Shown here: piece by piece, positions 1 through 64,000 of the stretch
How the letters are laid out: the number at the start of each line of letters is the position of its first letter
How positions within the stretch are numbered: the first letter of the stretch is position 1
Source of the DNA: Fredinandcohnia onubensis
Lineage (GTDB): Bacteria; Bacillota; Bacilli; Bacillales; Bacillaceae_L
Direction of reading: 5' to 3'
Assembly (NCBI RefSeq): GCF_031181385.1
Contig: NZ_JAPSKV010000003.1
Location: 1 to 64,000 of the forward strand
Length of the DNA stretch: 64,000 bases
Program-made: the position numbers and the translations under genes
The notes under the pieces: model-generated
What the model saw: only the letters and a program-made list of their open reading frames with translations
Databases searched by the model: none
What the model was told of the DNA's origin: nothing

Positions 1-120
1 AACCCTTTAGGGTTAGCCGGAAAAGTAGTGCGGTTGGCGAACTTTCAGAGCCCTTTGAAGGGCTGGCCAGTAACGAAGGCTTTCAGCCGCAGAACAAACC
101 ACCCGTTCTCACGGGTGGTT
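1..120 (+). mobile_element. 3' (right) end of a TnpB-type IS200/IS605-like element, omega-RNA-like scaffold; element truncated by window edge
   Basis: Series of hairpins: AACCCT-TT-AGGGTT (1-14), AGCCCT-TTGA-AGGGCT (49-64), GGCT-TTC-AGCC (79-89), and a terminal 10-bp stem AACCACCCGT-TCTC-ACGGGTGGTT (97-120). This layout resembles TnpB right-end/omega-RNA scaffolds. The tnpB ORF itself is not in the window. Confidence 0.65.
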
Positions 121-985
121 ATGATTTCGATTGTAATGTAAAGATGGAGATTTCAGGTTTTGCTAGAAATCGTAATGGAAGCCTAGTTGTTCCAAGTCCC
201 CGATTGACATAGAGGAACATTTTAGTAGCACCAATTTCATGGGCACCCTCATAATAGATACTTCCAAGTGGGGGAGTAATCAGTGGGCCTACAAATGGTA
301 GCTGAATTTGTCCACCATGACTATGACCAGATAGTTGCAAATGTGCTCCCACTTCAGCTGCTCGGTCAGCAATATCTGGCTCATGAGCAAGTAGAATTGT
401 ATAACTAGAAGAATCTACGTTTTGAAAGGCTTGTTCAAAACTAGGACGTCCAAGCATGACATCATCTAATCCCACAATGGTAATTTTTGAATCTCTCAAA
501 TAAATTTCCTTCGAACTGTTCATTAAGAGTGTAAAATCGGTTTGTTCCATTAGTTGTTTATATATCTCAGATCCGTAACCCCCATGGTCATGGTTACCGT
601 ATATGGCAAATTTCCCAAGAGGAGCTTCTAACCGTTTTAGGATCGGGATGAGATGATTGGCAGCTGCATATTTATTAGGCTCATCCATTAAATCTCCGGT
701 GAAAAATAGAAGATCCGGTTTGTAACTGTTTATTTGATCGACGAGGTGAGTTAGTTGTTCTAGTGTGTAATAATGCCCAACATGAGTATCACTAAATTGA
801 ACAATCCTTAGATTGTCAAAGTCTTTTGGAATAGTAGGATGTACAATTTTATGAGACGTGATATCTAGCTGTTTCGGCTCTAAATATCGGGCATACCAAT
901 ACCCGAAAGAGGACGCAATTGCAATTGTTGCTGTTGTGGCAAACGCCCGTTTAATAAATTGTCGTCTTGTATATTTTTTTGCCAT
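119..985 (-). CDS. ykuE: YkuE-like metallophosphoesterase with twin-arginine signal
   Basis: Start at internal Met giving MAKKYTRRQFIKRAF (RR motif). Metallophosphoesterase motifs FSDTHVG, GDLMD, YGNHDHG, LSGHSHGGQ. Followed by the ykuJ/ykuL/ccpC synteny. Confidence 0.85.
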   Translation of the reverse strand: MAKKYTRRQFIKRAFATTATIAIASSFGYWYARYLEPKQLDITSHKIVHPTIPKDFDNLRIVQFSDTHVGHYYTLEQLTHLVDQINSYKPDLLFFTGDLMDEPNKYAAANHLIPILKRLEAPLGKFAIYGNHDHGGYGSEIYKQLMEQTDFTLLMNSSKEIYLRDSKITIVGLDDVMLGRPSFEQAFQNVDSSSYTILLAHEPDIADRAAEVGAHLQLSGHSHGGQIQLPFVGPLITPPLGSIYYEGAHEIGATKMFLYVNRGLGTTRLPLRFLAKPEISIFTLQSKS

Positions 986-1292
986 CCTAACCGCCAACCT
1001 ATTCATTATAATCAATTAAAGCTATGAAACTAGTGTAGCATATTCATATTCACTTAAATTTTAAATATGTATTACAGTTGTAAACAATACTAATGACGTA
1101 AGCTGTTTTCTCATCTTGTATGTCAAAATTCATTCTTTTTTTCACTAGATTTATGAATTTATTGTTTGTATGTATATAAACATGTCAAAATCTGCAATTA
1201 TTTAACGAACGATTCATATCCACGGGCACTTGAGAACTTGTTAAAATGAGGGTACTTGTACATAACCAGTCACTTAATGAAAGGATGATAAT

Positions 1293-1934
1293 TTGAGCAA
1301 GCGAATCTCACTACTACTCATTGTCATTTGTTTAATCGGACTAGTTTCTGTTCCAACAGCTAAAGCGTCATCTAATCAGCCTCTTTCACAAGATGAAGTG
1401 TTCACATTCTTACAAGAAGCATTTCAGGCGCAATCTTCATTAACAGCTGAATTTCGTACCTATGAAGAAGTTCAGCAAGTTCTTGCTCCTTTTTTCCGTT
1501 CAGATTATGCAAACACATTTTTAGAGGAGAATTTAATAAAGGAAAAAGATGGGTATATTGTGTATGGATCAGATTTTGCCCTCTACTTTGTTCCGTTTTA
1601 TTCGTATACAGATGAAACCAAAATTTTATTCGATCAAAATAAAAAGAAGATTTTTGTCTATGAGTTATTTAAAGCCCCAGAGTCAGGTCCGGTTGCTTAT
1701 AAAGATCATTATGAAGTCATCACGATTGAAAAAATAAACTCAAACTGGCTTATTACAGATTTACAAATACAAGATGAAGCTCCCATTGTAAAAGATACTG
1801 CTACACAAAAGGAAACGATAAACCAGGATTCAAAATTATTAACATGGAATCCTTTTAAAACCACGATTTATTCTTTACTAGAAATGGATAATCGAACATT
1901 CACTCACTTTGGATTTTATAAAGGCATCTTCTAA
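1293..1934 (+). CDS. putative secreted protein (DUF3993-like)
   Basis: TTG start after AAAGGATG. N-terminal signal peptide MSKRISLLLIVICLIGLVSVPTAKA. Confidence 0.6.
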   Translation: MSKRISLLLIVICLIGLVSVPTAKASSNQPLSQDEVFTFLQEAFQAQSSLTAEFRTYEEVQQVLAPFFRSDYANTFLEENLIKEKDGYIVYGSDFALYFVPFYSYTDETKILFDQNKKKIFVYELFKAPESGPVAYKDHYEVITIEKINSNWLITDLQIQDEAPIVKDTATQKETINQDSKLLTWNPFKTTIYSLLEMDNRTFTHFGFYKGIF

Positions 1935-1940
1935 ATATCA

Positions 1941-1980
1941 AAGAAAAATAGAAATCCCATTTGGGGTTTCTATTTTTCTT
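1941..1980. terminator. bidirectional Rho-independent terminator
   Basis: AAGAAAAATAGAAATCCC-ATTT-GGGGTTTCTATTTTTCTT between convergent genes. Confidence 0.85.
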
Positions 1981-2926
1981 TTTGTAGGGAATCAATAATT
2001 CCCATCGCACAAATATCAAGGTCGAGGCTAAGAATTTCGTATACTTCATGATGTCTTGGAACATTCTTTTCATCAAGATAAGCTGTGATTTCCTTTAAAA
2101 TCAATCCTTTAATAAAATCTTTATGTTCACCTTCAGTTGCTGACGGATGTTTGATAAACGATTGCTTCCCAGCATTCACAAAAATAGGTAACCATAGATG
2201 GAGTTGATTGAACACTTCATTCACATTTGTTGACATCCCGTAATGGCCAAAATAAATAGCGGAGACACCAATTTCATTCACTTTTTTTGCAGATTCGAGC
2301 ATTGCATCAGGCCGGAATTGATTAGGAGATGTCGAAGGCAAATACAACTCAATATTTTCTTTGGCTAGTTCATGATAATAAATGCCGATTGTGTCACCTG
2401 TAAAAATTCCGTTGCTAACAGGGTCATAAATACTAAAATGATGATTGGCGTGACCTGGTGTATCGTAAAAAACAAGGCTACAATTCCTGCCAATTTCAAG
2501 CTCTTCCTGATCCGATTTTACAATTAATTTTTCCTCAGGAATTGGCAATATTGGATCAAACAAAGAATCAAAACTTTTCCCATATACAGTCTTAGCTCCA
2601 GCAATCAAACGAATTGGGTCACTCAAATGTCTTGCACCTTTAGGATGGACAACGACCTTTGCATTTGGACAATGCTGTAATAGGAGGCCAGCTCCTCCAG
2701 CATGGTCTAAATGAATATGGGTTACAATAATATACTGAACATCAAATGGATCAATATCTAGCTCTTTAAAAGCCTCTATAATGTACGGTATAGAAGGACT
2801 TGCACTTGTTTCAACAATTGTAATTTTCTCCTCTTTCATTATGTACGAACCTGTTCGAGCCTCTCTTCCCAAATCATGTGCGTCAATTAGAAATATTCGC
2901 TCATTTAGTTGTGTTATATTTCCCAT
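1970..2926 (-). CDS. MBL-fold metallo-hydrolase
   Basis: Metallo-beta-lactamase motif THIHLDHAGG, GHANHH, TGDT, FGHYG. Confidence 0.85.
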   Translation of the reverse strand: MGNITQLNERIFLIDAHDLGREARTGSYIMKEEKITIVETSASPSIPYIIEAFKELDIDPFDVQYIIVTHIHLDHAGGAGLLLQHCPNAKVVVHPKGARHLSDPIRLIAGAKTVYGKSFDSLFDPILPIPEEKLIVKSDQEELEIGRNCSLVFYDTPGHANHHFSIYDPVSNGIFTGDTIGIYYHELAKENIELYLPSTSPNQFRPDAMLESAKKVNEIGVSAIYFGHYGMSTNVNEVFNQLHLWLPIFVNAGKQSFIKHPSATEGEHKDFIKGLILKEITAYLDEKNVPRHHEVYEILSLDLDICAMGIIDSLQKEK

Positions 2927-3107
2927 GTTCTCCTCCCACTTTTTTATTGTTTCATCGCTAATTTTATTGTATTGTTACATAGTAGTTACTGTAAAGGTAT
3001 TGAAAGAAATATTCTGAATATATAAGTCCGTGAGGAAAATGGTCAATACCGTGGATAGAAGAGAGGATATTGCTCAATCCTAAAAGTAGAGAAAGGAGAG
3101 GCTACAT

Positions 3108-3344
3108 ATGTCACAGTTACAAGGAATCATATCTCGTCTTATTAGCCTTCAGGAAAATGCAAACGGTGGGGAGCCTCCACAACGTTTTTTTGAAGTAAAT
3201 GGTGAAAGAAAATGTAGTGTTAAGTATTTTAACAAAACAAGTACATTTGAACTTGAAGTATACCAGCAAGGGGAAAAGCCCAAAACATATCAATTCGATA
3301 ATATTGACATGATTGCAATTGAAATTTTCGATCTAATTAGCTAA
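3108..3344 (+). CDS. ykuJ: YkuJ family protein
   Basis: 78 aa, RBS GGAGAGG, recalled similarity to YkuJ and synteny. Confidence 0.8.
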   Translation: MSQLQGIISRLISLQENANGGEPPQRFFEVNGERKCSVKYFNKTSTFELEVYQQGEKPKTYQFDNIDMIAIEIFDLIS

Positions 3345-3356
3345 TCACACTTCTTA

Positions 3357-3384
3357 GGCCCGGCACTGTGCCGAGCCTTTTTCT
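3357..3384 (+). terminator. Rho-independent terminator
   Basis: GGCCCGGCAC-T-GTGCCGAGCC followed by TTTTTC. Confidence 0.8.
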
Positions 3385-3526
3385 TCCTTCTAAAGTACTA
3401 ACTCTAAATCACCCCTTAAATAATACAAGTTCTCCCCCTAAAATTATGGTAAAATAAAAGAGGAGAATGAAAATTGAATTCTGGTAATATATGAAAATAA
3501 TTACAATGTGAGGTTGTGAGGCTTAC

Positions 3527-3964
3527 ATGTTTGGTCTTCAAAATGAAAATCTATTTGAAACAACAATTAAAGACTTGCTCATTCCTGCAGATAAAGTAGC
3601 TCACGTTCAAATCGGGAATAGCTTAGAGCACGCACTACTTGTCCTTACAAAAACAGGATATACCGCAGTCCCCGTATTGGACCCAAAGTATAAGCTGCAT
3701 GGCTTGATTAGTTCAACACATATTCTAGACTCGATCCTCGGATTAGAACGAATTGAATTTGAGCGTTTAGAGAAAATGAAGGTTGAAGAAGTCATGAACA
3801 GGGAAATTCCGCGATTAAATTTAAATGATAATGTCATAAAGGGTCTTCAATTAGTCATCGATCACTCATTTGTCTGTGTTGAAAATGATGATTTAGTATT
3901 TGAAGGAATTTTTACACGTCGTGCTATTCTAAAACAATTCAATAAACAATTAAAAATTAAATAA
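3527..3964 (+). CDS. darB: CBS-domain c-di-AMP-binding protein (YkuL/CbpB/DarB)
   Basis: Two CBS repeats. Recalled similarity to B. subtilis YkuL. Lies between ykuJ and ccpC. Confidence 0.85.
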   Translation: MFGLQNENLFETTIKDLLIPADKVAHVQIGNSLEHALLVLTKTGYTAVPVLDPKYKLHGLISSTHILDSILGLERIEFERLEKMKVEEVMNREIPRLNLNDNVIKGLQLVIDHSFVCVENDDLVFEGIFTRRAILKQFNKQLKIK

Positions 3965-4079
3965 GTTATTTGAAATCCTCCATGCTGATATGGAGGATTT
4001 TTTCTGTGTATAATGATAATTTGTAATAAATCATTTATACTATAAGTAAAACTTATACCTGTGTGCAGGAGGAAACAAT

Positions 4080-4958
4080 GTGCAATTTTCCGAATTTCAA
4101 TTATTAGTCGTACTTTCATCTGAATTAAATATGAGAAAAGCATCTGAACGTTTATTTGTTACACAACCTGCGTTATCCCAGCGCTTACAATCGATTGAAA
4201 AAGCATGGAACACAAAAATATTTATTCGTTCACAAAAAGGACTCACACCAACACCTGCTGGAGAAAAAATAATTGATTTTGCAAAAGAGGTTGTTGAGAA
4301 AGAAGAAAAAATACGGGAGCAGCTACAAGGGCTCAATCAAGAAGTGCACGGGACCCTTAAAATTGCGTGTGCGTCCATTATTGGACAAAATTGGCTTCCA
4401 AAGGTATTAAAAAAATATGTAAATAAATATCCACATGCTAAAATTTCATTAATTACCGGCTGGAGTAGTGAAATATTAAAAAATCTCTATGATGACACTG
4501 TACATATTGGAATCATCCGTGGCAAACCCGACTGGAAAGGTGCGAAACACCATCTATTAACCGATACGATGTATATGGTTGATACAGAAATCCAAAAAAT
4601 CGAACAGGTGTGGGAAACAGATCGACCGTTTATTCAATTTAAAAGTGACTCAACCTATTATCAAGAAATTCAAGAATGGTGGCACCGTACCTTTCAATCA
4701 ACACCACGTCGCACCATCGTGGTTGACCAAATTGAAACATGTAAGCAAATGACCTTAAATGGTATTGGTTATGCAATATTACCATCTGTCACTTTAAATG
4801 ATGATGAAACAAAAAACATTTATAAAATTCCATTAATGAATGAGAATAACGAACCAATGAAACGCGATACATGGTTGGTTGGTTATGATTATGCATTTGA
4901 ACTTAAACAAGTCCAAGCATTTGTTGAGATGATTAAAGAAAACATAGATTCTTTATAA
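4080..4958 (+). CDS. ccpC: LysR-family regulator CcpC-like
   Basis: GTG start. N-terminal HTH NMRKASERLFVTQPALSQRLQSIEKAWNTKIFIRSQKGLTPTPAGE is typical of CcpC. Confidence 0.85.
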   Translation: MQFSEFQLLVVLSSELNMRKASERLFVTQPALSQRLQSIEKAWNTKIFIRSQKGLTPTPAGEKIIDFAKEVVEKEEKIREQLQGLNQEVHGTLKIACASIIGQNWLPKVLKKYVNKYPHAKISLITGWSSEILKNLYDDTVHIGIIRGKPDWKGAKHHLLTDTMYMVDTEIQKIEQVWETDRPFIQFKSDSTYYQEIQEWWHRTFQSTPRRTIVVDQIETCKQMTLNGIGYAILPSVTLNDDETKNIYKIPLMNENNEPMKRDTWLVGYDYAFELKQVQAFVEMIKENIDSL

Positions 4959-5064
4959 ATTGATTTTTAATAATCGTTATCGTGCTGAATTCAATCCACG
5001 AATATGTGTAGAATAATCACAGTCTGATTGTGACAAATTACATATATGAGGAGGTGGATGATTA

Positions 5065-5313
5065 ATGGCGAAAATTGGTGTTGAAGGTTCTCTAACAAAT
5101 GTTCAGCAGGCTCTTCAAGAAAAAGGCTATGAAGTTGTTCAGCTAAAACAGGAAAGTGATGCACAAAACTGTGACTGTTGTGTTGTTACAGGCCTAGATT
5201 CGAATGTAATGGGAATGGCTGATACTGTCATGAAAGGGCCAGTCATTGAAGCAAACGGACTATCTGCTGACCAGGTTTGTCAACAAGTAGAAAGTCGTTT
5301 AGGACAGGCGTAA
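5065..5313 (+). CDS. ykuS: UPF0180 family protein YkuS
   Basis: [39 protein letters not shown]. Confidence 0.85.
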
Positions 5314-5331
5314 ACACAGATAGACGAAATG

Positions 5332-5363
5332 ACGAGACTAGGTATTTCACCTAGTCTTTTTTT
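5332..5363 (+). terminator. Rho-independent terminator
   Basis: AGACTAGGT-ATTTC-ACCTAGTCTTTTTTT. Confidence 0.8.
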
Positions 5364-5583
5364 ATGAATCCATCGTTTATCAAAAAATATATTATAAAAT
5401 TGTAAAGATTATATAATTTTTAAAAAACGACGGCTTTTTACTTGAATCGACAGCAACCTCTTTGTTAAACTAGTCATTGTTGATAGCGATGACCCAATGT
5501 ATAAACTGTATAAAGCTGGTTAAACTTGGATATTGGTGTTAGCATTATCAATCTATTTATAAAAAATATTGGAGGTCTTACAT

Positions 5584-6132
5584 ATGGCAGAACGTATGGT
5601 AGGTAAACAAGCTCCTCGTTTTGAAATGGACGCTGTTATGCCAAATAAAGAATTTGGTAAAGTTAGTCTTGAAGAGAACATGAAAAACGATAAGTGGACA
5701 GTATTATTTTTCTATCCAATGGACTTCACTTTCGTATGTCCTACAGAAATTACGGCAATGTCTGATCGTTACGATGAATTTGAAGACCTAGATGCTATCG
5801 TTATCGGCGCTTCTACGGATACAATTCATACTCACTTAGCTTGGATTAACACTGACCGTAAAGACAATGGGTTAGGGGATCTTAACTATCCACTAGCTGC
5901 AGACACTAACCATGCTATTTCTAAAGAATACGGTGTTCTAATTGAAGAAGAAGGTATTGCATTACGTGGTCTATTCATCATCAGCCCAGAAGGGGAAATG
6001 ATGTATTCTGTCGTTAACCACAACAACATTGGTCGTGATGTTGACGAAACTTTACGTGTTCTTCAAGCATTACAGACTGGTGGCCTTTGCCCTGCTAACT
6101 GGAGACCTGGTCAAGCTACACTAAATGTCTAA
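5584..6132 (+). CDS. ykuU: 2-Cys peroxiredoxin (YkuU)
   Basis: AhpC/TSA motif FYPMDFTFVCPTE and resolving Cys GGLCPANW. ATG at 5584 after TTGGAGGTC. Confidence 0.9.
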   Translation: MAERMVGKQAPRFEMDAVMPNKEFGKVSLEENMKNDKWTVLFFYPMDFTFVCPTEITAMSDRYDEFEDLDAIVIGASTDTIHTHLAWINTDRKDNGLGDLNYPLAADTNHAISKEYGVLIEEEGIALRGLFIISPEGEMMYSVVNHNNIGRDVDETLRVLQALQTGGLCPANWRPGQATLNV

Positions 6133-6202
6133 TATATAACAAATAACAACAGGGTCTAACGGATGTTAGGCCCTTTAATCCATAATTTGGAGGATAAAAT
6201 CG

Positions 6203-6658
6203 ATGAAATTACGTGATCAAATGCCTGAGCTTAATGGAGAAAAAGCTTGGTTAAATGGTGAAGTTAGTAAAGCTGACCTTGTTGGTGAAAAACCAACCCT
6301 CATTCATTTTTGGTCAATCAGCTGTGGGCTTTGTAAAGAAGCAATGCCACAGGTAAATGAATTCCGTGACCAATATCAGGACAAGTTAAATGTTATTGCT
6401 GTTCATATGCCAAGGTCAGAAAATGATCTTGATTTAGATGAAATCAAGCAAGTTGCCGAGCAGCATAATATCACTCAACCAATCTTTGTTGATAGTGATC
6501 TTAAATTAAATGATAAGTTCGAAAACCAATATGTCCCTGCTTATTATGTATTTGATAAAGAAGGAAAGCTTCGTCATTTCCAAGCAGGCGGTAGTGGCAT
6601 GAAAATGTTAACCAAACGTGTTAACCGTGTATTAGAAGAAACTCAAAATGCTGAATAA
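6203..6658 (+). CDS. ykuV: thiol-disulfide oxidoreductase (YkuV-like)
   Basis: Thioredoxin fold with CGLC active site (WSISCGLCKEAMP). Adjacent to ykuU. Confidence 0.85.
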   Translation: MKLRDQMPELNGEKAWLNGEVSKADLVGEKPTLIHFWSISCGLCKEAMPQVNEFRDQYQDKLNVIAVHMPRSENDLDLDEIKQVAEQHNITQPIFVDSDLKLNDKFENQYVPAYYVFDKEGKLRHFQAGGSGMKMLTKRVNRVLEETQNAE

Positions 6659-6827
6659 TAATGAGGTTTGCTCATGAGGCTAAGTCAAATTGACTTAGCC
6701 TTTATTTATTTTTAGATAAAATATTTAACATTTTCTGAAAATGCACTAGATATTTATTTCGAAAACCGATATATTATATGTTACGTACAATTTAGGTTTT
6801 TTATGGAAACACCGAGGGGGGACTTAT

Positions 6828-8582
6828 ATGGATACTTTTAGGAAGTTAAAGGGGTTTTATTGGCCGTACCGGAAATATTTTTTCTGGTCATTATTTGCCA
6901 TGATTTTTGTGACAGGAATTACAGTTGTTTATCCAATCGTGCTTCAGGTAACCATAGATGAGGTTATCCGGGCAGGAAATTATCAGTATGTACCATATCT
7001 TGCATTCGGATTTATTGCCATCATGCTAATTAAAGGGTTAGCTACATATTTCAACCAGTATTTAGGGGATTTATTTGGCATAACTGCTGTTTATAAGGTA
7101 AGAAATGCCTTATATGAAAAACTACAACGACTACCTTTTAGTTATTATGATAATGCAAAAACAGGAGACTTAATGTCACGTTTAACTGCAGACGTTGAGG
7201 GAATTCGATTCTTCCTTTCATTTGGATTTGCCGAACTACTTCGTTTTACACTTTTAATTGTTTTCAGTTTAATCGTGATGTTTTCGTATTCCATTCCACT
7301 TACATTGGTAACAATTATGGCATTACCGTTTCTAGCGATTGTTGTTTATCGTTTCGATAAGCGAGTCCACCCAGCATTTCGTAAGGTAAGAAAAACATTT
7401 GGCCGTTTGAATACGAATGTACAAGAAAATATCAGCGGGATTAATACGGTTAAATCATTATCACGAGAAGAGTTTCAAATCAATAAATTCAACGACTCCA
7501 ATGAAGATTACCGAGATGTTTCACTAGCGACCTCAAAGATTTGGGCAAAGTTTTTCCCGTTAATGGAGTTTATTGGAAATGTTTGTGTTGTCGCTTTACT
7601 CTCTTATGGTGGATATTTAGTAATTGGCGGGTCAGTATCATATGGGGAACTCGTTGCATTTTTTAGTTTAGTTTGGTACCTGCTTAACCCAATTATGAAC
7701 CTTGGTTTTATCATTAATATGTTTTCGCAAGCGAAGGCATCTGGCGAACGTTTACTAGAGATACTTGAAGCAGATGAAAAAATTATCGATCAAAATGATG
7801 TTGTAAAAAGTGATAGTTTGCAGGGGCATGTAGAATTTAAAGATGTTACATTAAAGTATACAGAGGATGATGAGGCAGCATTACAGTCGATTTCATTCAC
7901 AGCTGAACCAGGCAAGGTTATTGGGTTAATAGGGGCAACAGGCTCTGGGAAAACAAGTATTACTCAGCTAATGACAAGATTTTATGAGCCGGTAAAGGGC
8001 CAAGTCTTTATTGATGGAAGAGATGTTTCAGACTACTCCATTTCTACGTTAAGGAGTAATATTGGATTTGTCATGCAGGAATCATTCTTATTCTCATCCA
8101 CAATTCGTGCAAATATTGCTTATGGCAAACCTAATGCTTCGATGGAAGAAATTATTGATGCTGCAAAAAGGGCCCAAGCGCATGAGTTTATTATGGAGCT
8201 TCCAAACGGATATGATACGATGCTTGGTGAACGTGGTATGGGATTATCAGGCGGACAAAAGCAACGAATTGCAATAGCAAGGTCAATCTGCATTGATCCT
8301 AGTATTCTTATTTTAGATGATGCAACAAGCGCGGTAGATATGGAAACTGAATTTTCAATTCAACAAGCCTTAAAGGAAGTAATGAAGGGGCGGACTACAA
8401 TTATCATTGCACATCGAATTTCTTCTTTGAAACATGCTGATGAAATTTTGGTATTAGATAATGGAGCGATTGTTGAACGTGGGACACACGAGGAGTTATT
8501 GAAAAATGAAGGACCATATCAACGCATATATGATATTCAGTATAAGGATCAAAAAGTTGTCCTTCAGTCACAAGTAGGTTAG
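6828..8582 (+). CDS. yknU: ABC transporter ATP-binding/permease half-transporter
   Basis: TM domain plus Walker A GATGSGKTS, signature LSGGQKQR, Walker B ILILDDATSAVD. Confidence 0.85.
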   Translation: MDTFRKLKGFYWPYRKYFFWSLFAMIFVTGITVVYPIVLQVTIDEVIRAGNYQYVPYLAFGFIAIMLIKGLATYFNQYLGDLFGITAVYKVRNALYEKLQRLPFSYYDNAKTGDLMSRLTADVEGIRFFLSFGFAELLRFTLLIVFSLIVMFSYSIPLTLVTIMALPFLAIVVYRFDKRVHPAFRKVRKTFGRLNTNVQENISGINTVKSLSREEFQINKFNDSNEDYRDVSLATSKIWAKFFPLMEFIGNVCVVALLSYGGYLVIGGSVSYGELVAFFSLVWYLLNPIMNLGFIINMFSQAKASGERLLEILEADEKIIDQNDVVKSDSLQGHVEFKDVTLKYTEDDEAALQSISFTAEPGKVIGLIGATGSGKTSITQLMTRFYEPVKGQVFIDGRDVSDYSISTLRSNIGFVMQESFLFSSTIRANIAYGKPNASMEEIIDAAKRAQAHEFIMELPNGYDTMLGERGMGLSGGQKQRIAIARSICIDPSILILDDATSAVDMETEFSIQQALKEVMKGRTTIIIAHRISSLKHADEILVLDNGAIVERGTHEELLKNEGPYQRIYDIQYKDQKVVLQSQVG

Positions 8583-8596
8583 GTAGGTGAGATTAT

Positions 8597-10414
8597 ATGT
8601 CAAAAAATGAAAAACAAGATATAAAACATCGTTTCCATTATTCCACGGATCAAGCGATTGAAAAACCGTTTAACTGGAAACAAATGCTCAGATTACTAGG
8701 CTATATGAAACCGTATTCCAAGAATTTACTGCCTTTAGCAATAATCATGGTTTTATTGACAACCGCTGTAAGGTTAATCGCACCTATACTAATTGGGAAA
8801 TATACAATTGACCACGCGATTGCGAATAAAGATACAGATTTATTACTGGTCTTAGTTACAACGATTGCTGGGTTATATGCAATTAATTATATTGCGAACA
8901 TTTATCGAATCAAATGGACCAATATGCTTGGTCAAAATATTATTTACGATTTACGAAAGCATCTTTTTACACATGTTCAAGGACTATCACATCGATTCTT
9001 TGATAAGCGTTCAGCAGGATCTATTTTGGTTAGAATCTTAAATGACGTGAACTCTCTTCAGGAATTATTCACGAATGGGGTTATTAATCTGTTAATGGAT
9101 TTTGTGCTCCTGTTCGGGGTCATTTTTATTCTTTTTGGCTTAAGTCCAAAGCTTACATTGGCGATCTTAATTATCCTGCCATTGATGGTATTAATTACAA
9201 CTAAATTAAGAAGAAAAATTAGAAGATCTTGGCAAACAGTAAGAATTAAGCAATCCATGCTTAACTCGCATTTAAATGAAAGTATTCAAGGGATTCGTGT
9301 GACACAAGCATTTACTCAGGAAAAAGAAAATATTGAGTTCTTTGATGGTATTAATAATCAAAACTATGAAAGTTGGAGAGATGCTACCCAGAAAAATGCG
9401 ATGTTCCGTCCATTTGTTGAAATGACAAATGCGGTTGGAACAGCAATTTTGATTTGGTTCGGGGCTATGCTAATCCAAGCTGACGGACTAACAATTGGGG
9501 TTTTCGTCTCCTTTGCCTTTTATTTAGGGATGTTCTGGGAGCCTATTTCACGTTTAGGTCAAGTATATAATCAATTGCTCGTGGGGATGGCTTCTTCTGA
9601 ACGTATTTTCGAATTTATTGATGAAAAGCCAATTGTTGGTGAAAAAGAAAATCCAATTCACTTGTCTGATATTAAAGGGAAGATTGAATTCGATCAAGTG
9701 GAATTCGCATATGACGAAAGTCGAAAAGCCTTGAAAGGCATTTCCTTGACGATAGACGCAGGTCAAACCATCGCCCTTGTGGGTCATACTGGTTCAGGTA
9801 AAACGACGATTGCTAACCTGATTAGCCGTTTCTATGATGCAACAGCTGGGGAAGTAAAAATTGATGGAATCAATATAAAAGAATTATCCCTCCAGAGTGT
9901 ACGTTCTCAAATAAGTGTAGTCTTGCAAGATACGTTTATCTTCTCTGGTACGATAAAAGACAATATCCGGTTTGGGAGACCAGACGCAACTGATGAAGAG
10001 ATAATAGCCGCTGCACAAGCAGTCGGTGCCCATCAGTTTATTGAGAAACTTGTAAATGGGTATGACACAGAAGTTGAGGAAAGAGGGAATATCTTATCAG
10101 TTGGGGAACGACAATTATTATCTTTCGCTCGTGCGCTACTTGCAGATCCGAAAATCTTGATTCTAGATGAAGCAACTGCAAGTATTGATACCGAAACAGA
10201 AGTCAAAATTCAACAGGCTTTAAAACAATTACTAAAGGGTCGTACAGCAATCATCATTGCCCATAGACTCTCGACTATTCGTGAAGCTGATAATATTTTC
10301 GTATTAGACCATGGTGAAATCATTGAACAAGGAAATCACCATGAATTAATGAACCAGCAAGGTGAATATTTTGGATTAGTAAAAGCACAGTTTAAGATGC
10401 TTGAGGCAATGTAG
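8597..10414 (+). CDS. yknV: ABC transporter ATP-binding/permease half-transporter
   Basis: Walker A GHTGSGKTT, signature LSVGERQL, Walker B ILILDEATASID. Only 14 nt downstream of its partner. Confidence 0.85.
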   Translation: MSKNEKQDIKHRFHYSTDQAIEKPFNWKQMLRLLGYMKPYSKNLLPLAIIMVLLTTAVRLIAPILIGKYTIDHAIANKDTDLLLVLVTTIAGLYAINYIANIYRIKWTNMLGQNIIYDLRKHLFTHVQGLSHRFFDKRSAGSILVRILNDVNSLQELFTNGVINLLMDFVLLFGVIFILFGLSPKLTLAILIILPLMVLITTKLRRKIRRSWQTVRIKQSMLNSHLNESIQGIRVTQAFTQEKENIEFFDGINNQNYESWRDATQKNAMFRPFVEMTNAVGTAILIWFGAMLIQADGLTIGVFVSFAFYLGMFWEPISRLGQVYNQLLVGMASSERIFEFIDEKPIVGEKENPIHLSDIKGKIEFDQVEFAYDESRKALKGISLTIDAGQTIALVGHTGSGKTTIANLISRFYDATAGEVKIDGINIKELSLQSVRSQISVVLQDTFIFSGTIKDNIRFGRPDATDEEIIAAAQAVGAHQFIEKLVNGYDTEVEERGNILSVGERQLLSFARALLADPKILILDEATASIDTETEVKIQQALKQLLKGRTAIIIAHRLSTIREADNIFVLDHGEIIEQGNHHELMNQQGEYFGLVKAQFKMLEAM

Positions 10415-10422
10415 AAAACCAT

Positions 10423-10448
10423 AGGACTAGGGCACCCTAGTCCTTTTT
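10423..10448 (+). terminator. Rho-independent terminator
   Basis: AGGACTAGG-GCA-CCCTAGTCCTTTTT. Confidence 0.8.
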
Positions 10449-10550
10449 GCGTTCGGAGTGAACATTCATTAAGGGTGTTGGAGATGCTTCCAAATTATAG
10501 TTTAGTTGTGATACAATCTAAGGTATCTCAATTTGATGGGGGAATAGGTA

Positions 10551-11216
10551 GTGAACAAAAAAGAGTTTGCGGTAATAGGCCTTGGACGTTTTGGAGGTAG
10601 CATATGCCGCGCATTAAGTGATGAAGGCATGGAAGTCATGGCCATGGACCTTGATGAAGATAAAGTGAATGAATTTTCAACTATAGCATCTCATGCTGTT
10701 GTTGGCGATTCAACTGATGAATCAGTTCTCAAGAGCATAGGGATTCGAAATTTCGACTTAGTCATTGTTGCAATCGGGGACAATTTGAAAGCTAGTATAT
10801 TAACAACTATTATCCTAAAGGAATTAGGGGTTAAGCAAATTTGGGTGAAAGCACAAAATGACTATCATGAGAAAATTTTAAGTAAAATTGGAGCGGACCG
10901 GATTGTACATCCAGAGCGAGATATGGGAAAACGAATTGCCCATAATATTATCTCAAACAATGTCTTGGATTATCTGGAACTTTCAGATGAGCATAGTATT
11001 ATTGAAATTGTTGCAGGTAAAAAGATTGATGGGAAGTCTTTAATTGAATTAGATGTACGTGCGAAATATGGGGTAACCATCGTCGCAATGAAAAGAGGAA
11101 AAGACATCATTGTATCTCCATCAGCAACCGAGCAAATACATAAAGGGGATATTCTAATTATTATCGGGGCTGACACAGACATTAGCCGTTTCGAAAAAAA
11201 TCTAATCGAAGAATAA
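10551..11216 (+). CDS. ktrC: K+ uptake regulatory subunit KtrC (TrkA-N/TrkA-C, RCK)
   Basis: GTG start. VIGLGRFGGSICRALSDEGMEVMAMD, ILTTIILKELGV, SKIGADRIVHPERDMGKRIAHN. Confidence 0.92.
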   Translation: MNKKEFAVIGLGRFGGSICRALSDEGMEVMAMDLDEDKVNEFSTIASHAVVGDSTDESVLKSIGIRNFDLVIVAIGDNLKASILTTIILKELGVKQIWVKAQNDYHEKILSKIGADRIVHPERDMGKRIAHNIISNNVLDYLELSDEHSIIEIVAGKKIDGKSLIELDVRAKYGVTIVAMKRGKDIIVSPSATEQIHKGDILIIIGADTDISRFEKNLIEE

Positions 11217-11259
11217 AACGTCTCATCGTGAGGCGTTTTTTTATGGAGATATTAAAAAC

Positions 11260-11283
11260 CCACTGAGGAAAGCCTCAGTGGGT
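11260..11283 (-). terminator. Rho-independent terminator downstream of rnjA
   Basis: CCCACTGAGG-AAAG-CCTCAGTGGG; on the minus strand followed by TTTTT. Confidence 0.75.
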
Positions 11284-11319
11284 ATTAACATTGAATATTA
11301 CAAGGGTTAATGGTCTAGC

Positions 11320-12987
11320 TTATACCTCCATAATGATCGGTAAAATCATTGGACGGCGTTTTGTCTTTTCATATAGGAACGGTGCAAGTGTGTCTGTGAT
11401 TTCATTCTTAATCTCAGACCATTGGGTCGTGCGACGCTCCATTACTTTATTTAAATGCTTCGTAATAAGACTCTGTGCATCATTGATTAAATCTCCAGAC
11501 TCACGCATATACACAAATCCACGAGATATTAAGTCAGGTCCTGCAGCAATCTTAAAGTCCTTCATATTAATACTTACGACAACGATTACAAGGCCTTCCT
11601 CAGAAAGAATGCGGCGGTCTCGCAATACAATATTTCCGATATCACCAATACCACTACCATCGATATACACATTTCCTGATGGAATCTTACCTGCAACAGA
11701 TGCTTCATTCTCACTTAAAGCAAGCACCTCTCCATTGTCCATAATAAAGCAGTTCTCTTCAAACACACCACAATCTACAGCAGATTTCGCGTGCATCTTT
11801 TGCATCCGGTATTCACCATGAATTGGCATAAAATACTTTGGCTGCATAAGACGAAGCATTAATTTTTGCTCCTCTTGGCCACCGTGACCCGATGTATGGA
11901 TGTTACTTAGTGGTCCATGAATAACATCGGCGCCTGCGCGGTAAAGCATATTGATGATTCGACTAACACTCAGTGTATTCCCTGGAATAGGCGATGAGGA
12001 AAATACAACTGTGTCCCCAGGAATGATTTGAATTTGTCGGTGTGTACCATTTGCAATTCTTGAAAGGGCAGCCATTGGTTCCCCTTGGCTTCCAGTACAA
12101 AGAATAACAACCTTATTTGCTGGGAGACGGTTGATTTGGTTAGCATCAATAAACGTATCCTTTGGACATTGAATATAACCTAAATCATATCCAATTGTGA
12201 TTGCTGATTCCATACTTCTTCCAAATACTGCAATTTTTCGATCGTTTTGAACAGCGGCTTCAACCACCTGCTGTAGGCGATGAATATTAGATGCAAAAGT
12301 AGCAAAAATGATTCGACCATCTACAGTACGGAAAATATCCTGAATACTTTCTCCTACGCGTCTTTCAGACATTGTAAAATGTGGTATTTCAGCATTTGTA
12401 CTATCGGATAGTAAACATAGTACTCCATCTCTACCGATTTCCGCCATTTTTTGAAGGTTCGCTGGCTCCCCAACAGGAGTGAAATCAAATTTGAAATCTC
12501 CTGTATGGACGACTTGTCCAGGAGGGGTTTTTACAACAATTCCGTATGAATCTGGAATACTATGTGTTGTTCTAAAAAACGTAACCGATGTTTTACGGAA
12601 TTTTATAATGTCCTCTTCTTTAATTTCAATCAACTTTGCTTGGCGGAGTAGTCCGTGCTCTTCTAATTTGTTACGAATTAAACCTAGGGCAAGCTTACCT
12701 CCATAAATCGGTACATTGATTTCACGAAGTAAATACGGAATTCCACCAATATGATCCTCGTGACCGTGCGTAATGAATAAACCTTTAATCTTTTCTTCGT
12801 TCTTGACTAAATAGCTGTAATCAGGAATAACATAGTCGATTCCTAACAGCTCGTCCTCTGGGAATTTAATCCCAGCATCGATCAGGATAATTTCATCCTG
12901 AAACTGTACGCCATAAGTGTTTTTACCAATTTCCCCGAGTCCACCTAAGGCGAAAACAGCTGTTTGATCGTTCTTTACAAATTTCAT
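11320..12987 (-). CDS. rnjA: ribonuclease J1
   Basis: Beta-CASP metallo-beta-lactamase: [44 protein letters not shown]. Adjacent to rpoY. Confidence 0.95.
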
Positions 12988-12993
12988 AATTCA

Positions 12994-13203
12994 TCAAATC
13001 TCCAATACATTATAATCTTCATTTAGTTGCTCATACTCAAGATAGGCCCCTTCCACCTTTTGAATATATTCAATGTTAAATTTCCGTTCCTTTAATTTTT
13101 GGCGGACCTCAACTTGAGATTCTGCTTCAATATACAAAGTTTTTGTATGTTCTCTTACTGGAACTTCTAATACATCCTCTTGGTAGTAAACTTTAAAAAT
13201 CAT
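12994..13203 (-). CDS. rpoY: RNA polymerase epsilon subunit
   Basis: MIFKVYYQEDVLEVPVREHTKTLYIEA; immediately upstream of rnjA as in Bacillus. Confidence 0.9.
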   Translation of the reverse strand: MIFKVYYQEDVLEVPVREHTKTLYIEAESQVEVRQKLKERKFNIEYIQKVEGAYLEYEQLNEDYNVLEI

Positions 13204-13403
13204 TGCCAAATCTCTCCTTAATTTCCGAAAGTTAGAGTAACTTTTTCTATTATATAAAAATATAACAAGTTTTTCATGTTTTTTCTTGCTTTTCCTAAAT
13301 ATTTCTTACACCTTGCATTTGCTAATAGGTAAAAAGAGGGGGTTAGATTAGGGGTTACTATGTATTTTTTGTAAAAATAACTCAACCGTACACCTAAAAG
13401 TAT

Positions 13404-13409
13404 ATTATA
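13404..13409 (-). promoter_or_regulatory. putative extended -10 promoter for rpoY-rnjA
   Basis: Minus strand reads ATGG-TATAAT (TGn extended -10). No strong -35. Gives a ~190-nt leader before rpoY. Confidence 0.45.
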
Positions 13410-13514
13410 CCATTGAAGAGCATGATAGTACATAACAAGCCCTCCATAACGAAGGGCTCTAGTCGTTATTATTAGCTCTAGCTTCATTAGGTGGCAAGTT
13501 TTTTGCTATAAATT

Positions 13515-13586
13515 CCTACGCAATTGATTTCCTTTTTAATAAATCTTGCCACTGCTTAATTAATTTTTTCCGTAACTTTTTTAGCA
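13515..13586 (-). CDS. putative small basic peptide, 23 aa (MLKKLRKKLIKQWQDLLKRKSIA)
   Basis: Unlisted ORF. Minus-strand AAAAAAGGAGATAATAGTC-ATG gives a well-placed RBS. Stop TAG. Coordinates read by hand. Confidence 0.45.
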
Positions 13587-13783
13587 TGACTATTATCTCC
13601 TTTTTTCTCAAACTTTAAACATTTCAAGAACGTTGCTTTTGGGTTTAAGTTTTGTCCTTATTATGTGGAAAAAAGGGTCAAATTATCATAGCTAATAAAA
13701 GAAAGGTAAATAGAATGAAAATGAATAAGTCAGGTCTTCTTAACAAATAGCATCTATATACTTAGCACATCAATACTTACTTT

Positions 13784-14347
13784 CTAACGTTCGATAGGAA
13801 TCGCGTTGTCTGGTTCAGCAAACGGATTTTCCTGATTGATATGATCGTAGAACATAACTCCATTTAAGTGATCTATCTCGTGCTGAAAACATATAGCAGG
13901 TAAACCTTTTAGTTTCACAATCACTTCCTCGCCTTCAATGGTGGTTCCTTTTACCTTGATTTTCGAGTAGCGCGGTACATATCCTGGTACAGCTCTGTCA
14001 ACGGATAAACAGCCTTCGCCGCTTGTTAGATAACTCTTGTTAATAGAATGACTAATAATCTTTGGATTAAACAAAGCATAACTGTGTAGCTCATCATTCT
14101 CATCTTTTAAATGGACAGCAATCATACGTTTTGACACATTAATCTGCGGTGCAGCAAGCCCTATGCCTGGTCTTAATCCGTATTTTTCAGCAATTTCAGG
14201 GTTCTGACTGTTTTTCACATATTCTAATAGTTCTTCTAATATTTTGCGGTCTTCCGCTGATGCCGGTAATGGAACCTCATCTGCAACCTTCCGTAATGTT
14301 GGATGTCCTTCCCGGATAATATTATCCATTGTTATCACATTTATCAC
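13784..14347 (-). CDS. def: peptide deformylase
   Basis: GIGLAAPQI, EGCLS, QHEIDHLNG motifs. Start may be internal (MDNIIREGHP). Defines a B. subtilis DefB-like protein. Confidence 0.92.
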   Translation of the reverse strand: MINVITMDNIIREGHPTLRKVADEVPLPASAEDRKILEELLEYVKNSQNPEIAEKYGLRPGIGLAAPQINVSKRMIAVHLKDENDELHSYALFNPKIISHSINKSYLTSGEGCLSVDRAVPGYVPRYSKIKVKGTTIEGEEVIVKLKGLPAICFQHEIDHLNGVMFYDHINQENPFAEPDNAIPIER

Positions 14348-14533
14348 TTCCTGATCTTGATGCTTATATTTATTATAAGTTTAACAAAGCTTTTTTCATT
14401 TTTAAATATAAATGTAGCCCTCTAGCCCGTTCTAAAGCATGTACTAACTCATATATTTAGGTGAAACCTAAAAATATGTTATGAAATCGTATTATAATAT
14501 AGTATATTTGAAGTATCTAAGGGGGAGCAGATA

Positions 14534-15202
14534 GTGAAAAATAATTCGTTAAAAATTGTATTTCTTTGTATTTGTATGAGTTTTCTCTTAATGGGGTGTA
14601 TGGGCGGTCCCACACCTGAAGAACAGATTTATGAGACATTAGAAAAAGTGGTTGCAGTAGAAAAGGACTTTGAAGAGCAACAAAACCCATTAGTGGAGCT
14701 TGAGAAAAAAGAGAAAGAGCTTTACGATGAAATTTTAACATTGGGTATGAAAGAATTTGATCAGATTGTTTCTTTATCAAAGGATGCATTAGCAATTGTC
14801 GGTGATCGCGAAACTAGAATTAACAATGAACAAAAGAGTATCGAAGCCTCCAAGAAGGAATTTCAAAAGGTCGATGCACTTATTTCTGAAATTAAAGAGG
14901 ACAGTGTAAAGGAAGAAGCGAATGAACTAGTCTCGTTAATGAACGAACGCTATGAAAGCTATGAAGATTTATACACTGTATATAAAGAAGCAATAGAGCA
15001 TGATAAAAAACTTTATGAAATGTTTCAAAATGAAGAATTAACATTGGATGAATTAGAACAACAAATTAATCTTATAAATGAAACCTACGAAAAAGTAGTT
15101 GCAGCTAATGAAACGTTTAACAAATTGACAGATCAATACAACAAAGCGAAGGTTACTTTTTATCAAAATGCTGGACTAGAAGTTGTCTTTAAAGAGGAAT
15201 AA
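14534..15202 (+). CDS. ykyA: YkyA family lipoprotein
   Basis: GTG start, lipobox LLMGC. Lies between def and pdhA as in B. subtilis. Confidence 0.8.
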   Translation: MKNNSLKIVFLCICMSFLLMGCMGGPTPEEQIYETLEKVVAVEKDFEEQQNPLVELEKKEKELYDEILTLGMKEFDQIVSLSKDALAIVGDRETRINNEQKSIEASKKEFQKVDALISEIKEDSVKEEANELVSLMNERYESYEDLYTVYKEAIEHDKKLYEMFQNEELTLDELEQQINLINETYEKVVAANETFNKLTDQYNKAKVTFYQNAGLEVVFKEE

Positions 15203-15732
15203 TAAATAATAACTGTGTGAAAGGGCTATCAGTGTCGATAGCCTTTTTGTTTTGGCTATTTTAGGGCATAATCCGGAGTAGTATTTTAAAAAATCATTCT
15301 ACAAGAAAGGTTTTTATAGTACAGGTCGAAAATGTGTACTGATACAGTTTTTAAAAATGGGAATTTATACAAAAATAAAAAAAGTTGTGGACAAGTAATA
15401 AAACAGTAAACAAACAATTTGACGTGTGTCTTACGTTGTTGTAAACTTGGAAATGGATAGGGAGCAGTTGTATTAATTGCTTTACTAAAATAATTAATAC
15501 AGCTTCATTTAGGAGTCAGAATATCCTTTTCGAGCATGACAATAAAGTTATTACATCTAAAGACTACGTTCCAATGGATAAAAAATGTCTTTGAAAAGAT
15601 ATATTTTTGGGTAACCTAATGCTGTATGTTTTGTATCATTCTTAACTTTATACTTGGTTTCTTCACCATCATAAAGTTAAAGCCCCTTGCTAAAAATGGT
15701 CAGGGTGCGTTTGATTAAAGAAAATAGGGTAA

Positions 15733-16860
<1,128 letters not shown>

Positions 16861-16863
16861 GCC

Positions 16864-17841
16864 ATGGCGCAAATGACAATGATTCAAGCAATCACTGATG
16901 CGTTACGCACAGAATTAAAGAATAACCCAGATGTCTTAGTTTTCGGTGAAGACGTTGGAGTTAACGGCGGTGTGTTCCGTGCTACTGAAGGTCTTCAGGC
17001 TGAATTCGGTGAAGATCGCGTGTTTGATACACCACTAGCTGAATCAGGTATTGGTGGTCTTGCTGTTGGTCTAAGCTTACAAGGCTACCGTCCAGTTCCA
17101 GAAATCCAGTTCTTTGGATTTGTCTATGAGGTTATTGATTCTATTAGTGGTCAATTAGCTCGTATGCGTTATCGTTCAGGTGGTCGTTACAATGCTCCAG
17201 TAACGATTCGTTCACCATTTGGTGGCGGTGTACATACACCAGAACTACACGCAGATAGCTTAGAAGGTTTAATGGCACAGCAACCTGGTCTAAAGGTTGT
17301 TATTCCATCAACACCTTATGATGCAAAAGGACTATTAATTTCCGCAATTCGCGATAACGACCCTGTTGTCTTCCTTGAGCATATGAAGCTTTATCGTTCA
17401 TTCCGCCAGGAGGTTCCAGAGGGTGAATATACAATTGAACTTGGGAAAGCAGAAGTTAAGCGCGAAGGTACAGACATCACTATGATTTCGTATGGTGCGA
17501 TGGTACATGAGTGCTTAAAAGCTGCAACTGAGTTAGAAAAAGAGGGCATTTCTGCAGAAGTTATTGACTTACGTACAGTAAGCCCATTAGATATTCCAAC
17601 AATCATTAGTTCTGTTGAAAAAACAGGACGAGCTATCGTTGTTCAAGAGGCACAAAAACAAGCTGGAATTGCAGCTAACGTTGTTGCTGAAATCAACGAT
17701 CGTGCAATCTTAAGTTTAGAAGCTCCAGTATTACGTGTAGCTGCAGCTGATACAGTATATCCGTTCTCTCAAGCAGAATCAGTTTGGTTACCAAACTTCA
17801 AGGATGTAATTGAAACTGCAAAGAAAGTATTAAACTTCTAA
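16864..17841 (+). CDS. pdhB: pyruvate dehydrogenase E1 beta
   Basis: [19 protein letters not shown]..., transketolase family; operon context. Confidence 0.95.
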
Positions 17842-17991
17842 TATATAACCAATCAATCAAGGATTAACTATCCTTTTCGGAATAAATAAGCCTGCGGCGT
17901 ATGAGAGTTCAACTAGATAAAATTTTCAACAATGTAGACATGCGCCAAGGCATCTTTGAAAAGAAACTAACAATTTTAGGAGGCGAAAACC

Positions 17992-19290
17992 GTGGCATTT
18001 GAATTTAAGTTGCCAGATATCGGTGAAGGTATCCATGAAGGTGAAATCGTAAAATGGTTTGTAAAACCAGGCGATGAAGTAAATGAGGACGATGTTCTAT
18101 GCGAGGTCCAAAATGATAAAGCAGTAGTAGAAATCCCTTCTCCAGTTAAAGGGAAAGTACTTGAAGTACTTGTAGAAGAAGGAACTGTTGCAATTGTAGG
18201 GGATACGCTAATTAAGTTTGATGCTCCTGGATATGAGGACCTTAAATTTAAAGGCGATGAATCTGACGAAGCTCCTAAACAAGAACAAGCTCAGGAAGAA
18301 CAACCAGCTGAGGCTGCACAAGAAGCAACAGCACCTTCTGCAGACGTTGATGAAAATCGTCGTATCATTGCTATGCCTTCTGTTCGTAAATATGCAAGAG
18401 AAAAAGGAATTGACATCAAAAAGGTTGCAGGAAGTGGCGAAAATGGTAGAATAATGAAGTCGGATATTGATGCGTTCACTTCTGGCGGTGCACCTGTTGT
18501 TACAGAAACACCTGCAGCTGAAGCTCCAAAAGCAACAGCGGCAGAAGCTGCGACAGCTCCTGCAAAACAACCAATTCCTGCGGGCGAATACCCTGAAACT
18601 CGTGAAAAGATGAGTGGAATTCGTAAAGCAATCGCTAAAGCAATGGTTAACTCAAAACACACAGCTCCACATGTTACATTAATGGACGAAGTAGATGTGA
18701 CAGAGTTGGTTGCACACCGTAAGAAATTTAAGGCTGTTGCAGCTGAAAAAGGTATTAAATTAACATACCTACCATATATCGTGAAAGCTTTAACTGCAGC
18801 TTTACGTGATTTCCCTGCGTTAAATACATCACTTGATGATGCAACTAGCGAAATTATTCATAAGCACTACTTCAATATTGGTATTGCTGCTGATACAGAA
18901 AAAGGTCTTCTTGTTCCTGTGGTTAAAGATGCGGATCGTAAGTCAATTTTCTCTATCTCTAATGAAATCAATGAATTAGCTGGAAAAGCTCGTGATGGCA
19001 AGTTAGCTCCTAATGAAATGAAAGGTGCTTCATGTACCATCAGTAACATTGGTTCAGCAGGTGGACAATGGTTCACTCCTGTTATTAACCACCCAGAAGT
19101 TGCTATCTTAGGAGTAGGCCGAATTGCAGAGAAGCCTGTTGTTAAAAATGGTGAAATTGTTGTAGCTCCAGTCCTTGCTTTATCATTAAGCTTTGACCAC
19201 CGTATGATTGATGGTGCTACTGCACAGAACGCACTCAACCAAATCAAACGTTTGTTAAATGATCCACAATTATTATTAATGGAGGCGTAA
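17992..19290 (+). CDS. pdhC: dihydrolipoamide acetyltransferase E2
   Basis: Lipoyl domain ([11 protein letters not shown]), PSBD ([15 protein letters not shown]), catalytic SFDHRMIDG. Confidence 0.95.
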
Positions 19291-19296
19291 TACAAC

Positions 19297-20706
19297 ATGG
19301 TAGTAGGAGATTTCCCAATTGAAACAGACACAATAGTTATTGGTGCTGGACCTGGTGGATATGTTGCAGCGATCCGTGCTGCACAACTAGGACAAAAAGT
19401 TACGATTGTAGAGAAAGACACTGTTGGTGGTGTTTGTCTTAACGTTGGATGTATCCCTTCTAAGGCGCTAATCTCCGCTGGACACCGTTATGAAACAGCT
19501 AAGAATTCTGAATCAATGGGAATCAAAGCTGAAAATGTAACACTTGATTTTTCAAAAGTTCAAGCTTTTAAAGATAGTGTTGTTAAGAAATTAACTGGTG
19601 GAGTTGCAGGACTATTAAAAGGTAATAAGGTTGAAGTTGTAAAAGGGGAAGCATATTTTGTAGATGCAAACTCTTTACGTGTTATGAGTGATAACGCTGC
19701 ACAAACTTACAATTTTAAAAATGCAATTATTGCTACAGGTTCTCGTCCAATCGAAATACCATCTTTTAAATATTCAAAACGTGTTCTTGATTCAACTGGC
19801 GCACTTGGACTTAAGGATGTACCAGAAAAAATCGTCGTAATCGGCGGTGGTGTAATTGGTATTGAACTTGGTGGTGCTTATGCAAACTTTGGATCACAAG
19901 TAACAATTCTAGAGGGAGCAGATGACATCCTTCTTGGTTTTGAAAAGCAAATGACTTCTATTGTTAAAAAGAACCTTAAGAAAAAGGGTGCGGAAATCAT
20001 CACGAAGGCTCTTGCTAAAGGTGTAGAAGAGACTGAAAATGGTGTAACAGTAAAGTATGAAGCAAAAGGCGAAGAACATTCAATTGACGCAGACTATGTA
20101 TTCGTTATGGTAGGTCGTCGTGCTAATACAGATGAGCTTGGTTTAGAGCTTGCTGGTGTTAAAATGAATGAAAGAGGCGTAATTGAGATCGATAAACAAT
20201 GCCGTACAAGTGTAAGTAACATCTACGCAATCGGTGATATTGTTCCTGGACCTCAATTAGCTCATAAAGCTTCATACGAAGGTAAAATTGCAGCAGAAGC
20301 AATTGCTGGTGAGCCATCAGAAATCGACTACTTAGGCATTCCTGCTGTTGTATTCTCTGAACCTGAACTAGCGACAGTTGGATACAATGAGCAACAAGCA
20401 AAAGACGAAGGAATTGAAATTGTAGCAGCTAAATTCCCATATGCTGCAAATGGTCGTGCGCTTGCACTAGAGGCAACTGACGGTTTTGTAAAGTTAATCA
20501 CTCGTAAAGAGGATGGACTACTAATCGGTGCTCAGGTAGCTGGGGAAAGTGCATCAGATATTATTTCTGAGTTAGGTCTTGCTATTGAAGCTGGTATGAC
20601 AGCTGAAGATATCGCAATGACAATTCATGCCCACCCAACTCTAGGTGAAATTACAATGGAAGCAGCAGAAGTTGCTTTAGGATCTCCAATTCACATTGTG
20701 AAATAA
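19297..20706 (+). CDS. pdhD: dihydrolipoamide dehydrogenase E3
   Basis: [40 protein letters not shown]. Confidence 0.95.
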
Positions 20707-20716
20707 TAAATGTAAA

Positions 20717-20747
20717 AAATCGCTCCGAATTCGGGGCGATTTTTTTA
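20717..20747 (+). terminator. Rho-independent terminator of pdh operon
   Basis: AATCGCTCCGAATTCGGGGCGATTTTTTT. Confidence 0.85.
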
Positions 20748-20748
20748 C

Positions 20749-21141
20749 TTATTTTTTTGAACTAGTTGAAGTCGACAAGACGTTTTCAAGGGGAATGATA
20801 ATTTCTTCCTTGTCAACATTCCCTTCAATTTTTTCAAGGACTTTATTTTGTTCAATAATCAATAAAGAAGGATATTCTTCAATCTTATACTTCGTATACA
20901 ATCTATTATCTTCAGAAGAAACAACCTTCATATTTGCGATTTCAGTGGGGAATTTATTTCTAAGCTCCAGTAAGGCATCATAATAATTACTTTCATTGTG
21001 AAGATTATCTTCATCGGAAAAAAAGATGATTTGTTTTTCATCTATTTCTGGCAATGTAGGCTGCGTTTGGTATGAAGAACATGAGGAAAGGAAAATAAAA
21101 GAAAGTATGATTAGGGTAAATGCTTTCATTTTGTTAATCAC
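20749..21141 (-). CDS. small lipoprotein with thioredoxin-like tail (Slp-like?)
   Basis: Lipobox FLSSCSS. Locus equivalent to slp of B. subtilis (pdhD-slp-SR1-speA), but on the minus strand here. Confidence 0.6.
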   Translation of the reverse strand: MINKMKAFTLIILSFIFLSSCSSYQTQPTLPEIDEKQIIFFSDEDNLHNESNYYDALLELRNKFPTEIANMKVVSSEDNRLYTKYKIEEYPSLLIIEQNKVLEKIEGNVDKEEIIIPLENVLSTSTSSKK

Positions 21142-21393
21142 TCTTCCATAAAATAGTCAAAAATATAGGTCTTTACATCTAAATTTGATAATACAAAACA
21201 CCTATTTTTCAATTTAAATTCATTTTATCATGTATTCATAAAATTCTTTCCAATGTCATCGATTTGTTACATAAATGAAAAATACTACCATATTTCTGTG
21301 CATATTAATTAATATAGTAAATAGAAATTCATAGAGACAAGCATGCGTACGTGGTCTTAGTTCCTTTATTGCAGATAAAAGGGGAGTTTCTTC

Positions 21394-21633
21394 ATGAAGG
21401 TATATGTAATTGGATTAATCCAGGTATTAATATGGAGTACATTTTCTTTGGTTACATGGTTATCACGTTCCGATAGTCTATTTGTGAAAGGTATTTTATT
21501 AGTGATCTTTTGTTATCTTGCTTTTTTAATTGCTAACAAAATTGGATTAACACGAAAGAGTTCCTTCTTGATTACGGCTATTTCATTTTTCTGTTTTTTC
21601 TCATTTGAAAAGGTTTTTTGGGCATTTACATAA
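21394..21633 (+). CDS. small membrane protein, unknown function
   Basis: 79 aa with hydrophobic segments. RBS AAAAGGGGAG. Followed by a terminator-like hairpin. Confidence 0.6.
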   Translation: MKVYVIGLIQVLIWSTFSLVTWLSRSDSLFVKGILLVIFCYLAFLIANKIGLTRKSSFLITAISFFCFFSFEKVFWAFT

Positions 21634-21681
21634 AAAAGACCACATCTTAATGATATGGCCTTTTCTTACTTCCTTAAATGG

Positions 21682-22119
21682 TTATTTTCGTTTGTAAAAA
21701 TACATAATTCTTCCGTTAAAAAGATGTAATTCTCCTTCAAGTTTTTTGGCTAGAAACTTGCAGAACTCATTAGCTTTTCCTTTATCGCCAGTTGTTGACA
21801 CTTGTGGAAGGGTGACTTGGATATAGGATTGCTGTATTTGTTCACCTTTTTCTGCTTCAAGTTCCTCTTGGCCGACGCCCACGACGATCGCATTATATTT
21901 TTGTTGATTGGATTTTAGATAAAACCAATTATGTTCTTGGTTTATCTCTTTTATGTCGTATGGAAAGGCAGCGTTGTCGTAATCCCAATCAAGCTGCTGT
22001 CCCGTTTTACTTGTAATTTCCTTGTAATAGCTAAAGAGATCTTTTACATCATCTAGTGATAAACTTTGTGTGTTTGATGCTGGAACAAGCTTTATGAATG
22101 CGTTTTCCAAACTTTTCAC
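21682..22119 (-). CDS. conserved hypothetical protein (DUF1885-like)
   Basis: 145 aa ORF. Family assignment from recalled similarity only. Confidence 0.55.
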   Translation of the reverse strand: MKSLENAFIKLVPASNTQSLSLDDVKDLFSYYKEITSKTGQQLDWDYDNAAFPYDIKEINQEHNWFYLKSNQQKYNAIVVGVGQEELEAEKGEQIQQSYIQVTLPQVSTTGDKGKANEFCKFLAKKLEGELHLFNGRIMYFYKRK

Positions 22120-22291
22120 TCCTACTCCAGATTGATTAATTATGTATGTTTTTATCTCTAAGTTACTACTATTCTAGCATTTAATGGGTAATACTTACAA
22201 CTTTCTGTTATATGACGTGAATATGCATCGTAATTCAACAAGTATGATAAAAAACAACTAAAAATAATTTAAAATGATATACAATTAACTA

Positions 22292-22320
22292 TTGACGAAC
22301 CAATTGTGTCATACTATTAT
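22292..22320 (+). promoter_or_regulatory. SR1 promoter with embedded CcpN-like operator
   Basis: TTGACG-17 nt-TATTAT. TGTGTCATACT (22305-22315) matches the recalled CcpN consensus TRTGHYATAYW at all positions. Confidence 0.75.
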
Positions 22321-22390
22321 ATAAATAACATAACATAAAACGTTTTCAAAGGAAGTTTAGTAATCTACTTTTCGAAAGGGGCTTTGAATA

Positions 22391-22507
22391 ATGGGTACAA
22401 TCATCTGTCAAACTTGTAGTGAAACAATTGAACATTTTGAGTATGAGAAGGTTACAACACTTTATTCAACTTGCGACCACTGCGATTGCAATCACGAAGA
22501 GAAATAA
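22391..22507 (+). CDS. sr1P: GapA-binding peptide SR1P (38 aa)
   Basis: MGTIICQTCSETIEHFEYEKVTTLYSTCDHCDCNHEEK with RBS GAAAGGGG. Below the ORF-track length cut-off. Confidence 0.88.
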   Translation: MGTIICQTCSETIEHFEYEKVTTLYSTCDHCDCNHEEK

Positions 22508-22520
22508 CTTTATAAAAAAT

Positions 22521-22553
22521 AAAAGCATGCAATAATATTTGCATGCTTCTTTT
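22521..22553 (+). terminator. Rho-independent terminator of SR1
   Basis: AAGCATGCAA/TTGCATGCTT stem followed by CTTTTT. Confidence 0.85.
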
Positions 22554-22559
22554 TCGTTT

Positions 22560-24032
22560 TTATTTAATGGCTTTGTGTTCTTTTATAACTCGCAAGTGTT
22601 TTAAATCATAATCCTCGGGTCCTTGGACGGGGAGACCTGCTTCAATATTGGTTTGAATATACGTTAAGTTCTCCTCAGTTATAATCTCTCCAGGGATGAA
22701 AATTGGAATACCTGGTGGATACACCATGATAAATTCAGCAATTACTCTGCCAGCGGATTCTTCAAATGGAACAACTTCAGTTTCAGAATAAAATGCATCA
22801 CGAGGCGATAAAGCAAGTACTGGGATATCTGGAAGTAAAACTTCTGGTACAATTCTAGATTCTGAAAGATGTGAGACTTCATCAGATAAATTCGCAAGCG
22901 CAGCAATTAGTAAATCAGCTTCTTTCTTCGTATCACCGGGTGTTACGATACAAAGAATGTTGTATAGGTCGGACATTTCCACTTCAATATTGTATTTTTC
23001 ACGAAGCCAAACTTCTGCATCTGAACCTGTAATACCAAGGTCTTTTACAGAAATTATTAATTTTGTTGGATCAAAGTCAAATGTAGCTATAGAGCCTAAA
23101 ATTTCGCGTCCGATACATTTAAGTTTTTCTATTTCATTGATCTTTTCCCTCATATAGTTGGCTAATTGAATCGTTTTTTCAATCAGGTCATATCCTTCTG
23201 TCACTAATTGTCTTCTCGCAACATCCAAAGATGCTAATAATAAATAAGATGTAGACGTTGTTGTTAGCATACTTAAGATCGTTTGAACCCTGTTAGCTGA
23301 CACTAAGCCTTCTCTAACATTTAAAATAGAGCTTTGTGTCATTGAGCCTCCTAGCTTATGGACGCTTGTTGCAGCCATATCTGCACCGGCCTGCATGGCA
23401 GATAGCGGTAGCCCATCATGAAAGTGAATATGAACGCCATGTGCTTCGTCAACGAGTACTGGTACTTCATAAGAATGAGCAATTTCTACAATCTTCTTTA
23501 GGTCAGCAGCAACACCGAAGTAGGTTGGATTAATCACTAGTAATCCTTTTGCATCTGGATGCTGTTCAAGCGCTTTGTTAACAGAGTCTGTAGTGATTCC
23601 ATGAGAAATTCCCAAAGTATTATCAATCTCAGGATGAATGAAGATTGGCACTGCTCCTGAAAACACAATGGCTGACATAACAGACTTATGGACATTTCTA
23701 GGTACAATGATTTTATCTCCAGGGCCACATACAGCCATGACCATTGTCATAATTGCCCCACTTGTACCTTGAACGGAAAAGAAAGTGTGATCTGCACCAA
23801 ATGCCTCAGCTGCAAGGTCTTGAGCTTGCTTAATGATGCCTTTAGGTTGGTGGAGATCATCTAAGGGTCCGATATTAATGAGGTCAATTGAAAGGGCATT
23901 GTCCCCAATAAAGTTACGAAATTCTGGATCAATCCCAGCGCCTTTTTTATGTCCAGGTATATGGAATTGAGTTGGGTTCTTTTTTGAGTGTTCAATAAGA
24001 CCAGTAAATAATGGTGTTTCATTTTGTGACAA
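22560..24032 (-). CDS. speA: arginine decarboxylase (Orn/Lys/Arg decarboxylase class I)
   Basis: FHIPGHKKGAG, PLP motif SVHKLGGSMTQSS. High recalled similarity to SpeA. Confidence 0.93.
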   Translation of the reverse strand: MSQNETPLFTGLIEHSKKNPTQFHIPGHKKGAGIDPEFRNFIGDNALSIDLINIGPLDDLHQPKGIIKQAQDLAAEAFGADHTFFSVQGTSGAIMTMVMAVCGPGDKIIVPRNVHKSVMSAIVFSGAVPIFIHPEIDNTLGISHGITTDSVNKALEQHPDAKGLLVINPTYFGVAADLKKIVEIAHSYEVPVLVDEAHGVHIHFHDGLPLSAMQAGADMAATSVHKLGGSMTQSSILNVREGLVSANRVQTILSMLTTTSTSYLLLASLDVARRQLVTEGYDLIEKTIQLANYMREKINEIEKLKCIGREILGSIATFDFDPTKLIISVKDLGITGSDAEVWLREKYNIEVEMSDLYNILCIVTPGDTKKEADLLIAALANLSDEVSHLSESRIVPEVLLPDIPVLALSPRDAFYSETEVVPFEESAGRVIAEFIMVYPPGIPIFIPGEIITEENLTYIQTNIEAGLPVQGPEDYDLKHLRVIKEHKAIK

Positions 24033-24297
24033 TTGATAACCACACCTCTTTATTTATATTTCAGATTTCTACATAAAACAAATGAATTATAGCATTTCTC
24101 TTACCGTTTGCATATAAAAATATTTCTTACTTTTAAATTGTCACAACAAGTAATTATTAAACATTATTTGAACTGTTAAACTTTGCTTTATAACTTTTAC
24201 CAAATAAGTAGTAGTTCACGTTTAAATTTAGACTAAAGGAAAAAAGAGGAGTTTTGAGTACCGACATCGAAAAGGATTAATGAAAGGTGGGAGTAAA

Positions 24298-25257
24298 ATG
24301 AATTGGGAAACAAAGGTTTCAACTTTATTAGGAATTAAGTATCCAATCATTCAAGGAGGACTTGCGTATTTAGCCTATTCGGAACTTGCAGCAGCTGTAT
24401 CAAATGCAGGTGGCCTTGGTCAAATAACTGCTATGTCACTTGACACACCAGAAGATCTTCGTACTGAAATTAAAAAAGTAAAAGAACTAACAAACAAACC
24501 GTTTGGGGTTAACTATGCGATTGGACAGCATGGAAGACCGTTCTCGGACATGCTTGATGTAGCAATTGAGGAAGAAGTTCCTGTCATCACAATGACTGGA
24601 GGAAATCCTGCTCCAATTTTTGAACAATTAAAGGGTGTTAATATGAAGAAGCTTGTTCTGGTTGCTGCCAGAAGACAAGCAGAAAAAGCAGAGGAGTTAG
24701 GGGCAGACGCTGTTATGGTAGTTGGTCAAGAGGGTGGTGGCCATCTAGGTAGGCAGGATATTGGAACAATGGTTCTTATTCCGCAAGTTGTAGATGCAGT
24801 TTCCATTCCAGTTATCGCTTCAGGTGGGATTGGTGATGGTCGAGGTTTGATGGCTGCGTTAAGCTTGGGTGCAGAGGGGATTGAAATGGGTACACGCTTC
24901 ATTGCGACGAAAGAATGTGTTCACGCCCATGAGGGATATAAGGATGCATTGATTAAAGGAACCGAAAATGATACAGTCGTAATTAAACGCTCACTTGGTG
25001 CACCGGGTCGTGTCATTTCAAATGAATGGTCCTCAAAAATCCTAGAGTTGGAAGCTGCAAACAGTGGATATGAAGGATTAAAGGAATACATAAGTGGTCA
25101 AGCTAATATGAGCTATATCTATGATGGTAAACTGGATGGTGGATTTGCTTGGGCTGGTCAAGTAATGGGGCTCATTAAGGATGAACCAACAGTCGCTGAG
25201 CTGTTTGAGCGAATGATTACTGAAGCTGAGCAAATTAGGTCAAAGTGGAGTAAATAG
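24298..25257 (+). CDS. nitronate monooxygenase / FabK-like flavoprotein
   Basis: KYPIIQGGLAYLAYSELAAAVSNAGGLG, VVGQEGGGHLGR, ASGGIGDGRGLMAALSLGAEGIEMGTRF. Confidence 0.85.
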   Translation: MNWETKVSTLLGIKYPIIQGGLAYLAYSELAAAVSNAGGLGQITAMSLDTPEDLRTEIKKVKELTNKPFGVNYAIGQHGRPFSDMLDVAIEEEVPVITMTGGNPAPIFEQLKGVNMKKLVLVAARRQAEKAEELGADAVMVVGQEGGGHLGRQDIGTMVLIPQVVDAVSIPVIASGGIGDGRGLMAALSLGAEGIEMGTRFIATKECVHAHEGYKDALIKGTENDTVVIKRSLGAPGRVISNEWSSKILELEAANSGYEGLKEYISGQANMSYIYDGKLDGGFAWAGQVMGLIKDEPTVAELFERMITEAEQIRSKWSK

Positions 25258-25269
25258 AGGTGAAGTCGT

Positions 25270-25533
25270 TTGGATTATCAATACCCGATTTCATATGACT
25301 GGAACACAGACGAGGTAGTCGATGTGATTGCCTTTTTTGAATGTGTTGAAAGGGCATATGAGATGGGAATAGCAAGGGAAAAAATGATGCAGGCTTATAA
25401 ACGCTTTAAAGAAATTGTCCCGAGCAAAGCAGAAGAAAAACAAGTTTGTGGAGAATTTGAAGAAACTAGCGGGTATTCTGCATACCGTGTTATTCAAAAA
25501 GCAAAAGAAAATACAGAAATAATCAAAATGTAA
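25270..25533 (+). CDS. yktA: UPF0223 family protein YktA
   Basis: TTG start. [31 protein letters not shown]; adjacent to yktB. Confidence 0.85.
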
Positions 25534-25535
25534 AC

Positions 25536-25573
25536 AAAAAGGATGTCTTTTAGAATAAGACATCCTTTTTGGT
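25536..25573. terminator. bidirectional terminator
   Basis: AAAAAGGATGTCTT-TTAGAAT-AAGACATCCTTTTT between convergent yktA and yktB. Confidence 0.85.
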
Positions 25574-25610
25574 ATGTAAGCTTGTCGAAAAATGAATTCC
25601 TTTTCGAAAC

Positions 25611-26246
25611 TTACTTTGAACTTTCTTGTGCTAACTGGTATAATGGAAGTAACTTTCTGAAAGTTCCATCAATTACTCGTACTAACTCTTCAGCGTTCAT
25701 TTCAACCACTTTATCTCGAGGAATGTTAATTCCACATAGGATTTCGGCCTTTTTAACAGTTTGTAGTCGTGTGAACATTGATTCAAGTTCTTGTTCGCTT
25801 AACTCCTGATGAATAAGAGTTTCTGGTTTTGTGTGATCGACCGACCATACAAAATGGTTTGGGACACTTTCTCTAATTTTTTTTGAGTGCTCCATTAATA
25901 CATGACCAAATTCAGCCTTGATAGGTGCCTCATAAATTACAGCAAACCAAACAAATAGATGTGTATTCCATAAACCGATTTGAAAATGAGGCAGCATTTT
26001 ATACCCACGCTTATTATTTGCAAAAGCTACCCAAGTATCTTTAGGTGGATTAATCGTCCTTCTTGCATGTTTTGCAACATGAGCAAACATTTCATCTCCT
26101 GAAAGACTCGAGAGTGTAGGGGCAAAATGATCCCCTAATTCCTCTAATTTTGGTCGAACATGTTTAATTAATGCATCCATGCGGTCTTCAAGTCCATCTA
26201 TTGTAAACACATTAAAGTCTTCTTTTGTAAATCCTGTAAAAGCCAT
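25611..26246 (-). CDS. yktB: UPF0637/DUF1054 protein YktB
   Basis: MAFTGFTKEDFNVFTIDGLEDRMDALIKHVRPKLEELG; synteny. Confidence 0.85.
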   Translation of the reverse strand: MAFTGFTKEDFNVFTIDGLEDRMDALIKHVRPKLEELGDHFAPTLSSLSGDEMFAHVAKHARRTINPPKDTWVAFANNKRGYKMLPHFQIGLWNTHLFVWFAVIYEAPIKAEFGHVLMEHSKKIRESVPNHFVWSVDHTKPETLIHQELSEQELESMFTRLQTVKKAEILCGINIPRDKVVEMNAEELVRVIDGTFRKLLPLYQLAQESSK

Positions 26247-26457
26247 TGAATTTTCCTCCTAATGATATTCCTTCTTGTATTTTAGCAAAAACATTTAAAA
26301 AGCTAAACTGGCATGCTCGAAATTAAACCTAAAGCTTATCTAGGTATACGCACATATTTGTTACAATGCTCTAGTTTCTTCATAAGATAGAAGTAACTAG
26401 CAGAATTAGTCAATGAGAGAAAGTGGAAGATCGAAATAGTGGAAAGGGGTGCGGAAA

Positions 26458-26646
26458 TTGAAACAAGTGATAAATGACTTAAAGCGAAAAGACGGAGAAA
26501 AACGCTTGGCTGTATTACGTTTAGAAGTAGATTATGAATTGGCAACCCTTTATGATGCGATGATTGAAAAGGATGAAGTGAAAAAAGCAGAATGTAAAAA
26601 GAAATTACAAAAATTAAGCCAAGAAATGATTAAAATTGAAGTATAA
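26458..26646 (+). CDS. ykzI: YkzI-like small protein
   Basis: TTG start after GGAAAGGGGTG. KRLAVLRLEVDYELATLYDAM; lies between yktB and suhB. Confidence 0.65.
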   Translation: MKQVINDLKRKDGEKRLAVLRLEVDYELATLYDAMIEKDEVKKAECKKKLQKLSQEMIKIEV

Positions 26647-26780
26647 AAGAGGAGCGAAAGCGAACCTGAGATGGTTCGCTTTCCTTATTGCTTGCATGTC
26701 CATAAATAAGTAAAGTATGCTTTTAAAGAAAGATACATAGCACATACTATCCTTTGAGATGAAAAAAGTGAGGTACTGAT

Positions 26781-27575
26781 ATGGTAAATTGGGACAAAAT
26801 AGATAAATTTGCAAAACATTGGATAAAAGAGGCGGGAGAACGGATTCGGGATTCTTTTAAAACAAAGCTTGTGGTTGAATCAAAATCAAATCCAGATGAC
26901 CTTGTGACTAACATGGATAAGGAAACGGAACAATTTTTTATTGGGAAGATTCATGAGACGTTTCCGTCTCACCAAATTCTTGGGGAGGAAGGCTTTGGAG
27001 ATAAGCTCCAATCCTTAACTGGCATCACTTGGATTATCGATCCAATTGACGGAACAATGAATTTTATTCATCAACAACGTAATTTTGCCATTTCGGTTGC
27101 CGTATATGAAGACGGAGTGGGGCAGATTGGCCTTATTTACGATGTTGTTCATGATGAGCTATATCATGCACGTAAAGGTCTTGGTGCTTATTTTAACTCC
27201 ACAAAAATTGAACCGTTAGGGGAAGTCCCTTTGGAAAAAGCAATTGTTGCCATAAATGCAACATGGGTAACTGAAAATAAACGAATTGATCCTAAAATCT
27301 TGATACCGATTGTCAATGCTGTTCGTGGCACTCGTTCTTATGGCTCAGCAGCACTGGAGTTGGCTTATGTTGTGACTGGCAGAATTGATGTCTACATTAC
27401 AATGCGTTTATCACCTTGGGATTTTGCAGCTGGTGTTGTGCTTTTAAATGAAGTAGGTGGAGTCGTAACAACACTTGATGGAGAGCCATTAAACTTCTTA
27501 AAGGAAAACAGTGTATTTGTTGCAAGACCGAATTTACATAAAGAGATCTTTACACAATTTTTAAAAAGGAAATAA
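26781..27575 (+). CDS. suhB: inositol monophosphatase family protein
   Basis: IDPIDGTMNFIHQ, SPWDFAAGVVLLNEVGG motifs. Confidence 0.9.
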   Translation: MVNWDKIDKFAKHWIKEAGERIRDSFKTKLVVESKSNPDDLVTNMDKETEQFFIGKIHETFPSHQILGEEGFGDKLQSLTGITWIIDPIDGTMNFIHQQRNFAISVAVYEDGVGQIGLIYDVVHDELYHARKGLGAYFNSTKIEPLGEVPLEKAIVAINATWVTENKRIDPKILIPIVNAVRGTRSYGSAALELAYVVTGRIDVYITMRLSPWDFAAGVVLLNEVGGVVTTLDGEPLNFLKENSVFVARPNLHKEIFTQFLKRK

Positions 27576-27589
27576 AATCAAAAATAAAG

Positions 27590-27630
27590 CGTGAGGAAAG
27601 CAGAATTTAGATTCTGCCATTCTCACGCAT
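27590..27630. terminator. bidirectional terminator between suhB and ylaF
   Basis: GCGTGAG...GCAGAAT-TTAG-ATTCTGC...CTCACGC followed by ATTTTTTTC. Confidence 0.75.
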
Positions 27631-27792
27631 TTTTTTCTTTGTGGTAAATCCTAAACCTGTCACAATAATTACAGCGATAATAGACAGAATAATACCTAAC
27701 AGACTTCTTTCAGCAATTGATACTCCAATTAACATAATGCAAACTGCAGTTGCAATCGCGAACAAGAGCATTGGCAAATTTACGTTTTTCAT
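27607..27792 (-). CDS. ylaF: YlaF family membrane protein (DUF5325)
   Basis: 61 aa, two TM segments, next to typA. Confidence 0.75.
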   Translation of the reverse strand: MKNVNLPMLLFAIATAVCIMLIGVSIAERSLLGIILSIIAVIIVTGLGFTTKKKMRENGRI

Positions 27793-27941
27793 AGTATGGG
27801 CCCCTTTCCATAATTTATTTTACAGATAAATGTGTATTATTTCTACTGTTTGGTATATAATGTTTTAGTTCCAGTTCTTTTCGAAAGTAAAAAAATGTAA
27901 AATTTATTTATCCTTAAATTGATACTAGGAGATGTGTAATA

Positions 27942-29783
27942 GTGACAATACGAAATGATTTACGAAATATAGCAATTATCGCTCACGTAGACCATGGTAA
28001 AACAACACTGGTTGATACAATGCTTCACCAATCAGGAACATTCCGTACAAATGAGCATGTAGAAGAACGTGCCATGGATTCAAATGACATAGAACGTGAA
28101 CGTGGTATCACCATTCTCGCCAAAAATACTGCAATTAATTATAAAGATACGCGAATCAATATCATGGATACACCAGGACATGCTGACTTCGGTGGAGAAG
28201 TTGAGCGTATTATGAAAATGGTTGATGGGGTATTATTAGTTGTTGATGCTTATGAAGGCTGTATGCCACAAACTCGTTTTGTATTGAAAAAAGCATTGGA
28301 ACAAAATCTTACACCAATTGTTGTTGTCAATAAAATTGACCGTGACTTTGCTCGTCCAGAAGAAGTTGTTGACGAAGTAATTGACTTATTTATCGAACTA
28401 GATGCTTCTGAGGAACAATTAGAGTTCCCAGTTGTATATGCTTCAGCTATCAATGGAACTGCAAGTACAGATCCACATCAACAAGATGAAAATATGGAAG
28501 CATTATTTAACTGTATCATCGAAAACATCCCTGCTCCAGTTGATAATAGTGAAGAACCACTACAATTCCAAGTAGCATTGCTTGATTATAATGACTATGT
28601 AGGAAGAATTGGGATTGGCCGTGTATTCAGAGGAACTATGCACGTAGGACAGCAAGTTGCCTTAATGAAATTAGATGGAAGTGTTAAACAATTCCGTGTG
28701 ACAAAGATATTTGGTTTCTCAGGCTTAAAACGTGTTGAAATCCAGGAAGCAAAAGCGGGAGATCTCGTTGCGGTTTCTGGTATGGAAGATATAAATGTTG
28801 GTGAAACCGTATGTCCAATTGAACACCAAGATGCTTTACCAGTACTTCATATTGACGAACCAACTCTACAAATGACGTTTTTAGTTAACAATAGTCCTTT
28901 TGCTGGACGTGAAGGGAAATTTATAACTTCTCGTAAAATTGAAGAGCGCTTGCGTGCACAGCTTCAAACAGATGTAAGCTTACGAGTTGAGAACACTGAT
29001 TCACCAGATGCATGGATTGTTTCTGGTCGTGGAGAGCTGCATTTATCAATTTTAATTGAAAATATGCGCCGTGAAGGATATGAGCTACAGGTTTCGAAGC
29101 CAGAAGTTATTGTAAGAGAAATTGATGGCGTACGTTGTGAGCCAGTTGAGCGTGTGCAAATCGATGTTCCTGAAGAGCACACTGGTTCCATTATGGAGTC
29201 GATTGGAGCTCGTAAAGGTGAAATGTTAGACATGATCAACAATGGTAATGGTCAAGTACGACTCATCTTTATGGTCCCTGCACGTGGTCTTATTGGATAT
29301 ACAACTGAATTCTTAACTCTAACAAGAGGGTTTGGTATTTTGAATCATACCTTTGATAGCTACAAACCAATGGCAACAGGTAATGTTGGAGGACGTAGAC
29401 AAGGGGTTCTTGTTTCGATGGAATCAGGAAAAGCTTCTCAATACGGTATTATGGGTGTTGAAGACCGTGGAACTATCTTCGTTGAACCAGGTACAGAAGT
29501 TTATGAAGGTATGATTGTTGGTGAACACACTCGTGAAAATGACCTAACCGTTAATATCGTGAAGATGAAACAAATGACAAACATGCGTTCAGCGAACAAA
29601 GACCAAACAACAACAATGAAAAAGCCTCGCATCATGTCATTAGAAGAATCACTTGAATACCTAAACGATGATGAGTACTGTGAGGTTACACCAGAATCCA
29701 TCCGTTTACGTAAGAAAGTTCTTGATAAGAATGAACGTGAAAAAGCAGCAAAACGAAAAAAACTTGCTGAAGTGAATCAATAA
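27942..29783 (+). CDS. typA: translational GTPase TypA/BipA
   Basis: GTG start. [36 protein letters not shown]; full length 613 aa. Confidence 0.95.
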
Positions 29784-29847
29784 TGTTGTGAACCTTGTCC
29801 CTTTCTGATACTTTTATGTTAGGAAAGTGTGAGAAGGAGGGGTTTAG

Positions 29848-30153
29848 ATGGATGTATACGAGCATATGTGGCCAGTTGCAAAAACAATCTATAGTTCGAC
29901 AACGCCAAGTGTCGGTTCAAATATGTTATACATTGTGATCTTACTTTTGACAATTATTGTCTTCAAGTTAGGTTTTGCAAAGAAGTTGCCATTGTTAAAA
30001 AATATTGTGATTTATATATTTCTTGCCTTAGGGTGTACAATTTTAACGTTTTTAGGTGCATTCTTACCAATAGCAGAAGGATTGGCGATTGCCGCTCTTA
30101 TTTTAATCATTTATAAAATCCGACTTCACCAATCAAAGAAAAGTGAAGCGTAA
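29848..30153 (+). CDS. ylaH: YlaH-like membrane protein
   Basis: 101 aa multi-TM ORF directly after typA. Confidence 0.75.
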
Positions 30154-30170
30154 AATAAGGAGGCAATTTA

Positions 30171-30455
30171 ATGAAATCCTTGCAAGATGCAATCTATAAT
30201 TGGTTAACGATTAAAGTTGTGGCTGAAGCAAGACCAGATGATAAAGCAGCAAAGGAAACGTACGATCTCTTTGAGGATATTTTAGTGAATGAGTTTAAAC
30301 TGAAGGATATCGAAATCGAAAAAGATGATGTTATGTACTTTGTGAAGTATACACTTGACGGGGAAGCAAAAAGTGCAAGATTCCCGGTTGAATTAATAGA
30401 TATCATGCACGATCAAATTCAGCAACATCCTGACAGATATAAGAACTACGAATAA
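30171..30455 (+). CDS. conserved hypothetical protein
   Basis: 94 aa, RBS AAGGAGG, 17 nt after ylaH. Followed by terminator AAAGCCGAGC...GCTCGGCTTTTTT. Confidence 0.7.
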   Translation: MKSLQDAIYNWLTIKVVAEARPDDKAAKETYDLFEDILVNEFKLKDIEIEKDDVMYFVKYTLDGEAKSARFPVELIDIMHDQIQQHPDRYKNYE

Positions 30456-30548
30456 AACAGGAAAGCCGAGCGGGTAAGCTCGGCTTTTTTGTTATATTTA
30501 GCTCCAGACGAAAGTTGGCTATTAGGCAGGTGCAATCCGAATTATTAA

Positions 30549-30752
30549 TTACCACCAATCATCGTCTGTTTTCTTTTTACGGTATAGCTTGAATTTGTTT
30601 GTTGCGATACGTTCTTTCGTTCTTGTTTCGATGCGCTCATGGCATTCTTGGCACATATATGTATGGATTGGTCGATTTCTCAAACGTTTAGCTTGGCTTG
30701 ATTCATCCTCGATGTCCTCAATCTTATCACAAATTACACATTTTACTTTCAT
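30549..30752 (-). CDS. ylaI: YlaI (DUF2197) CxxC zinc-finger-like protein
   Basis: MKVKCVICDKIEDIED...YMCQECHERIETRTKERI; two CxxC pairs. Confidence 0.8.
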   Translation of the reverse strand: MKVKCVICDKIEDIEDESSQAKRLRNRPIHTYMCQECHERIETRTKERIATNKFKLYRKKKTDDDWW

Positions 30753-30906
30753 TTTTATGAACCCCTCTAGTATTATCAAGTATCTTTTTTCCCATTATAC
30801 AACAACCCACACTTTTCTGACAAAGTTTGTCTTTTTCAGGGAGAGTTTTATTTTGTCAGTTGTTAACAGGGGCGAGGGGGAACTAACGTTGGAAGATAAT
30901 TGCGAT

Positions 30907-31062
30907 AGGGTGGATGAAATCTCGTACGAAGCACTGGCAAGAGCATAAAGTCCTTCATAAGGTGGATGAAGTCCCGCATGGAGCACGGACACTTGCGTAA
31001 AGTCCTTCATAGGGCGGATGAAGTCCCGAACGAAGCACAGACATGTTAATAAAGTCCTTCAT
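30907..31062. repeat. three tandem copies of a 52-bp repeat plus decayed partial copy
   Basis: Units 30907-30958, 30959-31010, 31011-31062. Hand alignment gives ~80% identity. Each ends AAAGTCCTTCAT and starts with a GGATGAA-containing block. Confidence 0.9.
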
Positions 31063-31197
31063 AAACTCAATGAATGTAAAACCGACTGCACTAATTCAAA
31101 CTAAAAGGCGCTAATCCTCAAAACTTTAGAACTAATACCCAAAAAAACCAAAATAAAACCAGCACGAGAAACCATCTTCTCGTGCTGTAATATCTGG

Positions 31198-31812
31198 TTA
31201 TTTATTACCCATTTTATTATTAGACTGATCTTGCTGTTCTTTATCAAATTTCTGTTGTTCTTCTTGTTTAAGCTGGCTGTCATTTGTTTTCGTTGGTTCT
31301 GTATTGTTATTATCGATTAAATCGCTTGGAATATCAGGGACTAATCTGCCGACAATCTGCGCTAATTCGTCCAAAATACCTGTAACAGGTCGTCCATCTT
31401 CAATTTGCTTTCTCATTTGTTTTAAACGCTCAAATGTATCAGCATCAGCAACAACAATTGCATTTGCTCCGTGGGGGTCATGCTGCAGGCTTTCAGCAAC
31501 CGAGTACTTAATCGTTTGTACTCTTGACCGTTCTAATTTTGCATTCACATCAATACCAACGATTGCATACTTCCCAAGAACAACGGCGGTTGCATCATTT
31601 ACATTTGGGACACTACTAGCAAGTTCGACAAGATGACTCGCAATTTCTTGTCCTGTTTTTCTGTCAACATGGTTATCAACAGAATTTTGAACTTTTACAC
31701 GAGTATCGTTCTCATTTTCTCCAGCATTATTTGTTGCACCGCAACCAGAAATAATAAAAATTATAGTTAAGAACAGAAGGATATTAATATATCTCACCGT
31801 TTTGCCTCCCAT
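31198..31812 (-). CDS. ylaJ: YhcN/YlaJ family sporulation lipoprotein
   Basis: Lipobox FIISGCG. YhcN/YlaJ-type domain. Terminator CAGCACGAGAA-ACCATC-TTCTCGTGCTG downstream on the minus strand. Confidence 0.82.
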   Translation of the reverse strand: MGGKTVRYINILLFLTIIFIISGCGATNNAGENENDTRVKVQNSVDNHVDRKTGQEIASHLVELASSVPNVNDATAVVLGKYAIVGIDVNAKLERSRVQTIKYSVAESLQHDPHGANAIVVADADTFERLKQMRKQIEDGRPVTGILDELAQIVGRLVPDIPSDLIDNNNTEPTKTNDSQLKQEEQQKFDKEQQDQSNNKMGNK

Positions 31813-32008
31813 CGTTCAATGTGTTTTCTTTTTTTATTGTTCAATTATTCTTCTATCTTTATTCATTCAGACATATATTTTTATCAAAGGTCGTCCTTAT
31901 AAGAACAAAAAGAGGATTGACTAATATAATAAAATAAAAAATTCTCACACGAATGGATAACCTGTTTCACTCCTAAAACAAAAAATGAAACCGACTTGAG
32001 TAGGAGGC

Positions 32009-33343
32009 GTGATTTTGGGGAAAATTTATGTATTAGACACAAATGTATTACTGCAAGATCCCAGAGCAATATATTCATTTGAAGATAATGAGGTCGTTAT
32101 ACCAGCAGTTGTGTTAGAAGAGGTAGACTCAAAAAAACGTTATATGGATGAAATAGGTAGAAATGCAAGGCAAGTTTCAAAACTAATTGATAACTTGCGG
32201 AAAACAGGGAAGCTACACGAAAAAATACAGCTTGAAACTGGTGGAAGCCTAAGGATTGAATTAAACCACAGATCATTTCATGAATTACAAGATATCTTTG
32301 TAGAGAAAACAAATGATAATCGCATCTTGGCTGTTGCCAAAAATCTCTCATTAGAAGAACAAGAAAAAGAAAATGGGAAACAAGTGATTTTAGTTAGCAA
32401 AGATGCACTTGTTCGTGTGAAGGCAGATGCATTAGGATTACAATCTGAAGATTTTCTAAATGACCGTGTCGTTGAGGTAGATCATATATACTCGGGGTTC
32501 CTCGAGATTTATATAAATCGAAACCTACTTGACCTTTTTTACGAAAAAGGGGAGCTTCACGTTACAGAGTTAGTTAACCACCCGTTTTATCCAAATCAAT
32601 TTATCTTATTAAAAGACGCACTTGGAGGTTCTTCATCTGCTATTGGAATAGTCGATAAGACAGGAAAGGTAGTTAGAAAACTTAATTTTAAACAGGATCA
32701 TATATGGGGCATTAAACCTAGAAATGTACAGCAAACAATGGCGTTTGAGCTGTTATTAAGAGATGATATCCCATTGGTAACTTTAATAGGTAAGGCCGGT
32801 ACAGGTAAAACCTTGTTGGCACTTGCGGCTGGTTTGATGCAGACGGAGGATATGGGCAAGTATAAAAAACTTTTAGTCGCCCGCCCGATCGTCCCTGTTG
32901 GTAAAGATATCGGATTTTTACCAGGAGAAAAGCAGGAAAAACTTCGGCCGTGGATGCAGCCAATTTACGATAATCTTGAATATTTATTTAATACGAAAAA
33001 GCCTGGTGAACTGGATGCCATTTTAGCTGGAATGGGTTCGATAGAGGTGGAGGCTTTGACTTATATTCGAGGAAGAAGTATCCCTGAGCAGTTTATTATT
33101 ATTGATGAGGCTCAAAATTTAACCAAGCATGAGGTAAAAACAATCCTCACTAGAGTAGGGGAAAAAAGTAAAATCGTGTTTATGGGTGATACTGAACAAA
33201 TTGACCATCCATATCTGGATGAATACAATAATGGGTTAACATATGTGGTAGAGAAGTTTAAGGACCAAAAAATAGGTGGGCATATTCGATTAGTAAAAGG
33301 AGAAAGATCTGGCCTTGCCCAATTAGCTGCAGATATTCTTTAA
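32009..33343 (+). CDS. ylaK: PIN-PhoH family protein (YlaK/PhoH2)
   Basis: N-terminal PIN domain (YVLDTNVLLQDP) and PhoH ATPase (GKAGTGKTLLALAAG, IIDEAQNLT). Start may be TTG at 32015. Confidence 0.9.
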   Translation: MILGKIYVLDTNVLLQDPRAIYSFEDNEVVIPAVVLEEVDSKKRYMDEIGRNARQVSKLIDNLRKTGKLHEKIQLETGGSLRIELNHRSFHELQDIFVEKTNDNRILAVAKNLSLEEQEKENGKQVILVSKDALVRVKADALGLQSEDFLNDRVVEVDHIYSGFLEIYINRNLLDLFYEKGELHVTELVNHPFYPNQFILLKDALGGSSSAIGIVDKTGKVVRKLNFKQDHIWGIKPRNVQQTMAFELLLRDDIPLVTLIGKAGTGKTLLALAAGLMQTEDMGKYKKLLVARPIVPVGKDIGFLPGEKQEKLRPWMQPIYDNLEYLFNTKKPGELDAILAGMGSIEVEALTYIRGRSIPEQFIIIDEAQNLTKHEVKTILTRVGEKSKIVFMGDTEQIDHPYLDEYNNGLTYVVEKFKDQKIGGHIRLVKGERSGLAQLAADIL

Positions 33344-33400
33344 ATAATGAAGCCTGTCATGTTTCCTCCATTAAAAGGGTTATTGACAGGCTCTATTCTC

Positions 33401-33515
33401 ATGCCTAGTTCCAGCGCCTAGCTCCTCGAGGCAAGATTCACCCCTCCTGCGGCGGCCATAGTCTCCTCGTCGGGGTTCCAGCGCTAGTCGGGGCTGAGCA
33501 AGGCGCTTACATTTT
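33401..33515. repeat. dispersed intergenic repeat (GC-richer, Bacillaceae-type) copy A
   Basis: TCCAGCGCCTAGCTCCTCGAGG...CCCCTCCTGCGGCGG...TCCTCGTCGGGGTTCCAGCGCTAGTCGGGGCTGAGCAAGGCGCTTAC. Shares an 18-nt core with 61367-61384 (17/18). Confidence 0.75.
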
Positions 33516-33521
33516 TCTGAA

Positions 33522-34013
33522 TTATTCAAGGATAAAACGAGTTATATGTTTTATTGGATTCTCACGGTTTGAGCCATCTCCAAAATAAAAATGGACAGGA
33601 CCATCTTCACGTAATGGTTTACCTACATTTGAAAATCCAAGGATAGCATCATATGCTTCACTTAGTGGTATCGTTGTTTCTTGTTCTTTTTGTACGATTT
33701 TTAGAGTTGTAGCATCTTCTAGTGGTTCTGCATTTTTAATAAAATCACCAAATGGAATACCATATGTACCAGTTAGTATTTTTTCTTTTAAAAACTTCTT
33801 TTCTGTTTTAAGAGTAGGAGGGTAAATCGCACCTTCGCGTATTTCTCTATCCCAATGCTTTGAAACTGACTTTGTGTATTCGCTTAAATCTTCTTCAACT
33901 TTTTGATTTGAATCGAAATATGTAAGTAAATCTACTCTACGATCATCAAAAATCCACACACTAGGATCAAGTGTAATGTTATACTTAGTCTTTCCTTCAA
34001 TCATAATAATCAT
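33522..34013 (-). CDS. ylaL: YlaL-like conserved protein
   Basis: Likely start at internal Met (MIIMIEGKTKYNITLDPSVWIFDDRRVDL). Lies between ylaK and ylaN. Confidence 0.7.
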   Translation of the reverse strand: MIIMIEGKTKYNITLDPSVWIFDDRRVDLLTYFDSNQKVEEDLSEYTKSVSKHWDREIREGAIYPPTLKTEKKFLKEKILTGTYGIPFGDFIKNAEPLEDATTLKIVQKEQETTIPLSEAYDAILGFSNVGKPLREDGPVHFYFGDGSNRENPIKHITRFILE

Positions 34014-34234
34014 CGATAAATCATTCCTTTCATACACATTATAGAGGTTTTGAATCGTAATAGGAAGTATCAGCACTTTTATTATGGGAGTGAAACCTGA
34101 TAAATGCCTAATTGTTAATTAGTTCCATTTTAAAGAATACTAGTCTTTTCTATTTATTCTTGCAATTTTATTGTATACAGGTTAATATTTATAGATAGGA
34201 TTAGGTATCGCTTCGCAAACGGAGGGGTTATGAA

Positions 34235-34516
34235 TTGACTTCAGAGATTTCGGTGAATCATCGTGATAAAGCACTGTCTTTACTTCAAGCAGATGCTGAA
34301 AAAATATTAAAACTTATCAAAGTCCAAATGGATAATTTAACAATGCCTCAATGCCCATTATATGAAGAAGTGCTGGATACGCAAATGTTCGGATTATCCA
34401 GAGAAATTGACTTTGCAGTAAGATTGGGATTAATAGAGAGCAATGAAGGTAAAGAGCTCATCTCAAAACTTGAGCGTGAATTATCCGTTCTACATGAAGC
34501 TTCCACCCGAAAGTAG
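34235..34516 (+). CDS. ylaN: YlaN (UPF0358) family protein
   Basis: TTG start. [35 protein letters not shown]. Confidence 0.88.
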
Positions 34517-34537
34517 GAAACTTATAGATAAATTAAC

Positions 34538-34577
34538 TCAAATTATCATGACTTTAGGATAATTTGAGTTTTTTTAT
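34538..34577 (+). terminator. Rho-independent terminator
   Basis: AACTCAAATTATC-ATGACTTTAG-GATAATTTGAGTTTTTTT. Confidence 0.85.
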
Positions 34578-34748
34578 AATTTGGGTTTACAGCTTACAAA
34601 ATTTACAGTATTTTTTTATAAAAGGATTTGACTGAAATATAGGTTAATAGGTTATAAGATTAAAAGAAAATACAGGTTTTTTGCATTATATATTGCAAAT
34701 ATATAGTACAATAAATTATTATACCTTGTATTTAGAGGAAGATGCCCA

Positions 34749-35966
34749 ATGCTCAAGAAAATTTTAAAATCATATGATTATACTTTAGTCCTTGCTGTTT
34801 TTCTTTTATGTTCTTTTGGACTAGTCATGGTCTATAGTGCAAGCATGGTCATTGCCTCAGCCCCTAAGTTTGGAGAAAACCCATCATTCTTTTTTGATAG
34901 ACAAAGGATGGCCTTACTAGTAGGTGCAATTGCATTTTTTGTAACCATGATTTTACCTTATAAACTATATGCTACAAAAAAAATTCTTCTATTAATTGTC
35001 CTAGGTTCAGTTGCAATGCTTTTATTAGTATTCGTCGTTGGACATACAGCCAATAATGCACAAAGCTGGATCATGGTTGGTGCAAGGGGAATTCAGCCCT
35101 CCGAGTTTACCAAGCTAAGTGTTATTATTTATCTTGCGGCAGTCTATTCTAAAAAACAATCATATATCGATCAATTTGATAAGGCTGTCATGCCACCTAT
35201 CATATTCACCCTATTTATTTGTATTACAGTTGCCATTCAGCCCGACTACGGTACAGCATTTATTATTGGTTTAATTGCCTTAACTGTTATCGTATGTTCA
35301 GGGATGGGCATTAAAAGCTTAGGGAAATTAATGTTGCTAGGTCTCATCACCGCTGTACTATTATCACCGGTTATTTTCTTTCTATCAGATGAGATTTTTT
35401 CCCAAGAGAGAATTGGTCGGTTTGTAGGATTTTTAGACCCTTTTGGGGAAGCGGAAGATGATGGACATCAATTAGTTAACTCTTACATTGCTTTAGGAGC
35501 TGGTGGTTGGAAAGGCCTTGGCCTTGGACAAAGCATCCAAAAGTTTAATTACCTTCCTGAAGCCCATACCGATTTCATTATGGCAGTTATTGCAGAAGAA
35601 TTAGGTTTATTTGGAGTCTTATTTGTATTATTATTGTTAGCATATATTGTTTTTCGAGGATTCCAAATTGCTAGAAAATGTACTGACCCATTTGGTAGTT
35701 TACTAGCAGTCGGTATATCATCCATGGTTGCCATTCAAACTTTTATCAATTTAGGTGGTTTGACGGGCCTTATTCCAATTACGGGAGTTACATTGCCATT
35801 TATTAGTTATGGAGGATCATCATTATTGTTATTACTGGCATCTATGGGGATTCTAATCAATGTTTCGATGTTTACAAACTATCATTCTATGTATAGTACA
35901 AAAGAAAAGAAGCCACAAGATCAACCAGCTCGTACTTATCAAAAAAACTATGTCTCTTATAGATAA
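34749..35966 (+). CDS. ftsW: FtsW/RodA/SpoVE peptidoglycan glycosyltransferase
   Basis: VMVYSAS, GARGIQPSEFTKL, PITGVTLPFISYGGSSL. Confidence 0.93.
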   Translation: MLKKILKSYDYTLVLAVFLLCSFGLVMVYSASMVIASAPKFGENPSFFFDRQRMALLVGAIAFFVTMILPYKLYATKKILLLIVLGSVAMLLLVFVVGHTANNAQSWIMVGARGIQPSEFTKLSVIIYLAAVYSKKQSYIDQFDKAVMPPIIFTLFICITVAIQPDYGTAFIIGLIALTVIVCSGMGIKSLGKLMLLGLITAVLLSPVIFFLSDEIFSQERIGRFVGFLDPFGEAEDDGHQLVNSYIALGAGGWKGLGLGQSIQKFNYLPEAHTDFIMAVIAEELGLFGVLFVLLLLAYIVFRGFQIARKCTDPFGSLLAVGISSMVAIQTFINLGGLTGLIPITGVTLPFISYGGSSLLLLLASMGILINVSMFTNYHSMYSTKEKKPQDQPARTYQKNYVSYR

Positions 35967-36020
35967 CTATTATCTATATGTTGATGATAAATTAACGTTC
36001 ATATTTAAAGGAGGATTTAT

Positions 36021-39000
36021 ATGGAGAAACGCATCAAGAAGGTACTAGTTGCCAATCGGGGAGAAATCGCAATACGTGTATTCAGAGCTTGTACGGAGTT
36101 GCATATTCGTACAGTCGCAATATATTCGAAGGAAGATGCAGGCTCATATCATCGTTATAAAGCTGATGAGGCTTATTTAGTTGGTGAAGGAAAAAAACCA
36201 ATTGATGCATATTTGGATATTGAAGGGATTATTGAAATCGCAAAAGAAAATGACGTAGATGCGATTCATCCAGGTTATGGATTCTTATCTGAAAATATCG
36301 ATTTTGCGAGAAGATGTGAAGAAGAGAATATTATTTTCATAGGACCGAAATCCTCTCATTTAGATATGTTTGGAGACAAGGTAAAAGCTAGACATCAAGC
36401 GGAAAAAGCGGAGATCCCAGTTATTCCTGGTAGTGATGGCCCTTTGAAAAACTTAGAAGAGGCAATACGATTTGGAGAAGACCACGGTTATCCTGTTATT
36501 ATCAAAGCATCTCTTGGTGGTGGCGGACGTGGAATGCGTATTGTCCGTAGTAAGGCTGGATTAAAAGAGTCATACGAACGTGCTAAATCAGAAGCTAAGG
36601 CTGCATTTGGTAATGATGAAGTGTATATTGAAAAGCTTATTGAAAATCCAAAGCACATTGAAGTCCAAATTATTGGTGACAGTCAAGGAAATATTGTTCA
36701 TCTATATGAACGTGACTGCTCTGTTCAAAGACGCCACCAAAAAGTTGTTGAAGTAGCGCCAAGTGTATCTTTATCAGAGAAATTGCGTCAGGACATTTGT
36801 GATGCTGCTGTTAAATTAATGAAAAATGTTCAGTATTTGAATGCTGGAACTGTTGAATTCCTCGTAGCGAATGATGAGTTCTACTTTATTGAAGTAAACC
36901 CACGCGTACAGGTTGAACATACAATTACAGAAATGATTACAGGAATTGATATTGTACAGACACAAATCCAAGTTGCTGAAGGTCATTCAATACATAGTAA
37001 TGCGATTGGCATTCCAGCACAAGAAGATATCAAAACCCATGGGTATGCAATTCAATCCCGTGTTACAACAGAAGATCCATTAAATAACTTTATGCCTGAC
37101 ACAGGGAAAATTAGTGCTTATCGAAGTGGTGGCGGATTTGGTGTTCGTCTTGATGCAGGAAATGGATTCCAAGGTGCAGTTATCACACCATATTATGATT
37201 CGTTATTAGTTAAGTTATCTACTCAAGCCTTAACATTTGAACAAGCTGCATCCAAAATGGTCAGAAACTTGAAGGAATTCAGAATCCGTGGAATTAAAAC
37301 CAATATCCCGTTTTTAGAAAATGTTGTTAAACATGAAAAATTCTTATCAGGAGAATACGATACATCCTTTATTGATTCTTCACCTGAGCTATTTATTTTT
37401 CCTAAACCAAAGGACCGTGGTACAAAAATGCTTTCCTATATCGGAAATGTAACTGTCAACGGCTTCCCTGGTGTCGAAAAGAAAAGAAAACCAGTGTTTG
37501 ATAAGCCGTTTTTACCAAAAGTAAAACATACGGAACCAGTACCTTCAGGAACCAAACAAATTCTAGATCAACATGGTCCAGAAGGTGTAGTGAATTGGGT
37601 AAAAGAACAAAAACAAGTTCTCTTCACTGATACTACTTTCCGTGATGCTCACCAATCACTACTTGCAACTAGATTTAGGACAAATGATATCAAGCATATT
37701 GCAGACCCAACTGCAAGATTATTACCAGAATTATTCTCACTTGAGATGTGGGGTGGAGCAACTTTTGATGTGGCGTATCGTTTCTTAAATGAAGAACCAT
37801 GGGACCGTCTTGCAACATTACGCAAACAAGCACCAAATATTTTATTCCAAATGTTGCTTCGTGCATCGAATGCGGTTGGTTACAAAAACTACCCAGATAA
37901 TCTAATTCGTGAATTCGTAAAAGAATCAGCTGAATCAGGAATCGATGTATTCCGTATATTTGACAGCTTGAACTGGGTTAAAGGTATGACACTTGCTATC
38001 GATTCTGTTCGTAACAATGGAAAAATTGCAGAAGCTGCGATTTGTTACACAGGTGACATAACAGATCCAACACGTTCAAAATATGACCTACAATATTACA
38101 AAGACTTAGCAAAGGAGCTTGAGCAATCAGGTGCACATATGCTAGGTATTAAGGATATGGCAGGATTACTTAAGCCTCAGGCGGCTTATACTTTAATCTC
38201 TGCATTGAAGGAAACAGTTTCAATTCCTATTCATTTACACACACATGATACTAGTGGTAATGGATTATTTACGTATGCAAAAGCAATAGAAGCTGGTGTT
38301 GATATTGTTGACGTAGCAGTGAGCTCAATGGCTGGCCTTACGTCTCAACCAAGTGCAAACTCATTATTATATGCATTAGAAGGTACAGAAAGAAAACCTG
38401 AACTTTCTGTAACAGCATATGAAGAGATTGCTCGTTATTGGGAAGGTGTTCGTAAATACTATCACGATTTTGAAAGTGGGATGACTTCGCCACATACTGA
38501 AATCTATCAGCATGAAATGCCAGGTGGACAGTATAGTAACCTTCAACAACAAGCTAAGGGAGTTGGCCTCGGTACAAGATGGGAAGAGGTTAAAGAAATG
38601 TATCGTCGTGTAAATGATATGTTTGGAGATATTGTTAAAGTAACTCCTTCTTCAAAAGTAGTTGGAGATATGGCGCTCTACATGGTTCAAAACAATCTCA
38701 CTGAAGATGATATTTATGAAAGAGGAGAAACACTAGATTTCCCTGATTCAGTAGTTGAACTCTTTGAAGGATTTTTAGGTCAACCGCATGGTGGTTTCCC
38801 TAAGGAACTTCAACGAATTATCCTTAAAGGACGCGAACCAATTACTGTTCGCCCTGGAGAATTACTAGAGTCTGTTAATTTTAGCGAGATAAAAGATACA
38901 TTAACGCATAGCTTACACCGCGATGTAACGAATAAAGAAATGATCTCTTACGCTTTATATCCAAAGGTATTTATGGATTATCAAAAAATGTTTGAGCAAT

Positions 39001-39461
39001 TTGGAGATATTTCAATGTTAGATACTCCTACTTTCTTTTATGGAATGAGACTTGGAGAAGAAATTGAAGTAGAAATTGAACAAGGAAAGACATTAATTGT
39101 TAAACTTGTTTCAGTAGGTCAAGCTCAACCAGATGGTACAAGGGTTATCTATTTTGAATTGAATGGTCAGCCTCGTGAGGTTATCGTTCAAGATACGAAT
39201 ATCAAATCAACAGTTGTTGCAAAGCTAAAAGCTGATCGCGATAACGAAAACCATATTGGCGCAACAATGCCAGGAACTGTGATAAAAGTACTAGTAGAAA
39301 AAGGTGACAAGGTGAATAAAGGGGACCATCTCATGATTACGGAAGCCATGAAGATGGAAACTACTGTTCAAGCACCTTTCACTGGAATAGTGAAGGATAT
39401 TCACGTTGCAAACGGTGAAGCTATTCAAACAGGTGATCTCTTACTTGAACTTACAAAATAA
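36021..39461 (+). CDS. pyc: pyruvate carboxylase
   Basis: Biotin carboxylase, carboxyltransferase (FTDTTFRDAHQSLLATR) and biotinyl (EAMKMET) domains; 1146 aa. Confidence 0.97.
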   Translation: MEKRIKKVLVANRGEIAIRVFRACTELHIRTVAIYSKEDAGSYHRYKADEAYLVGEGKKPIDAYLDIEGIIEIAKENDVDAIHPGYGFLSENIDFARRCEEENIIFIGPKSSHLDMFGDKVKARHQAEKAEIPVIPGSDGPLKNLEEAIRFGEDHGYPVIIKASLGGGGRGMRIVRSKAGLKESYERAKSEAKAAFGNDEVYIEKLIENPKHIEVQIIGDSQGNIVHLYERDCSVQRRHQKVVEVAPSVSLSEKLRQDICDAAVKLMKNVQYLNAGTVEFLVANDEFYFIEVNPRVQVEHTITEMITGIDIVQTQIQVAEGHSIHSNAIGIPAQEDIKTHGYAIQSRVTTEDPLNNFMPDTGKISAYRSGGGFGVRLDAGNGFQGAVITPYYDSLLVKLSTQALTFEQAASKMVRNLKEFRIRGIKTNIPFLENVVKHEKFLSGEYDTSFIDSSPELFIFPKPKDRGTKMLSYIGNVTVNGFPGVEKKRKPVFDKPFLPKVKHTEPVPSGTKQILDQHGPEGVVNWVKEQKQVLFTDTTFRDAHQSLLATRFRTNDIKHIADPTARLLPELFSLEMWGGATFDVAYRFLNEEPWDRLATLRKQAPNILFQMLLRASNAVGYKNYPDNLIREFVKESAESGIDVFRIFDSLNWVKGMTLAIDSVRNNGKIAEAAICYTGDITDPTRSKYDLQYYKDLAKELEQSGAHMLGIKDMAGLLKPQAAYTLISALKETVSIPIHLHTHDTSGNGLFTYAKAIEAGVDIVDVAVSSMAGLTSQPSANSLLYALEGTERKPELSVTAYEEIARYWEGVRKYYHDFESGMTSPHTEIYQHEMPGGQYSNLQQQAKGVGLGTRWEEVKEMYRRVNDMFGDIVKVTPSSKVVGDMALYMVQNNLTEDDIYERGETLDFPDSVVELFEGFLGQPHGGFPKELQRIILKGREPITVRPGELLESVNFSEIKDTLTHSLHRDVTNKEMISYALYPKVFMDYQKMFEQFGDISMLDTPTFFYGMRLGEEIEVEIEQGKTLIVKLVSVGQAQPDGTRVIYFELNGQPREVIVQDTNIKSTVVAKLKADRDNENHIGATMPGTVIKVLVEKGDKVNKGDHLMITEAMKMETTVQAPFTGIVKDIHVANGEAIQTGDLLLELTK

Positions 39462-39465
39462 TCAC

Positions 39466-39496
39466 AGAAGCCCCAAGTATATACTTTGGGGCTTTG
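39466..39496 (+). terminator. Rho-independent terminator
   Basis: AGCCCCAAGTATATACTTTGGGGCTTTGTT. Confidence 0.75.
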
Positions 39497-39538
39497 TTAC
39501 GCAAAAAAACCGAGGAGAGCATCCTCGGATTTTTTGAC

Positions 39539-40516
39539 TTATTGAACTGTAATTGTTTGATTTGCATTTATAGATTCTTCATTCGCTTTTTCTGCCTCTG
39601 TTCGTAATGTCATCTCATTTTTCTTGCTTCTTGAAGATAATAGAATAAAGTAACTAAATACCCCAAATAAACAAGCAATAAATAAAGCGTGTGCTAGAGA
39701 AATAAATAGATTTAGTCTGGAAAAAATAATGACGGCCCCTGAAGCAACTTGAATCGACACTAAACCAAGAGCAATCATCCAGCCACGATATAGAACTTTT
39801 TCGTGCTTATAATGCTTGTAAATGCGAATGAAAAGGGTCAATACCCAAATAAATAATACACCAGCTAATGCTCGGTGCCCCATTTGAACCCATTCGTGGA
39901 TTTGAGTGGGAAGGCCAATATTGTTGTAAGTACACACAGGCCAATCAGGACAAGCAAGTGAAGCGCCAATATGTCTCACGAGTGCACCAGTATATACAAC
40001 AACTAAACTATAAATAGTAATGGCATAAAATTGAGTTCGTAGTTTGCTGTCTATCACAAGTGAGTCGGCATCAAACTTTTTATCAATCTCGAAAATAAGC
40101 AGCGTCAACAATAGTACGGATGCAAAGGAAATGAGCGAAATTCCGAAATGAAGGGCTAGTACTATATCAGATTGTCCCCACATAACTGCTGCAGCACCAA
40201 TCAGTCCTTGTAATACTAAGAAAAAGAAGGATATAAATGCTAAAAATTTCGTTTCTCTGATGTGACCGATTGCTTTCCAAGCCCAAATAGATAAAGCTAA
40301 TACTAATATCCCCACAACTCCAGAAACAACTCTATGGCTTAGTTCAATGACTAATTCAAACGTTATTTCTTCAGGGATTAACTGTCCATGACATAAAGGC
40401 CATGAATCTCCACAACCAGCTCCTGATTCTGTTTTTGTTACAAGCGCACCACCGATTAACACAAATAGCATACCGATCGTTGTTAAAACCGATAACCATT
40501 TTAATGAACGGCTCAA
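39539..40516 (-). CDS. ctaA: heme A synthase
   Basis: Multi-TM protein with [22 protein letters not shown] and conserved His. Divergent from ctaB. Confidence 0.93.
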
Positions 40517-41173
40517 AAAATCACCTTCTTACTTTTATAAAACTATAGCATTTTCTAGTATTCAACTTTACTTTGCAGATATCCCTAAATTCTACCTTTA
40601 TTTTTTACGATATATATCATACCTAAAGAATAGATAAATTTCAAAGGAACACTCTTATCGATATTACACAATTTACGATTTGTTTACAACCCACACGAAA
40701 TCGAAAAAAATTTATTATTGTAGTAAAAAAGGTTGAAAAATATGAAGGAGTTTGCTAGAAATAGATAGGGGAATTGTTTTAAATTTCGACAAGTACCTGT
40801 AAACAATGGATTAACACTATTAATATAGTGATAATAGTGTTTAAATAGCGGTTTTGCGGTCATTTGAAGGTCACAAAAAAGTCATAAATTATTAACGAAA
40901 TGTTCACAAAAAAACTAAAAAATGTGATTTAATATACAGAAAGGGTATTTTTTAATATAATTTATAATATCTACAACATAATAAACTAGATAACATAAAA
41001 CTTGTACTTTTCATACATACCTCACATCTCGAAAACGCTTTATTTTTATAATTGCGTTTTTTAAGATTGAAGATAGTGCAGAATGATGGTATCACATTAA
41101 TTGAAAAGAATGAGGCTGATGAGATTGCTGTTAGCAATGTTTGAAAGTATCGTTAATAAAATAAGGAGGCTTC

Positions 41174-42115
41174 ATGATGACGACGACAAGGTCTGTACTT
41201 AGTGCAGATGAAAAAATACAGAATGAAAAAAATCGTGATCAGGAATATCAAACCACTGCCTATAAGGATTTCCTAGCAATCATTAAAATTGGGATTGTAA
41301 ATTCCAACTTAATAACCGCCTTTACAGGTGTATGGCTTGCCTTGTTCTTTACGGGTCAAAGCTTTTTGCAGGAAATCGATATCGTTATATATGCGCTAGT
41401 TGGTTCTGCATTGGTTATAGCTGGTTCCTGTGCGGTGAATAATTACTATGATCGAGATATTGACCATGTGATGGAACGTACAAAAGTACGTCCAACTGTA
41501 ACCGGTAGAATTAATCCTAAACATGTTTTAGTATTGGGATTAATACTCATACTAATAGGAACTGGATTTCTACTTCTTACTACAGTTACTGCTGCAGTGA
41601 TTGGATTAATTGGTGTTTTCTCTTATATCGTTTTATATACAATGTGGTCAAAACGCAGATATACAATTAATACCGTAATCGGAAGTATATCTGGAGCTGT
41701 ACCTCCTCTTATTGGGTGGGCAGCGATTGATCCAGACTTACACGTACTTGCGTGGCTTTTGTTTTTTATTATGTTTATCTGGCAACCGCCTCACTTTTTA
41801 GCACTTGCGATGAGACGAGTTGAAGAATACCGTGCAGCAGGAGTTCCTATGTTGCCGGTTGTACACGGGTTTGCAATGACAAAGAGACAAATCATGATTT
41901 GGGTACTTTGTTTGCTTCCACTTCCTTTTTATATGTTTTCTTTAGGCGGCATATTTGTAATAATTGCAACCGTCCTAAATATCGGTTGGTTAGTCCTTGG
42001 TATTAGTGGTTTTAAAAAGAAAGATGATATCAAATGGGCAAAACAAATGTTTGTATACTCGCTTAACTACTTAACGATTATGTTTGTAACAATGATAATC
42101 GTTACATTAGTGTAA
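41174..42115 (+). CDS. ctaB: protoheme IX farnesyltransferase
   Basis: [15 protein letters not shown]; UbiA family; first gene of cta cluster. Confidence 0.93.
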
Positions 42116-42223
42116 GTGGGTTTCAAAATATAAATAATTCTTCTCTATCAAGTAGAAGGATTTAATATCTTTATCAATAAAGATAGTAGCAAAATATTAT
42201 TGAAAGAGGGGTTTGATTAAGCT

Positions 42224-43300
42224 ATGAAAAAATGGCTACCAAAAGTGCGCTTGTTCACACTGTTTAGTTTCATGGCGCTGCTGTTAGCAGGGTGTGGGGA
42301 ACCATTCGTTTCTGCACTTACCCCAGCAGGGGAAGTTGCGAAAATGCAGTACGATTTAATGATCCTAGCTACATTGATCATGGTAATCGTTATTGCAATA
42401 GTTACAATTATCTTCGTTATTGCCTTAGTAAAATTCAGACGTAAAAAAGGTGATGAAAACAAGATTCCTAAGCAAGTCGAAGGAAATCACACTTTAGAGA
42501 TCATTTGGACTGTTATTCCAATTCTTTTACTTTTAGTATTAGCAGTTCCAACAGTATCTGCTACATTTGAATTAGCTGACGTAAAAGCAATGGAAGAAGG
42601 AACAAGAGACGAGGATGCAGTAGTAGTTAAAGTAACTGCAAATTTATATTGGTGGGAATTTGAATACCCTGATCATGGTATTGTAACTGCTCAAGAGTTA
42701 ATAGTTCCTACTGATGAAAAAGTATATTTTGAACTTATTTCTTCTGATGTTAAACATTCATTTTGGATTCCAGCTGCTGGTGGAAAACTTGATACAAACA
42801 CAGATAATACAAACAAATTCTGGTTAGAGTTTGACTCTGAAAGTACTGAAGAAGCTGGCGGCTTATTATATGGTAAGTGCGCGGAACTCTGTGGTCCTTC
42901 CCATGCATTAATGGATTTCAAAGTTAAACCAGTTCCACGTGCTGAATTTGATCAGTGGATTGACAATATGGTTGTAGCTAAGGATGCAGAACATGTTCCT
43001 GCAAATGATGTTGCAAAAGCTGGTGAGGAATTATTCAGTGCAAACGGCTGTATTTCATGTCACGCAATTAACCCAGGTGAAAAGCGTCCTACTGCACCAA
43101 GCTTAGCTAACTTTGGGGATCGCTCTAGCATTGCTGGTAAATTAGAATACAACAAAGATAACTTAAAAGATTGGTTAAAGGATCCTGAATCAATTAAGCC
43201 AGGTAACAGCATGACAGGAACTTACGATCACGAAGCTTTATCTGAACAAGATTTAGATGCTTTAGCTGAATATCTAATGGGCCTTAGTGTCGAAGATTAA
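42224..43300 (+). CDS. ctaC: cytochrome caa3 oxidase subunit II
   Basis: Lipobox LLLAGCGE, CuA motif CAELCGPSHALM, C-terminal cytochrome c CISCH. Confidence 0.95.
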   Translation: MKKWLPKVRLFTLFSFMALLLAGCGEPFVSALTPAGEVAKMQYDLMILATLIMVIVIAIVTIIFVIALVKFRRKKGDENKIPKQVEGNHTLEIIWTVIPILLLLVLAVPTVSATFELADVKAMEEGTRDEDAVVVKVTANLYWWEFEYPDHGIVTAQELIVPTDEKVYFELISSDVKHSFWIPAAGGKLDTNTDNTNKFWLEFDSESTEEAGGLLYGKCAELCGPSHALMDFKVKPVPRAEFDQWIDNMVVAKDAEHVPANDVAKAGEELFSANGCISCHAINPGEKRPTAPSLANFGDRSSIAGKLEYNKDNLKDWLKDPESIKPGNSMTGTYDHEALSEQDLDALAEYLMGLSVED

Positions 43301-43332
43301 GATAAGAAATAATTGAATAAGGAGGTCACATT

Positions 43333-45207
43333 GTGAGTACTGTAGCTCAGAAAAAAGGATTTGGCGCTACTTTATGGGATTATTTAACAACCGTTGACCA
43401 TAAAAAGATTGCTAAACTTTATTTAATAGCAGGTGGATTCTTCTTCCTTTTAGGAGGAATCGAAGCTCTTATTATTCGTATTCAACTTGCTGTACCAGAC
43501 AATAATTTTGTAACTGCTGGTTTTTTCAATGAAATCATTACAATGCATGGTACAACAATGATTTTCTTGGCAGCCATGCCGCTTTTATTAGGATTTATGA
43601 ATGCCGTCATGCCCCTTCAAATAGGTGCACGTGACGTTGCCTTTCCATTTGTTAATGCTTTAGGTTTCTGGTTATTCTTCTTTGGAGGGGTATTCTTAAA
43701 CCTAAGTTGGTTTATGGGTGGCGCACCTGATGCAGGTTGGACTTCATACGCTTCACTTGCATTACACTCCGAAGGTCACGGTATTGATTTCTATGTACTA
43801 GGTCTTCAAATTTCAGGTATCGGTACTTTAATTGGTGGAATTAACTTCTTAGCGACTATTATCACAATGAGAGCACCTGGTATGACTTATATGCGTATGC
43901 CATTATTTACATGGACTACGTTTGTTGCATCAGCATTAATACTATTTGCATTCCCTCCATTAACTGTAGGGTTGTTATTAATGATGTTTGACCGTATCTT
44001 TGGTACTGCGTTTTTCGTTCCATCAATGGGCGGAAACACAATTATTTGGGAGCATTTATTCTGGATCTTCGGTCACCCAGAAGTTTATATCTTAATTCTT
44101 CCAGCGTTTGGTATTTTCTCTGAGATTTTTGCTACATTCTCAAGAAAAAGACTATTCGGATACTCTTCAATGGTATTCGCAACAGTATTAATTGGTTTCT
44201 TAGGATTCATGGTGTGGGCTCACCACATGTTTACAACTGGTCTAGGACCAATTGCGAACGCAATTTTCGCGGTTGCTACTATGGCAATTGCTGTACCGAC
44301 TGGTATTAAAATCTTTAACTGGCTCTTCACAATGTGGGGCGGTTCATTAAGTTTCACAACACCTATGTTATATGCGGCTGCTTTTATTCCGTCATTCATC
44401 ATGGGAGGAGTAACAGGGGTTATGTTAGCATCTGCTCCAGCAGACTATCAGTACCATGATTCTTATTTCGTTGTTGCTCACTTCCACTATGTAATCGTAG
44501 GTGGGGTTGTACTTGCAGTATTTGCAGGGGCACACTACTGGTGGCCAAAAATGTTTGGAAAAATGCTTAACGATACTCTTGGAAAAGTAACTTTCTGGTT
44601 ATTCCTAATTGGTTTCCATTTAACATTCTTTATCCAACATTTCCTTGGTTTAATGGGTATGCCACGTCGTGTATTCACATTCTTACCAAACCATGGTTGG
44701 GAACTTGGAAACTTAATCAGTTCTATTGGTGCTATTTTCATGGCATTAGGTGTAATTGTTCTTCTTTATAATATTGTTATCACATCAATTAAAGGAGAAA
44801 ATGCAACAGCTGATGCATGGGAAGATGGCCGTACTCTAGAGTGGGCTATTTCATCACCACCACCGGAGTATAACTTTAAGCAATTACCTTTAGTCCGTGG
44901 ATTAGATCCTTTATGGGTAGAAAAAATGCAAGGCAAGAAAGAGATGACTCCAGCAGAACCACTTGGAGACATTCATATGCCAAACAGTTCAATCCTGCCT
45001 TTCATCATTTCTTTAGGACTATTTGTTGCAGCATTCGGTTTCTTACACCATCCAGATGGTGTTAGCTGGTCAGTTCCAGTTATGATTATTGGAGGAATCA
45101 TTACTTTTGGTGCGATGCTACTACGCTCAATTATCGATGATCATGGATACCACATTCACAAAGAAGAATTAATGGATGATGATGACAAGAAAGGGGTTGA
45201 GGCATAA
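43333..45207 (+). CDS. ctaD: cytochrome caa3 oxidase subunit I
   Basis: HGTTMIF, WIFGHPEVYI, FVVAHFHYV. Confidence 0.96.
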   Translation: MSTVAQKKGFGATLWDYLTTVDHKKIAKLYLIAGGFFFLLGGIEALIIRIQLAVPDNNFVTAGFFNEIITMHGTTMIFLAAMPLLLGFMNAVMPLQIGARDVAFPFVNALGFWLFFFGGVFLNLSWFMGGAPDAGWTSYASLALHSEGHGIDFYVLGLQISGIGTLIGGINFLATIITMRAPGMTYMRMPLFTWTTFVASALILFAFPPLTVGLLLMMFDRIFGTAFFVPSMGGNTIIWEHLFWIFGHPEVYILILPAFGIFSEIFATFSRKRLFGYSSMVFATVLIGFLGFMVWAHHMFTTGLGPIANAIFAVATMAIAVPTGIKIFNWLFTMWGGSLSFTTPMLYAAAFIPSFIMGGVTGVMLASAPADYQYHDSYFVVAHFHYVIVGGVVLAVFAGAHYWWPKMFGKMLNDTLGKVTFWLFLIGFHLTFFIQHFLGLMGMPRRVFTFLPNHGWELGNLISSIGAIFMALGVIVLLYNIVITSIKGENATADAWEDGRTLEWAISSPPPEYNFKQLPLVRGLDPLWVEKMQGKKEMTPAEPLGDIHMPNSSILPFIISLGLFVAAFGFLHHPDGVSWSVPVMIIGGIITFGAMLLRSIIDDHGYHIHKEELMDDDDKKGVEA

Positions 45208-45827
45208 TGCATGTAGAAGAAAAATTAACAGCTGAAACTTTTCCTGCAGAGCCTGAGAAAGCGACCCTTGAAGGAAAAAATAAATTTATCGGTTTTTGGC
45301 TCTTCCTTGGAGGCGAAACAGTTTTATTCGCTTCCCTCTTTGCAACTTATTTAGCATTAAACAAGAGTAATGGTACAGGTCCATCGTCACAGGATTTATT
45401 TGAAATACCACTTGCTTTTACGATGACAATGATTCTTTTAACAAGTTCTTTAACAAGTGTGTACTCTATGTACCATATGAAGAACTTTAACTTTAAGAAA
45501 ATGCAACTTTGGTTGGGGCTAACTGTACTACTTGGTGCAGCTTTCCTAGGATTGGAAATTTACGAATTTAACCACTATGTACATTTAGGTCATACAATCA
45601 CAGGTAGTGCATTTGGTTCTGCTTTCTATTTATTAGTTGGAACTCACGGTGCTCACGTACTATTTGGACTTTGTTGGGCTCTTGCACTTATGATTCGAAA
45701 CGCGAACCGTGGATTAGACTTGTATAATGCACCTAAGTTTTATGTCTTTAGCCTTTACTGGCACTTTATTGACGTAGTGTGGGTGTTCATCTTTACTGTT
45801 GTATATCTAATGGGAATGGTGGGATAA
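45207..45827 (+). CDS. ctaE: cytochrome caa3 oxidase subunit III
   Basis: COX3 motifs GTHGAHVLFGL, YWHFIDVVW. Start overlaps ctaD stop. Confidence 0.93.
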   Translation: MHVEEKLTAETFPAEPEKATLEGKNKFIGFWLFLGGETVLFASLFATYLALNKSNGTGPSSQDLFEIPLAFTMTMILLTSSLTSVYSMYHMKNFNFKKMQLWLGLTVLLGAAFLGLEIYEFNHYVHLGHTITGSAFGSAFYLLVGTHGAHVLFGLCWALALMIRNANRGLDLYNAPKFYVFSLYWHFIDVVWVFIFTVVYLMGMVG

Positions 45828-45831
45828 ACAC

Positions 45832-46158
45832 ATGGCAAATAATTCTAATAATACAAATGTTGATTTAGCCTATCGTAGAAGAAAAAGTGCGGAAGAAATG
45901 AAGCACCATGTCATTTCTTTTGCTCTCATGATATTCCTTACTATTATTGCCTTTATTGCAGTTGGATATGGTGAATTTTCACCTTGGTTTGTAGTACCAT
46001 TTATCCTTCTATTAGCTGTAATTCAGGTTATCTTACAATTGTATTACTTCATGCACATGAATCATAAAGGACATGAAGCACCAAAAATGTTCATGTTTTC
46101 AGGAATATTAATAGCTGCTGTTACTGTTCTATGCTTTATGACAATCATTTGGTGGTAA
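45832..46158 (+). CDS. ctaF: cytochrome caa3 oxidase subunit IV
   Basis: 108 aa, LQLYYFMHMNHKGHE; operon position. Confidence 0.9.
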   Translation: MANNSNNTNVDLAYRRRKSAEEMKHHVISFALMIFLTIIAFIAVGYGEFSPWFVVPFILLLAVIQVILQLYYFMHMNHKGHEAPKMFMFSGILIAAVTVLCFMTIIWW

Positions 46159-46304
46159 GAATCGGAGAAAGTCGGTGTAAAAACCGACTTTCTTTTTTTA
46201 GACACTAAATGTTCATAAATGGTTTGTTTGCATGGCTATTTCCCTAGAGGTATAATTAATAGTATGTTTACATTGTTTATATTATTAAGAGGGGTGAGAT
46301 GGAG

Positions 46305-47204
46305 ATGTCTATAGATATCTTTGGTTTTCGGGCATTATGGAGTCCCTATTATTTAGTTTCGCTTTTAGTCATTACAATTCTATATTTTATGATAGTGGGT
46401 CCTTGGAGACATCGATTTGCTCATTCTGAACCTACGTCGATTAAAACAAAGATTTTATTTGTGATCGGAATTGCACTTCTTTATTTTTGTAAAGGAAGTC
46501 CGATTGATTTACTAGGCCATATGACCATGACTGCTCATATGACACAAATGGCTACACTTTATTTAATAGTACCGACATTTTTTATTTTGGGTGTACCTAG
46601 TTGGTTATGGAGAACCTTTATAAATCTCAAAGTTATAAAGCCACTTTTTAGTTTTTTCACAAAGCCTTTAATTGCTTTAGTTGTATTTAACGGTTCATTT
46701 TCTTTATATCATATCCCACTCATTTTTGACTTTGTAAAAACCAACGTGTTCATTCATGCTGCAACAACGACTTTTATTTTTATTGCTGCTTTCTTTATGT
46801 GGTGGCCTTTAATTAATAAATTAGAAGAGTGGAACACGTTGAGTGGACTTAAAAAAGTTGGTTACATTTTTGCTGACGGTATGTTATTAACACCTGCTTG
46901 TGCACTTATTATTTTTTCAGATGTAGCTATGTATTCAACATATACAGAGCTTGGTTCATGGGTAACTGCTCTAGAACTCTGTGTACCAGCCTCTATGCTA
47001 GCCAGTTTAAATCTTACTGGACCAGAGATGTTTAATTTCATGCCACCACTCGAAGACCAACGTACTGGTGGCGTTGTTATGAAAATTATTCAAGAGTTTG
47101 TTTATGCGATTTTACTAGCGAAAGTATTCTTTGAATGGGTTCGTAAGGAACGTGAGGAAGAAAAAATACTTGACGAGCAATTACTCAAGCCCCAAACAAA
47201 TTAA
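46305..47204 (+). CDS. ctaG: cytochrome c oxidase assembly factor CtaG
   Basis: Multi-TM; GFRALWSPYYL; HMTMTAHMTQMATLYLIVP. Confidence 0.9.
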   Translation: MSIDIFGFRALWSPYYLVSLLVITILYFMIVGPWRHRFAHSEPTSIKTKILFVIGIALLYFCKGSPIDLLGHMTMTAHMTQMATLYLIVPTFFILGVPSWLWRTFINLKVIKPLFSFFTKPLIALVVFNGSFSLYHIPLIFDFVKTNVFIHAATTTFIFIAAFFMWWPLINKLEEWNTLSGLKKVGYIFADGMLLTPACALIIFSDVAMYSTYTELGSWVTALELCVPASMLASLNLTGPEMFNFMPPLEDQRTGGVVMKIIQEFVYAILLAKVFFEWVRKEREEEKILDEQLLKPQTN

Positions 47205-47242
47205 TAAAAAATATAGAGAGAACGATGTGAGAGAGGTTAACT

Positions 47243-47704
47243 ATGAATTTACCGATTCTGCCTACAGTGAGCACCATTTTTATTGTTTTGAGTGCACTAA
47301 CAGTTGCCATCGGTTGGTATTTAATTAAACAAAAAAGAATTGATGCACATAAAAAAGCGATGACGACTGCTGCTATATTTGCTTTGATTTTTTTCATTAT
47401 CTATATGTCGAGAACGGTATTTGTCGGAAATACTTCTTTTGGCGGACCTGACGATGTTAAGATATATTATACGATCTTTTTAATTTTTCATATATTCTTG
47501 GCAACAACAGGAGCAATATTCGGAGTGATTACATTATACCTTGGCTTTAAAAACAAGATTGCAAAACACCGCAAGTTGGGACCCATCACAAGCATCATAT
47601 GGTTTTTTACAGCCTTGACAGGTGTAGCGGTTTATTTCTTGTTGTATGTCTTTTACAAGGGTGGAGAAACAACATCGATGTTAAAAGCAATTTTAGGTTT
47701 TTAA
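47243..47704 (+). CDS. ctaM: DUF420 membrane protein (CtaM/YozB-like)
   Basis: Four TM segments; HKKAMTTAAIFALIFFIIYMSRT, HIFLATTGAIFGVITLYLGF. Confidence 0.8.
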   Translation: MNLPILPTVSTIFIVLSALTVAIGWYLIKQKRIDAHKKAMTTAAIFALIFFIIYMSRTVFVGNTSFGGPDDVKIYYTIFLIFHIFLATTGAIFGVITLYLGFKNKIAKHRKLGPITSIIWFFTALTGVAVYFLLYVFYKGGETTSMLKAILGF

Positions 47705-47736
47705 ACAATGGTAGAATGGATTGTTTGTAATATGTA

Positions 47737-47777
47737 TAAGGTGTTCTAGAATACAATATTCTAGAGCACCTTTTTAT
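47737..47777 (+). terminator. Rho-independent terminator after cta cluster
   Basis: AAGGTGTTCTAGAATA-CAA-TATTCTAGAGCACCTTTTT. Confidence 0.85.
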
Positions 47778-47827
47778 TTTGTTATTCTATGCACATAACG
47801 TATCTTTCTTAGAGGGGAGTGTTAAGG

Positions 47828-48337
47828 ATGATTGAGATCTTTACAGAAAACTTATTATTGGTTCCATGTTCTTTGGATATTGCCAAGTCATTAGTTTTTC
47901 ATCGCAAAGAACTTGAAAAACGATCACCTATAACGATTCCACAAAATTGGCCATCTCCATTAATAACAGGTATTCTTCCGTTTTATATAGAAAAGCTTGA
48001 AAAGGATGAAAATCAGTATGGCTGGGGATTATGGCTAATCATTAATTATGCCGATAAACGGATTATTGGCGATATTTATCTTCATGGAAAACCAGATAAG
48101 AAAGGTAATGTCCAATTGACGTATACAATGAATAGAGAATATCAAAAAACAAAATTAACTTATGAGGCGGTGGACGCTTTAATTGATTGGCTTGTTACAC
48201 AAGCGGATGCAAAAAAAGTACTTATGGAATGTAGTGATAGTAACTATCAATCAATCCAGCTTTTTGAAAAGCTAGGTATGAGATGTACAAAGAAGGATGG
48301 TAAGTTTTTAACTTGGGAACTTCGTAAAGTGATTTAA
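47828..48337 (+). CDS. GNAT family N-acetyltransferase
   Basis: RRI-type acetyltransferase layout (ADKRIIGDIYLHG...EYQKTKLTYEAVDALIDWL...SIQLFEKLGM). ATG with RBS AGGGGAG. Confidence 0.8.
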   Translation: MIEIFTENLLLVPCSLDIAKSLVFHRKELEKRSPITIPQNWPSPLITGILPFYIEKLEKDENQYGWGLWLIINYADKRIIGDIYLHGKPDKKGNVQLTYTMNREYQKTKLTYEAVDALIDWLVTQADAKKVLMECSDSNYQSIQLFEKLGMRCTKKDGKFLTWELRKVI

Positions 48338-48399
48338 TTAGAATAATTTTTCTAGACTAGTGCCCAATTCATTCCTTATTGCATATGGTAGGAGTAACC

Positions 48400-48801
48400 A
48401 TGGTGGTCTTGAAATTGAGAAGGAGTGTGGTTGGGGTGGTAAGAAAATCATTGGAAAATGGTTCGCTATATATTAAGAATGATGTATTAGCAATGATTGC
48501 ATCAATTTGTGCCGAAGATATTGAAGGGGTTACGATTGTATCAGGATTAAAGGATGGAGTCTCTGGAATTCTTAATCGGAACTTTCATAAAAATGGTACT
48601 ACTGTAATCGAAGATGAAGAAGAAGGGATTGCCCTTGAGGTAAAAATCGCCATTGAATACGGCTTAGAAATAAAAAAGACATGTGAACTCCTGCAATTAG
48701 CGATTTTACATGAGATAAAAAGTATGACCGGGATCAGTTTATCTAGTCTTACAATTAAAGTGGAAGGTCTTACTAATAAACAACCACTATCAACAACGTA
48801 A
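48400..48801 (+). CDS. Asp23/Gls24 family envelope stress response protein
   Basis: LEVKIAIEYGLEIKKTCELLQLAILHEIKSMTGISLSSLTIKVEGL. ATG after GGTAGGAG. Confidence 0.75.
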   Translation: MVVLKLRRSVVGVVRKSLENGSLYIKNDVLAMIASICAEDIEGVTIVSGLKDGVSGILNRNFHKNGTTVIEDEEEGIALEVKIAIEYGLEIKKTCELLQLAILHEIKSMTGISLSSLTIKVEGLTNKQPLSTT

Positions 48802-48842
48802 AAAAAGGAACAGTTACGACTGTTCCTTTTTCCTTGCAATTT

Positions 48843-48912
48843 GTTTAGTTCTAGTCGCCATTGGCTCGAGGTTATGAGCCGATAATCGGGCGCCTTGCAC
48901 TTTTCGTTCTTA
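48843..48912. repeat. dispersed intergenic repeat, short/degenerate copy B
   Basis: TTCTAGTCGCCATTGGCTCGAGG...GGGCGCCTTGCACTTTTCG, similar ends to copies A and C. Confidence 0.5.
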
Positions 48913-49278
48913 TGCGTTTACAACCGCATCAATATTTTCTTTTACTTTTGCTAAAATGCGTTCACATTGATCTACTAATGCTTTAGGGAAAACTTCATCT
49001 TCGCCATATTCGACACCATGTGGGTAATAATACTTACCAACGAAAGGTGTGAGTAATTTAACGATTGCATCAGTTGCATTTTCTTCGATTACTCCCTCAA
49101 CTGCATGACCTTGTACACGAAGGTAGTATATATCACCTTTAATTTCAAACTTACGGTCGTATGTAATTCTCTCGTAATCCCACTGACCTGCAAGAATAAA
49201 ACCTTCTGATCTCATTATGTCAGTTAATCTTGGTAATTCGATTGTTACGTTTTCAATCCCCGTATTCTCAAATCTCAT
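48910..49278 (-). CDS. ylbA: YugN-like family protein (YlbA)
   Basis: MRFENTGIENVTIELPRLTDIMRSEGFILAGQWDYERITYDRKFE; precedes ylbB/ylbC. Confidence 0.82.
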   Translation of the reverse strand: MRFENTGIENVTIELPRLTDIMRSEGFILAGQWDYERITYDRKFEIKGDIYYLRVQGHAVEGVIEENATDAIVKLLTPFVGKYYYPHGVEYGEDEVFPKALVDQCERILAKVKENIDAVVNA

Positions 49279-49451
49279 TTAATATCCCTCCAAAAACCGT
49301 CAAACAACGATTTATATGTTCTCAGTATAATAATAGTACGAAAACATACAAGTTGCAACGTTTGACATTAATATGTCACGAAAAATAAAAAATTATTTTA
49401 TGTGGAATTTCTTCAGTTTTGGTCAAACTAACATAGAAAGGAGGGACAAAG

Positions 49452-50069
49452 ATGAAGAAATTTCTTTTAATCGTTACAGGTTTATTTTTTATTTTAAGTG
49501 GTCCAATGATTGCGAATGGACAAGGTACGACTACATACACCGTGCAGCCAGGTGATACTTTATGGAAGATTTCTGTACGCTATCAAGTTGGTTTGTCCGA
49601 AATCATTTCAGCAAACCCGCAGTTTAGAAACCCTAACCTCATTTATCCGGGTCAAAAGGTAACAATTCCAATTCTAGATAATGTCAAAAGCGTTGAGAAT
49701 CAGGTTATCTCTTTAACCAATCAACAACGTGCAAAATATGGATTACCTGCATTGAAGATTGATTGGGAACTGTCACGTGTGGCACGTTATAAATCTGTGG
49801 ATATGAGAGATCGGAACTATTTTGACCATACTTCACCTACATATGGCTCACCATTTACGATGATGCGAAACTTTGGGATTTCTTATCGAACAGCAGCTGA
49901 AAATATTGCCGCTGGACAAAGAACACCTCAAGAAGTTGTGAACGCGTGGATGAACAGCCCTGGACATCGAGCAAATATTCTAAAACGAGATGTTACGCAT
50001 ATTGGTGTAGGGTATGCAGAAGGTGGTTCAAAAAGACATTATTGGACCCAAATGTTTATCGGTAAATAA
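49452..50069 (+). CDS. LysM + CAP (SCP/PR1) domain secreted protein
   Basis: Signal peptide, LysM (YTVQPGDTLWKISVRYQVGLSEIISANP), CAP (NQQRAKYGLPALKIDWELSRVARYKSVDM...GHRANILKR). Confidence 0.88.
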   Translation: MKKFLLIVTGLFFILSGPMIANGQGTTTYTVQPGDTLWKISVRYQVGLSEIISANPQFRNPNLIYPGQKVTIPILDNVKSVENQVISLTNQQRAKYGLPALKIDWELSRVARYKSVDMRDRNYFDHTSPTYGSPFTMMRNFGISYRTAAENIAAGQRTPQEVVNAWMNSPGHRANILKRDVTHIGVGYAEGGSKRHYWTQMFIGK

Positions 50070-50104
50070 GATTAAAAAAGTGAGTGCCTAAAAAGGAGGA
50101 TACA

Positions 50105-50530
50105 ATGGAATCTGTTCGTGATGTAATGAGTACTGAAGTTGAATATTGTACGCCCCTTGATAATGTGTATGAAGTAGCAGTTAAAATGAAGGATTTAGAT
50201 GTTGGTGCAATTCCTATATTAGAAGATCAAAAATTAATCGGAATGATCACTGATCGCGATTTAGTTGTACGAGGGTATGCCGAAAAAAGATCAGGCTCCA
50301 ATCAAGTAACAAATGTGATGAGTGATAATCTTGTAACATGTTCACCTGATACTTCGCTTGAAGAAGCATCCGAATTGATGGCAAAATATCAAATTAGACG
50401 TTTACCAGTCGTTGAGAATGGTCAATTAGTCGGGATTGTATCATTAGGTGACTTGGCAACAAATAAAATGTCAGATAATCATGCAGGAGAAGCATTAAGT
50501 GACATATCTGAACAGGACCAACTCCACTAA
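50105..50530 (+). CDS. ylbB: CBS domain protein YlbB
   Basis: Two CBS repeats (VRDVMSTEV; VTNVMSDNLV). ATG after AAGGAGG. Confidence 0.88.
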   Translation: MESVRDVMSTEVEYCTPLDNVYEVAVKMKDLDVGAIPILEDQKLIGMITDRDLVVRGYAEKRSGSNQVTNVMSDNLVTCSPDTSLEEASELMAKYQIRRLPVVENGQLVGIVSLGDLATNKMSDNHAGEALSDISEQDQLH

Positions 50531-50633
50531 AGTAACAGGCGCCAAATTGGTGCCTGTTTTATTATTCTTTCATTTAACGCATAAATCTAGGAAAAGTTTA
50601 ATATATATGATAGAAAATGATTGATGTTAGGAA

Positions 50634-51701
50634 GTGGTTCTTCTGAAATTAGCTAAGATTGCAGTTACTATCTTACTTTTAGCTTCTAGCATTTATTATA
50701 TTTCTATTAAACACGGAAGAACAGAAATAGTGAATGGAATGAACGATAATAAGTTGTTATCGAACCATGTAAATCCTGAAAAAACCACTTTACCCTATCA
50801 AAAGGAGATTCATCAATTTGATGGGCTCTATTCGTTCATTGGAGTGGAGAGTTCAAAAATAGTAGAAATACTCGGTGAGCCCAACCGAATAGACCGTTCA
50901 TCCTATGATTATAATTGGTGGGTGTACAACTCTACCCCACAAAATTATATCCAGGTGGGGATTGAAAATGACCGTGTTGTTACCGTGTTTGGAACAGGGA
51001 ATGATGTAAAAGTTGAACCATTTAAGATTGGACAACCTATTGCAGAGTTACGTTCAAAAGGCTTAATAAAACCTAAAATCTCTTTGAATGTGGATAAAAA
51101 TCCATATCGATTTGAGTTAACTGAAGAAGAAATGAATGCTAGACCTTTGATTGCGATGGGGAATGTATATGTACAAGTATATGTGGATACTTTTACGAAT
51201 GAGATTTCGAGCATTCGTTTTTTAGATGGAGAGACGCTGATTAAGCTTCGTCCCTATGAATTAGCGTATCGAGGTGAATTACTGTCCGCAAAAGAAGTTT
51301 CAAAGGTAGAATGGAAGGAAGTAGAACAAGGAAACTCAGCACAAATCCTAGATATAACCAATGTGATACGTACTAGACATGGACTTCACCCACTAAAAGT
51401 GGATGAAAAGTTAGCTAGTGTTGCTTATTTACATAGTAAAGATATGAGTACGAATGAATATTTTGACCATACTTCGCCAACAAAGGGTGGACTAGCTGAC
51501 CGCCTAGCTGATGGAGAGGTAAGCTATCAACTTGCGGGAGAAAATATTGCTGCCAAATATGTTGACGGTATTGCAGCTGTTGAAGGATGGCTTAATAGTG
51601 AAGGACATCGTGAGACTCTTTTAAGTGAGGAATACAACTTTCTTGGGGTTGGGGTATACGAAAAATACTATACCCAAAACTTTATTCAAAAATGGGAGTA
51701 G
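50634..51701 (+). CDS. ylbC: CAP-domain membrane-anchored protein YlbC
   Basis: N-terminal TM, CAP-associated domain, CAP domain (NVIRTRHGLHPLKVDEKLASVAYLHSKDM...GHRETLL). Confidence 0.85.
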   Translation: MVLLKLAKIAVTILLLASSIYYISIKHGRTEIVNGMNDNKLLSNHVNPEKTTLPYQKEIHQFDGLYSFIGVESSKIVEILGEPNRIDRSSYDYNWWVYNSTPQNYIQVGIENDRVVTVFGTGNDVKVEPFKIGQPIAELRSKGLIKPKISLNVDKNPYRFELTEEEMNARPLIAMGNVYVQVYVDTFTNEISSIRFLDGETLIKLRPYELAYRGELLSAKEVSKVEWKEVEQGNSAQILDITNVIRTRHGLHPLKVDEKLASVAYLHSKDMSTNEYFDHTSPTKGGLADRLADGEVSYQLAGENIAAKYVDGIAAVEGWLNSEGHRETLLSEEYNFLGVGVYEKYYTQNFIQKWE

Positions 51702-51734
51702 ATAAAAAGTAAGCAATACAACTTGGTGTATTGC

Positions 51735-51914
51735 TTACTTTTTATTTATGTTGGTTTGGTATTTGATGAACTGGAAATGATCCTTTGTCCATTCACCAAT
51801 ACACGAAATTTCATCACCTATTTTAATTTGAGCAGGTGAATGTCCATCCCTTAGTGGAATGATCCGTTTAGCTTTAATAATGCCTGTGGCCGTATTTATT
51901 TTTAATTCTGTCAC
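51735..51914 (-). CDS. small protein, 59 aa, unknown function
   Basis: Unlisted GTG ORF VTELKINTATGIIKAKRIIPLRDGHSPAQIKIGDEISCIGEWTKDHFQFIKYQTNINKK. Start overlaps the upstream ORF stop (GTGA). Confidence 0.55.
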   Translation of the reverse strand: MTELKINTATGIIKAKRIIPLRDGHSPAQIKIGDEISCIGEWTKDHFQFIKYQTNINKK

Positions 51915-52099
51915 AAGGATGAATTTATGATAATAATACGTTGTTTTTCTTCATTCTTACTGATAACTCGACCTTTGATTACGGCTTCCTCTTTTAAATT
52001 CTCAAGAGCTTTCCAGCTTTCCTCATATTTCTTTCTTTCCTTTTTTGAAAGTACATAAAAATAGACAATTATGAGTGGAATAACAATGGCTGTAACCAT
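51911..52099 (-). CDS. small single-TM protein, unknown function
   Basis: 62 aa, N-terminal TM VTAIVIPLIIVYFYVL; RBS GAGGTG upstream. Confidence 0.6.
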   Translation of the reverse strand: MVTAIVIPLIIVYFYVLSKKERKKYEESWKALENLKEEAVIKGRVISKNEEKQRIIIINSSL

Positions 52100-52111
52100 T
52101 CCTACACCTCG

Positions 52112-52609
52112 TTATTTTTTGCTTGGACGGTCAATGATAAAGAAACTGCCTGTTGCATGAGCAATTAATGTTCCATCGTCACGGAATACTCTTCCCTCAG
52201 TCACGCATATTTTTGAACCTCTATGTATCATTTGCGCGACACAGCGTAATTCTTTTCCGATTCCTGGAGCCACATAATTAATTTTCATTTCAGTTGTTAC
52301 GGCTGCTTTATCATGTGGGAGGACCTGGTGAACTACTGACCCCATTGCAGAATCTAGGAGAGTTGCTGTAATTCCCCCATGGACGATTTTTAATGGGTTT
52401 TGAATTAGCTCCGTATTAGGAATGGTAATTTCATAGGTTTGAACATCAAGGATTTTTCGACTTGTTTGTAATAAGGCGCCAATATAAGATCCATTTTGTT
52501 TTGTTTGTTTACGGATTACTGCATCAATTACTTGTTCTAATGCCTGCTTTTCTTCTTCATTTGCCTCAACGAAAAATGTTTGTAATTTTTGTAGGATACG
52601 ATCTTCCAT
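52112..52609 (-). CDS. PaaI-family hotdog-fold thioesterase
   Basis: IVHGGITATLLDSAMGSVVHQV, hotdog family hallmark. Confidence 0.85.
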   Translation of the reverse strand: MEDRILQKLQTFFVEANEEEKQALEQVIDAVIRKQTKQNGSYIGALLQTSRKILDVQTYEITIPNTELIQNPLKIVHGGITATLLDSAMGSVVHQVLPHDKAAVTTEMKINYVAPGIGKELRCVAQMIHRGSKICVTEGRVFRDDGTLIAHATGSFFIIDRPSKK

Positions 52610-52753
52610 GATAGTTACCTCAAATCCATAATATTTTTATTATTCTTATTTTAACAATGATATTGGGCTTAATGCAATTTAAAATGGGCGAACAAATCAA
52701 TTTATTAAAGATAAACTATAGTAGGCAATCGTATGAAAAAGAGGTGATTGGTA

Positions 52754-53142
52754 TGGGAAAAAAACTTCATCCATCCGTTCAAGAATTTAAATCTTTTGTT
52801 AAAAAACATCCAATTCTGGTTCAGGAAGTCCGTAAAGGAGCACTTAACTGGCAGGAAGTATATGAAGATTGGTATATACTTGGTGAGAATGATGAGAAGT
52901 GGGAAAAATATAAAAGTAACAACAGTAAGACAGAAGAAAGTGACAAAGAAGATTTTATTGGGAAGATCTTTTCATCCTTTAAAAATGCCGATATGAATAA
53001 TATACAGCAGCAAATCTCAAATGTAAGTGAAGCCATTTCAACGATTCAAGCAGTCATCCATCAGTTTCGTGGAGAAGAAAAGCACAATCAAGGGCAGTCT
53101 TCGCACCGACCTCCTCAACCGTTTGCCTTTCGAAAAGATTAG
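52754..53142 (+). CDS. ylbD: YlbD-type spore coat protein
   Basis: MGKKLHPSVQEFKSFVKKHPILVQEVRKGALNWQEVYEDWYILGENDEKW; RBS AAGAGGTGA. Confidence 0.82.
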
Positions 53143-53157
53143 GCGAGAAGGGAGAGC

Positions 53158-53400
53158 ATGATGCGAAAAGAAACCTATGAATACCTCAAAACAAAAAAAC
53201 AACTTCGTATTTTTGTACGTCAAAACCCAGTTTGGTACAGAAAATTAACCAGAAATCCTAATGATTTTCAAAGCCTTGAAATGGAGTCAAAGTCGTATTT
53301 TAAACAGACCCTTCCACATAAAGTGCAAAAACTCAACCAGTCTTTAGAAATGGCCTCTTTCATGCTACAAATGTATCAAGGCATGCGACAAAGTGATTAA
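53158..53400 (+). CDS. ylbE: YlbE-like protein
   Basis: 80 aa; RKETYEYLKTKKQLRIFVRQNPVWYRKLTRNP. Followed by GCGACTCTTTAAGAGTCGC hairpin. Confidence 0.82.
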   Translation: MMRKETYEYLKTKKQLRIFVRQNPVWYRKLTRNPNDFQSLEMESKSYFKQTLPHKVQKLNQSLEMASFMLQMYQGMRQSD

Positions 53401-53496
53401 AGGCAAAGCGACTCTTTAAGAGTCGCTCTTTTTTAGGGAAAGCAGGATATTTGTATTCTAATAGGAAAAACTAGGAAAAAAAGGAGTGGTAGAAAT

Positions 53497-53880
53497 TTGT
53501 ACAAGTTTGTTTTGTCCCTTTTTATTCTAAGTTTCCTGTATGTTTATATAGATGAAAATCCGGTCGATGCTACGATTACCGAGAACGTGGCGAACAAACC
53601 AGAACGAACTCTGCAAGTGAATCACCATGTGAGGGGAAATGATGTATATCTGGAGTGCTTGATCCCTAATTTTACCTTCAAACAAAGTGGTGGCCATAAG
53701 AATGAAGGGGAGGGCCATCTACATGTTATAGTCGATGGTCGACGGACAGAAAAGATATCCACGGCTGCATTTATCATTAAAGGGCTAACAAAGGGCGAGC
53801 ATACCATAAAGATTCAAGTCGTCCATAATGATTTAACGAATTACAATCTAGACCACACGATTCATGTTCAAATAAAGTAA
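53497..53880 (+). CDS. putative secreted/anchored protein, unknown function
   Basis: N-terminal hydrophobic segment; beta-rich GEGHLHVIVDGRR...GEHTIKIQVVHNDL. Confidence 0.55.
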   Translation: MYKFVLSLFILSFLYVYIDENPVDATITENVANKPERTLQVNHHVRGNDVYLECLIPNFTFKQSGGHKNEGEGHLHVIVDGRRTEKISTAAFIIKGLTKGEHTIKIQVVHNDLTNYNLDHTIHVQIK

Positions 53881-53931
53881 TAATGTATCCATAAGATGCG
53901 ATTCGTGAAAAATCATGGTATAGTGATTATG

Positions 53932-54387
53932 GAGGTGTTTTTTTTGATAGCTACAATTGAGAGAGTTGAGATACTTGAAGAGGCGGAGAGCCTAGCATCA
54001 ATGATTCTACAATCTGAACTAGCTGAGGAATATCGCAGCTGTTTATATACATTACAAAAGGATAAGGAAGCACAAAAACTGATCGCGGAATTTCAGAATA
54101 TGAAGGAGAAGTATGACGAGGTTCAACGATTCGGGAAATACCATCCTGATTTTCGAACGGTTTCAAAAGAGACAAGAGAGTTAAAAAGAAAGTTAGATCT
54201 TCATGAAACCATTGCTGAATTTAAAAGGGCAGAAGATAATATTCAAAAAGTTCTTGATGAAATCAGCGTGTTACTAGGTGGAGCTGTATCAAAACATATT
54301 AAAGTGCCAACAGGTAACCCATATTTTGATTCCATCTCAAGCTGTGGCGGTGGCTGTGGTAGCGGCGGAGCATGTGGTTGTCATTAA
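53932..54387 (+). CDS. ricF: RicF (YlbF) Y-complex protein
   Basis: YlbF/YmcA domain with C-terminal Cys cluster SSCGGGCGSGGACGCH. Exact start uncertain. Confidence 0.88.
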   Translation, partial: EVFFLIATIERVEILEEAESLASMILQSELAEEYRSCLYTLQKDKEAQKLIAEFQNMKEKYDEVQRFGKYHPDFRTVSKETRELKRKLDLHETIAEFKRAEDNIQKVLDEISVLLGGAVSKHIKVPTGNPYFDSISSCGGGCGSGGACGCH

Positions 54388-54521
54388 TGGATTAGCAAAT
54401 AATATGAATATACCAACCATATTTTCAGAAAAAAGAAAGTTTTCTACTTTATTTCATATTGTAAAAATTTAACTCATTGTGCTACACTATAAAAAAGTTA
54501 TTGAAATAAGGAGAAAACACT

Positions 54522-54797
54522 ATGATTGGACAACGCCAAGGAATTATCGTTTGGCTACATTCGCTAAAGCATTCAAAAATGTTGCGTAAATTTGGCAATA
54601 TTCACTATGTATCAAAACGTCTAAAATACGTGGTCCTTTATAACGATATGGAAAATACCGATTCAATCGTAGAAAAGTTAAATTCGCTTGCCTTTGTAAA
54701 AAGAGTCGAGCCATCATATAAACCATTTTTAAAGATTGAATTCGAGAATCGAAAACCAGATCGTGCTAAGGAATACGATTATAAGATTGGACTATAA
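54522..54797 (+). CDS. ylbG: YlbG family (DUF2129) protein
   Basis: [38 protein letters not shown]. Confidence 0.85.
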
Positions 54798-54800
54798 AAA

Positions 54801-54840
54801 GCTAATCAAAAGCATTTTGCTTTTGATTAGCTTTTTTATT
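54801..54840. terminator. bidirectional terminator
   Basis: AGCTAATCAAAAGCA-TTT-TGCTTTTGATTAGCTTTTTT between convergent ORFs. Confidence 0.85.
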
Positions 54841-55225
54841 GCATCGGTGGTATGTATCGGTTCATTCTTAAAATCCCAATTAAGTGTTGATAATAAAGTT
54901 CTTTCTCACTAAACATTGTGGATGGTTTAACATCAAGTGTAATAATGGATAAATCAAAATCATTAGCCAAATCAGCAAAGAGAGAGTACCTCTTATTCGG
55001 TGTAATTTCCGGGTTCGGAATTCCTTCTCTACAAATATAGATAGCTTGAAAATTACCAGGGTTAGTTGGTTGGAAAGCTACCGCTATAGAGGATACCTGT
55101 CTATCTTGAACGGTAGTGTTAAAGGCAAATAGCTTCGAGACCCTGTCCCTATTATTTTTCATAAGCTCTAGAAGTTCATAAATATCAGAGTATCCTTCAC
55201 CCAACTCTATAAAACGTTGTATCAT
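54836..55225 (-). CDS. conserved hypothetical protein
   Basis: 129 aa ORF between ylbG and rsmD. Family only vaguely recalled. Confidence 0.6.
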   Translation of the reverse strand: MIQRFIELGEGYSDIYELLELMKNNRDRVSKLFAFNTTVQDRQVSSIAVAFQPTNPGNFQAIYICREGIPNPEITPNKRYSLFADLANDFDLSIITLDVKPSTMFSEKELYYQHLIGILRMNRYIPPMQ

Positions 55226-55403
55226 ACTAATTTCCCCTTACTTTCATATTTTCCATGTTTACTGTATCACGATTTGATCAGAATTAACAATTACAAACAA
55301 AAAAACCCTGCAAGTTCACTTGCAGGGTCCTTCCATTCCATGTTTTTCGTTACCGTTCACATGGAAGAAGGCAAAGGGAGAGGAGAAACCGGAGGAAGAA
55401 CTT

Positions 55404-55526
55404 ATGGGGAAACGTAAGTCTTCTCCGCGGTTGGCAACAACATCCTCGAATGATGTTGTTATTACTAATTATGACCAATTGAAAATTGTGTATACATGCT
55501 CTGGCGTATTTTTATTATCGAAGTAA
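55404..55526 (+). CDS. putative small protein, 40 aa
   Basis: MGKRKSSPRLATTSSNDVVITNYDQLKIVYTCSGVFLLSK. Strong RBS GGAGGAAG 5 nt upstream of ATG. Confidence 0.5.
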   Translation: MGKRKSSPRLATTSSNDVVITNYDQLKIVYTCSGVFLLSK

Positions 55527-55632
55527 AATTTTTGCTGCCCTTTTGTCCTAGAATTTTTCTTTATTGATTAACAAACGATAATGTTTATGGTAGGATAATG
55601 TTATTCATTTTACATAGACAGTGGTGATAGTA

Positions 55633-56699
<1,067 letters not shown>

Positions 56700-56732
56700 T
56701 ATAGATAATACCAATAGTAAAAGCCTCGCATA

Positions 56733-57974
56733 TTAAATGCGAGGGCTTTTTATTCTAAGGGAATATATACCGATATAACAAAATAAAGATAATATGGTAA
56801 AAAGCGGTCCGTAAGTTAATAATCCATTCCATACCGTTTCTACCCATAAGGGTGCATGTTCTGGTATCAATGGAGAGAAGACACCAGTTGTTTCTTCAGG
56901 GCCTTTATTTTTCACGTAAAGGGGATTCCATAAAAAGAATGTGATCACCCCTGCTAAAAACCCATGCATTATTCGCGCAATGAAAAATGGCTTAAAACTC
57001 ACATCGGTTTCCGCTAGTATACTCGCAACCTGTGCTTGAACAGATAGTCCACAAAATCCAAGAATAAAGCTGACTGCAATCACCTTAGGAAGTAATTCGA
57101 TGTGTTCTAGTTCACTTGTCATCATCGATCCTGTTGTAATTTCAAATATTCCGGAAATAAGCGGGATGCTAAGTTCGGTTGGCAATTGGAATAGCTTTAA
57201 TAACAACGATAATCCTGCCCCAATTATCGCAATAACATTTATTAAAGAAAGTAGCTTATTAAACACTGAGAATAAAATGATAAATCCACCAATCATTAAC
57301 AAGGTATGAATAGAGGTGGTTACTGCGTCACCTAACAATTGACCAAACGGCCTTTTTTCCTTAAGTCTTGTACGGTGCAGTTCCTGTAAGGCCTTCACAA
57401 TAATACTCTTATTTTCTTCATCTTTAGGTGTATGTTCATCACCTTTTTTACCATAGAACCTCATAATTAAACCGACACAAAGATTTCCGACATAATGACT
57501 TACTGCAAGCAAGATTCCTAACCTTGGATTTTCAAAAAATCCAACAGAAATAGCGGCAAATATAAAAAGAGGATTTGAAGCATTCGCAAAGGAAACAAGT
57601 CTTTCTGCTTCGACCCTTGTAATCTGTTTCTCTTGTCTAAGCCGTGCGGTTAGCTTTGCACCAGCAGGAAACCCTGAAGCCATACCCATTGCCCAAGCAA
57701 AACCACCTACACCTGGAACACGAAACAGCGGTCTCATTAGTGGCTCAAATAAGACACCGATAAATTTAACAACACCAAAACCAATTAATAATTCAGAAAT
57801 GATCAAGAAAGGGAGTAAGGATGGGAAAACGATCTTCCACCACATTTCCAAACCGACCCTTGAAGCTTCGAGTGATTCCTTTGGAAAATAAATTAGTGCA
57901 ATGGTAAGTAAGGTAATACCTGCTGCAATTGCTACTGTTTTGAACCTAGAACGTATCAATGGTACTCCTCCCAC
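56733..57974 (-). CDS. ylbJ: sporulation integral membrane protein YlbJ
   Basis: Multi-TM nucleoside-recognition-like protein; synteny with coaD and ylbK. Confidence 0.88.
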   Translation of the reverse strand: MGGVPLIRSRFKTVAIAAGITLLTIALIYFPKESLEASRVGLEMWWKIVFPSLLPFLIISELLIGFGVVKFIGVLFEPLMRPLFRVPGVGGFAWAMGMASGFPAGAKLTARLRQEKQITRVEAERLVSFANASNPLFIFAAISVGFFENPRLGILLAVSHYVGNLCVGLIMRFYGKKGDEHTPKDEENKSIIVKALQELHRTRLKEKRPFGQLLGDAVTTSIHTLLMIGGFIILFSVFNKLLSLINVIAIIGAGLSLLLKLFQLPTELSIPLISGIFEITTGSMMTSELEHIELLPKVIAVSFILGFCGLSVQAQVASILAETDVSFKPFFIARIMHGFLAGVITFFLWNPLYVKNKGPEETTGVFSPLIPEHAPLWVETVWNGLLTYGPLFTILSLFCYIGIYSLRIKSPRI

Positions 57975-58223
57975 AGAAGTCTTCTCTTCTATACAATTAG
58001 TTCATTTAAGTGATAGAATAAGAGAGCCCACAGTTTTCACAATTTTCTTTTTTTAGTTCTGACGTCGTGAGTGTAATGAAAAGAATCATTAAATATCAAC
58101 CGATGGTTTGTACATCTATTTAAATATACGTGTATAGGTGGCAAGTTTAGACCAAAAGTTTGTACAAGTTTTCATTTCTTTTTTCATATACTGTTATAGT
58201 TTCAATGTTAGGGGATGATTCGT

Positions 58224-59030
58224 ATGAACGAACCTGTAATCGGATTGGCACTTGGATCTGGCGGTGCAAGAGGATTTGCACATTTAGGTGTAATTAAGGT
58301 ACTTTTAGAAGAAAATATTCCAATTCATCTCATCGCAGGAACAAGCATGGGTTCTTTGGTCGCAAGTTTTTACGGGGCAGGGTTGGATATTGACCGATTA
58401 TATAAGCTTGCACTTGCATTTAAACGCAAATATTATTTAGATTTTACCGTTCCTAAAATGGGATTTATCGCTGGAAAAAGGGTAAAGGAACTAATACGTG
58501 TTTTCACACACGGCAAAAATATAGAACAACTTGATATTCCAATTGGTATTGTGGCAACTGATTTATTAACAGGTGAAAAGGTTGTGTTTCGAAATGGTCC
58601 AGTTGCAGATGCTGTCCGAGCAAGTATTGCCATTCCTGGAATATTTGTGCCTGAAAAGATTGATGGTCGAATTCTTGTCGATGGTGGAGTAATTGATCGT
58701 GTTCCCATTTCTGTTGCAAAAGAAATGGGGGCAGATATCGTTATTGCGGTGGACGTCTCACATGTTAAAATAAATGAAGAGGTTGCTTCAATATTTGATG
58801 TAATATTACAGAGTATAGATATTATGCAGAAGGAGCTTGTGAAGTATGGGGAATTTTCCTCTGATATCATGATCCGTCCGCATGTAGGACATTATAGTTC
58901 ACGTGCTTTTACAAATATTGAGGATATTATCCGAATCGGGGAAGAAGAAACGAGAAAACAACTTCCTATGATCCAAGAGGCAATTGCAAAGTGGAAGGAG
59001 TCTGCATTGAATGAAGAGAAAGAGAAATAA
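58224..59030 (+). CDS. ylbK: patatin-like phospholipase family protein
   Basis: GSGGARGFAHLGVIKVL, GTSMGSLVAS, DGGVIDRVP. Confidence 0.9.
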   Translation: MNEPVIGLALGSGGARGFAHLGVIKVLLEENIPIHLIAGTSMGSLVASFYGAGLDIDRLYKLALAFKRKYYLDFTVPKMGFIAGKRVKELIRVFTHGKNIEQLDIPIGIVATDLLTGEKVVFRNGPVADAVRASIAIPGIFVPEKIDGRILVDGGVIDRVPISVAKEMGADIVIAVDVSHVKINEEVASIFDVILQSIDIMQKELVKYGEFSSDIMIRPHVGHYSSRAFTNIEDIIRIGEEETRKQLPMIQEAIAKWKESALNEEKEK

Positions 59031-60045
59031 AGTGTATTTAAAAGCCCTCGTAATTGGTGTGGTGCTTGCAATTTTGGGCACCTTTATCCAGCTCCCATAT
59101 TACGTGACAAAACCAGGAATGGCGACAGAACTCGACCCCATCATTAAAGTTGAAAATGGCTATGAAGAAGAAGGGGAATTCATGTTAACGACGATTCGCC
59201 TAGGCCAAGCCAATATTTTTAGCTATGCATGGGCTAAGTTCCAAAAGTATCATGAAATTTTACCGATTAATCATGTACGACGAGACAATGAGAGTGATGA
59301 GGAATATACGAATCGCCAATTATTTTATATGGAGGATTCACAGGAATCAGCAATTACGGTTGCCTATAAGTATGCGAACAAGCCTGTAACGGTAAAAAAC
59401 CATGGAGTCTACATAATGGGTATTGTTGAGGGAATGCCGGCTGAGAAAGTGCTAAAGCCAGGCGATCGAATTTTTGCAGTTGATGGGAAACAAATTAAAG
59501 AACATACAGAATTTATGAAATATGTAGCGGATAAAAAAGAAAATGAAACGATAAACATTGAGGTTGATCGAAATGGAGAAGAGAAAACAGTCTCTATTTT
59601 ACTTGCCCCTTTTCCAAAGGATCCTGACAAGATTGGAATTGGAATTGAATTAATTACAAATCTCGAAGTGGTAGCAGATCCAAAAATTAAAATTGATTCG
59701 AAAAAAATAGGTGGTCCTTCGGCTGGTCTCATGTTTACACTTGAGATTTATAATCAGCTAACAGAAAAGGATTTGACACACGGATTACGCATCGCTGGTA
59801 CTGGAACAATCAATACCGAGGGACAGGTTGGCCCTATAGGCGGGATTGGGCAAAAGATAGTCGCTGCCGATAACACTGATGTTGACATATTCTTTGCACC
59901 GAATGAAAATGGTGCAGCAGATTCAGACTATCGACAAGCTTTAGAAACCGCTAAAGATATAAAGACAGACATGAAAATCGTTCCTGTAGATACTTTTGAG
60001 GATGCACTTCATTATCTTGAGAATCTTGATGAGAATAGTAAATAA
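59011..60045 (+). CDS. ylbL: PDZ-Lon (SepM/YlbL) family serine protease
   Basis: TM, PDZ domain, Lon catalytic GGPSAGLMFTLEIYNQL, GGIGQKIVAA. Confidence 0.9.
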   Translation: MKRKRNKVYLKALVIGVVLAILGTFIQLPYYVTKPGMATELDPIIKVENGYEEEGEFMLTTIRLGQANIFSYAWAKFQKYHEILPINHVRRDNESDEEYTNRQLFYMEDSQESAITVAYKYANKPVTVKNHGVYIMGIVEGMPAEKVLKPGDRIFAVDGKQIKEHTEFMKYVADKKENETINIEVDRNGEEKTVSILLAPFPKDPDKIGIGIELITNLEVVADPKIKIDSKKIGGPSAGLMFTLEIYNQLTEKDLTHGLRIAGTGTINTEGQVGPIGGIGQKIVAADNTDVDIFFAPNENGAADSDYRQALETAKDIKTDMKIVPVDTFEDALHYLENLDENSK

Positions 60046-60093
60046 ACACGTAAATAAACACAGCCGCTTCCAAAATGGATGCGGCTGATTTTA

Positions 60094-61335
60094 TTATAAA
60101 TATTTATGGTGTTCTTCATCATATCTAATCGGTGGAGTAGCATATTCCTGTTGTAGAAGTGACGATCGAAGTGGTTCAGGGAATATCGCTAAATAAGTTT
60201 GGGTTGCCTTTACATCAAGTGTAAATAGATCATCCGAAAACCCCGACATTTTTGAAACAATGGGAAGTTCTACTTCCTTTTTAACGTGATTCAAATAGTT
60301 CTGTCCTTTTTGAGACATGCCTAGTAAACGAATATAGGTAGCAAGTGGCTTTTCATTGATTGGTTTTAGCTGTTCTTTTGTTGTATTTGTTAATATATGT
60401 ACGCATAATCGTTGAAGTCTTGTCCAAGTGTATCGTTTCGTTTTGATTTTTTCCATAAAGTCCATGAATGAGGTTGCTTCTGAAATATGGGCTAGCAGTC
60501 TATTTTCAATTCCTTCTTCGGCCTCATAAATATTAGCTAATCCAGCGGGTGTAGACGTTAGTAACTTATATTTTAATAATGTAAAGTATTCCTCCCACCG
60601 ATGGAATAATTGGTTCTCTCGAAAATAAGAAGAAAGCCATTTGGAAGTTGAGGGTGGGAGATAATTATTAATTTGGTCTATATTTTTCTCAGTTGAAAAT
60701 AATGTTTTGCGAATGCTAGTTGCACTGGCAATGGATTCATGAGAAAAGGTTTCATCATGATAACCGGCAGATGTTCTCATAATTGTTTCAGCTTTTACGC
60801 TACTATTTTGATCATAGATAGCTTTTACGTAATGATAGCCTAAAATATTATTTGGTTTTGATAAATCAACGTATGTATCATTATCTGAAAGTGAAGAATA
60901 GGCTAGAGAAGCTGCTTTAGGATAGCTATATCCTTTTTTCATATTCTGCCGAGTGGTGGAATCATAGGATTGCTGATTTTTTTTCATAAAATCCACAGTG
61001 TTTTGGAAGTCGTCAATTGTTCCATTTTCACTACCAAAGCAAACTTCGTCACAATGAAGTGCACTTAATAGTGATATTGCACCATTCGCAAAGTTTTGTG
61101 CTTTCTGAGTGGCAAACGCATATGGTAATTCAATGACGATGTCAACGCCTGCTTCTAGTGCCATTTTGGTCCTTGTCCATTTTGAAACGAGGGCAGGTTC
61201 ACCGCGTTGTAGAAAATTTCCGCTCATTACTGCAATCGTACAATCTGAATTTGTTTTCTTTTTTGTTTCTTCAAGATGGTACTTATGTCCATTATGAAAT
61301 GGATTATATTCAACAATTACACCTACAGCCTTCAT
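60094..61335 (-). CDS. tmcAL: tRNA(Met) cytidine acetate ligase TmcAL (YlbM)
   Basis: MKAVGVIVEYNPFHNGHKYHLE; nucleotidyltransferase HxGH-like. The 28 upstream codons in the ORF track come from the repeat and are unlikely to be coding. Confidence 0.9.
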   Translation of the reverse strand: MKAVGVIVEYNPFHNGHKYHLEETKKKTNSDCTIAVMSGNFLQRGEPALVSKWTRTKMALEAGVDIVIELPYAFATQKAQNFANGAISLLSALHCDEVCFGSENGTIDDFQNTVDFMKKNQQSYDSTTRQNMKKGYSYPKAASLAYSSLSDNDTYVDLSKPNNILGYHYVKAIYDQNSSVKAETIMRTSAGYHDETFSHESIASATSIRKTLFSTEKNIDQINNYLPPSTSKWLSSYFRENQLFHRWEEYFTLLKYKLLTSTPAGLANIYEAEEGIENRLLAHISEATSFMDFMEKIKTKRYTWTRLQRLCVHILTNTTKEQLKPINEKPLATYIRLLGMSQKGQNYLNHVKKEVELPIVSKMSGFSDDLFTLDVKATQTYLAIFPEPLRSSLLQQEYATPPIRYDEEHHKYL

Positions 61336-61355
61336 CATTTCACCCTTTTTACAAT

Positions 61356-61540
61356 GTCTAGCATAAGCGCCTAGCCCCTCGAGGTCACAAGCCGTTCCGT
61401 CAAGAAGGTCAAAGAGCAACCTTCTAGCCGGCCCGTCTTGTGCTTGTCAGACTTGCACAGGAAGTGCTGACATCGAAGTTTGCCACAGGACGTGGCTGAA
61501 GTTAGTCGATGTTCCGCGTTCTCCAGGCCCTTATGCATTT
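61356..61540. repeat. dispersed intergenic repeat, long structured copy C (~185 bp)
   Basis: Core GCGCCTAGCCCCTCGAGG. Hairpin AGAAGGT/ACCTTCT (61403-61425). Nested stem ACATCGA (61470) / TCGATGT (61506) enclosing GCCAC-AGGAC-GTGGC. Confidence 0.75.
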
Positions 61541-61634
61541 TTATTATAAACTTTATTTTTAAATATCATTTTTTTGGAAAAGCTGATATAGTAGATAAGT
61601 ATCTACACATTTAGTATAGTGTAAAGAAAAAATA

Positions 61635-61663
61635 TTGACAAATGTAATCCGCAAAGCTATAAT
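61635..61663 (+). promoter_or_regulatory. sigma-A-type promoter for ylbN-rpmF
   Basis: TTGACA-17 nt-TATAAT, perfect consensus boxes, ~29 nt upstream of the ylbN start. Confidence 0.88.
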
Positions 61664-61691
61664 TACCTTTGTTGCCTTGAGGTGATTTCAC

Positions 61692-62213
61692 TTGAAATGG
61701 ACAATTAATCAATTAAATCAGTTAGCTCGAAAAGGTCTAATGATTGACGAAACTGTTGATGTAAGAGACTTAATGGAGATCGAAAAATCGATTAGAGATA
61801 TTTCACCGGTACAAATAACCGGCCGTGCTGATCTCAGCTCCACAAAAGCAAGCTTTCATTTAGCAATCTCTGGATTAATGATTTTGCCTTGTTCTCGAAC
61901 CTTGGTTGATGTAAAATTTCCATTCGAGATCAAAACAACTGAAACGTTTTTACTTAGACAGACATCTGAATTTGACTTAGAATCGGAAGAAGATGTTCAT
62001 CAAGTTAAAGGAGAAGTAATTGATTTACTTCCGCTAATCAAGGAAAATATTTTACTTGAAATACCAATTCAGATTTTTTGTGATGATGATTCGAACTCTG
62101 AAGATGCAGCACCGCAATCAGGACAAGATTGGGAAGTTATCAGTGAAGATGATAACAAGAACAAGATTGACCCAAGGTTAGCAGGATTAGCAAAATTCTT
62201 CGAAGACGAATAA
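61692..62213 (+). CDS. ylbN: DUF177 (YceD/YlbN) family protein
   Basis: TTG start with GAGGTGATTTCA upstream. Directly precedes rpmF. Confidence 0.88.
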   Translation: MKWTINQLNQLARKGLMIDETVDVRDLMEIEKSIRDISPVQITGRADLSSTKASFHLAISGLMILPCSRTLVDVKFPFEIKTTETFLLRQTSEFDLESEEDVHQVKGEVIDLLPLIKENILLEIPIQIFCDDDSNSEDAAPQSGQDWEVISEDDNKNKIDPRLAGLAKFFEDE

Positions 62214-62252
62214 AATCCATCTTGATCTACTCTTTTTAAGGAGGTGGGAATA

Positions 62253-62426
62253 ATGGCTGTACCTTTTAGAAGAACTTCTAAAACAAGAAAAAGATTACGT
62301 CGTACACATTTCAAATTACAAGTGCCAGGTATGGTGGCATGCCCAAACTGTGGTGAAATGAAATTAGCACACCGCGTATGTAAAGAATGCGGTACTTACA
62401 AAGGAAAAGAAGTTGTTAACAAATAA
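62253..62426 (+). CDS. rpmF: 50S ribosomal protein L32
   Basis: [57 protein letters not shown] with four Cys. Confidence 0.96.
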
Positions 62427-62440
62427 TTTGTTAACATGTT

Positions 62441-62480
62441 AAAGCGTATTGATGACATTGTTATCGATACGCTTTTTACT
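62441..62480 (+). terminator. Rho-independent terminator of ylbN-rpmF
   Basis: AAAGCGTAT...ATACGCTTTTTAC. Confidence 0.75.
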
Positions 62481-62614
62481 TTGTCTAGATAACTTTCTAA
62501 CATCCCCCACTCAAAGAAAACACCTCGGATACTTTCTAATGTAATTCAATCCAATGTTGCCAATCTCAATTTTTTACCAGTACAATAAGATAAAAAGGCT
62601 TAAGGGGTAAATAC

Positions 62615-63379
62615 ATGTCAAAATACATAGTGAAACGAGATGAACAGGGAATCGTTTGGTTTACAATCAATCGCCCTGAAAAATGGAATGCAATCGATTA
62701 TGAAGTAATGGAAGGGCTTAAAAAGACAATCATTGAAGTAGAAGAAAATGATGAAGATAAAGTTTTAGTGATTACGGGTACTGGACAAAAAGCATTTTGC
62801 TCAGGTGGAGATTTATCCGTTTTTCAAAACCTTAAAACTGAGGAAGAAGCATATCAAATGCTTAGTAAGATGGGGATGATTCTATACTCACTTGCTACTT
62901 TAACGAAACCAACTATCGCTCTATTGAACGGACTAGCAATTGGAGGTGGCTGTGAGCTCGCGACTGCCTGTGATTATAGACTAGCATCTCGTGGAACTAG
63001 ATTCGGCTTTGTTCAAGGTAAACAGGGGATTACTACCGGATGGGGTGGAGCAACTATCCTATTAGAAAGAGTATCGATTGACAAAGCATATCACCTTCTT
63101 CTAACAGGTGAAATTTTCTCAAGTGAAGCTGGTAAAGAGCTTGGTTTTATCCAACATATCTTGTCGGCGGACAATTCTATTATGGAATGCGAAGAATTTA
63201 TTTCAAAAGAATTTTTACATAATACTAAAGTAGTAAATGCATATAAAAAGGTAGTAAATAGGAAATGGTCTGAAACCAGGTTGAAGGAAAGAATAACTGA
63301 GGAGATCAAGGAGTGTACTACTTTGTGGGTAACTGAAGAACATCTAGAAGCAGTACGTAAAATCATGCAAAAAGAATAA
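62615..63379 (+). CDS. enoyl-CoA hydratase/isomerase family protein
   Basis: INRPEKWNAIDYEVMEGL, CSGGDL, NGLAIGGGCELATACDYRLAS. Confidence 0.88.
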   Translation: MSKYIVKRDEQGIVWFTINRPEKWNAIDYEVMEGLKKTIIEVEENDEDKVLVITGTGQKAFCSGGDLSVFQNLKTEEEAYQMLSKMGMILYSLATLTKPTIALLNGLAIGGGCELATACDYRLASRGTRFGFVQGKQGITTGWGGATILLERVSIDKAYHLLLTGEIFSSEAGKELGFIQHILSADNSIMECEEFISKEFLHNTKVVNAYKKVVNRKWSETRLKERITEEIKECTTLWVTEEHLEAVRKIMQKE

Positions 63380-63464
63380 TTATTTCCATGCTAGAGTGTG
63401 AGTAGTCTATCTTTTCTATTACATGCATATGTATTAATAAAAAAGAAGTTTAGGAGGGGAAGAT

Positions 63465-64000
63465 ATGACTTCAACACGTCAAGATGCATGGACTCAAGAT
63501 GAAGATTTATTGCTTGCAGAGGTAGTATTGCGCCATATCCGTGAGGGAGGCACACAATTAGGTGCATTTGAAGAGGTGGGCCGAACATTATCCCGAACCG
63601 CAGCAGCCTGTGGTTTTAGATGGAATTCATATGTGCGCAAACAATATAAATCTGGAATTGAACTTGCCAAAAAACAGCGCAAGGAATTGAAGAAACAAAA
63701 CAATGGAGAACAACTTCAGGATCATTCATCTGAACCAGTGATCACTGAAAATGTAAGTAGCGAACAACAGGAATTGCAACTAAGAGATGTCATTCGGTTC
63801 CTTGAAGAATATGAAAAGACGGAAAGTGAGTTCCAGAAGGTAGTAAATGAAAATCGGAACTTGAACACTCAAATAAGTAAGCTTCAAGAACAAGTCAAAA
63901 CCTTAAAGACACAAAATAATACGTTAGAAAATAATATTCAATTAATTGAAGAAGATTATAAGGCCCTAATCGAAATCATGGAGCGTGCTCGTAAAATGGT
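63465..64000 (+). CDS. ylbO: RsfA/YlbO family sporulation transcription regulator, truncated by window end
   Basis: ATG after [68 protein letters not shown] Myb-like region and coiled coil. Open at the right edge. Confidence 0.85.

Follow-up and report, generated by a model that had tools for sequence, protein, structure and literature searches.

The right end of an IS200-group element at the ykuE gene of Fredinandcohnia onubensis, with a covarying 5'-3' UTR helix and insertion behind terminators

Few insertion sequences are as widespread and as quiet as IS200. By comparison with related genomes, the first 126 nucleotides of the window (the whole 64,000-nucleotide stretch analysed, which opens contig NZ_JAPSKV010000003.1 of Fredinandcohnia onubensis, here C39) are the right end of an ordinary IS200-group element of about 750 bp, carrying a Y1 transposase gene, tnpA, without tnpB. 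The group to which it belongs inserts directly behind intrinsic terminators, and the 3' UTR of tnpA contains an element that covaries with the apex of the hairpin in the tnpA 5' UTR. Both family-wide properties are well supported at the sequence level and apparently unreported in the searchable literature, where neither insertion at terminators nor 5'-3' UTR pairing of IS200 is mentioned in the open papers that could be consulted, most subscription papers lying outside the search.

A tnpA-only element at the end of ykuE

The feature at positions 1-126 (forward strand), which comprises the right end and the tnpA 3' UTR, was delimited from four contig ends of the assembly, the copies in relative G024 and the empty site in species G004 and G006. 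The 126-nt sequence was present in 22 of the 100 genomes searched, the host's own and those of relatives. In full copies (e.g., L088, L089, L092 and L097) it immediately follows the 3' end of an ORF for a Y1 transposase of approximately 155-160 aa, and the segment in this position in G024 is 94-95% identical to window 1-126. The distance from the left boundary to the right tip was 722-755 bp in 33 copies (median 747). A relative's TnpA matched Pfam Y1_Tnp (PF01797, 140.6 bits, 3e-41) as well as the solved ISHp608-type (IS608-type) transposases, and the columns of the HUH motif (H62, H64) and of Y126 are invariant among relatives. In F. onubensis itself, the left ends match Rfam STnc490, the IS200 tnpA 5' region, with 68 bits (gathering threshold 56). 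Subterminal hairpins, a 5' UTR that sequesters the Shine-Dalgarno (SD) sequence and insertion on the 3' side of a short, fixed sequence are all present, and both terminal inverted repeats and target duplication are absent. The element thus resembles IS200 of Salmonella and E. coli, likewise tnpA-only, of ~700-750 bp, with a Y1 transposase, subterminal hairpins, no target duplication and a 5' UTR hairpin hiding the ribosome-binding site, STnc490 being the 5' part of tnpA; it differs from enterobacterial IS200C in its Firmicute lineage and in a TnpA identity of ~61%.

The original prediction had recognized here a mobile-element end of the IS200/IS605 superfamily with a structured 3' region and a boundary inside the end of ykuE, all of which is borne out, but assigned it to a TnpB-type (IS605/IS1341) element whose 3' RNA would be an omega RNA taking its guide from ykuE. 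Such a reading has in its favor the common superfamily and a structured 3' RNA that ends exactly at the element tip, beside flanking DNA; indeed, Y1 TnpA, hairpin ends, single-strand transposition and a structured right-end RNA are shared with IS605, ISDra2 and IS608, which carry TnpB and omega RNA. However, no tnpB adjoined tnpA in any full copy inspected in relatives, so that a tnpB upstream of or overlapping the RNA, required in an IS605-type element with omega RNA, is absent. The host genome gave no match to the TnpB domain PF07282, and its single match to PF01385 was below threshold, in a broken OrfB-like gene on contig C9, the closest IS end being ~96 kb away; Pfam recognized neither half of this gene. 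Moreover, the left ends are of the STnc490/IS200 type and an Rfam search of window 1-3000 found no RNA family within 1-126. As the element is tnpA-only and its terminal hairpin is the one expected to bind the transposase, nothing points to a guide in ykuE. We consider the omega-RNA reading largely refuted already and extremely improbable: the end of a mobile element with structured RNA was correctly seen, and the wrong family member was named. The OrfB/TnpB-like gene of C9 (~96,000-97,600; L166 1081-2435, minus strand; L011) is split over two frames near a Y1 tnpA fragment and is distinct from the IS200 element at the window start. Contig C37 (12399-12756; L009, L010) holds an older relic, in which a decayed tnpA of IS200 type, interrupted by an in-frame stop, is accompanied by a right end related to that of the window.

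The element abuts a ykuE-like metallophosphoesterase gene (119-1015, minus strand), whose last codon, TCA, and stop, TAA, are supplied by the IS tip; the stop codon lies at 119-121 and shares the last bases of the terminal stem, as had been noticed from the sequence. In the two closest species, G004 and G006, ykuE is uninterrupted (protein 98% identical), ends in LQSK* and is followed by a terminator hairpin. The empty site reads AGAGGATGGCCTAGGGTCATCCTCT..CGTTATT|TCGATTG, its left half corresponding to the end of C9 beside the IS left end and its right half to the window from position 127 onward. Junctions against empty sites place the IS boundary at 126/127, with an ambiguity of 2-3 nt. These relatives without the element uphold the mobile-element part of the original prediction; its suggestion of a domesticated gene end finds no place here, the IS merely swapping the native stop and adding one serine (LQSKS*). 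The IS now lies between ykuE and the native downstream hairpin. Empty sites equally precise in sister species were found for the C17/C10 and C39/C28 insertions, giving three precise sites in total, in which no bases were duplicated and none lost; for a fourth insertion (C25 to C17), only the left side could be matched. Taken as a whole, the insertion of an IS200-group right end between ykuE and the terminator of its convergent neighbor is very probably the correct explanation and the best of those considered.

Base 1 of the window is base 1 of C39, with nothing assembled upstream. Bases 1-126 are multi-copy and occur at four contig ends of the 4.26-Mb, 39-contig genome (C39, which is the window, C17, C10 and C28) in copies 99-100% identical that have 126-127 nt in common, every one of them at a contig end. 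A second stretch of similar length, common to the ends of C9, C25, the C17 tail and the C39 tail, represents the left ends of the element. The shared lengths would fit the overlap left by a k=127 assembler at a collapsed repeat. The element body is missing from the assembly, whose smallest retained contig is 1507 bp, so that an IS body of ~750 bp would have been discarded. A MITE or PATE was considered as the identity of the 126-nt repeat and rejected, because 126-127 nt is the length that a k=127 overlap would give and left ends, likewise truncated, are present to the same extent. Judging from the relatives and from the four near-identical copies, the F. onubensis strain probably has an intact tnpA in the unassembled body. 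From the IS200 ends and empty sites, contigs can be joined as C9-IS-C39 (the window), C39-IS-C28 and C17-IS-C10, and probably C25-IS-C17. Contigs C8, C16 and C19 break off within GCTTATGAAGGACTTTGCGCGATGGAC..-type tandem repeats.

Right-end hairpins and the covarying 5'-3' UTR helix

Folded as forward-strand RNA, bases 1-145 reach -51.1 kcal/mol (z -3.1) and surpass 199 of 200 dinucleotide shuffles, which confirms the hairpin chain with its perfect 10-bp stem of the original prediction; the minus-strand fold has a z of -2.4 against such shuffles. The chain is conserved in an alignment of 39 sequences from relatives. All on the forward strand, it begins just 3' of tnpA with hairpin P1 (1-14, AACCC-TTTA-GGGTT), seen in the fold and in the alignment, and continues with P2 (49-64, AGCCCTTTGAAGGGCT), identified by folding, whose stem sequence differs among relatives (GTGC..GCAC, GCCC..GGGC), and with P3 (78-88, GGC-TTTCA-GCC), an RNAalifold consensus hairpin with compensatory changes at three of four pairs. 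The last hairpin (97-120, AACCACCCGT TCTC ACGGGTGGTT) has 9 consensus pairs with double changes in 4, and a terminator scan found a terminator-like site at 103-118 on the forward strand only. Hairpin 97-120 is expected to be the site that TnpA binds in single-stranded DNA, followed by the conserved tip TGATT; the tip as delimited from the junctions is ATGATT (121-126), and cleavage is predicted after ..ATT. Among approximately 50 relatives, the right tips mostly end in TGATT or TTATT. Searched in its own orientation, the 3' UTR matched no Rfam family. The two ends resemble each other, and accordingly the STnc490 model gave a weak hit (28 bits) to the reverse complement of an IS200 right end in locus L223 (1972-2089, minus strand).

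Between P1 and P2 lies the 3' UTR element GGTTGGCGAACT (32-43, forward strand), which is complementary to GGTTCGCCAACC, the apex of the tnpA 5' UTR hairpin at the opposite end of the IS; the base of that hairpin pairs with the SD sequence. Comparison among relatives shows that the two elements covary as a 12-pair helix, with co-changing variants such as GGTTCGCC/GGCGAACC, GGTTTCCC/GGGAAACC, GGTCTGCC/GGCAGACC, GGTTTGGC/GCCAGACT and AGCTTGCC/GGCAAGCT. Over 46 sequences, 88.4% of the cells are paired, against 16-48% when the registers of the 5' and 3' elements are slid, and double changes occur at 11 of the 12 pairs (53 cells vs 12.7 in shuffles; none of 500 shuffles as high). This count left out two misanchored rows (L240 and L241, alignment A3) and the gapped rows; when L240, L241 and the one-gap rows were retained, pairing over pairs 1-8 was 92.5% vs 79.9% in shuffles. 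Mapped onto the TnpA tree, pairs 1-8 would have undergone 31 branch-level double compensatory changes. The native duplex is also more stable than swapped ones (-17.0 vs -9.5 kcal/mol).

The complementarity could conceivably work in single-stranded DNA, joining left and right ends for synapsis, and not in the mRNA: the two elements share a strand and lie close to one end each, and the family transposes as single-stranded DNA. Yet about 10% of the kept pairs are G-U (G-T in DNA), a share more typical of RNA, so that pairing at the RNA level is favored. In addition, the 5' element forms the apex of a translation-blocking RNA hairpin already known from Salmonella IS200, where it hides the SD sequence (PMC12594629); the accessible passages of that paper make no mention of a 3' partner. 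Pairing in DNA therefore seems to us a possible but distinctly less likely account. In the favored reading, that of pairing in RNA, the helix may tune tnpA translation or mRNA stability, either in cis or through a 3'-derived sRNA that could act on all copies. It would add a layer of control to the best-known feature of IS200, its translation-blocking 5' hairpin, and offers a candidate function for the right-end hairpins.

Insertion behind intrinsic terminators

For the insertion sites, 80 close TnpA relatives were taken from Bacilli and Clostridia, and a hairpin followed by a T-run was seen immediately left of nearly every copy. An initial scoring by simple stems missed hairpins with long loops or bulges and was replaced by folding of the 45 nt on the 5' side of the IS, with a cut-off of -8 kcal/mol, at 53 distinct sites. 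The left flanks had a median of -17.5 kcal/mol, and 51 of 53 (96%) were at or below the cut-off. Controls, whose positions are non-independent, gave a median of -4.3 kcal/mol with 18% at or below -8 for 3'-intergenic positions (n=3185) and of -3.6 with 15% for T-rich 3'-intergenic positions (n=475). The IS began within 0-10 nt of the hairpin end at all 53 sites scored, a spacing that discriminates poorly when taken from MFE structures, since A/T arms reach into the T-tract. Left flanks are T-rich over the last 8 bases, the final TT being partly so by construction since TT served to place the boundary. Sites without a clear terminator were L090, L093, L213 and L241. Copies of enterobacterial IS200C on plasmids (L249, L250) are also located behind terminators, and so is a TnpA relative of 41% identity (L253). 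By these comparisons, the elements of Bacilli and Clostridia and enterobacterial IS200C are shown to insert directly behind intrinsic terminators, their left end turned toward the T-tract.

A preference of this kind might arise by survivorship, if the element needed only a T-rich target and intergenic insertions survived best where terminators are common. The targets are indeed T-rich, and intergenic insertions do less harm. Against this, strong hairpins occur in only 15-18% of the 3'-intergenic and T-matched controls vs 96% of the sites, the right flanks of the same insertions are at background (median -3.4 kcal/mol, 15%; left vs right paired p 2e-7, n=34), the close spacing holds throughout the scored sites, and the terminators were already present in the empty sites, before insertion. 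Survivorship is accordingly an unlikely explanation. In TnpB-bearing IS605-type controls, unlike the IS200 group, the distances to terminators are merely scattered, and in a boundary-free comparison the TnpB elements scored 6/11 vs 69/77 for the IS200 group (p 0.009), a contrast that with only 11 loci is supportive only.

As for the mechanism behind active insertion at terminators, TnpA, an HUH/Y1 enzyme of the single-strand 'peel and paste' kind, would bind the right-end hairpin at 97-120 and cleave after ..ATT. The element's own right end is a hairpin with a T-rich tail ending in ATT, which makes target mimicry a plausible rule: a terminator in single-stranded DNA, with its hairpin and T-rich tail ending in TT, may be chosen for its likeness to that end. 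This simple rule suggests that the enzyme is a compact single-strand transposase directed to terminators. By settling behind them, the IS would occupy DNA that lacks genes and is protected against read-through, as group IIC introns do, which would bear on the low-harm persistence of IS200. We give roughly even chances to the broadest proposal, namely that the whole IS200 group seeks terminators through right-end mimicry, that its mRNA is closed by a regulatory 5'-3' helix and that the 3' UTR constitutes a new RNA family without an Rfam model.

Group IIC introns insert directly 3' of intrinsic-terminator hairpins, with a consensus around TTGT (PMC7923331); they resemble the IS200 group in niche and target only, being ribozymes and retroelements as opposed to DNA transposons. 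Palindrome-linked insertion or recognition is likewise described for ISPpu9 and the TnpA-REP systems, although their targets, in the accessible parts of those sources, are REP sequences and not terminators in general. On a Klebsiella plasmid (L249, 786-1955), a tandem pair of IS200C was observed in which the second copy is directly behind the right-end hairpin of the first, a placement that mimicry would predict.

Follow-up and report, generated by a model that had tools for sequence, protein, structure and literature searches.

The 64,000-nt window analyzed here, a stretch of Fredinandcohnia onubensis DNA, carries a short transcription unit facing the arginine decarboxylase gene speA. Its features are collected in Table 1. 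The RNA matches Rfam SR1 (RF02376) at 22345-22552 (+) with 76.3 bits against a cut-off of 45 (E 4.4e-13), covering the full model (positions 1-210 of 210), while the 38-aa peptide translated from ORF 22391-22507, MGTIICQTCSETIEHFEYEKVTTLYSTCDHCDCNHEEK, matches Pfam SR1P (PF13790) with 74.8 bits against a cut-off of 26 (E 5.9e-21). With both scores well above the curated cut-offs, the resemblance to SR1P proposed in the initial annotation is borne out, and the promoter (TTGACG-17-TATTAT), the terminator and the adjacent speA that it described are all present. On sequence grounds, the locus is an ortholog of Bacillus sr1, a known family. Its earlier description as unannotated applies to the NCBIfam models, which gave no match to the peptide, but not to Rfam and Pfam, whose curated models both detect it. 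Sub-threshold Rfam matches to Thr_leader and U6atac were discarded, the Thr_leader match being the terminator alone. As SR1/SR1P is already a described family, the locus adds nothing new as to kind; the new points are a conserved, apparently unreported cre-like element near the transcription start and what appear to be signs of metal binding by SR1P.

Table 1. Features of the sr1-speA region in the window
Feature	Position	Strand	Remarks
CcpN-type site I, AATGATATACA	22273-22283	+	5' of the -35 box; 10/11 to TRTGHYATAYW
-35 box, TTGACG	22292-22297	+	Conserved in alignment
CcpN-type site II, TGTGTCATACT	22305-22315	+	In spacer, touching the -10 box; 11/11 to TRTGHYATAYW
-10 box, TATTAT	22315-22320	+	Conserved in alignment; spacer 17
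SR1 small RNA	22327-22553	+	Rfam RF02376; 5' end predicted from promoter geometry, 3' end from terminator
cre-like element, ATAAAACGTTTTCA	22335-22348	+	Core AAACGTTTTCA at 22338-22348; about +8 to +21 of predicted start
Shine-Dalgarno, AAAGGGG	22375-22381	+	9 nt 5' of SR1P ATG; kept in genus
SR1P, 38-aa peptide	22391-22507	+	ATG start; Pfam PF13790; pN/pS 0.057
Intrinsic terminator stem-loop, then T tract	22523-22548	+	Terminator-like on both strands; stem nearly invariant in ten relatives
speA (arginine decarboxylase)	22560-24032	-	ORF, convergent neighbor; SR1P ORF adjoins speA in related loci

Selection on the peptide was assessed among congeners. Over 28 congeneric pairs from eight genomes, SR1P has a pN/pS of 0.057 (pS 0.445, pN 0.025), and 280 of its 316 differences fall at third codon positions. 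Because synonymous differences far exceed the others, SR1P is evidently translated and selected as a protein. A chance short ORF lying beside speA behind promoter-like sequence could be argued from the shortness of the ORF and from the frequency of promoter-like sites in A+T-rich DNA (5 found, 3.4 expected). This reading is, however, refuted by the Rfam match, the Pfam match and the pN/pS value, and we consider it close to impossible. A short-ORF locus missed under a length cut-off thereby proves to be a conserved regulator.

The promoter carries two CcpN-type sites. The initial annotation had placed a single CcpN-like operator in the spacer and -10 region. Site II agrees with it fully, having no mismatch to TRTGHYATAYW, which we take to be the CcpN motif, but a second site with one mismatch, site I, had been overlooked. 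Among 97 distinct promoters from relatives, which share kinship and hence are not independent samples, site I occurs with at most one mismatch in 94, mostly 19 nt 5' of the -35 box, and site II in 93, at the same place in 89; the chance level by shuffling is about 2 to 4%. Two CcpN sites are reported at the same places in B. subtilis sr1 (PMC8464778), and this arrangement, known from a single model organism, is nearly universal among relatives. The geometry of the promoter makes a 5' end of SR1 near 22327 likely. A rearranged sr1 promoter is seen in a Sutcliffiella-like clade (L028, L029, L080, L086, L099, L102, and L119), in which TTGACA is followed by TAACACATTT, a CcpN-type half site in reverse, and by a TATGAT-like -10 box.

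As in the known CcpN regulon of gapB, pckA and sr1, exact CcpN-type sites are found at all three genes in the window genome. The gapB and pckA promoters, which had been suggested as further CcpN targets, each carry an exact site, TGTGTTATACT, and since they do, the operators of the regulon look intact, judged by motif matches. The string TGTGTTATACTAAT is identical in the gapB promoter (L049 1429-1439) and the pckA promoter (L051 3001-3011).

The regulator itself presents a discrepancy with this regulon. With a B. subtilis CcpN sequence as the query, proteins with 62 to 80% identity were found in 39 genomes; CcpN is present in 39 of 39 other relatives and in all 8 congeners, whereas no CcpN ortholog was found in the window genome assembly (4.26 Mb). 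The search for CcpN in the genome, proposed earlier, therefore succeeded in the congeners but not in the assembly. Also not found in this assembly were yqfL, the partner gene of ccpN, and era, glyQ and dnaG, and a 19-kb congener probe gave only repeats and weak short matches in it (40 of 120 candidates scored). The genes era, glyQ and dnaG are essential, such that no living Bacillus can lack them. Because these essential genes are equally missing, the absence of the era-glyQ-ccpN-yqfL-dnaG stretch is most probably a gap in the assembly and not a gene loss. Biological loss of ccpN was rejected on the same grounds, together with the outcome of the congener probe and the retention of the CcpN sites. 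The assembly lacks ccpN, yqfL, era, glyQ and dnaG despite a stated completeness of 100.

Just 3' of the predicted start lies the cre-like element, which agrees with the cre consensus TGWAANCGNTNWCA at 12 of 14 positions, keeping C7 and G8 and having T in place of G2. Its core, AARCGYTTWCA, occurs without mismatch in 80 of the 97 distinct promoters and with no more than one in 89, compared to 0.15% of shuffles, the pattern having been derived from the same data. The general cre pattern with up to two mismatches is found in 85 of the 97, with 2.4% expected. In the information profile, most invariant core positions are near 2 bits, and values fall to 0.05 to 0.3 further downstream. The distance from the element to the -10 box has a standard deviation of 1.35 nt, while that to the SR1P start has one of 12.9 nt. 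As its spacing is fixed to the -10 box and not to the SR1P ORF, the element belongs to the promoter.

CcpA is present in the window genome (530 bits), and a CcpA site is a candidate reading of the element, one to which we would assign a probability of a bit over one half. The competing possibility, that AARCGYTTWCA serves as operator for a different LacI-family regulator or as an RNA element in the SR1 5' end, is a serious one, though we put it somewhat below an even chance. It draws on position 2, where 91% of loci have T in place of the G that is usually conserved, on the location of the element inside the predicted transcript, on the stem that the Rfam SR1 model shows there and on the several other LacI-family proteins of this genome. 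The identity of the element core with the cre core speaks against it, however, as does the spacing fixed to the promoter. An RNA-level role in particular is not favored, given that spacing and the unpaired state of the element in a consensus fold of ten relatives.

Were it a CcpA site, the element would revise, for species outside the B. subtilis group, the accepted view of sr1 control by CcpA. In B. subtilis, the reported CcpA site of sr1 sits some 260 bp upstream (PMC8464778), in contrast to the position just 3' of the start here and in most relatives. Most CcpA sites 3' of a start block elongation (PMC3463425), and control by both CcpN and CcpA has been proposed for the gluconeogenic genes of B. 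cereus (PMC2358912). A literature search gave no mention of a downstream CcpA site at sr1; the 2012 conservation study (Gimpel), Licht 2009 and Heidrich 2007 lay outside its scope.

The paired cysteines of the peptide, which the initial annotation read as suggestive of metal binding, gain support from both conservation and structure prediction. C6 and C9 are invariant in all 96 distinct SR1P coding sequences, each of which carries two or more additional Cys in the tail, and a second CxxC is found in 74 of the 96. In 87 aligned SR1P proteins, the invariant residues are M1, G2, C6, C9, E19, K20 and V21. The AlphaFold2 model (pLDDT 85, with a mean of at least 90 in every ten-residue block up to residue 30) has strands at residues 2 to 6, 12 to 16 and 22 to 26, and in this predicted fold two Cys pairs are placed by a three-stranded sheet in a zinc-ribbon layout. 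SR1P is thus predicted to adopt a Cys4 zinc-ribbon-like fold, and it likely binds metal. The three-stranded sheet, CxxC knuckle and second Cys pair of the model resemble zinc ribbons and the Zn(Cys)4 sites of Fur and PerR; in contrast to these, SR1P has only 38 residues and the second Cys pair varies in spacing. Against solved structures, the best fold matches were to Fur/PerR, none of them significant (best E 0.39). Sequence searches of the PDB gave nothing significant, and a few members of the SR1P family match Zn_ribbon_RPB9 (best E 7e-6). No paper linking SR1P to zinc was found in a literature search. The predicted Cys4 fold makes the metalloprotein status of SR1P directly checkable.

Whether the RNA also acts by base pairing was approached through its fold and through ahrC, the gene for which is present in the window genome. 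The locus had been described as encoding a dual-function RNA, and its coding for SR1P holds. For the base-pairing half, the match to ahrC mRNA did not exceed that of shuffles in tests that are weak and uncalibrated on the B. subtilis pair: the duplex of the window genome's own pair has a z of -0.87, with contiguous helices at p 0.33 to 0.37, and ten genome pairs showed no consistent signal against dinucleotide shuffles. Pairing with ahrC, proven for B. subtilis SR1, may or may not occur here, and dual function of the locus therefore rests on homology with B. subtilis. The SR1 RNA folds slightly better than shuffles (z -1.27), and covariation in ten relatives outside the terminator comes down to one pair with double changes, the structure otherwise being without support.

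These data bear on a narrower view of the locus, that it is here only the mRNA for SR1P, with the peptide function kept and base pairing either lost or shifted to different targets. In its favor, it is mainly the codons that are conserved, with third-position changes dominant; the leader diverges outside the ribosome-binding region and the cre-like element; the RNA is weakly structured beyond its terminator; and its match to ahrC is at chance level. However, these tests of complementarity are of low power and uncalibrated on the proven B. subtilis pair, and nine Bacillales homologues that were tested are reported to keep both SR1 functions (PMC8464778). We therefore see an mRNA-only locus as a minority possibility, at roughly one chance in three. 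Substantial complementarity of SR1 to kinA is limited to nine species (PMC8501984).

Taken as a whole, the observations are best explained, with high confidence, by an sr1 ortholog with two CcpN-type sites, an SR1P-encoding RNA of ~227 nt and, presumably, B. subtilis-like function, a cre-like second input and a Cys4 fold. A sigma-A-type promoter with the two sites would drive this RNA, ending at a terminator common with speA. By analogy with B. subtilis, CcpN would repress the sr1 promoter on glucose and SR1 RNA would be made during gluconeogenic growth; SR1P would bind GapA and, in RNA decay, strengthen the link of GapA with RNase J1, and SR1 RNA may in addition base-pair with mRNAs that it targets. 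The cre-like element may add a second carbon input, probably through CcpA blocking early elongation, and SR1P may fold around a Cys4 metal site. A bolder combination, in which CcpN at two sites and CcpA at the downstream element doubly lock sr1 across most sampled Bacillaceae, unlike the distant B. subtilis cre, and SR1P is a zinc-ribbon microprotein, is tentative and in our estimate falls short of an even chance. If true, the metal state could bear on the link between GapA and RNase J1.

The likeness to B. subtilis SR1/SR1P extends to the two CcpN sites (5' of the -35 box and in the spacer), the SR1P ORF, the terminator and the adjacency of speA, and to the presence of gapA, ahrC, gapB and pckA in the genome; SR1P has 38 aa here and 39 aa there. 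The gapA gene lies in a cggR-gapA operon. Lys 332 of B. subtilis GapA is decisive for SR1P binding (PMC8152036). The GapA of the window genome (L048) ends in ...YIASKGL, like that of B. stearothermophilus, and its residue 332 is Ser when Met is counted as 1, a count that may not equal B. subtilis numbering.

As the terminator is terminator-like on both strands, it is probably common to sr1 and speA. Of 100 related genomes, 88 have a member of the SR1P family, usually as a single copy, and one copy was found in each of the 8 congeners. The closest named relatives by SpeA (92 to 93%) are Bacillus sp. HNG, B. sinesaloumensis, Bacillus sp. REN16 and B. timonensis AF060A6, and at the loci of named relatives, gathered with speA as the query, the ORF for SR1P adjoins speA in the same convergent arrangement. 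A count of 139 SR1 homologues, all in Bacillales and with identical location, has been reported (PMC8464778, PMC8152036).

Between pdhD and sr1, at 20749-21141 (-), the window encodes a small putative lipoprotein. By position and lipobox only, we presume that it may be the counterpart of B. subtilis slp. Some Bacillales genomes have extra, divergent paralogs of SR1P that lie apart from the main copy: G068 carries two in tandem (L178, G068:C1:132900-134400), and G037 and G054 each have a single second copy. A good CcpN site is missing from the paralogs in L179 and L181, whereas one of the G068 pair has one.
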